A DNA stretch of 37,397 bases from Clostridia bacterium (GTDB lineage Bacteria; Bacillota; Clostridia; TANB77; CAG-508). Positions 1 to 37,397 of the stretch are shown piece by piece (position 1 is the first letter of the stretch; the number at the start of each line of letters is the position of its first letter). The translations under genes were made by a program, and so were the position numbers. The notes below the pieces were generated by a model. The model did not search any database and was not told the origin of the DNA. It worked only from the letters and a program-made list of their open reading frames with translations. Where the stretch lies: contig JAFXOY010000160.1 of NCBI GenBank assembly GCA_017528375.1, positions 1 to 37,397 on the forward strand, read 5' to 3'.

Positions 1-1
1 A

Positions 2-568
2 AGTATTACAAATGCTGATGATATTAAGGCAGAAAATAGAATTGCTTTATGGCAAGGAGATATAACCAAACTAAAAATTGATGCAATAGTAAATGCAGGA
101 AATTCACAAGGATTAGGTTGTTTCTTACCAAATCATAATTGTATAGATAATCAAATAAATACTTTTGCAGGTGTTAGACTTAGACTTGCTTGTAACGAAA
201 TTATGAAAGACTTAAATTATAATCTTGAAACTGGAAAAGCAATAATTACCAAAGGCTACAATTTACCAAGCAAATATATAATTCAAACTGTCGGACCGAT
301 AATAGAGAATGAAGTTACAGAAGAAAAAGAGCAAGAACTTGCAGATTGCTATATAAATTCTTTGAAATTAGCAGTTGATAATGGAATTAAAACAATAGCT
401 TTTCCTTGTATATCAACTGGAGTTTTTAGATTTCCAAAGGATAATGCTTGTATAACTGCAATTAAGTCAGTAAAAGGATTTTTAGAAAATAATAACATAA
501 TAGAAAAAGTAGTATTTAGTGTATATTCAGATGAAGATTTAGAAATATACAAAAATGAATTAAAGTAA
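2..568 (+). CDS. Zinc-type macrodomain protein, ADP-ribosyl hydrolase family (5' end outside window)
   Basis: The frame is open from base 2, so the gene starts upstream of the window; an internal ATG at 203 is not the true start because conserved macrodomain sequence lies before it. Visible motifs are ALWQGDITKLKIDAIVNAGN (ADP-ribose loop, with NAGN where NAAN is usual), then GCFLPNHNCIDN, whose Cys, His and Cys match the zinc ligands of the bacterial Zn-macrodomains, and TFAGVRLRLAC. The C-terminal half carries the glycine loop AFPCISTGVFRFP. Known of the family: these enzymes remove ADP-ribose from proteins and are encoded next to SirTM sirtuins in a reversible ADP-ribosylation operon. Here a sirtuin of that class lies two genes downstream. 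The stop is followed within 20 bases by the next gene, so this is one operon. The AT-rich codon use is like the rest of the chromosome. Confidence 0.88.
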   Translation, partial: SITNADDIKAENRIALWQGDITKLKIDAIVNAGNSQGLGCFLPNHNCIDNQINTFAGVRLRLACNEIMKDLNYNLETGKAIITKGYNLPSKYIIQTVGPIIENEVTEEKEQELADCYINSLKLAVDNGIKTIAFPCISTGVFRFPKDNACITAIKSVKGFLENNNIIEKVVFSVYSDEDLEIYKNELK

Positions 569-581
569 GGAGATGAGGAGA

Positions 582-1583
582 TTGATTATAAATACTGGAA
601 TGAGAACAGATATACCTGCATTTTATTCAGAGTGGTTAATGAATAGAGTTCGAGATGGTTTTGTTTATGTTAGAAACCCATATTATAGATTACAAGTAAG
701 TAAATATAGTTTATCTCCTGATGTAGTTGATTGCCTTGCTTTTTGTACTAAAAATCCATACCCAATGCTTAAATATTTAGATGAATTAAAAGAAAAATAT
801 AAGATGTTTTGGTTTGTAACGATTACACCTTATGGAAAAGATTTAGAGCCTAATGTACCACAATTTGAAAAAGTTATTGAAGATTTTAAGATTTTATCAA
901 GCAAAATAGGTAAAAATGCAGTAGCACTTCGCTATGATCCAATATTTATAAACGAAGAATTTTCAGCAGATAAGCATATTGAAATGTTTGATAAATTTGC
1001 TAAAAGTTTAAATGGTTATACAGAAGATGTTACAATTAGTTTTTTGGATTTATATGAAAAAGTAAGGCGAAATGCACCTGATATTAGACCACCAACAAAT
1101 GAAGAACAAAAGTATATTGCAAAAGAATTTGTTAGAATAGGAAAAGAAAATAATATGGTAATTCATGGATGTTGTGAAAATCCAAACTTGAAAGAAGTTG
1201 GAATTGATATAACAGGTTGTATGAGCCAAGAAATTGTAGAAAAAGCAATAGGCTTTAACTTAAAAGCACCAAGTAGGCAATCAAAAAGAATTGTAACTGA
1301 TGGTAATAAAGAAGTTACAAAAGATATAACTTTATCTGATAAAGGAAAACCTATTTGTAACTGCTTAATGGGAAATGATATAGGAGCTTATAATAGTTGT
1401 ATGCACCTTTGCAAATATTGTTATGCTAATTTTAATAAAACATTAGTAAAAGAAAATTATAAACTTCATAATCCAAAATCTCCATTTTTAATTGGAGAAA
1501 GCACACCAGATGACAAAGTGACAGACGCAAAACAAAAAAGTTGGAGAGTTGATAATGAATTAGAACAAGTAACATTATTTTAA
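582..1583 (+). CDS. DUF1848 family protein with C-terminal radical-SAM-like cysteine cluster
   Basis: A conserved family of unknown function (DUF1848). The N-terminus RTDIPAFYSEWLMNRVRDG and the C-terminal cysteine block NSCMHLCKYCYANFN are its typical marks; the CX3CX2C at about residues 273-280 resembles the 4Fe-4S motif of radical SAM enzymes but lies at the C-terminus. Start choice: an ATG at 573 directly abuts the Shine-Dalgarno TAAGGAG (zero spacing), whereas the in-frame TTG at 582 has proper spacing and gives an N-terminus IINTGMRTDIPAF that fits the family, so TTG is preferred. It lies 13 bases after the macrodomain gene and 13 before the sirtuin, so it is co-transcribed with an ADP-ribosylation module. 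Inference: it may modify, or act with, the substrate of that module. The reaction is not known from sequence. Confidence 0.85.
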   Translation: MIINTGMRTDIPAFYSEWLMNRVRDGFVYVRNPYYRLQVSKYSLSPDVVDCLAFCTKNPYPMLKYLDELKEKYKMFWFVTITPYGKDLEPNVPQFEKVIEDFKILSSKIGKNAVALRYDPIFINEEFSADKHIEMFDKFAKSLNGYTEDVTISFLDLYEKVRRNAPDIRPPTNEEQKYIAKEFVRIGKENNMVIHGCCENPNLKEVGIDITGCMSQEIVEKAIGFNLKAPSRQSKRIVTDGNKEVTKDITLSDKGKPICNCLMGNDIGAYNSCMHLCKYCYANFNKTLVKENYKLHNPKSPFLIGESTPDDKVTDAKQKSWRVDNELEQVTLF

Positions 1584-1596
1584 GGAGTTGATGGAA

Positions 1597-2439
1597 ATGT
1601 TTAATTATGAATCAAGAATTGAAAATGCAAGAAAAGTTATAAACGAAGCTGATTATATTTTAATAGGAGCAGGAGCAGGACTATCAACTGCAGCAGGATT
1701 AGAATATAGTGGAGATAAATTCAAAAATAACTTTGGAGATTTTATAAATAAATACCATTTTACAGATTTATATACTGCAACTTTTTATGATTTTCAAACC
1801 CAAGAAGAAAAATGGGCATTTTGGGCTAGACTTATAAACTTAAATAGATATAATAAAGAGCCTTTAAAATTATATAGTGAAATATTTAATTTAATAAAAG
1901 ATAAAGACTATTTTGTACTTACAACAAATGTAGATGCACAATTTGAAATAGCAGGATTTAATAAAGAAAATATCTTTGCTACACAAGGCGATTATGGAAT
2001 GTTACAATGTTCGAAGGCTTGTCATAATAAACTATATTCTAATAAAGAATTAGTTGAAAAATGGTTAAAGAATACGAAAGATTGTAAAGTTCCAAGTAAT
2101 GAAGTGATGTATTGTCCTGTATGTAATGAAGAAATGGATGTTAATTTAAGAAAAGATGCTTACTTTGTAGAAGATGATTATTAGTACAATCAAAGTGATA
2201 AATATAGCGAATTTCTTGATAAGATTAAAGGTAAGAAAGTAGCTTTAATAGAAATTGGAGTTGGTTTCAATACACCTGGAATTATCAGATTTCCTTTTGA
2301 ACAATTAGTAAAAGAAAATGAAAACTATTCATTGATTAGAATAAACAAAGAGCATCCAGAGAGTTGGAACGATTTAGGCGAAAAGTTTATTGCTTTTAAT
2401 GAAGATACAAATAAAATTATTGAGGATTTGAAACAATAA
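1597..2439 (+). pseudogene. SirTM-class protein ADP-ribosylating sirtuin, interrupted by in-frame TAG
   Basis: Sirtuin with GAGAGLSTAAGLEYSG (NAD-binding), DFINKYHFTDLYTATFY, TTNVDAQFEIAGF and ATQGDYGMLQCSKACH, a pattern typical of the SirTM branch rather than deacetylases. The Cys pairs QCSKAC and CPVC form the zinc site. TTNVDA has Ala where I recall His in relatives. Reading stops at TAG 2182-2184 after FVEDDY, but the same frame continues with YNQSDKYSEFLDKIKGKKVA and the final Rossmann strand IEIGVGFNTPGIIRFPF to TAA 2437-2439. Full length would be about 280 residues, normal for the family. Relatives usually have Trp-Tyr here, so TGG to TAG is the simplest explanation. Start: ATG 1597 lies 9 bases after AAGGAG; TTG 1588 and ATG 1591 are too close. 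The truncated product lacks the last strand-helix pair and is probably inactive unless the amber codon is read through. Confidence 0.85.
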
Positions 2440-2472
2440 AATGAGCGATAAATTACAATAAGTGTGAAAGAT

Positions 2473-2510
2473 AAAAAGTTAGAAATTAAGTTTTCTAACT
2501 TTTTATTTTA
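2473..2510 (+). terminator. Rho-independent terminator of the macrodomain-sirtuin operon
   Basis: A 13-bp AT-rich perfect stem (AAAAAGTTAGAAA / TTTCTAACTTTTT) with a short loop is followed by TTATTTTA. It lies 33 bases after the sirtuin's final stop, closing the operon. Confidence 0.75.
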
Positions 2511-2807
2511 GTATAGTAAATGTAAGCTCTAAAATCAATTTTAAGCCATTTTTACATTTTAGGTATATAACTATAGAAGGAGAGAGGGGAAGATGCTATT
2601 TTTCAGAACCTCTATATTATAATAAGAAATAAAAAATAATTTTTCAAAATAATTATTAAAAATATAAATTTTAATAAAAAATGAAAAAATAGAAAAATTT
2701 AAAACAGGAAATAAAATAAAAAGCTTAATTATAAATTAGTAAAAAGTTATGAGAGAGAGTTTCATAATAAAATTAAAACTAATTTTGATAATTAAGCATA
2801 AAAGTCG

Positions 2808-2840
2808 TTGCTTAGGAAATTTCTTCCTAGGCAATTTTTA
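2808..2840 (+). terminator. Terminator-like hairpin in the gene-free region
   Basis: Stem TTGCTTAGGAA / TTCCTAGGCAA (11 pairs, one G-U), 5-base loop, followed by TTTTTA. No coding gene precedes it, so it may end a small RNA or be a remnant. Confidence 0.55.
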
Positions 2841-2858
2841 GTATAGGAGAGGATAGGA

Positions 2859-2970
2859 AATATAGACTGAGGTAGTCAAAAAATGAAATATTAAACATTG
2901 CACAAAATGAAAGTTTTGTGCAAATAGAAGTAGGATAAAAATATAAAGTCTATATTCAAGCTCCTACCTC
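2859..2970 (+). ncRNA. Candidate structured RNA with H-type pseudoknot
   Basis: Three perfect pairings are visible. P1 is AATATAGACT (2859-2868) with AGTCTATATT (2947-2956). P2 is GAGGTAG (2869-2875) with CTACCTC (2964-2970); it starts at the base after P1 and closes outside it, giving a coaxial pseudoknot. Inside P1 lies a perfect 10-bp hairpin TTGCACAAAA / TTTTGTGCAA (2898-2923, 6-base loop). No known riboswitch or RNA class is recognised. The strand is uncertain because all pairings are symmetrical; + is assumed from the upstream hairpin with a T-tract. Chance pairing is easy in AT-rich DNA, but P2 and the internal hairpin contain G-C pairs. Confidence 0.35.
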
Positions 2971-3026
2971 GTAATTATTGTTATATCTAGCTTTTGGCTA
3001 TATTACACTTATATTTATAACAACAG

Positions 3027-3473
3027 CTTATATGTTTATTTAATAAAAACCTCTTAAAATCCATTTTAACGCGTTATTATTTTATACTTATATAATTTCA
3101 TTTCTAATTTTATATTTATCCTATATTTTTATTTATAATTTTTACTATATTATATTTTTTTCTTATATTCTTATATGAAATTTTCAAAAATCTCGAAAAT
3201 CCTCATATTTCAACAATTAGCTCAATTTTATAGACAACAAACTATATGTCTAATTTTTAAAAACGCCTTAAAATCGATTCTCGTGCGTCGCTATTTTAGT
3301 ACTTTTTAGTAAGTTTTCTTAAACACTAGTTATATCAGTATTTTCATCAAAATTTGTTATCTTATAATATAGTTAAGTTTTAACTTAATAATTATACAAA
3401 TATATATAACTTGTTGTCTAAAATATAAAAATGTCTTAAAAACGATTTTAAAGAGTCTGAATATTATTTTAAA
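3027..3473. repeat. Three diverged copies of a ~63-bp repeat
   Basis: Copies at 3027-3089, 3241-3304 and 3409-3473 share the order TATATGTcTA, TAAAAACgcCTTAAAATC, GCGT and ATTTTA, then ACTT. Copies 1 and 2 agree best; copy 3 is more eroded. A weaker fourth relative may lie near 2521-2560. They are spaced 170-215 bp apart and do not look like CRISPR repeats. Function unknown. Confidence 0.5.
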
Positions 3474-3790
3474 TCATAAACTAATATGTTGTAATTTTAA
3501 TTATAAAAATTAATACTAAATATAAAATTATTAAATATAATTATAAAAATTTTTATTTATACAAATGTTCGCATTTAAAAATTTAAATTTATATATCAAA
3601 ATTTTAAAATTCTAATTTTAATTGTAATTATAATTTAAAAAAACTTTTAATTTATATTTTCTATATCAAAATTCTAAATAATATTTTTCTTCAGAATAAT
3701 ATTTGTACTTTTTATAATTATTATATATTTTATCATATTCCAAAATCCTTGAAACTGCCCTATCTCCCCTACCTCATTGTTTTTATGCAA

Positions 3791-3824
3791 AATATAAAAC
3801 CGGTGACTAGCCCGGTTTTATATT
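3791..3824 (-). terminator. Terminator of the (-) group 3823-5080, usable in both directions
   Basis: Perfect 13-bp stem AATATAAAACCGG / CCGGTTTTATATT around an 8-base loop, with T-rich flanks. It directly follows the (-) stop codon at 3823. Confidence 0.8.
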
Positions 3825-4132
3825 ATAAATTTATTTGCCTTGAAATGGTTACTAAATAATCTATGGATTCTGGCTGCCATTCTACTTTTAGGTTATAGAT
3901 TTTTTCACTTGTTAAAATAACCTTAAAGTTAACAATTGGTGCAAGTTTCTGCATGCTATAATCGGTATACTCAGAGAAAAAAGCCTCAAGATCATCAGCT
4001 AATAACCAATTTAGCTTGTTCTTCCAATTCATCTTTGTTTTCAATATCATATCCTTCAGCCACGATATTTCTAGAAGTTAAAGTCCATAAAAAAGCTTTA
4101 AACTTAGGAAATCTCATTATATTTTTCTTCAT
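3823..4132 (-). pseudogene. Small protein of unknown function, frameshifted
   Basis: Two overlapping frames appear to be one gene. The first begins at ATG 4132 (MKKNIMRFPKFKAFLWTLTS...) and ends in VIS-stop; the second continues as LLADDLEAFFSEYTDYSMQ to SRQINL. Moving from the first frame to the second needs a +1 shift near AAATTGGTTATTAGC, as if one base had been inserted, giving about 100 residues. The family is not recognised. It starts 34 bases after the nucleotidyltransferase-like remnant and is followed by a strong terminator, so it was the last gene of that operon. If only the second frame is used, the product starts at 4050 (75 residues) behind AAGGAT. Confidence 0.5.
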
Positions 4133-4166
4133 ATATGTTAATAAATTACATAATTTTTTATATAAA

Positions 4167-4534
4167 TCACTTTGTAATTAACTCTTTATCACAATTTGGA
4201 ACAATTTGATCTAAATCTTCAATATCCTTTTCAGCTAATCTAATAATTTTACTTACAACTACGTCTTCTTTTGATAATATATAAACATTTATATAATTAA
4301 ATTCATCTAATTTAATTGCTCTTTCCTGATAAGTTGGTGATAGTACAGTACTTTGATATTCCAACATATCATAATCTCTTAGTAACGAAAATGCTTTTCC
4401 ATATTTTGCAGGATATCCTAAATCTACAAAGTCTATATCAAGTGTTGCTCTGTTAGTATATTCGCCTAAAATACAGGTACTTCCACCAATTATATAAATG
4501 TCAAATGGCTCAAGTTCTGCTATATTCTTTCCAT
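4167..4534 (-). pseudogene. DUF6036/AbiEii-type nucleotidyltransferase-like protein, frameshifted near start
   Basis: The frame reads IAELEPFDIYIIGGSTCILGEYTNRATLDIDFVDLG..., then LSPTYQERAIKLDEFNYINVYILSKEDVVVSKIIRLAEKDIEDLDQI. The GGS...DIDF pattern and the YVLSKEDxxVSK block are typical of small nucleotidyltransferase-fold proteins related to AbiEii toxins. No ATG opens this frame before 4367, which would cut off the GGS motif. A good ATG (MER...) at 4534 reads into TAG after four codons; restoring one A in the following A-run joins the frames. So a 1-base deletion at codon 4 is likely. The ATG lies behind AGGA and overlaps the end of the DUF402 gene. Activity is doubtful as it stands. Confidence 0.55.
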
Positions 4535-5080
4535 ATCGATGTTTTTCCTAACCATTTTTTCTTTAATCAACGTTAAATACTTATTAGTGAGTTTTTCTAA
4601 TTCTTTTATATTATTTCCAAATGTTTTTATTATTTCCCCTTTGGTTTTATATGCAAGTTCCACGTCCTGTGCTGTTATTAAACCGTTTTTTTCTGCATCT
4701 AACAATTCATCTTCGTCCAAAATATTAATTCTTCCGTCTGGTACAATTACCACGTCAAGATATAAATCGTCTTCAAAAGGTATACCATCTTCTATTCCAT
4801 TTTGTTTGCATATATCAAAATACCATTCTTTTATTTCATAATTCTCATTGTACATTGCCGTAATTGAAAAATTTTTGTCAACTGGATACATAGCAAACCA
4901 ATTATAACCCTTGTCTAAAATACATCTCTTTTCTGTGTCTACTCTCCATGATTTAGCTACTTCTTTTATATTTACTAATGTAATATATCCCTTAAAAGTA
5001 CTATCCTCTATATATTTTGTTTTAAACTCACTTTTTACGATATCTTTTATATATCTTAAATCTGCAAATTCTCTTTTCAT
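4520..5080 (-). CDS. DUF402 family protein
   Basis: 186 residues. The C-terminal two thirds match DUF402: EIKEWYFDICKQNGIEDGIP, DDLYLDVVIVPDGRINILDEDELLDAE, then a long helix. Family knowledge: some DUF402 members are nucleoside tri/diphosphatases or cyclic-phosphate hydrolases using Mg and acidic residues; the DD...D and DEDEL acids are present here. The start ATG at 5080 has AAAGGAG with good spacing. The tail (about 20 residues) overlaps the start of the downstream nucleotidyltransferase remnant. A housekeeping or nucleotide-clean-up role is possible; the physiological substrate is unknown. Confidence 0.75.
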   Translation of the reverse strand: MKREFADLRYIKDIVKSEFKTKYIEDSTFKGYITLVNIKEVAKSWRVDTEKRCILDKGYNWFAMYPVDKNFSITAMYNENYEIKEWYFDICKQNGIEDGIPFEDDLYLDVVIVPDGRINILDEDELLDAEKNGLITAQDVELAYKTKGEIIKTFGNNIKELEKLTNKYLTLIKEKMVRKNIDMERI

Positions 5081-5183
5081 AATTCTCCTTTCATAATTCT
5101 TTTTTGTATAATATTATCATATTTTGATTATAAAAATCAACTTTTTATTATAGTATAATCTTAAATTAAGACGTAGCACTTAA

Positions 5184-5212
5184 TTGACTTTACATAAAAA
5201 ATATGATATACT
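5184..5212 (+). promoter_or_regulatory. Vegetative promoter of the glycosyltransferase gene
   Basis: TTGACT, 17-base spacer, TATACT: near-consensus sigma-A. It leaves a leader of about 70 bases before ATG 5289. Confidence 0.8.
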
Positions 5213-5288
5213 CTATGTATCAATCGTTATTCATAACAGAAAGCATTAAATAGCTGAAACTTTTTTTAATAAGAAAGGAGTTTGTAGT

Positions 5289-6176
5289 ATGCTTATCAGT
5301 GTGATAGTTCCAATTTATAATGCCTCATCAACGCTTAGAAATTGCATTGATAGTATCATCAATCAGGAAAATTTCAAGGATTATGAAATTATTCTGATTG
5401 ATGACGGATCAACAGATGATAGCTACAAGATTGCCAAGGAATATATGGCAAAATATCCTGCTCTTGTGAAGGCTTACACTTTTCCTAATAAAGGTGTATC
5501 TGTTGCTCGGTCTATTGGCGTAAGTGTTGCGTCGGGCGAATTTATCATTTTTGCTGACTCAGATGACACAATTAATTCTTTTTTACTTCGAAGAATAGCC
5601 GATATTCTGAAAATTTATCCTAATTTAGATGTTATCAGATATCAGGTTAACCTTCTTAATGATGAAGAGCACAAGGATCACAGCAGGCACAATTGTATGT
5701 CAAATACATATAAACTTATGTCTGGAAAAGAAGCTATTATGCTATGGGCTGGTCCTGGAAAGAAGTACGCGCTTTTTTGGCTGTACTCCTTTAGAAGAGC
5801 TCTCTTTTCTAAAACTGTTAAAATGCTTGAACTTAGGCGTTTCGGAGATGTTGCTTATGTCCCACTTCTTATCGCTAATAGCAATAACGTTATTACTATA
5901 GATTATGTGGGATATAACTACGAATGTAATAATGAACACAGTCTCTCTAATGAACCAAGTTATGAACATGCTAAAAATCGGAGCATTGATTTTCTCCGGG
6001 CATGCAAATTTGCAATCAAACATTTTAATGAGTTGGATTTTATTACAGATAAGGAAGCTGATTTTTTCAAAAAAGATTATGAACGCAGACTTAAGGGATA
6101 TTTTTACAGTCTCCCTGACAAACTCAGAAGAGAACTTGCAGATATGTATTGCTTACCTGTTAATCGTGAACATTAA
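5289..6176 (+). CDS. Family 2 glycosyltransferase
   Basis: GT-A fold glycosyltransferase of family GT2. Motifs: SVIVPIYNASSTLRNCIDSI at the N-terminus, IILIDDGSTDDS (nucleotide binding), NKGVSVARSIGV, and FADSDDTI (DxD, metal and sugar-nucleotide). The N-terminal ~110 residues form the catalytic Rossmann part; the C-terminal 180 residues are not family-diagnostic and contain no clear membrane helix, so the enzyme is probably cytoplasmic or peripheral. It likely adds a sugar to a surface glycan; donor and acceptor cannot be told. It is a single-gene unit with its own promoter, SD (AAAGGAG) and terminator. Codon use (GCG, TCG, GGC more often) is richer in G+C than its neighbours, suggesting recent transfer. 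Confidence 0.88.
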   Translation: MLISVIVPIYNASSTLRNCIDSIINQENFKDYEIILIDDGSTDDSYKIAKEYMAKYPALVKAYTFPNKGVSVARSIGVSVASGEFIIFADSDDTINSFLLRRIADILKIYPNLDVIRYQVNLLNDEEHKDHSRHNCMSNTYKLMSGKEAIMLWAGPGKKYALFWLYSFRRALFSKTVKMLELRRFGDVAYVPLLIANSNNVITIDYVGYNYECNNEHSLSNEPSYEHAKNRSIDFLRACKFAIKHFNELDFITDKEADFFKKDYERRLKGYFYSLPDKLRRELADMYCLPVNREH

Positions 6177-6191
6177 TTATGTTTGCTCAAC

Positions 6192-6226
6192 TAGACGCTG
6201 ATATTCAATATCAGCGTCTATCTTTT
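6192..6226 (+). terminator. Terminator of the glycosyltransferase gene
   Basis: Near-perfect stem TAGACGCTGATAT / ATATCAGCGTCTA with a 3-base loop, followed by TCTTTTAAT, 15 bases after the stop. Confidence 0.85.
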
Positions 6227-6299
6227 AATATTTGAACATAGTTAAAACTGTTTCCATTAGTTCCGCTTCTCTAAAATTCTTCAATTAAACTCTACAATA

Positions 6300-6327
6300 T
6301 TGACTTTTTCCCAATCAATGATAAAAT
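6300..6327 (+). promoter_or_regulatory. Promoter of the tyrosine recombinase gene
   Basis: TTGACT, 16-base spacer, TAAAAT, 41 bases before ATG 6368. Confidence 0.6.
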
Positions 6328-6367
6328 TACCTTAACTAGTATTACACAAAAGAAAGGATTGATATAT

Positions 6368-7345
6368 ATGACTATAAACACAGAAGGTAATCCATCATTC
6401 TTAAATTCATTTTTAGATTATACTGCCACTATTTTAAACAAATCACCTAATACCATAAAAGAATATAACTATGACTTAAATAACTTCTTAAAATTCATTC
6501 TCGTACATTTTAAGATGACAGATAAGAAAGATTTAAAAGAAGTTGATATACATGATATGAGTATAACGACTATTGAGAAGATTAAACTAGAAGATATACA
6601 TGCATACTTATTCTATTTAAAAAACAATTTTCAAAGTAAAGCCGCTACTCGTGCTAGAAAAACAGCTAGTATACGTGTATTCTTTACATATCTATCTAGT
6701 AAAGCAGGTTTGATTGAAAAGAATCCTGCCCAAAACTTAGAAACTCCTAAACAAGATAAACGTGTTCCAAAATACTTATCATTAGATGATAGTAAAAAGC
6801 TTTTAGAAGCGGCTACTAATGTAGATGATCGTAATAAAGAACGTGATTATGCTATTCTTACTTTATTCTTAAATTGTGGTATGCGTTTATCTGAATTAGT
6901 AGGAATTAATATTAAAGATATTAACTTCAATGATTGTAAAATGAATGTTATAGGTAAAGGTAATAAAGAACGTACTATATACTTAAATAAAGCTTGTATA
7001 TCTGCTATTAACACATATTTAGCTGTTAGACCAAGAGATGGCGTAAAAAGCAATTCTCGTGATGCATTATTCCTAAGCGAACGTAAAGAACGCATTAGTA
7101 ATAGAACTGTTCAATATATAGTAAAACAAGAATTACGTCGTGCTGGTCTTGATACTAATAAATACTCTGTACATAAACTTAGACACACTGCTGCTACTTT
7201 AATGTATCAATATGGCAATGTAGATATACGAGCTTTGCAGGAATTATTAGGGCATGAAAGTATTTCTACTACCGAAATTTATACTCACGTTGCTAATGAA
7301 CAAGTTAGAAATGCTGTCGAAAGCAACCCTTTATCTGATTTTTAA
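6368..7345 (+). CDS. Tyrosine site-specific recombinase, XerC/XerD type
   Basis: 325 residues, the usual Xer length. An N-terminal SAM-like DNA-binding domain (about residues 8-125) is followed by the catalytic domain. All six catalytic residues are visible: R173 (GMRLSELVGI), K197 (GKGNKERTI), H269 and R272 (HKLRHTAATL), H296 (LGHESIS) and Y305 (TEIYTHV). It cuts and rejoins DNA through the tyrosine. Start: ATG 6368 is 9 bases after AAAGGA; the TTG at 6359 is too close. It could be a chromosome-dimer resolvase or a paralogue working on a nearby element; no clear dif-like site, integrase partner or att duplication is seen, so a mobile-element role is not supported. A repeat of the GGGGACGG family begins directly after its stop. 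Confidence 0.88.
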   Translation: MTINTEGNPSFLNSFLDYTATILNKSPNTIKEYNYDLNNFLKFILVHFKMTDKKDLKEVDIHDMSITTIEKIKLEDIHAYLFYLKNNFQSKAATRARKTASIRVFFTYLSSKAGLIEKNPAQNLETPKQDKRVPKYLSLDDSKKLLEAATNVDDRNKERDYAILTLFLNCGMRLSELVGINIKDINFNDCKMNVIGKGNKERTIYLNKACISAINTYLAVRPRDGVKSNSRDALFLSERKERISNRTVQYIVKQELRRAGLDTNKYSVHKLRHTAATLMYQYGNVDIRALQELLGHESISTTEIYTHVANEQVRNAVESNPLSDF

Positions 7346-7347
7346 AT

Positions 7348-7406
7348 GACACATTTGGGGACGGACTCATTTTGGGTCAAAAATGACACATTAAGGGACG
7401 GTCTTT
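7348..7406 (+). repeat. Dispersed GGGACGG repeat, family 2, copy A
   Basis: Begins GACACATTTGGGGACGGAC, continues TCATTTTGGGTCA and ends AAGGGACGGTCTTT. The same element lies inverted at 13811-13880 and 16078-16140. It starts three bases after the recombinase stop. Resembles the small REP-like intergenic repeats mobilised by RAYT-type transposases in other bacteria; no transposase is present here. Confidence 0.8.
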
Positions 7407-7439
7407 AAATTTTAAAGCATATCATAAAAAAATATCAAA

Positions 7440-7486
7440 AAAAGTCTTAGAAGCGGATTAATTTACTAACCACTCCTAAGACTTTT
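7440..7486. terminator. Bidirectional terminator between recombinase and LysM gene
   Basis: AAAAGTCTTAG pairs with CTAAGACTTTT; the inner part AAGCGG/CCACT extends the stem with a mismatch. Both flanks are T-rich on the outgoing strand. The LysM stop codon (7485) is inside the right arm. One AGAAGCGG copy forms part of the left arm. Confidence 0.75.
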
Positions 7487-7811
7487 AATTAATTGGTATT
7501 TTTAATTCTTGACCTATTTTTAAATCACTAATATTTAAATTATTTATCTCTTTTATATCATATATTATATCTCTAACATCTTTATTTTTATAATAAGAGT
7601 TTTTCAGTTGTTCTTCTGAAGCTATCTTCCATAAAGTATCTCCTTGAGTTACATATACAGTTTTATAATCTATTTTATTGCACGAATATGTTGCATTTAC
7701 TAATGCACTTCCTCCTAATAATATAAGTAAGAATAAGATTGTTGTACTTACTACAAATTTTTTAGCATTAACTATTTTTTCATATTTACATCCTCCTTTT
7801 AATACGAACAT
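7485..7811 (-). CDS. LysM-domain membrane/secreted protein, YneA-like SOS cell-division inhibitor candidate
   Basis: About 100 residues: an N-terminal membrane helix (VVSTTILFLLILLGGSALV) and a C-terminal LysM domain (VYVTQGDTLWKIASEEQL ... LKIGQELKIPIN) that binds peptidoglycan. Size, layout and an SOS box in the promoter match YneA of Bacillus, which delays division after DNA damage. Start is uncertain. ATG 7811 opens the whole frame but has no ribosome site. A perfect AAAAGGAGG lies 8 bases before ATG 7783, which reads ATG AAA AAA TAG; one more A in that 6-A run would give MKKIVNAKKF in the LysM frame. So the true start is either the unleadered ATG 7811 or ATG 7783 with a 1-base deletion. 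Confidence 0.75.
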   Translation of the reverse strand: MFVLKGGCKYEKIVNAKKFVVSTTILFLLILLGGSALVNATYSCNKIDYKTVYVTQGDTLWKIASEEQLKNSYYKNKDVRDIIYDIKEINNLNISDLKIGQELKIPIN

Positions 7812-7828
7812 CTTTTTGCTATGCTTTT

Positions 7829-7857
7829 ATTATAGAAGAACTTTTGTTCGTTGTCAA
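7829..7857 (-). promoter_or_regulatory. Consensus promoter with LexA (SOS) box
   Basis: On the minus strand: TTGACA (7857-7852), 17-base spacer, TATAAT (7834-7829), a perfect sigma-A promoter. The spacer holds CGAACAAAAGTTCT (7850-7837), which fits the Gram-positive LexA/DinR box CGAACnnnnGTTCG in 13 of 14 positions including both half-sites except the last base. LexA bound here would cover both promoter elements, so the LysM gene should be induced by DNA damage. Confidence 0.88.
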
Positions 7858-7883
7858 GAGGTATTTAAAATTATTTTTCAAAT

Positions 7884-8462
7884 TCATAAAATAATCGGTT
7901 GAATCTGTTCTCTCTCTAATGCTTTTTCTAATGTATCAATTATCAATTTTGAATCAAACACTAATGAATTAGGTTTCGTAATTGGATTATCTTGTCTAAA
8001 TGGAACAAAATAATAATTCTTTCTATTTAAAATTTTTCCTATGTTTTCTGCGCTGCCTGATAAAGCATCATTTGTAGAAATAGCAATAACTAATGGACGT
8101 TGATTTCTTAAGTGTGATTTAGCTGCCATTGCAACTGGAGTATCTATTATTCCATTTGCAAGTTTTGCTATAGTATTTCCAGAACACGGAGCGATAAGCA
8201 TTATGTCTGTCATTTTTTTAGGTCCGATTGGTTCCGCTTCTTGTATAGTATGAATAATGTCTTTATTAGTAATTTTCTTTATTTTATTTATATGATCAGA
8301 AGCGGTTCCAAATTTTGTATCTAGATTATAACTGTTATATGACATTATAGGAATAACTTCTGCACCTAATTTAACTAAACTTTCCATTTGCTCTATTGTC
8401 TTCTCAAAAGTACAAAATGAACCAGTAAGAGCAAATCCTATTTTTATGTTTTTTAAGCTCAA
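7884..8462 (-). CDS. dpaB: Dipicolinate synthase subunit B
   Basis: 192 residues, flavoprotein fold. Motifs: IGFALTGSFCTFEKTIEQME (P-loop-like FMN site), IMLIAPCSGNTIAKLANGI and TPVAMAAKSHLRN, as in DpaB/SpoVFB. With DpaA it makes dipicolinic acid in the mother cell, the Ca-chelate of the spore core. dpaA, usually directly upstream, is not in the window: the upstream neighbour is the unrelated secreted hydrolase. Start is TTG at 8462, 7 bases after AAAGGAGG. A sporulation-type promoter lies just upstream. Presence of this gene is the main evidence that the organism forms endospores. Confidence 0.9.
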   Translation of the reverse strand: MSLKNIKIGFALTGSFCTFEKTIEQMESLVKLGAEVIPIMSYNSYNLDTKFGTASDHINKIKKITNKDIIHTIQEAEPIGPKKMTDIMLIAPCSGNTIAKLANGIIDTPVAMAAKSHLRNQRPLVIAISTNDALSGSAENIGKILNRKNYYFVPFRQDNPITKPNSLVFDSKLIIDTLEKALEREQIQPIIL

Positions 8463-8496
8463 ATTTTTCCCTCCTTTACATACATCAATCTATTAC

Positions 8497-8524
8497 TATA
8501 GTATGAAATTATGTAAATAAAAGT
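8497..8524 (-). promoter_or_regulatory. Candidate sigma-K/sigma-E promoter of dpaB
   Basis: On the minus strand CATACTATA (8505-8497) fits the mother-cell -10 CATAnnnTA; AC lies 17 bases upstream, as in sigma-K promoters. The short consensus makes this modest evidence, but dipicolinate synthase genes are mother-cell controlled in Bacillus. Confidence 0.45.
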
Positions 8525-8540
8525 TCGTTTACCCAAAAGA

Positions 8541-8573
8541 AAGAAGCACCTCAAAATATGAAGTGCTTTTTTA
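8541..8573 (-). terminator. Terminator of the SleB-like hydrolase gene
   Basis: AAGCAC(CTC) pairs with (GAA)GTGCTT around AAAATAT; T-rich on both outgoing strands. It lies 20 bases past the (-) stop at 8592. Confidence 0.7.
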
Positions 8574-8591
8574 AATTAATTAGAAATGAAT

Positions 8592-9425
8592 TTAACTAAA
8601 ATAATTCCAATAACCATCACCGTGGAAGCCGGTATAACCATGAGTATATTCATCAGGATGTTCAAAGTAATATATTACACTATCTTTAACAGACTGTGTC
8701 ACTTCCTTTGAAAAACAACCTAAATTTACATATCCCCACGCACCACTAAACTGGTATCTTTCAGTAAGAACTCCATAAATGGTATCCGGAAACCGACTTG
8801 AATTAACCCTATTCATAATTACTTCGACTACTTTTGCTTTTTCCTGGACACTAACCCAGTAAGAGCCATATTCGTGTCCTACAGCATTACACAAAAGTAT
8901 GTAATCTGACTCAGATACATAGTCAGTAATATCCCCTGTAAACTCAGTATTTCCCTCAGAAAAATCGTTCTCTCCATTATCCTCTTCGAAATACTCGTCT
9001 TCATAATCAGAATAGTAGTCATCTTCATATTCTACGTACTCCTCTTCTACATACCCTTCAGCATCAGCATCTTCTTCTACTATTGTTTCTGTTTCTATAA
9101 TAGTAGTAACCTCAGCTGTTGTTGTAGTAGAGTTGGTAGTTGTGGTGGTTGTTGAAGTTGTCGTTGTTGTCGTAGTAGTGATAGTTGTTGTGTCTATTGC
9201 AGAATTCCGTTCAACAATAGCAGCAATCTTTTTAAAATCACTACTTAAATCAGCTACATTTTCATCTGTTACGATTAAAGTGTTAGCTAATTTTACTTCC
9301 CCTTTTTTAGCTTTGTCGTCGTTACCTCTCTGTGTATGCACACTTGTAATAGAACCAGTAAGCAAAATTGCACACGCGCTTACTAATTCTATCTTCCGTC
9401 GGACACCTTCGGTAAATTTCTTCAT
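8592..9425 (-). CDS. Secreted cell-wall hydrolase (SleB-like) with poly-Thr linker
   Basis: 277 residues. Order: basic N-terminus and hydrophobic segment (about 11-30), a poly-Thr linker (79-108), a strongly acidic Glu/Asp/Tyr stretch (111-158), then a C-terminal domain (about 170-277) reading LLCNAVGHEYGSYW ... VVEVIMNRVNSSRFPDTIYGVL ... YQFSGAW. This matches the cell wall hydrolase family of SleB/CwlJ (a transglycosylase fold); Glu185 is the candidate catalytic acid, though the usual AEARGE motif is changed. Known family members cut peptidoglycan glycan strands, often in spores. The linker suggests display outside the cell wall. It is monocistronic with a promoter shared in design with the next two genes. 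Codon use is richer in G+C than the housekeeping genes, suggesting transfer from a Ruminococcus-like donor. Confidence 0.75.
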   Translation of the reverse strand: MKKFTEGVRRKIELVSACAILLTGSITSVHTQRGNDDKAKKGEVKLANTLIVTDENVADLSSDFKKIAAIVERNSAIDTTTITTTTTTTTSTTTTTTNSTTTTAEVTTIIETETIVEEDADAEGYVEEEYVEYEDDYYSDYEDEYFEEDNGENDFSEGNTEFTGDITDYVSESDYILLCNAVGHEYGSYWVSVQEKAKVVEVIMNRVNSSRFPDTIYGVLTERYQFSGAWGYVNLGCFSKEVTQSVKDSVIYYFEHPDEYTHGYTGFHGDGYWNYFS

Positions 9426-9487
9426 TGCTAAACATTCCTTTCTTACCCATATTGCATTTGCATATATAGGTATATAAAAAAATTATT

Positions 9488-9542
9488 TATGCAAATATTT
9501 GCATATGCTAAATATTATAACATATTATGGTAAACTTGTCCA
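9488..9542 (-). promoter_or_regulatory. Promoter and palindromic operator of the SleB-like gene
   Basis: Minus strand: TGGACA (9542-9537), 17 bases, TATAAT (9519-9514). Just downstream, at the expected transcription start, is a perfect 18-base palindrome TATGCAAATATTTGCATA (9505-9488). The sequence from -35 to -10 is shared with the two following secreted-protein genes. Confidence 0.7.
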
Positions 9543-9569
9543 GCATTATCTGGTTATTAAAAGAAATAA

Positions 9570-9597
9570 TCCTTGACCAAAAGTGGCCAAGGACGTA
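9570..9597 (-). terminator. Terminator of the first 3D-domain gene
   Basis: TCCTTGACCA / TGGCCAAGGA stem with a 4-base loop, followed on the minus strand by TTATTTCTTTT. Confidence 0.75.
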
Positions 9598-9610
9598 AGG
9601 TTATATTATA

Positions 9611-10312
9611 TTACCATGTAGTTGCAATATCCAGCTGATATGGATTACTATATGCAAATCCACCAGTATCACACACAATACCAGTGCCCAAAGAGGTTTC
9701 AACTAAACTTCCTCGTGGATGAATATCCAATGCAGCTGCACACATTACATAGTCCCCGAACATTTTGACACCATCATCCCTTACCCAATATGAATAATAA
9801 TATCCCGAATTATTCATAATGCTAATTACCCCAGACATATCTAAGTTATAATATGTCTCTTTACCAGAAGGACCATATACCACTCCAGCACTAGCAGATA
9901 ATACAGGGCCATTCCATGTAGCAGTAGCTACAGGTTCAGTAACAGACTCTGTTATTTCTTCAGTAACTATAGATGTGGTAATTGTTATAGTAGTTGTTGT
10001 AGTCTGACAGGTAGTAGTCGTAGTAGTTGTCGTTGTGGTATTTGTTGTTGTCGACATTGTTGTTTTGCTAGTAGTCGTCGTTGGAGTAGTACTATTGCTA
10101 GTTGTTGTTACTTCAACAGGACCAATAGCAAAAGCATTTGCCAGTTTCATAGGAACATTATCCTTATTTAACCTGGCGTTCGAGTAACTTTGCGAGCCAA
10201 AGTTTAATGGCACAATCAATATCTGCATAAAGCATACTATCATGAAGGAAAGAATTACAGATGCTGCCCTTCTCCGATAAATGTTGAATGTACCATTTTT
10301 TGTGCTCTTCAT
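9611..10312 (-). CDS. Secreted protein, poly-Thr linker plus 3D-like (double-psi barrel) domain
   Basis: 233 residues: membrane/signal helix (about 17-35), Thr/Ser-rich linker (69-115), and a C-terminal domain (about 133-233) with GPSGKETYYNLDMS, YWVRDDGVKMFGDYVM, HPRGSLVETSLGTGIVCDTGGFAY. The G(T/K)GIVxDTGG core is that of the 3D domain found in MltA, RpfB and YabE/YocH-type wall lytic enzymes; Asp215 is in that motif. Likely a peptidoglycan-active or wall-binding surface protein. It is a paralogue of the next gene (same GPSGKET...DTGG layout) and shares its promoter type. Richer G+C codon use than neighbours. Catalytic competence cannot be judged. Confidence 0.65.
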   Translation of the reverse strand: MKSTKNGTFNIYRRRAASVILSFMIVCFMQILIVPLNFGSQSYSNARLNKDNVPMKLANAFAIGPVEVTTTSNSTTPTTTTSKTTMSTTTNTTTTTTTTTTCQTTTTTITITTSIVTEEITESVTEPVATATWNGPVLSASAGVVYGPSGKETYYNLDMSGVISIMNNSGYYYSYWVRDDGVKMFGDYVMCAAALDIHPRGSLVETSLGTGIVCDTGGFAYSNPYQLDIATTW

Positions 10313-10332
10313 GTTTTAAACACAACCTTTCT

Positions 10333-10429
10333 TTCGTGCATATATTTATATCTGAGCACGAATTAAAAAATATTTATGTACAAAAAAGTACATGTCGAAT
10401 AGTATAACATATTTTTAAACATTTGTCTA
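10333..10429 (-). promoter_or_regulatory. Promoter, operator palindrome and leader hairpin of the 3D-domain gene
   Basis: Minus strand: TAGACA (10429-10424), 17 bases, TATACT (10406-10401). The palindrome ATGTAC-N6-GTACAT follows (10393-10376). A second inverted repeat TTCGTGC/GCACGAA with a 16-base gap (10333-10362) lies in the leader. The ribosome site (AAAGG) is 14 bases from the ATG, so translation may depend on the leader. Confidence 0.65.
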
Positions 10430-10447
10430 GTATTCTTTATTTAAAAA

Positions 10448-10485
10448 CAAAGATAACTCATACTATAAAGTATGAGTTATCTTTG
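10448..10485 (-). terminator. Terminator overlapping the stop codon of the second 3D-domain gene
   Basis: Perfect 17-bp stem CAAAGATAACTCATACT / AGTATGAGTTATCTTTG with a 4-base loop and TTTTTAAAT after it on the minus strand. The TAA stop (10477-10479) is inside the stem. Confidence 0.88.
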
Positions 10486-11103
10486 TGGTCCCCAGTTTGT
10501 GGCTATATCAAGTTGATAGCTTAAAGGGTACGTCTGAGTTTCATCAGGATAATATGATTCTGGATCATATATCCGTTCATTACTGTTTTTAGGATCAGTA
10601 ACATATGATGGAACAACAATGTTTTCACCGGTTTCTTCGTCATAATATGTATACATATATATGAATCCACCTGTATCAACAACTATTCCTTTACCGAGAG
10701 AAGTATCAACTATTGTTCCCTTGGGACGAAACCGTAAGTCTGCTGCAATCATAATATAGTTGCCAAACATTTTACAGCCATCGTCACGTATCCAGTATGA
10801 ATAGTTATTGTACTTACCTTCAACATCATTAGCATGCATGATTTCAATTACAAAACTCATATCCATGTTATAAAATGTTTCCTTTCCAGAAGGCCCTTGA
10901 ATAGTTCCTTTAGAAGCGGTAAGCTTTTCTCCTGTCCATAAGGAAGTTGAAATAGATTCTGAAGTATTAGGAATTTTACTATTTTCTGCTGAAGCAGCAG
11001 AGTGGTCTTTAGCAATACAATATAAAGTACAAATTCCTAATATAAGAAAAATAACAAATAAAATATTGTTTTTTTCTTCGCTTGGACTGTTGCTTTTGCT
11101 CAT
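10477..11103 (-). CDS. Membrane-anchored or secreted protein with 3D-like domain
   Basis: 208 residues with an N-terminal membrane helix (about 13-31), a short Ser/Thr stretch in place of the Thr linker, and the same C-terminal domain as its neighbour: LTASKGTIQGPSGKETFYNM, YWIRDDGCKMFGNYIM, RPKGTIVDTSLGKGIVVDTGG. An insert of about 45 residues after the DTGG motif (TYYDEETGENIVV...ETQTYP) separates it from the shared ending YQLDIATNW. The two are paralogues from a duplication with later divergence. Probably acts on or in the cell wall. Start ATG 11103 has AGAGGTG. Expression is driven by a promoter nested in the ackA terminator. Confidence 0.65.
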   Translation of the reverse strand: MSKSNSPSEEKNNILFVIFLILGICTLYCIAKDHSAASAENSKIPNTSESISTSLWTGEKLTASKGTIQGPSGKETFYNMDMSFVIEIMHANDVEGKYNNYSYWIRDDGCKMFGNYIMIAADLRFRPKGTIVDTSLGKGIVVDTGGFIYMYTYYDEETGENIVVPSYVTDPKNSNERIYDPESYYPDETQTYPLSYQLDIATNWGPQR

Positions 11104-11158
11104 AAGTAAACACCTCTTTGTCCTTTCAAATTTGTAAAATTATTTAACACAAATAAAA

Positions 11159-11190
11159 AATAATAGCATGTATAAATACATACTATTATT
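11159..11190 (-). terminator. Terminator of ackA, overlapped by the next gene's promoter
   Basis: AATAATAGTATGTA pairs with TACATGCTATTATT (one G-U) around TTTA, followed on the minus strand by TTTTATTT. The -10 of the downstream gene (11193-11188) lies in the 5' arm, so transcripts starting near 11181 lack most of that arm and cannot form the hairpin. Confidence 0.7.
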
Positions 11191-11216
11191 TTAACATATT
11201 TATTATAATTTGTCTA
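11188..11216 (-). promoter_or_regulatory. Promoter of the second 3D-domain gene
   Basis: Minus strand: TAGACA (11216-11211), 17 bases, TAAAAT (11193-11188). The block TAGACAAAT ... AATATGTTA matches the promoters at 10429 and 9542. Confidence 0.7.
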
Positions 11217-11236
11217 CTTTATGTTTACTTTACAAA

Positions 11237-12427
11237 TTATTGTATCAATTTCATAGTTTCTCTAGCAATAACTAATTCTTCATTTGTTGGTATAACCCAA
11301 ACTTTAATTTTTGAATCAGGAGCTGAAATTTCAATTTCTTCTCCTCTTAATTGATTCTTTTCTTCATCTAATTTAACACCTAAAAATTCAAGGTTTTTAC
11401 AAATACCGCTTCTTCTGTTAAATTGATTTTCACCAACACCAGCTGTGAATACGATATTATCTACTCCACCCATAGAAACCATATATTTTGCTATGAATTG
11501 AGCTATATTTAAATCATAAGCTTTTAAGGCAAGTGCTGCTCTTTCACTACCATTATTCATTGCAGCTTCTATATCTCTAACATCAGGAGCTTCTCCAGAA
11601 ATTCCAGCAATACCAGATTCTTTGTTTAATATTCTATCCATTTCTTCAGGAGAAATGTTTTCTTTTTTCATTAAATATGTAACTATAGAAGGGTCTAAAT
11701 CACCGCTTCTAGCACACATCATAATTCCTCCAAGTGGTGTTAATCCCATACTAGTATCAACTGATTTACCACCTTGAACAGCACATAAACTAGCACCTTG
11801 TCCTAAGTGACATACGATAGTTTTTAATTCTTCTACTGGCTTATTTTCAAGTTCTGCAACTCTTTGTGATACATAGTAATGTGATGTACCATGGAAACCA
11901 TATTTACGTATTTTATATTCTCTATAATAATGATATGGAATAGGATATAAATATCTTTCTTCAGGAATTGTTTTATGGAATCCATTATCAAAAACAGTTA
12001 CATTAGGTTTATTTGGCATTAAGTTTCTACAAGCTTCAATACCCATAGCAGCAGCCATATTGTGAACTGGAGCTAAATCAGCAACTTCTCTAATTCCTGC
12101 TACAACACTATCATCTACTAAGATAGGATCAGCATATTTTTCTGCACCTTGAACAACTCTATGTCCAACAGCATTTATTTCATCTAAGCTATCTATTACT
12201 TTATATTCTGTTTCAGTTAATTGTTTAATGATAAATTCCAAAGCTTCTTTATGAGTAGGCGCTGGATTTTCCATTACATATTTTTCTCCATTTACTTTAT
12301 GTGTTATAAAAGCCTTAGGATCCCCTATTCTTTCATAATTTCCTTTTGCTAAAACGCTCTCATTTTCCATATTAATTAATTGGTATTTTAATGATGAGCT
12401 ACCACAGTTTAATACTAATATTTTCAT
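11237..12427 (-). CDS. ackA: Acetate kinase (copy 1)
   Basis: 396 residues, normal length. Makes ATP and acetate from acetyl phosphate in the cytoplasm. Motifs: ILVLNCGSSSLKYQLI at the N-terminus (kinase signature 1; most relatives, including the second copy, have NSGSSS), GFHGTSHYYVSQR (signature 2), CHLGQGAS, MGLTPLGGIMMCARSGDLDP and FTAGVGENQ. GIMMCARSG has Cys where GTRSG is usual (the second copy has MGTRSG). It follows the second ackA copy by 166 bases, separated by a family-1 GGGGACG repeat. Start ATG 12427 behind GGAGGT. About two-thirds identical in appearance to its neighbour, so an old tandem duplication. Confidence 0.95.
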   Translation of the reverse strand: MKILVLNCGSSSLKYQLINMENESVLAKGNYERIGDPKAFITHKVNGEKYVMENPAPTHKEALEFIIKQLTETEYKVIDSLDEINAVGHRVVQGAEKYADPILVDDSVVAGIREVADLAPVHNMAAAMGIEACRNLMPNKPNVTVFDNGFHKTIPEERYLYPIPYHYYREYKIRKYGFHGTSHYYVSQRVAELENKPVEELKTIVCHLGQGASLCAVQGGKSVDTSMGLTPLGGIMMCARSGDLDPSIVTYLMKKENISPEEMDRILNKESGIAGISGEAPDVRDIEAAMNNGSERAALALKAYDLNIAQFIAKYMVSMGGVDNIVFTAGVGENQFNRRSGICKNLEFLGVKLDEEKNQLRGEEIEISAPDSKIKVWVIPTNEELVIARETMKLIQ

Positions 12428-12440
12428 TTATTTTACCTCC

Positions 12441-12494
12441 TGCACAATTGGGGACGCGTCCCTGCTGTGTAAAATGCACAGCAGGGGACAGGTC
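12441..12494 (+). repeat. Dispersed GGGGACGCGTCCC repeat, family 1, copy D
   Basis: One arm of the element: TGCACAATTGGGGACGCGTC, then CCTGCTGTG, TGCACAGCAGGGGACAGGTC. It contains two dyads (GGGACGCGTCCC and TGTG-TAAAA-TGCACA). A double, inverted version lies at 37234-37350. It sits between the two ackA genes. Confidence 0.8.
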
Positions 12495-12525
12495 AGCTTC
12501 AATTGCTTTAATTTTTTCTATATAT

Positions 12526-12554
12526 TTATAACATACAAACAACTAATTTTGCAA
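12526..12554 (-). promoter_or_regulatory. Possible promoter for ackA copy 1
   Basis: Minus strand: TTGCAA, 17 bases, TTATAA. Weak match, about 100 bases before the ATG; the copy could also be read from the pta promoter. Confidence 0.3.
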
Positions 12555-12593
12555 CTATTTTTACGTATATTCTGATAACTACTCTCAAGAATC

Positions 12594-13787
12594 TTAAGCC
12601 ATTTTGCTCTTTACATCTCTTGCAATTAATAATTCCTCATTAGTAGGAATTACAAACATCTCTATAGACGAATCAGAAGCGGAAATTTTTCCTTCTGAAT
12701 TAACAAAAGTATTATTTGCTTCTTCATCTAATTTAACGCCTAAAAATGTCAAATAATCACAAATTCTTTGTCTTTCTTTAGCATCTTTCTCACCAATTCC
12801 AGCTGTGAAAGTTATAATATCTACGCCACCCATAGAAACCATATATTTTGCAATAAATTGTGCAACATTGTATGAGAAAGAATCTAATGCAAGCACCGCA
12901 TTATGATTTCCTTCTGATGCCTCTGCTTCAATGTCTCTAAAATCTACTGACACTTCAGATATTCCATATACACCTGATTTTTTATTTAATATCTCATCCA
13001 TTTCATCAGGAGTATGATTTCTTGTTTTAGCTATATATGTTGCAACAGATGGATCAATATCTCCACTTCTAGTTCCCATAGGAATTCCACCTAAAGGAGT
13101 GAATCCCATACTAGTATCTACTGATTTTCCATTCTTGATAGCGCATATACTAGCACCTTGGCCTAAATGGCAGTTAATTATTTTTAAGTCTTCTAATGGT
13201 CTTCCTACTAATTCTGCTGCTCTATTAGCTACAAATTGATGTGAAATTCCATGGAATCCATATCTACGTATTTTATATTTCTCATAATATTTATAAGGAA
13301 TAGGATAAATATAGCTTTCTGGTGGGATTGTTTTATGGAATCCTGTATCAAAACATGCTACATTAAGCTTACCAGGCATAACGCTTAAACATGCTTCCAT
13401 TCCTGAAATAGCGGCTGGATTATGTAGTGGTGCTAAATCTATTATAGATTTTAACCCATCTAGAACTTCAGGTGTAATAACAACTGGATCTGTATATTTT
13501 TCTCCTCCATGAACAACTCTATGACCTATAGCATCAATTTCATCAATTGATTTAATAACACCATATTCATCACTTAACAATCTTGCTAAAACAAATTTTA
13601 TTGCTTTTTCATGATTTGAAACTGGTCTTTCAAACTTATGTTTTTCATTTCCAACTTTATGTGTTAAAAATGAATTACTTTGACCAATTCTTTCAAAATT
13701 TCCTTTTGCTAAAACTTCTTCTGTTTCCATTTCAATTAATTGATATTTTAGTGATGAACTACCACTGTTTAATACTAATATTTTCAT
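12594..13787 (-). CDS. ackA: Acetate kinase (copy 2, pta-proximal)
   Basis: 397 residues. All acetate kinase motifs are present in usual form: ILVLNSGSSSLKYQLIEM, GFHGISHQFVANR, CHLGQGASICAIKNGK, MGFTPLGGIPMGTRSGDIDP, FTAGIGEKD. It is the copy next to pta and closest to consensus at MGTRSGD, so it is the likelier housekeeping enzyme for acetate formation from acetyl-CoA. Start: ATG 13787 lies 9 bases after AAAGGA; the TTG at 13796 is too close to that site. The 96-base gap from pta holds a family-2 repeat. pta, this gene and copy 1 probably form one transcription unit. Confidence 0.95.
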   Translation of the reverse strand: MKILVLNSGSSSLKYQLIEMETEEVLAKGNFERIGQSNSFLTHKVGNEKHKFERPVSNHEKAIKFVLARLLSDEYGVIKSIDEIDAIGHRVVHGGEKYTDPVVITPEVLDGLKSIIDLAPLHNPAAISGMEACLSVMPGKLNVACFDTGFHKTIPPESYIYPIPYKYYEKYKIRRYGFHGISHQFVANRAAELVGRPLEDLKIINCHLGQGASICAIKNGKSVDTSMGFTPLGGIPMGTRSGDIDPSVATYIAKTRNHTPDEMDEILNKKSGVYGISEVSVDFRDIEAEASEGNHNAVLALDSFSYNVAQFIAKYMVSMGGVDIITFTAGIGEKDAKERQRICDYLTFLGVKLDEEANNTFVNSEGKISASDSSIEMFVIPTNEELLIARDVKSKMA

Positions 13788-13810
13788 ATTCTTCAATCCT
13801 TTCTTACATC

Positions 13811-13880
13811 AAAGACCGTCCCTTAATGTGTCATTTTTGACCCAAAATGAGTCCGTCCCCAAATGTGTCAAATGTGTCAA
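13811..13880 (-). repeat. Dispersed GGGACGG repeat, family 2, copy B
   Basis: On the minus strand: GACACATTTGACACATTTGG then GGACGGACTCATTTTGGGTC and GACACATTAAGGGACGGTC. Nearly identical to copy A with one extra GACACATTT unit. Fills the pta-ackA gap. Confidence 0.85.
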
Positions 13881-13883
13881 ATT

Positions 13884-14876
13884 TTATTGTGCTTGAACAG
13901 CAGTAATTGCAATAACGCCTGCTATATCTTCTGCTGAGCAACCTCTTGATAGGTCGTTAACTGGTTTAGCTATACCTTGGCATAGTGGTCCATATGCTTC
14001 TGCTTTTGCTAAACGTTGTACTAATTTATATCCTATATTTCCTGCATCTAAATCAGGGAATATTAATGTATTTGCTTTTCCTTGTACTGGGCTTCCTGGA
14101 GCTTTAGAAGCGGCTATTTCTGGAATAATTGCTGCATCTAATTGTAATTCTCCATCACATATTAAATCTGGAGCTTTTTGTTTTAATAATTTTGTAGCTT
14201 CGACTACTTTATCTGTTAATGGTGAGTGTGCACTTCCATATGTAGAATATGATAGCATTGCTACTTTAGGTTGAGCTCCTACTAATTGTTTAAAACTATT
14301 TGCTGATGAAATTGCTATTTCTGATAATGCATCTGCATCCGGATATTCATTTAACCCACTATCAGAGAATATAAATATTCCATTTTCACCATATTCGCAA
14401 TCTGGAACTACCATTACAAAGAATGCTGATACTAATTTTGTTCCAGGTGCTGTTTTTAATATTTGAAGAGCTGGTCTTAATGTATCTGATGTAGAGTGAC
14501 ATGCTCCTGATACTAAGCCATCTGCGTCACCATTTTTTACCATCATCATACCAAAGTATGTTTCATCTTTTAATGTTTCTCTGGCTTTTTCAATTGTCAT
14601 TCCTTTCGCTTTTCTTAATTCATAGAACAGTTGAACATATGTTTCGTATTTCTCACTTTCTATAGGATTGATTATTGTTGCTTGTGATATATCTAAATTA
14701 TTTGCACTTGCCATTTCTTGTATTTTAGCTGTATCTCCTAATATAATTAGATTTGCATATTTCTCACTTAGTGCAATAGAAGCGGCTTTTATAGTACGTA
14801 TATCACTTCCTTCAGGCAAAACTATTGTTTTTATTTCTTGTTTTGCCTTGTCTTTTATTGTTTCAATAAATGACAT
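13884..14876 (-). CDS. pta: Phosphate acetyltransferase
   Basis: 330 residues, the short clostridial/bacillary form without the N-terminal P-loop extension. Converts acetyl-CoA and phosphate to acetyl phosphate. Motifs: TIVLPEGSDIRTIKAA, MMMVKNGDADGLVSGACHST, FIFSDSGLNEYPDADALSEI, MLSYSTYGSAHSP and the C-terminal FPDLDAGNIGYKLVQRLAKA. Start ATG 14876 behind AAGGAGG. First gene of the pta-ackA-ackA unit with its own promoter. Two AGAAGCGG sites fall in its sequence, using rare GCC-GCT-TCT codon runs. Confidence 0.96.
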   Translation of the reverse strand: MSFIETIKDKAKQEIKTIVLPEGSDIRTIKAASIALSEKYANLIILGDTAKIQEMASANNLDISQATIINPIESEKYETYVQLFYELRKAKGMTIEKARETLKDETYFGMMMVKNGDADGLVSGACHSTSDTLRPALQILKTAPGTKLVSAFFVMVVPDCEYGENGIFIFSDSGLNEYPDADALSEIAISSANSFKQLVGAQPKVAMLSYSTYGSAHSPLTDKVVEATKLLKQKAPDLICDGELQLDAAIIPEIAASKAPGSPVQGKANTLIFPDLDAGNIGYKLVQRLAKAEAYGPLCQGIAKPVNDLSRGCSAEDIAGVIAITAVQAQ

Positions 14877-14911
14877 ATAAATTCCTCCTTATAAATCATA
14901 ATGACATCCTC

Positions 14912-14940
14912 ATTATATTAGGAAATTTAAAAAAGCACAA
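14912..14940 (-). promoter_or_regulatory. Promoter of pta
   Basis: Minus strand: TTGTGC, 17 bases, TATAAT, about 35 bases before the ATG with AAGGAGG. Confidence 0.6.
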
Positions 14941-15036
14941 GGCTATTTGAAAAAGATTTAAAAAATTGTACCAATTCTTTACAATAAAATTACAATGGTA
15001 AAGCATTTACAACCCATATTTTCTTATAGGTAATAT

Positions 15037-15070
15037 AAAAAGAGCAGCTAATTTAGCTACTCTTTTTATT
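15037..15070. terminator. Bidirectional hairpin after the pentapeptide gene
   Basis: AAAAAGAG-C-AGCTAA pairs with TTAGCT-A-CTCTTTTT; 11 bases beyond the (-) stop at 15078, T-rich on both sides. Confidence 0.75.
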
Positions 15071-15077
15071 TTATATA

Positions 15078-15752
15078 TTATTTTACAATTATCCCTAATA
15101 ATTTTGATAATTCCATAGCTTGATATTCATCAACTATAATCCCCTTTAAATCTTGTGGCATTACAACTATTCCTGTTATATCGCATGTAGAAAAATCTAT
15201 TCCATTTAGGTCAGTTTTATATAATTGAATTCCAATTAAGTTTGAATATTGAAATTCTACCTTCTTTAATAAGGCTTCTTGTATACTTGCATTTGATAAT
15301 TTGCTATTTAAGAATGTTGTTGTTTGTAAATTAGTTAAAGCAAAATTTGCATAGGATGCATTACAATTATCAAAGTATGCGTTTTGCATGTATGTATGTG
15401 TAAAATTACATCCAACGACTTTACAGTTTCTAAATGTAACTCTTATAAAATTACAATCACTAAAGTCTGTATTTGAAAAATCACAGTTTTCAAATGTTAC
15501 ATCTACAAATGTTATTTTATTGAATTTTGCATTTAAACATATAGAGTCTGAAAATTCACATGTATTGAATTCAAAGTTGTTTGTGTCTATGTGTGCTTCA
15601 TAACATCCTTTAAATCTTAGTCCTTTTATGTCTGTCATATTCATTTTAGCTTGGTTAATTATTTTTGCCAAGCTATTACATTCTGTTAAACTGTGTGTAT
15701 CTATTGCATATCTAGCATAAGGATTAATTCCATAATCTTCCAAATTATCCAT
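15078..15752 (-). CDS. Pentapeptide-repeat protein
   Basis: 224 residues. From about residue 45 to 190 the chain follows the A(D/N)LXX pentapeptide pattern with aromatic centre residues (FENCDFSNTDFSDCNFIRVTF, NLQTTTFLNSKLSNASI), which folds as a right-handed quadrilateral beta-helix. The tail DITGIVVMPQDLKGIIVDEYQAMELSKLLGI resembles the C-terminal part of MfpA/Qnr-like proteins that mimic DNA and bind gyrase; whether this one does is unknown. No signal peptide, so cytoplasmic. It stands alone between two terminators. Unusually Cys-rich at repeat positions (CNF, CEF, CDF, CNA). Confidence 0.85.
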   Translation of the reverse strand: MDNLEDYGINPYARYAIDTHSLTECNSLAKIINQAKMNMTDIKGLRFKGCYEAHIDTNNFEFNTCEFSDSICLNAKFNKITFVDVTFENCDFSNTDFSDCNFIRVTFRNCKVVGCNFTHTYMQNAYFDNCNASYANFALTNLQTTTFLNSKLSNASIQEALLKKVEFQYSNLIGIQLYKTDLNGIDFSTCDITGIVVMPQDLKGIIVDEYQAMELSKLLGIIVK

Positions 15753-15891
15753 TTATTACTCCTCGTCTTTCTTGCTTCATATTTTTCTATTGTATTTTTT
15801 CAAGTTTATTCGACAAATTTCGCATAATCTTCTATATTTATTATTTAAATATAACTTTTTATTTTAGTCAATAATTTTTTTAAAATATTTT

Positions 15892-15921
15892 TGTATATTT
15901 TTTTATTTTTTACACATAATA
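15892..15921 (+). promoter_or_regulatory. Possible forespore (sigma-G/sigma-F) promoter
   Basis: TGTATA, 17 bases, CATAATA, against the sigma-G consensus TGnATA-N17/18-CATACTA. It lies 31 bases before the small ORF's start. AT-rich surroundings weaken the evidence. Confidence 0.4.
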
Positions 15922-15951
15922 ATTTTGAGAAAACGATTGGAGGTGTTTCTT

Positions 15952-16005
15952 ATGTCAGAAAATAATAATAAAAATAACCAAAACAATAATAGAAATTGTG
16001 ATTAA
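15952..16005 (+). CDS. Asn-rich 17-residue peptide
   Basis: Reads MSENNNKNNQNNNRNCD. Evidence that it is a gene: a strong ribosome site GGAGGTG 6 bases before the ATG, a promoter-like element upstream, and a dedicated terminator 20 bases after the stop. It is hydrophilic with no membrane segment, with a single Cys near the end. The promoter resembles forespore promoters, so a minor small spore protein is one possibility; a leader or signal peptide is another. No family is recognised. Confidence 0.55.
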   Translation: MSENNNKNNQNNNRNCD

Positions 16006-16023
16006 TTTATTGAATAATAAAAT

Positions 16024-16058
16024 AGAAAAGAAGCGGAATTATTTCTCGCTTCTTTTTG
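16024..16058 (+). terminator. Terminator of the small peptide gene
   Basis: AAAAGAAGCG pairs with CGCTTCTTTT around a 10-base loop; followed by TGC after five T. The left arm includes an AGAAGCGG copy. Confidence 0.8.
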
Positions 16059-16077
16059 CAGTATATTCTATTACATC

Positions 16078-16140
16078 AAAGACCGTCCCTAAATGAGTCA
16101 AAAATGTCCCAAAATGAGTCCGTCCCCAAATGGGTCAAAA
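16078..16140 (-). repeat. Dispersed GGGACGG repeat, family 2, copy C
   Basis: Minus strand: GACCCATTTGGGGACGGACT, CATTTTGGGACATTTTTGAC, TCATTTAGGGACGGTCTTT. It abuts the uvrA stop codon. Confidence 0.85.
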
Positions 16141-16141
16141 A

Positions 16142-19009
16142 TTAAAGCATTTTCTTTAAAAACTTACCAGTATAGCTGTTTTCATTTTTAGCAATTTGTT
16201 CTGGAGTACCTGTTGCAATTATTGTTCCTCCTGCTTCCCCACCTTCTGGACCTAAATCTATTATGTTGTCACATGTTTTTATTAAGTCTAAGTTGTGTTC
16301 TATTACTATTATAGTATTTCCTGTATTCACTAATCTTTGTAATATATCTACTAATCTATGAACATCTGCAATGTGTAGTCCTGTTGTTGGTTCATCTAAA
16401 ATATATAGTGTTTTTCCAGTTGCTTTTTTAGAAAGTTCTGTTGCAAGTTTAACACGTTGTGCTTCCCCACCTGATAATGTTGTAGATGGTTGTCCTAATT
16501 TGATATATCCTAATCCAACATCATATAAAGTTTGTATTTTTTGTTTTATTTTTGGAATATTGGCAAAAAATTCTAATGAATCTTCTACTGTCATATCTAG
16601 AACATCAGCAATTGTCTTACCTTTATATTTTACTTCAAGTGTTTCGTGGTTATAACGCTTTCCTTTACATACTTCACATGGTACATATATGTCTGGTAAA
16701 AAGTGCATTTCTATTTTAAGCAATCCGTCTCCATTACAGCTTTCACATCTTCCTCCCGGTACATTAAAACTAAATCTTCCTTTTTGATATCCACGCATTT
16801 TAGCTTCATTTGTTCCTGCAAAAATGTCTCTAATCAAATCAAACACTCCAGTATATGTTGCTGGGTTAGAACGTGGAGTTCTTCCTATTGGTGATTGATC
16901 TATATTAATTATTTTATCAATATTATCTAAGCCTTTGATCTCTTTACATTTTCCAGGTTTAACGTGTGAATCGTTAAGTTCTTTAGTTATTGCTTTATAT
17001 AAAACCTCGTTAACTAGTGTACTTTTTCCTGAACCTGAAACACCTGTAACACAGTTAAATACTCCTAAAGGAAATTTAACGTCAATATTTTTCAAGTTGT
17101 TTTCTTTCGCTCCGATTACTTCTATATACTTACCTTTTTGAGGCTTTCTTCTCTTTTTAGGAACTTCGATTTTCTTTGCTCCGCTTAAATATTGACCAGT
17201 AATTGAGTCTTTAACTTTTTTGATTTCTTCTGCTGTTCCTTGGGCCATAACATTACCACCATGAACACCTGCACCTGGGCCGATATCAATTATTTGATCA
17301 GCAGCATACATCGTATCTTCATCATGTTCTACTACTAATAATGTATTTCCTAAATCTCTTAATTTCTTTAATGTATTTATTAATTTTTCATTATCTCTTT
17401 GATGTAATCCTATACTTGGCTCATCGAGAATATATAAAACTCCTGTTAAACCAGAACCAATTTGTGTTGCTAACCTTATTCTTTGTGCTTCCCCACCTGA
17501 TAATGAACCTGCACTTCTAGATAATGTTAAATACTCTAATCCAACATCCATAAGGAATTGCAATCTTTTATTCATTTCTTTTAATATAGTTTCTGCAATC
17601 ATTGCATCCTTTTTAGAAAGCTTTAAATTATCCAAATATTCTTTTATCTTATTAATTGGCATATCTGTTAATTGATTAATGTTTTTATTACCAACAGTAA
17701 CAGCAAGTACTTCTGGTTTCAATCTTGCGCCTTTACATTCGTCACAATCACATTCACTCATATACATTTCGTAAAAATCCCTCATACCTTGGGATTTTGT
17801 TTCATTGTGACGTCTTTCTAATGCAGGAATTACCCCTTCAAATGGAGATGTAAATCTTCTTATTCCCGCAGGTGAGCTATATTCAAAATCAATTTTTTCA
17901 TCGCCAGTACCATATAATATCTTATCTAAAAACTCACGAGGAAGCTTTTTAATAGGTTGTTTTATATTAACACCATAATGTTTACCTATGCTTTCAAAAT
18001 ACATTTTGGCCATTGTATCTCCTTTTTTCATAGTACTAGCGCCAAAAGCTTTTACACCATCATATAAAGTTTTGCTTTTATCTGGAATAATTAAATCTTC
18101 ATCCATTCTCATTAAATATCCAATACCTGTACATTTTGGACATGCACCAAATGGATTGTTAAATGAGAATAATCCTGGTGTAAGTTCTGGAAAGCTAAAT
18201 CCGCAATCTGGACAAGCGTAATTTTGACTAAATAGAATTTCGTTATCTTGAACAACATTTAATCTGTCAATTAAAGTTTTATCATCACCTAAATCTGATG
18301 TTGTAATCAAAACAAGATTATTTGCATTTTTCAAAGCAATTTCTACAGATTCAGTTAATCTCGCTCTTATATCTGCTTTTACAACTAATCTATCTATTAT
18401 TAGTTCTATAGTATGTTTCTTCTTCTTATCTAATGTAATTTCATCAGATAGTTCCATTACTTCACCATCTATTCTAACACGAACAAAACCTTGCTTTTGA
18501 AAGTCTTGAAGTAATTTTGTATATTCACCTTTACGAGCTCTAACTACAGGAGCTAACACTTGTATTTTTGCTCCTTCAGGCAAACTCATTACTGAATCAA
18601 CAATTTGGTCTATTGACTGTTTTTCAATTTTCTTGCCACAATTTGGGCAGTGTGGCACTCCTGCTCTAGCATATAATAAACGAATATAATCGTATATTTC
18701 AGTTACTGTACCGACCGTAGAACGAGGATTTCTTGAAGTTGTTTTTTGGTCAATTGATATTGCTGGTGATAAACCATCTATTGATTCAACATCTGGCTTT
18801 TCCATAAGTCCTAGGAATTGTCTAGCATAAGATGATAAACTTTCTACATATCTTCTTTGCCCTTCTGCATAAAGCGTATCAAATGCTAATGATGACTTTC
18901 CAGAACCTGATAAACCAGTAACAACGACTAATTTATCTCTTGGAATTTCTAAATCTATATTTTTTAAGTTATGTTCTTTTGCTCCTTTTATAACAATTTT
19001 ATCATTCAT
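16142..19009 (-). CDS. uvrA: Excinuclease ABC subunit A
   Basis: 955 residues, full length. Damage-recognition ATPase of nucleotide excision repair. Two ABC modules: Walker [15 protein letters not shown] (about residue 33) and [14 protein letters not shown] (about 640), signatures [12 protein letters not shown] and [12 protein letters not shown], Walker [13 protein letters not shown] and [12 protein letters not shown]. Zinc sites: CPNC, CPDC...CPKC, CDCDEC and CESC...CEVC. Nothing is missing. Start ATG 19009. No SOS box is visible upstream, unlike the LysM gene at 7.8 kb; a possible -10 (TATAAT on the minus strand near 19096-19101) is seen. uvrB lies 3 kb away on the same strand with two HTH-array genes between. 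Confidence 0.97.
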
Positions 19010-19160
19010 CTATAATTACCCTTTCTATACAATACAGAGGTTTACGTAACATCTTACTTTCATTTATAGATAATCCTTACCTCAATTTGTAGTTTATTAT
19101 AACATAGTTTCTTAATTTTGAATAGTGCTTTCTTTACATAATTTTTTCATAACCTCCGGC

Positions 19161-19259
19161 GCGTCAACTTGTTATGTCTATTGCTTTTCTTCTTTCTTTT
19201 TTTGAAGTTTACATATTCTAGAAATAATCTTCGTGGCGTCAACCTTTTATGTTGATTGC
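19161..19259. repeat. Direct repeat upstream of the small HTH gene
   Basis: GCGTCAACTTGTTATGTCTA+TTGC (19161-19184) and GCGTCAACCTTTTATGTTGA+TTGC (19236-19259) agree at 20 of 24 positions and are 75 bases apart, about seven helical turns. The second contains the dyad TCAAC/GTTGA. They lie in the 348-base gap between uvrA and the HTH gene and could be regulator sites. Nothing else is seen in this gap except promoters. Confidence 0.5.
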
Positions 19260-19272
19260 ACTTCCCCTCCTA

Positions 19273-19301
19273 TTGATTTTTTCACATTTTTGATGTATAA
19301 T
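19273..19301 (+). promoter_or_regulatory. Promoter of the small HTH gene
   Basis: TTGATT, 17 bases, TATAAT, followed 43 bases later by GGAGGT and the ATG. Confidence 0.75.
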
Positions 19302-19357
19302 AATAAGTAATTATAATGTATTTATAATTACTATTTCATCAATGGAGGTATACTACA

Positions 19358-19639
19358 ATGACTGAAGGAGAAGTATTAAAATTATTTCGGTATGCAAACG
19401 GATATGATAATCTTGATCAGCTTGCCGAAGCATGCGGCATAAGCAAAAGAAGTTTATCTGAGCAAAATGGAACTTATTTATCAAACAGGATACTACGCCT
19501 TCTGGCAAATGCTTTTGATATATCAGTTCAGGCTTTATGTATCTCATTTAGATTTCTTCAGGATTATGACTACAACAACAAAGAAGAACGTAAAAAAGCT
19601 TTGATGTATGTCTTATCTTTAAGCTGCAACAAGAAATAA
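19358..19639 (+). CDS. Small helix-turn-helix (Xre-like) regulator
   Basis: 93 residues. The segment NLDQLAEACGISKRSLSEQNGTY followed by NRILRLLANAFDISVQAL fits the five-helix lambda-repressor/Xre fold, with recognition helix around SKRSLSE. The C-terminal 35 residues are Tyr/Lys-rich with no known effector domain. Own promoter, SD GGAGGT and terminator. Codons such as GCC, TGC, GGC and CAG are commoner than in neighbours, like the glycosyltransferase and dockerin genes, suggesting transfer. Targets are unknown; the direct repeats just upstream are candidates for autoregulation. Confidence 0.6.
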   Translation: MTEGEVLKLFRYANGYDNLDQLAEACGISKRSLSEQNGTYLSNRILRLLANAFDISVQALCISFRFLQDYDYNNKEERKKALMYVLSLSCNKK

Positions 19640-19667
19640 TCTTAAGATTTCAAGTATCTCCAGCAAC

Positions 19668-19697
19668 AAAAAAGCAGAAGTAATACTTCTGCTTTTT
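19668..19697. terminator. Bidirectional terminator between the HTH gene and the HTH-array operon
   Basis: AAAAGCAGAAG pairs with CTTCTGCTTTT around TAATA; flanked by A and T runs on both sides. It serves the convergent genes ending at 19639 and 19709. Confidence 0.85.
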
Positions 19698-19708
19698 ATT
19701 TTTATAAA

Positions 19709-20584
19709 TTATCTATCTCTCTCGTTATCAATGTCTATCTTAATTTTATACATTTTAGAAACTTCTTCAATAAATATCTCTAATTGCTGCTTATTAGCTT
19801 TTCTTTTTTTAGCAATATCATATACCATATTTATTAAGTTTTCCTGTTTTACAATCTTTCTTTTATAATTTAAACTACCTTTTCGTACGCTTGGTATACT
19901 TTCCCCTTTTTTAGCATATATCCTATTACATCTAATTGCAACTGTTTTTGGACAAACATTGATATTACGTGTTTTAAGATACTCTGTAATTTCCATGTAT
20001 GTCATACCTCGTTTTTTTGCTTCATAAAGCTCTTCTTCAGGAATATATTTATATATATTTCTACCTACTACAAAATCTCTATCTTCTTTATGATTATCCC
20101 TTTTTTCTTTGGCTTTCAACTTAGAAATAACTTCTTTTTCGTTTTGATTTTTTTCTTTAAAAACTTCTCCACAAATCTTTCTAATTGATTCGTGTGATAT
20201 ATAAAGTTTAAACTCTTTCTCTAATTCTTTTGATATTGTTCTATATGATAATCCATCACATCTCATATTGTAAATAACAGTTTCAATGAAACCCTCTTTT
20301 GATAATTCTTCTTGTTTATTCTTTTCTTCTTTTTTACTTAATTTTTCTTGCCTTTGAACTTTTAACTCTTTGACTAAATCCTTATATTCCTGTTTAACAA
20401 TAGGATGTGGTCTCTTTTTTATCTTATTCCCATTTTCATCTTTATAATTACTTAAGTATTCATAAAACTCTTCTATACTAATTTCATCTTCTAAACCAGA
20501 TAATTGATAAACCTCAAATGGAGTAATTCTTGTATTCATAAATAAATCTATTGCTAATTTTAGTTTATTATCAATATTAAACAT
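19709..20584 (-). CDS. HTH-repeat protein, short paralogue
   Basis: 291 residues, no known family recognised. Layout: an N-terminal region (1-60: IDLFMNTRITPFEVYQLSGL ... SIEEFYEYLSNY) that matches the N-terminus of the upstream gene; a Lys/Glu linker; an HTH-like unit (about 98-150: IYNMRCDGLSYRTISKELEK ... SIRKICGEVFKEKN); a second unit (about 185-236: LYEAKKRGMTYMEITEYLK ... TVAIRCNRIYAKKGESIPS); and a C-terminal helix pair (DIAKKRKANKQQLEIFIEEVSKMY) shared with the upstream gene. The units look like sigma-factor-region-4 or recombinase-type HTHs (xxGxSYxxIxxEL). It starts 5 bases after the upstream stop with its SD overlapping that stop, so the two are translationally coupled. Probable DNA-binding partner pair. 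Confidence 0.6.
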   Translation of the reverse strand: MFNIDNKLKLAIDLFMNTRITPFEVYQLSGLEDEISIEEFYEYLSNYKDENGNKIKKRPHPIVKQEYKDLVKELKVQRQEKLSKKEEKNKQEELSKEGFIETVIYNMRCDGLSYRTISKELEKEFKLYISHESIRKICGEVFKEKNQNEKEVISKLKAKEKRDNHKEDRDFVVGRNIYKYIPEEELYEAKKRGMTYMEITEYLKTRNINVCPKTVAIRCNRIYAKKGESIPSVRKGSLNYKRKIVKQENLINMVYDIAKKRKANKQQLEIFIEEVSKMYKIKIDIDNERDR

Positions 20585-20589
20585 ATTTA

Positions 20590-22029
20590 CTACCTCTCTT
20601 TTTCATTATAATCTATATTTACTTTAAGATCAGTATTATACATTTTAGAAACTTCTTTTATAAATCTATCTAATTGTTCTTTGTTAGCTTTTTTCTTTTT
20701 CGCAATTTTATATGCAGCATCTATTATTTGTTTATTATCTACGTTAGTTTTCACTACACGTTTTGAATTTTTTCTAAATATACTTTTAGGAACTTCTTCA
20801 TTTTTTATTTTAAAAATTCTATTAGTTTTATGTATAACATTTGCTCGACTAATTGTAATTCCCTTTTTATCTAAAAACTCTATAATTCTACTATCACTAT
20901 ATCTATTTAATCTTAAATTATAAATCATCTTGTCAATAGGTTCTATTTTTACTCTTCTTCCCCTATTAAATTTATATTTCATATCATTAATTTCTTTACA
21001 TCTATATGCTACTGTATAAGGTTTTACATTAATTCCTTGCTTGTTTAGTTCATCGGCTATTTGTTTATATGTTAGACCTTGTTTTCTTAATTCGTAAATA
21101 GTTTTACTTATTTGATTTTTATTAGTATCATATACTGGTGATTTCTTAGGCACACTTTCATTCTTACTTTTAAATATTTTTTTACAATACCCTCTTATAG
21201 CTTCCATACTTAAATTTTTATCATATTTAGAGTTAATTTCATCTTTAATTTGTTTATATGTTAGTCCTTGTTTTCTTAATTCATATACATCAGAATAATA
21301 TGGATTATTTTTATCTAGTTCTTCATTTCTATTAATAGGTGGAGGAATTTTCTCGTTTTTACTATTAAAAATTCTTTTACAATGCTTTCTTACAGATTCA
21401 CGAGATGTTTCAATACCTATTTCATATAATTCATTAACTATATTTCTATAAGATTTACCATCTTTCTTAGAGCTATATATATAATCAAATATATAATTAT
21501 TTAAAACTTCATATATACCATACTTATCTTCTTCATAATATTTTTCTGGTTTATTTATATCAACACCATATTTTTTAAAATACTCTTTTATATCTTCATC
21601 ATTCATGCCTTTATTTTTTAAATAATCTATTGTACTATCTTTAACAATAACTATCATTTTATATGAATCGTTATTCTTAGTATCAGGTTCTATCATTCCT
21701 CTTTCTTTAAATACTCTTTCACATATTTTCTTAACTCTTTCTGTTGAAAGTGTAATACCCGAGTCCTTTAAATAACCTGCAATTCTATAATATGCTTTTC
21801 CCTGCAATCTTAGTTCAAATATTATATCCTTAACATTTTGCCCTATTTTTTTAGTACTTCTAATTAATACTTCTCCTGTCTCTTCTTCATATTGCTCTAA
21901 AAAGGCATATAATTCTTCGATAGTCATATCATATTCTTTATTAACCATTTTCAACACCGATGAAATTGGATAATTAGCATCAGTAAAATTTTCTAATATA
22001 ATTCTTTTAACATTTTCTGGTATATTCAT
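20590..22029 (-). CDS. HTH-repeat protein with about five to six tandem units
   Basis: 479 residues. After an N-terminal domain (1-60), units of about 60 residues recur at roughly 64-115, (degenerate 122-173), 174-234, 242-301, 302-361 and 362-425. Each has a helix, a turn with GxxYxxI, a second helix and a closing CKxIFxxKNExVP box. Clear examples are YELRKQGLTYKQIADELNKQ and YELRKQGLTYKQIKDEINSK. The C-terminal AKKKKANKEQLDRFIKEVSK is shared with the downstream paralogue and may be an oligomerisation or partner motif. The whole is basic, without signal or membrane segments. Inference: a DNA- (or RNA-) binding array reading a long site. No nuclease or enzyme motif is visible. Own promoter at 22069-22097. 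Confidence 0.6.
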   Translation of the reverse strand: MNIPENVKRIILENFTDANYPISSVLKMVNKEYDMTIEELYAFLEQYEEETGEVLIRSTKKIGQNVKDIIFELRLQGKAYYRIAGYLKDSGITLSTERVKKICERVFKERGMIEPDTKNNDSYKMIVIVKDSTIDYLKNKGMNDEDIKEYFKKYGVDINKPEKYYEEDKYGIYEVLNNYIFDYIYSSKKDGKSYRNIVNELYEIGIETSRESVRKHCKRIFNSKNEKIPPPINRNEELDKNNPYYSDVYELRKQGLTYKQIKDEINSKYDKNLSMEAIRGYCKKIFKSKNESVPKKSPVYDTNKNQISKTIYELRKQGLTYKQIADELNKQGINVKPYTVAYRCKEINDMKYKFNRGRRVKIEPIDKMIYNLRLNRYSDSRIIEFLDKKGITISRANVIHKTNRIFKIKNEEVPKSIFRKNSKRVVKTNVDNKQIIDAAYKIAKKKKANKEQLDRFIKEVSKMYNTDLKVNIDYNEKER

Positions 22030-22068
22030 AAATAATTACCTCAATCCCTTAAAAAATTATCATACTTA

Positions 22069-22097
22069 ATTATACCATTTTTTAGTAAAAAAATCAA
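22069..22097 (-). promoter_or_regulatory. Promoter of the HTH-array operon, overlapping uvrB terminator T-tract
   Basis: Minus strand: TTGATT (22097-22092), 17 bases, TATAAT (22074-22069). The -35 forms part of the T-run of the uvrB terminator. Confidence 0.75.
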
Positions 22098-22140
22098 CCT
22101 TTATGTTAACCCGGTTTCTATACCTAAAACATAAAGGTTG
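22091..22140 (-). terminator. Terminator of uvrB
   Basis: Stem CAACCTTTATGTT / AACATAAAGGTTG (13 bp) with a 20-base loop, then ATTTTTTTA on the minus strand. Confidence 0.75.
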
Positions 22141-22149
22141 GTTTTATAA

Positions 22150-24099
22150 CTATTTACTTAATTCTTTTATTTTATCTCTTAGTTCAGCAGCTTTCTCAAA
22201 TTCCATTGCTGCCGCATATTTAAGCATTTCATCTGTTAATTTTGCAATTAATTCTTCCATTGTTGTATTTTCATCTAAATTATATTCTTCTTGTGCTTCT
22301 TCTACTATACTAGCCTTAATTGTATCACGAATTGATTTTTTAATTGTTTGTGGAGTAATTCCATGTGCTTCATTATATTCCATTTGAATCTTACGTCTTC
22401 TGTTTGTTTCACTAATAGCTTTTTCCATACTATCTGTAAGTTCATCGGCATACATTATTACTCGTCCATCTGTATTTCTAGCTGCACGCCCTATTGTTTG
22501 AATTAAACTTCTTTCAGAACGTAAAAAGCCTTCTTTATCTGCATCTAATATAGCAACTAATGACACCTCTGGAATATCTAACCCTTCTCTTAATAAGTTA
22601 ATACCTACTAAAACATCAAATTCTCCTAAACGTAAATCACGAATAATTTCCATTCTTTCTAAAGCTTTAATATCTGAGTGCATATATCTTACCTTTATAT
22701 TTATGCTTGTAAGGTACGAGGTTAAATCCTCAGCCATTTTTTTAGTTAAGGTAGTTACTAATACCCTCTCACCTTTTTCGACTGTTAAATGGATTTGTGA
22801 GATTAAATCATCAATTTGATTTGCAACTGGTTTAACTTCAATTTTTGGATCAAGTAATCCTGTTGGACGAATTATTTGTTCTACTACATTATCTTTAGAG
22901 TGCTCTTTTTCATAATCTGCTGGTGTTGCACTAACAAAGATAACTTGATTGATTCTTTGCTCAAATTCTTCAAATTTTAATGGTCTATTGTCAAACGCTG
23001 ATGGTAATCTAAATCCATAGTTTACTAATGATTCTTTTCTGGCTCTGTCTCCATTATACATAGCTCTGACTTGTGGTATTGTTGCATGTGATTCATCTAT
23101 CAATAATAAGAAATCATCAGGCATATAGTCAAATAATGTAAATGGTGGTGAACCTGCAGGTCTTCCACTTATATGTCTTGAATAGTTTTCTATTCCTTGG
23201 CAGAATCCAGTTTCAATCATCATCTCTAAATCAAAGTTCGTTCTCTCCTCTATTCTTTGAGCTTCTATAAGTTTATTTGTATTTTTAAAAAATTCTATTC
23301 TTTCTTGTAATTCCGCTTCTATTGTTTTAACAGCTCTGTCCATCTTTTCTTTGGTTGTAGCATAGTGTGAATTTGGGAATATCATAACATGATTTCTAAT
23401 ACCTATTGTTTTTCCTGTTAATGGATTAATTTCAGAGATCTTCTCTATTTCATCTCCCCAAAACTCCACTCTAACTGCAGTCTCTCCCCTATCTGATGGA
23501 TAAATTTCTACAATATCACCTTTTGCTCTAAAAGAACCACGTTTAAAGTCTAATTCATTACGTGTATATTGCATATTAACCAATTTTTTTAAAACTTCAT
23601 CTCTGTTCTTCTTCATTCCAGGGCGTAGTGATATTATTAAGTTTTCGTAATCTATTGGATCTCCTAAACCATATATACATGATACTGATGCTACTATTAT
23701 TACATCTCTTGTTTCAAATAGTGATGCTGTTGCTGAGTGACGTAACTTGTCTATCTCATCATTAATAGATGCATCTTTCTCTATATATGTATCTGATTGT
23801 GGAATGTAGCTTTCTGGTTGGTAGTAATCGTAGTATGATACAAAATACTCTACGTTGTTCTCTGGGAAGAACTCTTTGAACTCACTATATAACTGTCCAG
23901 CTAAAGTTTTATTATGGGCTAACACTAATGTAGGCTTTTGAACCTTCTCAATTATATTAGCCATAGTAAAAGTTTTTCCTGAACCGGTTACACCAAGTAA
24001 AGTTTGAAACTTTTTACCTTCTTTTATTCCATTTGATAAATATTCAATTGCTTGTGGCTGATCACCTGTTGGTTTGTAATCAGAATGTAATTTAAACAT
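22150..24099 (-). CDS. uvrB: Excinuclease ABC subunit B
   Basis: 649 residues, complete. Helicase-like subunit that receives damage from UvrA and recruits UvrC. Walker [16 protein letters not shown] (about residue 40), beta-hairpin [34 protein letters not shown] (motif II), [16 protein letters not shown] (motif VI) and the C-terminal UVR motif [20 protein letters not shown] that contacts UvrC. Promoter and terminator are its own; no LexA box was found upstream. The order uvrB - HTH-array pair - HTH - uvrA is not the common uvrB-uvrA operon, so the array genes split it. Confidence 0.97.
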
Positions 24100-24127
24100 A
24101 TTTTATCCCCCTAATAAATATATAAAA

Positions 24128-24156
24128 AGTATAGCATTTTTTACATAAAAATACAA
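24128..24156 (-). promoter_or_regulatory. Promoter of uvrB
   Basis: Minus strand: TTGTAT, 17 bases, TATACT; about 28 bases before the ATG. Confidence 0.65.
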
Positions 24157-24180
24157 GGCACTTCGTCGTACCTTGATTTT
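24154..24180 (-). terminator. Terminator-like hairpin downstream of the 24.2-kb gene
   Basis: CAAGG(T)AC / GT(G)CCTTG around GACGAA, followed by TATTTTTATG on the minus strand. Overlaps the -35 of uvrB. Confidence 0.55.
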
Positions 24181-24200
24181 TTGTATATAAAACATTTCTT

Positions 24201-25196
24201 TTATTCACTAATTATTCTTTCAATATCATCAGCACTTAATATAACGATAAAATGATTTCCATCATATTTTTCTCTTTTTTCAAAATCAACTTTTTTCAAA
24301 AATTCATTATACTCAACCTCAACCATTTTACCTTCACTATTTTCCATCGTTGCATAAAACTTATTTATTTTACTTGTATCATATCTATTAGCTGCAAAAT
24401 AAAATTCGCTAGTTGGATCTTGTGGTAATATTGTATCACAGTCAGTAGCTACTGAAATATATCCGTTAATAACATAATTTTCATCTTTTTTCACTTGATA
24501 TAGTTTAAATACTGCATAGAATAAATCTCTTTGCTGAATCTCATTCATAAATGTTTCATAATTCTTCATTACAGTTGTGATATTTTCTATATTATCCACT
24601 AAAGGCAAGTCTATTCCACAATTTTTTAAATTATCTAGTGTTATACTTAAAGGATGAACCACTCCATTAATTGAAACATATCCGTCCCTAGCTTCACCTT
24701 CAATTATCTGTTTCTTCATTCTATCAAACATTATGAGCGTATCATTTACACCAAGTTCGACAAACCAATTTAATTGACTTGTATCTACTAATTCAAACTC
24801 TCCTACACTTCCCCTATAGAATTCTTTTGTATCAAATTCATTGCATATTATATTTACCAATTTATAAAGACTTATAATTTCGCTATATGTTGTTGGAAAT
24901 GATGTCCACATACAAATATTATCATCTTCAAACCATAATTGTATTCCACTACCATAATTATTATTATCAAATAATATATAGACATTTGCTGTATCGAAAA
25001 TTTGTGATTTCTTTTCATCATACTCTTTGCTTGTATTTATAAATTGAAGTTGCATTCTGTAAAAATCATCTTGTACGCCTATTCTAGGATTTGTTTCACC
25101 TTCAAAAACATTTGTACATGCATTTTGCCATAATTCTTCTATTCGGTATATATCAATTTTGTTTTCAGGTTGTTTTATTTTAATTTCTATTCCCAT
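24201..25196 (-). CDS. Hypothetical protein in immunity-type gene cluster
   Basis: 331 residues from ATG 25196, which has AAGGGGGA at correct spacing; an upstream ATG at 25256 would add 20 residues without a ribosome site and overlap the small gene before it. No family recognised with confidence. The composition is acidic and soluble, with no signal or helix-rich membrane part: MGIEIKIKQPENKIDIYRIE at the start, a middle block WFEDDNICMWTSFPTTYSEI and an end VIILSADDIERI-like strand. The context (SUKH and DUF2185 genes upstream on the same strand, short gaps) suggests a cytoplasmic immunity or partner protein of a contact-dependent toxin system. This is inference from context only. Confidence 0.55.
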   Translation of the reverse strand: MGIEIKIKQPENKIDIYRIEELWQNACTNVFEGETNPRIGVQDDFYRMQLQFINTSKEYDEKKSQIFDTANVYILFDNNNYGSGIQLWFEDDNICMWTSFPTTYSEIISLYKLVNIICNEFDTKEFYRGSVGEFELVDTSQLNWFVELGVNDTLIMFDRMKKQIIEGEARDGYVSINGVVHPLSITLDNLKNCGIDLPLVDNIENITTVMKNYETFMNEIQQRDLFYAVFKLYQVKKDENYVINGYISVATDCDTILPQDPTSEFYFAANRYDTSKINKFYATMENSEGKMVEVEYNEFLKKVDFEKREKYDGNHFIVILSADDIERIISE

Positions 25197-25216
25197 ATTT
25201 TCCCCCTTCCATCTTT

Positions 25217-25369
25217 TTATTTTATTTGTTCGCATTCTTCCCATAATAATTTGCAATAAGCATTATTAAAATAAATATTCTCATAATCTTCTATAAATTC
25301 AGGCTTAATAATAATGGCTTCTTCTTTATCTTTATATGGATGTAATTTTACTTTTTTATTAAAAAGCAT
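25217..25369 (-). CDS. Small 50-residue reading frame, gene remnant or overlapping gene
   Basis: Reads MLFNKKVKLHPYKDKEEAII... to ...LLWEECEQIK. Its ATG overlaps the stop of the preceding gene (TATGCTTTTTAA) and AGAAAGGT is almost adjacent. It may be a translationally coupled small gene, or the 5' stub of a truncated immunity-type gene. No family is recognised. Confidence 0.35.
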   Translation of the reverse strand: MLFNKKVKLHPYKDKEEAIIIKPEFIEDYENIYFNNAYCKLLWEECEQIK

Positions 25370-25745
25370 ACCTTTCTAAAACAGCAATTGCTCCTGTATC
25401 TAAAAAAGCTTGTACAACTCCTATTGTGTTTCGCAAATATTTTAAATTATCGTCTTGCATAATTTCTCCGTTTACAACTGCCCAAATATTTTCTTTTTGT
25501 ATTTTTTCGCATAATTCTGGTTGTTCCTCTTTTAGTAATTTCCCTAGAGTTCCTCCTATTAAATTATCCATATATTCACTATTTTTTTCTCGTGTGAGCA
25601 TGGTCATATTTAGTCCTTCTGGAATGTCATCTACCTTGTGACGTTCTCTTGATATTTCTAATTCGTCTGCTTTTGCTCCGAATATAACATAGAACATTAG
25701 TGGGTGATAATTAATATCTTCATAATATGGTCTTTCGTAGTTCAT
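25359..25745 (-). CDS. Hypothetical protein, possibly truncated DUF4261-like
   Basis: 128 residues: ERPYYEDINYHPLMFYVIFG, then RERHKVDDIPEGLNMTMLTR, a central YMDNLIGGTLGKLLKEEQPE and an end NTIGVVQAFLDTGAIAVLERYAF. The ending in a Gly-Ala-Ile-Ala strand without a following domain suggests that the C-terminal part is missing; I associate this arrangement with DUF4261 proteins but weakly. Soluble, acidic. It is 12 bases after the SUKH gene, with SD GGAGGAAAC before ATG 25745. Probably part of the immunity gene row. Confidence 0.55.
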   Translation of the reverse strand: MNYERPYYEDINYHPLMFYVIFGAKADELEISRERHKVDDIPEGLNMTMLTREKNSEYMDNLIGGTLGKLLKEEQPELCEKIQKENIWAVVNGEIMQDDNLKYLRNTIGVVQAFLDTGAIAVLERYAF

Positions 25746-25757
25746 AAATGTTTCCTC

Positions 25758-26144
25758 CTATCCTTCAAACTGCTTGTCCCAATTTTTAATAAATTCATAT
25801 AATGATGAAGCTTTACAATAACTATCCTCTAACCCAGTAGTACAACAATCTATAGCAAAGTATTCATTAGTTGTAAAATTATAACAAAAATGATTTCCGC
25901 CTAAATCTCCTCCAAATGCAAAACAATTAGGAAAATGATTAGAAATTTGATAATCATTATTATAATCTGCAAGCTCTTCTAATTTTATAAATTGCATATA
26001 TGAGTTCTTGCCTACATTACCTTCACCACCATTGTGCTTGTGCATGAATTCCAAATAATCACTTGGTAGTGGCATATCGTTTATTTCTTTTATGTTATAA
26101 TTTGTACTTTCATTAAATTCAAAATCAGCAAATAATTCTTCCAT
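25758..26144 (-). CDS. SMI1/KNR4 (SUKH) family immunity-type protein
   Basis: 128 residues. The SUKH pattern is clear: MPLPSDYLEFMHKHNGGEGN near residues 28-47, IKLEELADYNNDY, FAFGGDLGGNHFCYNFTTNEYFAID, and a terminal helix LYEFIKNWDKQF. SUKH proteins are common immunity proteins for polymorphic toxins and nuclease toxins; some serve other regulatory roles. Short gaps to the genes on both sides (6 and 12 bases) show one operon. No toxin gene is in the window. Start ATG 26144. Confidence 0.8.
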   Translation of the reverse strand: MEELFADFEFNESTNYNIKEINDMPLPSDYLEFMHKHNGGEGNVGKNSYMQFIKLEELADYNNDYQISNHFPNCFAFGGDLGGNHFCYNFTTNEYFAIDCCTTGLEDSYCKASSLYEFIKNWDKQFEG

Positions 26145-26150
26145 ATATTT

Positions 26151-26942
26151 TTAAACCTTTCTTTTCTCCATGTATATTTCTTTATCGTTCTTATCTATTT
26201 CAAATTCGTTAGAAGATACCCTAATAAATTTCGTTCCTACTGGATTATCAATATAATTCCATATATCTGGATCTAATTGATATACTTCATATAAACTTAC
26301 CAATGCAATATTTTTATAATCATTAATATACTTATCATCTTCATTTCCTGCCATAAATGACCAACCACTATCATTTTCATTCATAGCTTCATCTCTGCAC
26401 ATATATCCAACTTTCCAACCTTCTTCTAATATTTTTCTAGAAAGGTATGACATTTGATTTAAAAGTTTCATTCTATTTTTGGTTGGTTCAAAGTATTTTT
26501 CAGATTCTTGAAATTTAGTTATTTTTTCATCATCTATATCAACATCTGTATTAATTATATCTATACTTGCATCCCAAACTCTTTTGTCATCTGTTTCACT
26601 TTTTAATATTACAGCTAAATTAAACAATTCATTTTCTGTAACTTCTATTGAGTTTTTTACTACTTTAATAACTTTATTTCCTTTATCTCCATAAATATAT
26701 AATTCTAATCCACCATCAGTATAAATTGATAACTTTACTGCCCCTAGATTTTGTTTATCGCTGTAAAATACCATGAAACTAGGTAAATGTTCATTCACAT
26801 ACCAATCAAATTCAGTTCCATTTTTTCCATTCATATAATAAACAGTGCCGTTTTCTTCTAAATCAATTGGTTTTACTTCGGGTAAGTATTTATTTAAGTT
26901 TTGTTTTATTATTTCTTTTATTTCATTTAGAATTCTGTTCAT
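26151..26942 (-). CDS. DUF2185 (Imm33-like) immunity-type protein
   Basis: 263 residues in two parts. The N-terminal 150 residues are an alpha/beta domain (DWYVNEHLPSFMVFYSD, LYIYGDKGNKVIKVVKNSIE) not recognised. The C-terminal part carries KVGYMCRDEAMNENDSGWSF, MAGNEDDKYINDY, DPDIWNYIDNPVGTKFIRV, which fits the DUF2185/Imm33 pattern (YMxRxE...DSGWxF...GxExxxY...PDI...P.GTxFxR). Such domains occur as immunity proteins and in stress loci. First intact gene of the row, with 6 bases to the SUKH gene. Soluble, acidic. Confidence 0.6.
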   Translation of the reverse strand: MNRILNEIKEIIKQNLNKYLPEVKPIDLEENGTVYYMNGKNGTEFDWYVNEHLPSFMVFYSDKQNLGAVKLSIYTDGGLELYIYGDKGNKVIKVVKNSIEVTENELFNLAVILKSETDDKRVWDASIDIINTDVDIDDEKITKFQESEKYFEPTKNRMKLLNQMSYLSRKILEEGWKVGYMCRDEAMNENDSGWSFMAGNEDDKYINDYKNIALVSLYEVYQLDPDIWNYIDNPVGTKFIRVSSNEFEIDKNDKEIYMEKRKV

Positions 26943-26960
26943 AACCTAACACCTCATTTT

Positions 26961-27121
26961 TTATATTCCTAAAATATAAAATCCATTATAATTTATGCTT
27001 TTATTTAGCCAATTCAGCATTATTTCATAATCTTCAGTTTTTTCCTTTAATAATCTTTCTTTAATAGATTCAACTTTTTCTGGCAAATAGTATTTTTTAT
27101 TTGTTCTTTTGTGTAAAACAT
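26961..27121 (-). pseudogene. Small gene frameshifted in an A-run
   Basis: ATG 27121 (behind AGGAGGAAG, a strong ribosome site) reads MFYTKEQIKN and ends early. Adding one A to the six-A run after IK- gives MFYTKEQIKKYYLPEKVESI followed by KERLLKEKTEDYEIMLNWLN and ends at TAA 26961. About 53 residues, mostly helical; family unknown. It lies 18 bases before the DUF2185 gene. Just upstream (27122-27180) a frame ends INKWLDFQQNNLK, probably the tail of a lost SUKH-like gene (compare FIKNWDKQFEG). Confidence 0.5.
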
Positions 27122-27181
27122 ACTCTTCCTCCTACTACTTCAAATTATTCTGTTGAAAGTCTAACCACTTATTTATCAGTT

Positions 27182-28892
27182 TTATTTTTCTACCTTAACA
27201 ACAATATTTGAAAGAGTTCCTTTGAATAATCTTATAGGTGTTCCGTTTCTTAATGCAGCTCCTATTGTTAATGGTACATTATGATAGTTTGTAAAATTAG
27301 TAAAATCATATACTTCTTTTTTTTGTCCATTATTGATAGATAGATACATCTTTTTGTCAATCCTTGATATTCTAACGGTTTGAATATTTTCCTTTTTAGT
27401 ACTATTTCCGTTTCCGCTTCCACCTTTTGCGTCAAACCTAATACTTCCATCTGTATATATTCTATAAACGAATCCTGGATATGAAGGAGCATTTCCCTCA
27501 TCTTTTCCATTTACTAATACTATTTGATTTTCTGAAAGTGGTTCAATTGAATCAATTGCAAATGAAACTTCAAAATCCTTATCAATATTTTCTGCAGTAA
27601 ATAAATTCAAACCTGTATTAATATAATTTTCACCATTAAATATGTATTGTCCAGGATATTCATATACAATTTTAAGCTGTTTAATTTCATCTTCTATATC
27701 AGCACCTTCGTCAAGAAATTTAACTACCATATTTGACAAGGTTCCTTTAAAATATCTAAATGGATTTCCATTTCTATCCATACTTGCACCAAATGTAACT
27801 GGCACGTTAAAGGTTCTTTCAGAATTTGTAGTATAATTGTTTATCTTAGTAAACCTGCCTCCATCTAGACTATAGTATAAAACATCATCTATTCTTATAA
27901 TTCTTATATTTTTTACATTGTCCGGTATACTAAAATCACCCGCAGAATTACTTGCACTATTTGATTCAAATCTAACAGTTTTATTGCTACCGCTTACATA
28001 ATATTTTACAACGCAGCCTGGCCAAGGAGCTCCTGATTCATTCATTGAATTCATTAATGCATTGTGGTGAACATTGCTTTCATCTACATCTTCTATATCA
28101 AATGAAATAAGAAAATTCCTATGTATGTTTTCTTCAGAGAACAAATATATACCTGTATTAATATAATTGTCTCCTGTAAAAGTAACCCCATCTTTATTGA
28201 TAAAACATTCTCCTGGTATATTGCCATCTGGAATTTCTAATATCTCAAAGCCGGTTACATCTATAAAAGCTGTTACCGTTTTTCCTAAGTCTTCTGTATC
28301 TATCAAATCAGCATCGCTTATTTCTTCTCCAGGTGTTGATTCATACTCCCATTTCCAATAAATTGTTTCATCAAATTCCCTATGGGAATCCTTATCTACA
28401 TACCTTGTTATATGTATTGAGGCAATCTTAGGATCACCATCGTTGCCAGTACCATTTCTTATAGTTTCTATTTTCTGAGTTTTCTGGCTATCTGAATAGA
28501 AATTTAAATTTGTTGGACAATTTTCAATATTTATACTTAAATCATATTGTAAATGCACTTGCGTACCTGTAGTATCCACTTTTATAGCAATTTTGCCAAA
28601 GGTTCCAGGTGCAATAGTTCCGGTTTCTACTGTTCCGATTGGTATCTGTTCTAGTTATTGCAAAATTAATATTGTCTACACTTTGCTCACCATTACCTGT
28701 TACTTTAAAGCTCCATTTTGCAACTTCTACAGTCTCATTTTGCTGTATTCTAGAATTATATCTAGCCCATGCAACAACGCTAATAGAAGCTAGAATTAAT
28801 ATTATAATTATTAAAAAAGCAATTAAAAAATTAATACTATTTGATTTTGCTTTTGTTTTTGTTTTTTCTTTACTTTTATCTTTATTTTTCAT
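27182..28892 (-). pseudogene. Camelysin/TasA-like anchored surface protein with LamG-type domains, frameshifted
   Basis: Two frames form one gene. The first (ATG 28892, behind AGGAG, MKNKDKSKEKTKTKAKS) has a membrane helix FLIAFLIIIILILASISVVA and ARYNSRIQQNETVEVAKWSF; the second takes up IPIGTVETGTIAPGTFGKIA, IKVDTTGTQVHLQYDLSINI, which is the conserved middle of camelysin/TasA-type proteins (IAPGTxGxFxIxVD). The switch needs a +1 shift near 28650. The rest holds two homologous concanavalin/LamG-like domains (about 190 residues each, beginning GDNYINTGIYLF and GENYINTGLNLF, each ending FKGTLSN(M/I)VVK). Full length about 570 residues. The second half alone would lack its export helix. Own promoter. 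Confidence 0.65.
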
Positions 28893-28929
28893 TTTTGTCT
28901 CCTGTATCTTCCAATATTTCTTTTTAAAA

Positions 28930-28958
28930 ATTATATCATACAATAATTATCTTAACAA
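28930..28958 (-). promoter_or_regulatory. Promoter of the camelysin-LamG gene
   Basis: Minus strand: TTGTTA, 17 bases, TATAAT, about 32 bases before the ATG. Confidence 0.6.
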
Positions 28959-28966
28959 CTTTTTTT

Positions 28967-29002
28967 ACAAAAAAAAAAGCAGCCCTATTACAGAGCTGCT
29001 TC
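28967..29002 (-). terminator. Terminator of the dockerin gene
   Basis: AAGCAGC / GCTGCTT stem with an 11-base loop and a ten-base T-run after it on the minus strand. Confidence 0.88.
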
Positions 29003-29042
29003 TTGAAAAGCTGTTTCATTTTTTTAATTTTTAACCTTAACT

Positions 29043-30401
29043 TTACCTTACTCTTATCATATCCTGGAACAATACATATAACTCTTTGTATTTTCCGTCC
29101 ACTTTGTTTGTGATAATCTTTGCCCAGCCATCATCATAAACAAATACAATTCCGAGTAAGTCACCAAACTCAAGTTTTCCTACAATATTACTGTCGTCTT
29201 CTAAGAACTTTGCAGTTCTGACGTCACCAGTATCCGTAATGAAATAACATGATCCTAATGTACCAGCTGGCTGGAATAAATAGTCATTTGCCGGCTCAAT
29301 AAGGATGTATTTGCCTGTCTCGGTTGCATTAACTGTTGCTATCTCATACCAGTAATTTCCTACTTCCTTCTTTATAAAGAAGATGTCTCCATTACTAAGA
29401 TGATCAATAGCATTGTCTCCGAGCTCTGGTGTAGCACGAACATTCCACCATTCACCATTGAACTGAACACAGTTCCAAGTCGAATACTTTGTTGTATTCG
29501 GATCAACTGGGAAGAAACCTGTACCTATCGGTGCAGTAACTGTTACAGTTGCTGTGGTTGTGGTTTCAGTAATAGTTGTTGTAGTTGTGCTTGTTAACGA
29601 CATTGTTGTTGACTTTGAAGTCGTTGTAGTTGTAGTAGGCTTCTTTGTCGTTGTTGTAGTTGCATTCGTCGTAGTTGTAGTAGGCTTCTTTGTCGTTGTT
29701 GTGGTCGCAGTCGTCGTGGTTGTTGTAGGCTTCTTTGTCGTTGTTGTAGTTGCAGTCGTTGTGGTTGTTGTAGGCTTCTTTGTCGTTGTTGTGGTTGTCG
29801 TGGTCGTCGTTGTAACAAATTCAACCTTTCCGATCTTCTCGAAATAATTCATAGAATCAGAAGAAACGAGTATGTAAACTTCAGTGTCAATATTATTTAA
29901 GTAAATACCATACCAATTGTTTTCATACTTTCCTGCTATAACAAAAACTTCAGAATTTTCTATATAGTTTTTATTAGGATACAGGTTATCTGCTAAAAGA
30001 TCCTTCGTACTATGAACAAACCATGATGTTCCAGTAAATCTGATTAAATCATTTACCTCGAATTGCTTTGGTGCAGGTTTGTCTACAACAATTATTTCAT
30101 AATCAACGTGCTTTCCAGTGGCCTCAGCAGCATACATGGCGAGAATTGTACTTGCGTCAACTGCATTAATAGATCCGTCATGATTAACATCTGCTGCAAT
30201 TTCAATAATGTCTGCATCTGCTCCTGTGCTAATTTTTGCATAATAGCTTAAAACCATTGATGCATCAACAGCATTTACAGCGCCATCCCGGTTTACATCC
30301 CCAACATGCCATTCTGCGTCTGTTGCAAAGGCACAAAGGGTGTTTATGCATGTAAGTACTACAAGCATAGCTGTTGTTAAGATTGACATGATTTTTTTCA
30401 T
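29043..30401 (-). CDS. Secreted dockerin protein with SH3-like domains and Thr-Lys-Pro linker
   Basis: 452 residues from ATG 30401, 9 bases after GAGGAGG (ATG 30419 overlaps that site). Order: signal peptide (MKKIMSILTTAMLVVLTCIN...AFA); an N-terminal type I dockerin with two Ca-binding repeats (GDVNRDGAVNAVDASMVLSY and ADVNHDGSINAVDASTILAM); an SH3b-like domain (DLIRFTGTSWFVHSTKDL); a linker of KKPTTTTTTATTTTT repeats coded by a 45-bp minisatellite; then two more SH3b-like parts (WNCVQFNGEWWNVRATPEL; GSCYFITDTGDVRTAKFL). Dockerins bind cohesins on scaffoldins of cellulosomes or surface complexes; no cohesin is in the window. The SH3 domains probably bind the cell wall. G+C-richer codon use and Thr linkers resemble Ruminococcus, so transfer is likely. 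Confidence 0.85.
   Translation of the reverse strand: MKKIMSILTTAMLVVLTCINTLCAFATDAEWHVGDVNRDGAVNAVDASMVLSYYAKISTGADADIIEIAADVNHDGSINAVDASTILAMYAAEATGKHVDYEIIVVDKPAPKQFEVNDLIRFTGTSWFVHSTKDLLADNLYPNKNYIENSEVFVIAGKYENNWYGIYLNNIDTEVYILVSSDSMNYFEKIGKVEFVTTTTTTTTTTTKKPTTTTTTATTTTTKKPTTTTTTATTTTTKKPTTTTTNATTTTTKKPTTTTTTSKSTTMSLTSTTTTTITETTTTATVTVTAPIGTGFFPVDPNTTKYSTWNCVQFNGEWWNVRATPELGDNAIDHLSNGDIFFIKKEVGNYWYEIATVNATETGKYILIEPANDYLFQPAGTLGSCYFITDTGDVRTAKFLEDDSNIVGKLEFGDLLGIVFVYDDGWAKIITNKVDGKYKELYVLFQDMIRVR
29638..29817. repeat. 45-bp coding minisatellite (four copies)
   Basis: GGCTTCTTTGTCGTTGTTGT recurs at 29638, 29683, 29728 and 29773, exactly 45 bases apart, coding 15-residue units KKPTTTTTTATTTTT on the minus strand. 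Copy number is likely variable between strains. Confidence 0.9.
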
Positions 30402-30462
30402 AAAAATGTTCCTCCTCATAGATGAATTTTACAGCTTTTCATTATGATAAAAAATCTATTTT

Positions 30463-30491
30463 ATTATACCATTTTTTCCGCTTTATGTCAA
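30463..30491 (-). promoter_or_regulatory. Promoter of the dockerin gene
   Basis: Minus strand: TTGACA, 17 bases, TATAAT: consensus sigma-A promoter, about 60 bases before the start. Confidence 0.85.
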
Positions 30492-30537
30492 TTCAGCTGT
30501 ATTTTGACAGCATCATTAAAATAAAAATAAATTTTAC

Positions 30538-30566
30538 TGGACTTATATAAAAAGTTTTGATATTAT
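30538..30566 (+). promoter_or_regulatory. Promoter of the small membrane protein gene
   Basis: TGGACT, 17 bases, TATTAT, 57 bases before ATG 30623. Moderate match. Confidence 0.45.
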
Positions 30567-30622
30567 ATTGTTATACAAAAAGATAAAACTATTTTATAGT
30601 AAATTTTAGGAGGTTCTTATTT

Positions 30623-30934
30623 ATGAAAAAAATATTAAAATTATTCGTAATAATAACAATTATGCTAGCTTTTATAGCAAATTTATCTGTATTTGCTGCT
30701 CCAGCAGACGACCAAAATCAAAACCAAAATTCTACTTCTACATCTGCAACAACTAATAACGAAACAACAGCAACTCAAACAAACACAGATAAAAAATCAA
30801 CAACACAAGTAACTTCTGTTGCTTCAGTTGATGAAGGAAAACTTAATGTATCAGATATTTTAAACATACTTTTAATTGCAACTGGTATAGTTATCATATT
30901 ATTAGCAATCGCAATTTTTGTTAAAATGAAATAA
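30623..30934 (+). CDS. Small secreted/membrane protein with Thr/Asn linker
   Basis: 103 residues: signal peptide (LKLFVIITIMLAFIANLSVFA, cut after AA), a hydrophilic Gln/Asn/Thr linker (about 28-70), a short helix (DEGKLNVSDIL) and a C-terminal membrane helix (ILLIATGIVIILLAIAIFV) with a KMK tail. Topology: linker outside, single C-terminal anchor. No family recognised. SD AGGAGG, own terminator. The next gene on the same strand has the same plan (signal peptide, soluble repeat, C-terminal helix), so they may work together at the cell surface. Confidence 0.65.
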   Translation: MKKILKLFVIITIMLAFIANLSVFAAPADDQNQNQNSTSTSATTNNETTATQTNTDKKSTTQVTSVASVDEGKLNVSDILNILLIATGIVIILLAIAIFVKMK

Positions 30935-30954
30935 ATTGATTATTCATATATTCT

Positions 30955-30990
30955 TAAAAAAGTTGAATTAAATTCAGCTTTTTTATTTTT
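30955..30990 (+). terminator. Terminator after the small membrane protein gene
   Basis: AAAAAAGTTGAAT / ATTCAGCTTTTTT (one G-U) with a 2-3 base loop, followed by ATTTTTTC. Confidence 0.8.
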
Positions 30991-31087
30991 TCGTGTCATT
31001 TTTTTGAATATTTTAATTTTATTTATCAATACTATTATTAAATACAACTATTTGTATTTTTATATAAAAATAACAAGGAGGAAAATT

Positions 31088-31609
31088 ATGAAAAAAAGTA
31101 TTTTTGTAATTACATTTATAATATTATCTGTACTTTTTTCATATTCATTCGTATATGCAGAAAACGCTGGTGGACAAGTTGTTAATGGTGTGAAAGATAC
31201 TATAAACGGAGTTGGAAATGCAGCAGGAGATGTTGTAAATGGTACAGCAGGAGCAGTAAAAGATGGAGCAAATGCTGTAAAAGACACAACACAAAACGCT
31301 GCAAATAATGCCGGTAATGGAATGCAGAATGCTGGAGACAACATGCAGAATGCTGGAGACAACATGCAAAATGCAGCAGAAAATGCTGGAGATGATATGA
31401 AAAATGGTGCTGAAAATATGGGAAATGACATGAGAAATGGTGCTAACAATGCTTTCAATGCTACTAGAACATCAACAGAAAATGCAACAAATAATGACAA
31501 TAATCAAGGTTGGATGAACAGAGACATATGGACATGGATTATAGTTGGAATCATAACAATAGTAATAGTTGCATTAATTTGGTATTATGCAAGTAGAACA
31601 AATCAATAA
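31088..31609 (+). CDS. Membrane-anchored protein with LEA/apolipoprotein-like 11-residue repeats
   Basis: 173 residues from ATG 31088, 7 bases after AAGGAGG (an upstream in-frame start at 31004 has no ribosome site). Signal peptide (FVITFIILSVLFSYSFVYA), an amphipathic repeat region (about 25-135: VVNGVKDTINGVGNAAGDVV, then NAGDNMQNAGDNMQNAAENA), and a C-terminal helix WTWIIVGIITIVIVALIWYY. The repeat (A/G-small, N/D, M/V hydrophobic) resembles LEA-type desiccation proteins or amphipathic helices. DNA shows a perfect 21-base direct repeat coding NMQNAGD. Function unknown; a surface helix lying on membrane or wall is plausible. Confidence 0.65.
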   Translation: MKKSIFVITFIILSVLFSYSFVYAENAGGQVVNGVKDTINGVGNAAGDVVNGTAGAVKDGANAVKDTTQNAANNAGNGMQNAGDNMQNAGDNMQNAAENAGDDMKNGAENMGNDMRNGANNAFNATRTSTENATNNDNNQGWMNRDIWTWIIVGIITIVIVALIWYYASRTNQ

Positions 31610-31638
31610 ATTTCTATTTATATTTCAGATAACAAAAA

Positions 31639-31687
31639 AAATAATAAACTGCGGAATGTTATATATCTAATCCTCAGTTTATTATTT
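31639..31687. terminator. Bidirectional terminator between convergent genes
   Basis: AAATAATAAACTG pairs with CAGTTTATTATTT around about 23 bases; lies between stops at 31609 and 31690. Confidence 0.75.
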
Positions 31688-31689
31688 TT

Positions 31690-32133
31690 CTACATTTTCA
31701 ACGCACGTTCAATTCTCCTCTGTGCATCCTTTTTAGCAATATCTTCACGCTTATCATAAAGCTTCTTACCTTTTCCAACACCAAGTTCAACTTTTACAAC
31801 GCTTCCTTTGAAATATAAACTAATTGGAACCAAGGAATACCCTTTTGTCTGAATTTTTCCAATCAATTTATTAATCTCTTTTCTATTAAGCAACAATTTT
31901 CTATCACGCAATGGATCTTTGTTAAAAATATTTCCTTGTTCATATGGGCTAATATGCATAGAATAAATGAATACTTCCCCATTTTTTATTGCTGCATAAC
32001 TTTCTTTTAGATTTACTTTACCTTGTCTAATAGATTTTATTTCAGTTCCAGTAAGCACTATACCTGCTTCTATTGTTTCTTCAATGTTGTAATTGTGCCT
32101 TGCCACAGGATTTTTTGCTATTAATTTATTCAT
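31690..32133 (-). CDS. smpB: SsrA-binding protein
   Basis: 147 residues. Binds tmRNA and brings it to stalled ribosomes for trans-translation. Motifs: [96 protein letters not shown] and the basic C-terminal tail RRIERAL. Start: ATG 32133 gives the family's [11 protein letters not shown] 32145 abuts the ribosome site. The tmRNA gene is not in the window. Confidence 0.96.
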
Positions 32134-32195
32134 ATATTTAATCATTCCTTCTTTTTTTATCTATTTTAACATTTATTGTTATTTATATCAAGATA

Positions 32196-32220
32196 AAATT
32201 GCTATATGATAGCATTTTAA
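32196..32220 (-). terminator. Terminator of the lipoprotein gene
   Basis: TGCTAT / ATAGCA extended by AAA/TTT, 3-base loop, T-rich outflow on the minus strand. Confidence 0.55.
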
Positions 32221-33107
32221 ATTGAAAGTATTATATTTAATTCTTGCATTAAATTTTTATACTTTATGAAAAAAATATCTTTTTCTTTTAAATCCGACGA
32301 ATTACTCATCTCATTTATAATTGAAGTTGAACTTGAAATATTAACTTCTTTTCCTTTATATTCGTTTTTTTGTCCAGATATATTTGAAAAACTCATTTTT
32401 AAATTACTTATCGAGTTTTTTAATTGTTCCCAATCCTCTAGTTCTGCATATTTGTAGCAGATTAATAAATTGTATTTACTTTCAAGAACATTCTTTTCTC
32501 TATCTTTTCCATATGCACCTACAAATTCTGGTAATGATTTATATAAATTTAAAACACTTTCTAGAGTCTGATTTTTATCTTCATTTTTAATTGCCACAGC
32601 AGTAAAATCTATATTTTTTTCGAATTCACTTAATAATTCTTCAGAAACTCCCAATTCTTTTAAATCTTTTTCAATAGTATTCCATGTAGAATAAAATGTT
32701 TCTATTTTACTCTTTAGATTATCCCAATTTATCTCTTTTTCTTTACCTAATATGTTATTAACTTTCATAGAAAAGATTTTACTATTTTTCTCTTCATCCT
32801 TCCCACTTTCTTTAGAATTCTTTTCTTCACTTTCTTTTTTATCAGAGCCTTGTCCAGAACTTTGTTCATCTTTAGATCCCCCGGATTCTGTTGGTTGACT
32901 TTGAATTTCTTGTACATCTAATTTATAATTTTCATAACTAATATTGTTCAACTCATTAACTATAGATACAAGTTCGCTGTCTATATACGAAATTTCAGTA
33001 TTTACCTTTTGTTCTAAACTTTTATCTTTATTGTTTGAGTTCATACAGCCACTTAATAGTAAAGCCATAATAATAAAAAAGTCGCTCAAAATAAGTATTT
33101 TTTTCAA
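32217..33107 (-). CDS. Lipoprotein of unknown function
   Basis: 296 residues. A lipobox LLLSGC with Cys21 marks signal peptidase II cleavage and lipid anchoring. After it come a helical segment (23-70), a Ser/Gly/Lys/Glu-rich disordered linker (about 71-108), and a helical domain (about 109-296: INWDNLKSKIETFYSTWNTI, ESKYNLLICYKYAELEDWEQ) with TPR-like spacing. No known family. Outward-facing on the cytoplasmic membrane. Start ATG 33107 behind AGAGGTG. Confidence 0.75.
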   Translation of the reverse strand: MKKILILSDFFIIMALLLSGCMNSNNKDKSLEQKVNTEISYIDSELVSIVNELNNISYENYKLDVQEIQSQPTESGGSKDEQSSGQGSDKKESEEKNSKESGKDEEKNSKIFSMKVNNILGKEKEINWDNLKSKIETFYSTWNTIEKDLKELGVSEELLSEFEKNIDFTAVAIKNEDKNQTLESVLNLYKSLPEFVGAYGKDREKNVLESKYNLLICYKYAELEDWEQLKNSISNLKMSFSNISGQKNEYKGKEVNISSSTSIINEMSNSSDLKEKDIFFIKYKNLMQELNIILSI

Positions 33108-33217
33108 AAAATCACCTCTTTAACAGTATTCTTCCCTAAAAATTTCCTTTTATTCTTTTGAATATATATTAATAAAAATAAAATAATAATATAAAGATGA
33201 TTTTATGGAGGAAAAAT

Positions 33218-33508
33218 ATGCAATCTATTGTACGTTTATATAGTGTTTCAGCGAGCGAAATTGAAAGGTTTTTAACACATTTTTATGGAGAAAACAGTAT
33301 AAAGAATGATATAAAAAATAACAAACAGTGGCAAAAAGAATATCCTAATCCAGTTGAATTAGTTGATATAATAGGCGCTTATATAGAAAATATTGATGAT
33401 TATAATTTAACGATGTGGATTAGTATTGATAGCGGCGTTTTTATCAAAGTTACGCCTGATAATGCAGATGAATTAATTCGTTATCTATATGAAAGATTTC
33501 CTTACTAA
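33218..33508 (+). CDS. Small conserved hypothetical protein
   Basis: 96 residues from ATG 33218, which has GGAGG 6 bases upstream; the ATG at 33197 reads through that ribosome site. MQSIVRLYSVSASEIERFLT, then WISIDSGVFIKVTPDNADEL and IRYLYERFPY. Predicted small alpha/beta protein, cytoplasmic, no known family. Ends before a bidirectional terminator. Confidence 0.65.
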   Translation: MQSIVRLYSVSASEIERFLTHFYGENSIKNDIKNNKQWQKEYPNPVELVDIIGAYIENIDDYNLTMWISIDSGVFIKVTPDNADELIRYLYERFPY

Positions 33509-33523
33509 TTATTTAGGGTAAAA

Positions 33524-33561
33524 TAAAAAATCTAAAACAAGATTTTGTTTTAGATTTTTTT
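33524..33561. terminator. Bidirectional terminator
   Basis: AAAAAATCTAAAACAA pairs with TTGTTTTAGATTTTTT around a short loop; ends both the (+) small gene and the (-) der operon. Confidence 0.85.
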
Positions 33562-33563
33562 AT

Positions 33564-34124
33564 TTATTGATTATTGTCGTTATTTTCATTATTAGTTTCA
33601 GTGTTTGTTCCATCATTTTCTTCATTATTGATTTCATTGTTTACTTCATTAGTTACTTCTTGAACCGTTTCTGTTGTGACTTCATTATTAACTTGCTCTA
33701 CAACTTCTTTTGCCTCTGTTGGGACTTCTGTATTATTTACAGTTTCAACAGGTTTTATTTCTTCTTGTTGTGATCCACATTTTGGACAAAATCTAGCACT
33801 TAAAGGAATTTCTGAACCACATTTAGTACATAAACGTAGGTCTTTTAATGCTCTCATTTCTGTATTCATGTCTTCAATTTCTTTTGCGTAAGCATCGATT
33901 TTAGAGCATTCTTCAATTAACTCACTCTTTATATCAATATTCTCTTCTCTTATATGTTTTTCATAAACTTTTTTTCCAATTTCAGCATAAATTTTTTCAA
34001 TTTTACCTTTGTCTTCATTAATAAGTGATTTCAATTTCATCTCTCTTGTTAATTTGTTTGTTTTTTCAGCAGTATTTCTATAAGTCTCACTAGCTTTTTT
34101 ACTTAAATCATCAAAAAATCCCAT
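33564..34124 (-). CDS. Zinc-ribbon protein with coiled coil and Asn/Glu tail
   Basis: 186 residues: a helical coiled-coil part (1-95, FDDLSKKASETYRNTAEKTN, KIEKIYAEIGKKVYEKHI), a double-Cys zinc ribbon (CTKCGSEIPLSARFCPKCGS, about 98-118), and a low-complexity Val/Glu/Asn/Thr tail. No membrane segment. Such zinc-ribbon proteins are common in Clostridia with unknown function. It follows gpsA by 54 bases without a terminator between, so it may be the last gene of the der operon. SD GGAGGTATAT before ATG 34124. Confidence 0.75.
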   Translation of the reverse strand: MGFFDDLSKKASETYRNTAEKTNKLTREMKLKSLINEDKGKIEKIYAEIGKKVYEKHIREENIDIKSELIEECSKIDAYAKEIEDMNTEMRALKDLRLCTKCGSEIPLSARFCPKCGSQQEEIKPVETVNNTEVPTEAKEVVEQVNNEVTTETVQEVTNEVNNEINNEENDGTNTETNNENNDNNQ

Positions 34125-34178
34125 AATATACCTCCATTATTATTATAATTATTTTTGTATTAATTATTCAAATTTTTA

Positions 34179-35162
34179 TTATTCGGCTTTTTTCTCTCTA
34201 GTCATTAACATCCTTACCGCCTCTTGAGGTTTCAAATTATTATATAAAACATCGTAAACAGCATTTACAATTGGCATTTCAACATTATATTTTTGTGCAA
34301 GTTCATATGCAACATCAATATTATCTATACTTTCTATTGTCATTCCAACTTCTTTTTTAGTTTCTTCTAATGTCTTACCACTTCCAATTAATTTGCCAGC
34401 TTTTCTATTTCTACTGTGTTCACTTAAACATGTAACAAGTAAATCTCCTAATCCGCTTAAACCATAGAACGTATCTTTATGACCACCCATTGCTACTCCA
34501 AGCCTTGTAATTTCTCCAAGTCCTCTTGTAAGCAATGCCGCAAAAGAATTATCTCCTAATCCCATTTCGGTTGTAATTCCTGCGCAGAAAGCTAATATAT
34601 TTTTTAATGCTCCTCCAGCTTCAACTCCTTTTACATCTTTTGAAGTATAAACTCTCATTTTTTCTGACATAAAAGCATTTTGCATCATTTCTAATAATTT
34701 ATCATCTTCTGAAGCAACAACTAATGCAGTTTCAATACCTTGGCATACCTCTTCAGCATGGCTTGGTCCTGATAACACACCAATTTTTGCTGTTGGCAAT
34801 TCTTGTTTGATAACCTCATCTAATGTTGATAAAGTATCTTTTTCAAAGCCTTTTGAACATATAATTATTGGTTGATTTGTTACAAATTGTTTATAATCTT
34901 TTACTATATTTCTAGTGAATTTTGATGGTGTAACATGTAGAATAAAATCAGTATCTTTAATTGCTTCTTCATAACTTAATGTACACACTATTCCATCAGG
35001 AATTGTTGCATCAGGTAAAAACATACACTTTCTTTCATTATTTATTAAATCTGCTTCTTCTTTGGCAAAAGACCAAATTTTTACTTGATTGCCTAGTTTT
35101 GCTAAATGAATACCTAATGCTACTCCCCAGCTTCCACTACCTATTATTGCTACTTTACTCAT
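34179..35162 (-). CDS. gpsA: Glycerol-3-phosphate dehydrogenase [NAD(P)+]
   Basis: 327 residues. Reduces dihydroxyacetone phosphate to sn-glycerol 3-phosphate, the backbone for phospholipids. N-terminal Rossmann GSGSWGVALGIHLAKLGNQV, IICSKGFEKDTL, LSGPSHAEEVCQG, catalytic KGVEAGGALKNILAFCAGI (Lys), and GLSGLGDLLVTCLSEHSRNR. Start ATG 35162 is 8 bases after AAAGGA; ATG 35171 is too close. It lies 16 bases after plsY, which uses its product: a compact phospholipid-precursor operon. Confidence 0.97.
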   Translation of the reverse strand: MSKVAIIGSGSWGVALGIHLAKLGNQVKIWSFAKEEADLINNERKCMFLPDATIPDGIVCTLSYEEAIKDTDFILHVTPSKFTRNIVKDYKQFVTNQPIIICSKGFEKDTLSTLDEVIKQELPTAKIGVLSGPSHAEEVCQGIETALVVASEDDKLLEMMQNAFMSEKMRVYTSKDVKGVEAGGALKNILAFCAGITTEMGLGDNSFAALLTRGLGEITRLGVAMGGHKDTFYGLSGLGDLLVTCLSEHSRNRKAGKLIGSGKTLEETKKEVGMTIESIDNIDVAYELAQKYNVEMPIVNAVYDVLYNNLKPQEAVRMLMTREKKAE

Positions 35163-35178
35163 ATGCTTCATCCTTTCA

Positions 35179-35805
35179 TTATTTAAAACTTAATCTGTTT
35201 TCTTTGCCTGTATATATTCTCTTCAAATTTGATCTATGGTTGAATATTACTAAAACAGCCATTGCAATTCCGAAAAAAACATATGTATATCCATCTGCAA
35301 TATAATTATCCTTAATAAATAATGTTAATACTGGAAATAGTATTGCAGCCATTATTGAGCCTAATGATACCATTCTTGTGAAAGCCATTACTGCTAGTGC
35401 AAAGACTAAGCAAATTAATCCAATTAAAGGATTTATAAATAGTAACACTCCTAAAGATGTTGCAACACCTTTTCCTCCTTTGAATCCGAAAAAAACTGGA
35501 AAAGTATGTCCTAATACTACAAAGAATCCTGCTAATTGTACTAATACTGCTGCATTTGCCTCATCAGATATTTTTCCTATTAAGAAAGCTATCAATATTG
35601 CAACAAGTCCTTTAGCAATGTCTAAAATAAGTGTTAAAGCAGCTGGTCCTTTGCCAACACTTCTAAGCATATTGGTTGTACCTGCATTTCCACTTCCTCT
35701 TTCCCTTACATCAAAACCTGCTATTCTTTTACTTATAATTACTGAAAAATTTACACTTCCTATTAAATATGCTACTAAAGCCATTAAAATATAAGTTGCT
35801 ATCAT
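35179..35805 (-). CDS. plsY: Acyl-phosphate:glycerol-3-phosphate acyltransferase
   Basis: 208 residues, multi-pass membrane protein. Transfers an acyl group from acyl phosphate to glycerol 3-phosphate, the first step of phosphatidic acid synthesis. Motif 1 RERGSGNAGTTNMLRSVGK, motif 2 GHTFPVFFGFKGGKGVATSL and a third loop near the C-terminus; five hydrophobic segments are visible. Between der (42 bases) and gpsA (16 bases). Start ATG 35805 behind GGAGGAATT. Confidence 0.96.
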   Translation of the reverse strand: MIATYILMALVAYLIGSVNFSVIISKRIAGFDVRERGSGNAGTTNMLRSVGKGPAALTLILDIAKGLVAILIAFLIGKISDEANAAVLVQLAGFFVVLGHTFPVFFGFKGGKGVATSLGVLLFINPLIGLICLVFALAVMAFTRMVSLGSIMAAILFPVLTLFIKDNYIADGYTYVFFGIAMAVLVIFNHRSNLKRIYTGKENRLSFK

Positions 35806-35847
35806 AACTTAATTCCTCCTTTGTTTTATATAATTTTTAAGCAATAT

Positions 35848-37170
35848 CTACTCATCTCTTTTTTCTCTTACAATTATCCTTATAGGTGTTCCTGTTAATA
35901 TAAACTCTTTTCTTAATTGATTTACCAAATATCTTTCATAAGAAAAATGGAATAATTGTTTATCATTAACAAACACAACAAATGTTGGCGGTTTTGTACT
36001 TGCTTGCGTCATGTAGAATATTTTTAACCTTCTACCCTTATCTGTTGGTGGTTGAACAATTGCAATTGCCTCATTTAGAACTTGATTTAATACTGAAGTT
36101 GGAACTCTTAAAGCATTTTGGCTTGCAACTTCGTTAATAAGTTCATATAATTTATTTACTCTTTGCCCTGTTTTTGCTGAAATGAATATAATTGGAGCAT
36201 AAGATAAATATGCTAATTTATTGTAAATTTCTTTCTTATACTTCTCAGTTGTATTTGTATCCTTTTCATATTCATCCCATTTATTAACTGCAATTATAAC
36301 ACCTTTTCCTGCTTCATGAGCTTCACCTGCAATTTTTGCGTCTTGGTCTGTTACACCTTCGTTTGCATCTATCATTAAAATACATACATCTGCTCTTTCT
36401 ACAGCTAATAAAGTTCTCATAACGCTGTATTTTTCAAGGTTCTCTGTAACCTTACTTTTTCTTCTAATTCCAGCTGTATCAATGAAAACATACTTACCAA
36501 ATTCATTTTCAAATTCTGAATCTATAGCATCACGTGTTGTTCCTGCTATATTACTAACTATAACCCTGTTTTCTCCAAGAATTTTATTTACAAGTGAAGA
36601 TTTTCCTACATTTGGCTTTCCTATAATTGCTACCTTAATGATTTCGCTATCATCTTCTTCATTATTATCTTTAGGAAGTTCCTCATATATTGCGTCTAAA
36701 ACATCACCTATTCCTATAGCATTTACAGCTGAAACAGGATATGGATCACCTAATCCTAAATTATAAAATTCATATATATCATCATATGTTTTTCCATAAT
36801 TATCTGCTTTATTACAAGCTAAAACTATTGGCTTTTTAGATTTTCTAAGCATTAAAGCAATTTCTTTATCTGCCTCAGTTACACCTTGTTTAAAATCTGT
36901 AATAAATAAAATAACGTCAGCTATTGAGATAGCAATGTCTGCCTGTGTACGCATTTGAGAAATGATTACATCCTCGCTTTCAGGTTCAATACCACCTGTG
37001 TCAATTAATGTAAAATCCATTCCTCTCCAGTTCGTATCAGCATAAATTCTATCTCTTGTTACACCTGGTGTATCTTCTACAATTGAAATTCTTTTACCTA
37101 CTATATAATTAAAAAATGTAGACTTTCCTACATTTGGTCTACCTACTATTGCTACTGTTGGTTTTCCCAC
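35848..37170 (-). CDS. der: Ribosome-associated GTPase Der (EngA)
   Basis: 440 residues, with two tandem GTPase domains and a C-terminal KH-like domain. G1 GRPNVGKSTFFN and G3 DTGGIEPESE; second G1 GKPNVGKSSLVN, G3 DTAGIRRKSK; NKAD/NKWD G4 motifs. Needed for 50S ribosome assembly. Start: GTG 37170 gives (M)GKPTVAIVGRPNVGK, the family's usual beginning, 7 bases after AGAGGT; GTG 37179 overlaps that site. First gene of the der-plsY-gpsA operon, conserved in Firmicutes. Confidence 0.96.
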   Translation of the reverse strand: MGKPTVAIVGRPNVGKSTFFNYIVGKRISIVEDTPGVTRDRIYADTNWRGMDFTLIDTGGIEPESEDVIISQMRTQADIAISIADVILFITDFKQGVTEADKEIALMLRKSKKPIVLACNKADNYGKTYDDIYEFYNLGLGDPYPVSAVNAIGIGDVLDAIYEELPKDNNEEDDSEIIKVAIIGKPNVGKSSLVNKILGENRVIVSNIAGTTRDAIDSEFENEFGKYVFIDTAGIRRKSKVTENLEKYSVMRTLLAVERADVCILMIDANEGVTDQDAKIAGEAHEAGKGVIIAVNKWDEYEKDTNTTEKYKKEIYNKLAYLSYAPIIFISAKTGQRVNKLYELINEVASQNALRVPTSVLNQVLNEAIAIVQPPTDKGRRLKIFYMTQASTKPPTFVVFVNDKQLFHFSYERYLVNQLRKEFILTGTPIRIIVREKRDE

Positions 37171-37233
37171 TTTTTTCACCTCTTTTACGTTTTCTATTTT
37201 ATACTATTTTTTATTATTAGTCAAATTGTTTTT

Positions 37234-37350
37234 TGCACAGTTGGGGACGCGTCCCTGTTGTGCATTTTGCACAACTGGGGACAGGTCATATTATCTAACC
37301 CGTCCCTGGCTGTGCATTTTGCACAGCTGGGACGCGTCCCCAATTGTGCA
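37234..37350. repeat. Inverted pair of family-1 GGGGACGCGTCCC repeats
   Basis: Two arms of about 53 bases face each other across ATATTATCTA: 37234-37287 (TGCACAGTTGGGGACGCGTC ... GGGGACAGGTC) and 37298-37350 (ACCCGTCCCTGGCTGTGCAT ... GACGCGTCCCCAATTGTGCA). Each arm also has internal dyads (TGTGCATTTTGCACA). The single copy between the ackA genes is the same element. The RNA would fold into a cruciform-like structure upstream of der. Confidence 0.88.
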
Positions 37351-37393
37351 ATAAAAAATAACACAATAGCTAATATTGTGTTATTTTTTATTA
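37350..37393. terminator. Bidirectional terminator at the window end
   Basis: A 19-bp stem (AATAAAAAATAACACAATA / TATTGTGTTATTTTTTATT) around GCTAA; directly beside the inverted repeat. Confidence 0.8.
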
Positions 37394-37397
37394 TTCA

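Follow-up and report, generated by a model that had tools for sequence, protein, structure and literature searches.

The pTERF proteins (Hu et al. 2024, NAR, PMC11417379) are known from metagenome-assembled genomes, mostly of Bacillota, and consist of 3-11 units of a three-helix repeat. In the accounts of single members given there, pTERF1, from a Clostridia metagenome-assembled genome of the ruminant gut, binds ACTNNNAGTC, and a second member binds another motif. The survey in which they were reported is described as covering DNA-binding tandem-repeat groups with periods of 15-35 residues (PMC11417379), and neither "HTH" nor "helix-turn-helix" occurs in the main text of that paper. A further screen of repeats, inspired by the TALEs, is described in PMC5472282. 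Here we describe a pair of genes from a Clostridia bacterium whose products appear to be chains of helix-turn-helix (HTH) units; the stretch of DNA analysed, 37,397 nucleotides in full, is called the window.

Among bacterial DNA-binding folds the HTH is very common, and HTH proteins mostly bind short palindromes as dimers. Two eukaryotic systems are of interest for comparison. C2H2 zinc-finger arrays (KRAB-ZFP, PRDM9) are made of independent tandem modules that are gained and lost and whose contact residues change fast. In R2R3-MYB proteins, HTH modules with three helices and about 50 amino acids, including a conserved Trp, are arranged in tandem and bind a composite site.

The gene pair and its repeat units

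The pair is located between uvrB and uvrA (UvrB and UvrA as named by NCBIfam) and encodes proteins of 479 and 291 amino acids (Table 1) that are similar to each other (BLASTP, 2e-16). The intergenic gap is 5 bp (stop codon at 20590-20592, ATG of the partner at 20582-20584), and the last two codons of the 479-aa gene (Glu-Arg) form GAGAGG, a Shine-Dalgarno-like sequence for the 291-aa gene. With this gap and the ribosome-binding-like sequence, translation of the two genes may be coupled.

Of the 31 promoter-like sites listed, 12 reach 10 of 12 matches; the site ahead of the pair belongs to these and is the sole one with TG before the -10. Because the number of such sites in 3.3 kb (31) is not clearly above that in shuffled sequences (24.9, sd 4.6), this candidate is argued from its place. 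The hairpin after the pair was the only one found by the terminator scan (shuffles 0.5, sd 0.8). The inverted repeat 3' of uvrB is missing from the scan list; the loop limit of the scanner was 8. As the promoter-like site, the terminator-like hairpin and the inverted repeat with its T tract flank the genes, the pair may be a transcription unit of its own.

The G + C content of the two genes was 0.235 and 0.252, versus 0.318 in uvrB and uvrA. A foreign origin by composition was nevertheless rejected: the GC3 values (0.119 and 0.164) resemble those in the comparison set of six other genes, five of which lie at 0.12-0.18 and the sixth, a surface-type gene, at 0.32.

Table 1. Features of the array gene pair and its surroundings (positions in the window; residues are those of the protein named)
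Feature	Position	Strand	Basis or remark
479-aa tandem-HTH array protein (P0001)	20590..22029	-	ORF; five three-helix units and one truncated
N-terminal domain, 479-aa protein, residues 1-60	21850..22029	-	weakly common to partner and some relatives
Unit 1, 479-aa protein, residues 70-115	21685..21822	-	unit HMM
Truncated unit without helix 3, 479-aa protein, residues 131-160	21550..21639	-	unit HMM, E 4.5e-10, profile positions 1-30 only
Unit 2, 479-aa protein, residues 183-229	21343..21483	-	unit HMM
Unit 3, 479-aa protein, residues 247-294	21148..21291	-	unit HMM
Unit 4, 479-aa protein, residues 309-351	20977..21105	-	unit HMM; ends at profile position 44 of 49
Unit 5, 479-aa protein, residues 366-414	20788..20934	-	unit HMM
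C-terminal domain, 479-aa protein, residues 429-479, ending -KER	20593..20745	-	similarity to partner and relatives
291-aa partner (P0002), two units	19709..20584	-	ORF, BLASTP, unit HMM
Partner unit 1, residues 103-149	20138..20278	-	unit HMM, E 1.8e-17
Partner unit 2, residues 183-231	19892..20038	-	unit HMM, E 4.2e-21
Partner C-terminal domain, residues 246-291, ending -RDR	19712..19849	-	similarity to C-terminus of 479-aa protein
Promoter-like TTGATT-17-TATAAT ahead of the pair	22069..22097	-	promoter scan; 10 of 12 matches
Inverted repeat followed by T-rich tract, 3' of uvrB	22090..22145	-	likely uvrB terminator by our reading
Terminator-like hairpin after the pair	19669..19697	+ as listed	scan; stem could serve both strands

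An earlier, sequence-only reading of this DNA had proposed repeated units of roughly 60 residues in the larger protein and two in the partner. An iterated HMM with a 49-residue core recovered both units of the partner, and in the 479-aa protein five three-helix units and a truncated one. Successive units of the larger protein start 64, 50, 64, 63 and 58 aa apart; for the two units of the partner the distance is 82 aa. The per-domain E-values, which range from 4.5e-10 to 5e-20 in the 479-aa protein, are optimistic, since they refer to a set of seven proteins whose own units trained the HMM. Units 3 and 4 have in common a 54-nt stretch of 85% DNA identity over helix 1 and helix 2; their helices 3 differ.

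Two proposals of the same reading stood in part. Domains common to the pair were found at the C-terminus (59% identity over 44 aa), whereas the N-termini are only weakly similar (25% over residues 7-77, E 0.0065). The motif CKxIFxxKNExVP is present as well, but it closes the recognition helix (helix 3) rather than forming a box of its own; the units at residues 70-115 and 366-414 have altered versions, and the one at 309-351 lacks it after CKEI. The C-terminal domain had no Pfam match better than 0.01 among the seven members searched.

The ends of these proteins showed a further peculiarity. An ending -ER or -DR was present in 10 of 18 proteins of the array family (the count omits a truncated gene in genome G291) and in 3 of 170 other ORFs from the same 18 sources; L067 and L068 were used in this ORF control and in the promoter-string scan described below. 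In the window pair the -ER codons double as the ribosome-binding site of the next gene, and single genes also end so.

In agreement with the earlier reading, no complete enzyme domain was matched in either protein in Pfam, PHROGs, NCBIfam or PADLOC, all matches being short or below cut-off. The 479-aa protein passes the Pfam cut-offs for Recombinase (PF07508), DUF7626 and DUF6471 by summing partial matches; that to Recombinase reaches 38.1 bits and covers at best 31 of 102 positions. A match to an NCBIfam IS21 transposase scored 24 bits (cut-off 160), and one to a PHROG "RNase E" spans 24 residues.

When the units were searched against Pfam, only partial matches were obtained, mostly of HTH type. 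The HTH identity of the unit was indicated by relatives: the protein L069:680-1852 (390 aa, same genus) has tandem HTHs recognised by Pfam (HTH_23, 3.1e-19; HTH_38, 4e-19; HTH_7, 7.4e-15) and carries the C-terminal domain of the array family (45% over 51 aa to a 481-aa protein encoded in that genome). Eight ordinary HTH units (six of L069 and two of L066) were combined into a profile, which aligned to the unit profile with an hhalign probability of 97.9 (E 3.6e-13, 38 columns); helices 1, 2 and 3 are in register, and the turn of our unit is longer by five residues. The HTH-like core that had been proposed is thus borne out at the level of profiles, and by its three-helix core and its helix 2/helix 3 pattern the unit is predicted to belong to the HTH superfamily. 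A strong match to a characterised family was also looked for, and none was found. Profile searches of the PDB also matched designed helical repeats and topoisomerase V, but no stretch passes alone, and these matches were not accepted as homology. In all, the unit HMM found 76 units in 18 of 19 proteins.

Occurrence, location and turnover of the arrays

Array genes, with 2-8 units, were present in nine of the sampled genomes (G000, G007, G013, G045, G052, G128, G291, G399 and G862), which represent four genera of one Clostridia family among the genomes sampled. With the 479-aa protein as a query, 4 of 96 relatives matched, its own genome counted. With unit profiles, 11 of 16 genomes of the genus matched at E 0.01; whole-unit matches were confined to G000, G007 and G013, and the other eight had isolated partial matches (best 4.5e-6). 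The family sample gave 9 of 292 genomes at 1e-6, including G308 and G164 with single partial matches; isolated partial matches also occurred in G355, G894 and G176. Matches were found in 6 of 385 genomes of the order sample, in 2 of 391 of the class sample (both of the same family) and in 1 of 398 of the phylum sample, its own genome; these samples share genomes, the larger of them were drawn from bigger groups, and in the large sets part of the candidates was covered by the first scoring. In the genus of G399, 4 of 194 genomes matched and two have arrays, and unit profiles matched 2 of 4 genomes in the genus of G128 and 3 of 17, one weakly, in that of G052. The name of G399 ("uncultured Clostridia bacterium isolate Lapin-027__bin53", CANRCM010000011.1) suggests an origin in rabbit.

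A tblastn search of phage and plasmid records with the 479-aa protein and a 353-aa relative gave no match, and none was found among IMG/VR viral contigs in scans that reach close relatives only. The idea that the array genes are part of a phage or plasmid was rejected on these results. Reading the G007 copy at C2:86128 as a broken gene was also rejected: L016:7057-7974 is an open frame, and the stops fall in an over-extended alignment. The listed starts of a 374-aa (L081) and a 305-aa (L016) relative were not accepted either; the starts are probably later, and promoter-like strings overlap the listed ones.

The arrays occupy different places. G007 has an array pair on the opposite side of uvrB from that in the window. 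The two genomes whose UvrB comes closest (95% identical), G011 and G005, have no array ORF in the uvrB-uvrA gap, which encodes instead a protein resembling that of window positions 29043-30419 (37-38% over 194-242 aa), and therefore the array pair of the window is an accessory insertion in a conserved uvrB-uvrA backbone. Other arrays lie beside a magnesium P-type ATPase gene or between ftsZ and spoIIGA and, by eye, near a cysteine-desulfurase-like gene or adjoining clpX-clpP-like genes. No common neighbour gene hinting at a function was seen by eye at the array loci examined. Side-by-side couples occur in the window, G007 and G399, and in G862 a 7-kb cluster holds two large arrays and three small relatives. 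Within four couples the C-terminal identity is 59, 53, 71 and 51%, versus a mean unit identity of 34, 28, 63 and 35%, as would be expected of a joint oligomerisation module or of a region that simply changes more slowly.

Several array genes are fronted by a promoter-like string (TTGCAA, then ACATAATATATGATA and AAT). Without mismatches it was found four times in 22 genomes, each time at array genes of G399 and G862, from which the pattern had been derived; in G862, two promoters add a palindrome. Matches with 1-3 mismatches lie away from arrays, also in genomes where no arrays were found. A shared operator was rejected on account of this derivation and of the looser matches, and the string was read as a promoter type of the lineage.

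The number of units differs between paralogues, as had been proposed, and also between orthologues. In G862 (L106), units of a 687-aa and a 583-aa paralogue pair in order (208-28, 265-85, 350-170 and 548-418); the larger protein has three further units in front, and the middle parts differ. The orthologues between ftsZ and spoIIGA have five units in G128 and three in G045, two of the latter of the ordinary short-turn kind, and their C-termini are homologous (29% over 171 aa, E 9e-15). In a tree of units, 18 of 68 had their nearest unit in the same gene, versus 3.9 expected (0 of 5000 label shuffles as high). As this exceeds the shuffles, the arrays appear to be partly renewed by internal duplication; most units look old.

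Variation at the expected base-contact positions and the putative role

Positions 29, 30, 31, 34, 35 and 38 of the unit were taken as the presumable base-contact positions by equating Ile33 with position 15 of the classical HTH numbering; the set was chosen after the raw per-position counts had been seen. They were compared with the rest of the unit in 31 within-gene unit pairs of at least 55% identity, all from five genes of relatives (19 pairs from two G399 genes, 10 and 9); the units of the window were too diverged for inclusion (best pair 51%). At the contact positions pN was 0.397 and pS 0.213 (pN/pS 1.86), and elsewhere 0.126 and 0.267 (0.47). Residue differences at the contact positions exceeded those of random position sets (permutation, p 0.004) and of surface sets (p 0.022). 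Among 33 sets slid along the unit, the contact set had the highest pN; one set (-15) had a higher ratio (2.41), at low pS. Fast change is also seen outside the contact set, at position 39 and at the helix-2 positions 15 and 18. Four co-linear pairs of the G862 paralogues, outside the first test, behaved alike: 16 of 24 contact residues had changed versus 56 of 149 elsewhere (p 0.007), with pN/pS of 1.23 and 0.53, respectively.

These values suggest positive selection at the contact positions. In disjoint pairs (8-9) the median contact ratio was 1.63 and contact positions differed from the rest (median p 0.002), with a median p of 0.06 for N above S; since a pN/pS above 1 is not significant in such pairs, relaxed constraint could also account for it. 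The quartet at 30/31/34/35 has 68 forms in 70 units, a count that alone is not special because other quartets are equally diverse (26/27/30/31, 66 in 68; 31/32/35/36, 68 in 70). In the window, the seven units that have a helix 3 carry seven different 30/31/34/35 quartets. As far as can be judged from sequence comparison, the variable residues of the relatives are thus concentrated at the positions expected to face DNA, as in modular DNA readers, and the idea that the array reads a long DNA site gains weight from this.

We think it rather probable that the pair encodes modular, sequence-specific multi-HTH DNA-binding proteins that recognise long composite sites and act by occupancy. This is because the HTHs stand in tandem, each with recognition residues of its own, are duplicated and lost as modules, and have no enzyme part. 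Each unit would be a three-helix HTH with a lengthened turn, and several recognition helices that differ in their base-contact residues would be placed one after another on the DNA, so that the array reads a long composite site. Duplication and loss of units would lengthen or shorten the array, and with contact residues outpacing the scaffold, new specificities could arise quickly. The C-terminal domain probably joins both proteins, in homo- or heteromers. As no enzyme domain is attached, the two proteins would most likely repress or silence target genes or invading DNA simply by occupying it, and they are probably regulators or silencers.

Possible but doubtful is the more specific proposal that the arrays are a bacterial equivalent of the KRAB zinc fingers: confined to a lineage, with a per-unit code at 30/31/34/35, shuffling of units and diversifying selection, and silencing targets that change. 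If so, the changing targets would be invading or selfish DNA, and the arrays could be open to re-programming one unit at a time.

The multi-HTH proteins could instead coat DNA with little sequence preference, in a nucleoid or structural role in which the contact residues are dispensable and hence free to drift. The p of 0.06 in disjoint pairs, the large variation at other positions too, the tolerance of a variable unit number and the lysine-rich look of both proteins (by eye) would all suit such a role. The contact positions, however, change beyond other positions in both permutation tests, and sporadic presence would be odd for a nucleoid protein, so we regard it as unlikely. Proteins that bind RNA through repeats and regulate transcripts (like PPR, mTERF or FASTK repeats, or uS15/bL20 cores) would be a second alternative. 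PPR proteins do read RNA by modular repeats with variable residues, and chains of bL20 and uS15 were weakly matched by profile (E 0.003 to 0.08), but an RpoN HTH domain was a slightly better PDB match (E 0.0018), and the unit is most closely related to HTHs that bind DNA: HTH_38 of Pfam and the Tc3 transposase HTH, and, in the sister arrays with their hhalign probability of 97.9, HTH_23 and the resolvase HTH_7. This makes an RNA-binding role quite improbable. We give least credence to an accessory role in DNA binding for a mobile element or in site-specific recombination, which the partial Recombinase match, a serine recombinase gene in L018 about 1.9 kb from an array gene (CcrB-like, 194.7 bits, below cut-off), a Xer-type tyrosine recombinase in the window (6359-7345, 12 kb away) and the sporadic presence at different loci would favour, but neither protein has a recombinase or transposase catalytic domain, by eye none lies beside the arrays at most loci examined, the phage, plasmid and IMG/VR searches (close relatives only) gave no relative, and the orthologues between ftsZ and spoIIGA keep one locus.

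Comparison with known systems

The reading as modular DNA-binding arrays places the pair beside several known systems. The Recombinase, DUF7626 and DUF6471 domains of Pfam share with the unit a short G-x-[ST]-Y-x-x-I helix-turn stretch. No complete domain of these is present, the best stretches covering 27-31 residues of profiles of 55-102; for the serine recombinases the best stretch is positions 3-33 of the 102 of PF07508, and a catalytic domain is lacking. Myb/SANT repeats differ in their conserved Trp, of which the array unit consensus has none, and a Myb model was touched by 1 of 33 units (E 0.0049). The C2H2 arrays are similar in their tandem DNA-reading modules, in the gain and loss of these and in the fast change at contact residues, and differ in that the present arrays are HTH-based and bacterial, and no effector domain was found. 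A C-x2-4-C...H-x3-5-H motif was not present in either protein as read, nor a zinc-finger model in the Pfam list.

TALE and TALE-like proteins (BurrH, MOrTL, STAR), as far as described in the sources used, likewise form arrays with few variable DNA-facing residues and a varying number of units. Their repeats are of 33-35 aa (about 34) with a repeat-variable di-residue, whereas the present arrays have HTH cores of 49 aa with linkers, at a spacing of at least 50 aa.

In host and behaviour, pTERF as described in PMC11417379 is the nearest family: its members too are tandem-repeat DNA binders of Clostridia and Bacillota metagenome-assembled genomes, with a three-helix unit and a host role that is unknown. 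They are set apart by the repeat period given there; because the survey covered periods of 15-35 residues, the present array family, with HTH units every 50-64 residues and at 82 in the partner, falls outside it. In the literature searched, as represented by open-licence papers, no tandem-HTH array family is described in bacteria. An array whose contact residues differ per unit would amount to a natural experiment on the recognition code of HTHs, which the usual dimers bound to short palindromes can hardly provide, and raises the question of what drives fast change of specificity in these small genomes. Modular DNA readers are few (zinc fingers, TALEs), and a bacterial chain of HTHs would be an undescribed way of reading long sites.

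Content of the uvrA-uvrB interval

Variable cargo occupies the uvrA-uvrB interval across the compared genomes. The window carries there the pair of tandem helix-turn-helix array genes (array pair), G011 and G005 (relatives whose UvrB is 95% identical to that of the window) a protein resembling that at 29043-30419 of the window, and the related genomes G015 and G009 other genes. Relatives of the window's tyrosine recombinase lie close to uvrA in G015 and G009 (79-80% identity). The small gene beside the array pair has a relative at the same place in G005 (47% identity), where arrays are absent, and is therefore not linked to them.

Features of the window and of stretches of relatives (L015, L070, L106)
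Feature	Position	Strand	Remark
Xer-type tyrosine recombinase	6359-7345	+	XerC, 242.5 bits (under its cut-off, 335)
Acetate/propionate kinase family gene	11237-12427	-	NCBIfam
Phosphotransacetylase gene	13884-14876	-	NCBIfam
Pentapeptide-repeat protein	15078-15752	-	Qnr family matches, 66.5 bits (under cut-off, 240)
uvrA-uvrB interval	19010-22149		
Small gene	19358-19639	+	weak HTH_3 match; convergent with array pair
C-terminal ends of array pair	19712-19717, 20593-20598		-ER/-DR ending
Further sites	L015:12394-15135; L070:4581-5372		-ER/-DR ending
Two overlapping frames	27182-28943	-	by eye, resemble pieces of single surface protein
Shared palindrome	L106:6228-6259, 11004-11035		one copy each in two array-gene promoter regions

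Promoters and C-termini of the array genes

In the array cluster of the related genome G862 the palindrome reads TTTACATAATAT-8-ATATTATGTAAA at one array gene, with a version with 9-nt arms at the other; it is possibly an autoregulatory site. An -ER or -DR ending was seen in 10 of the 18 family proteins versus 3 of 170 other ORFs, two of these three being near the array genes of the related genome G007.

Other genes of the window

The pentapeptide-repeat protein has relatives in G011 and G005 (80 and 83% identity). By eye, a second acetate-kinase-like gene lies between the kinase and phosphotransacetylase genes (region 11237-14876, minus strand). The larger of the overlapping frames has a 444-aa relative in G005 (64.6%); the split into two frames possibly reflects a frame break or an assembly error.
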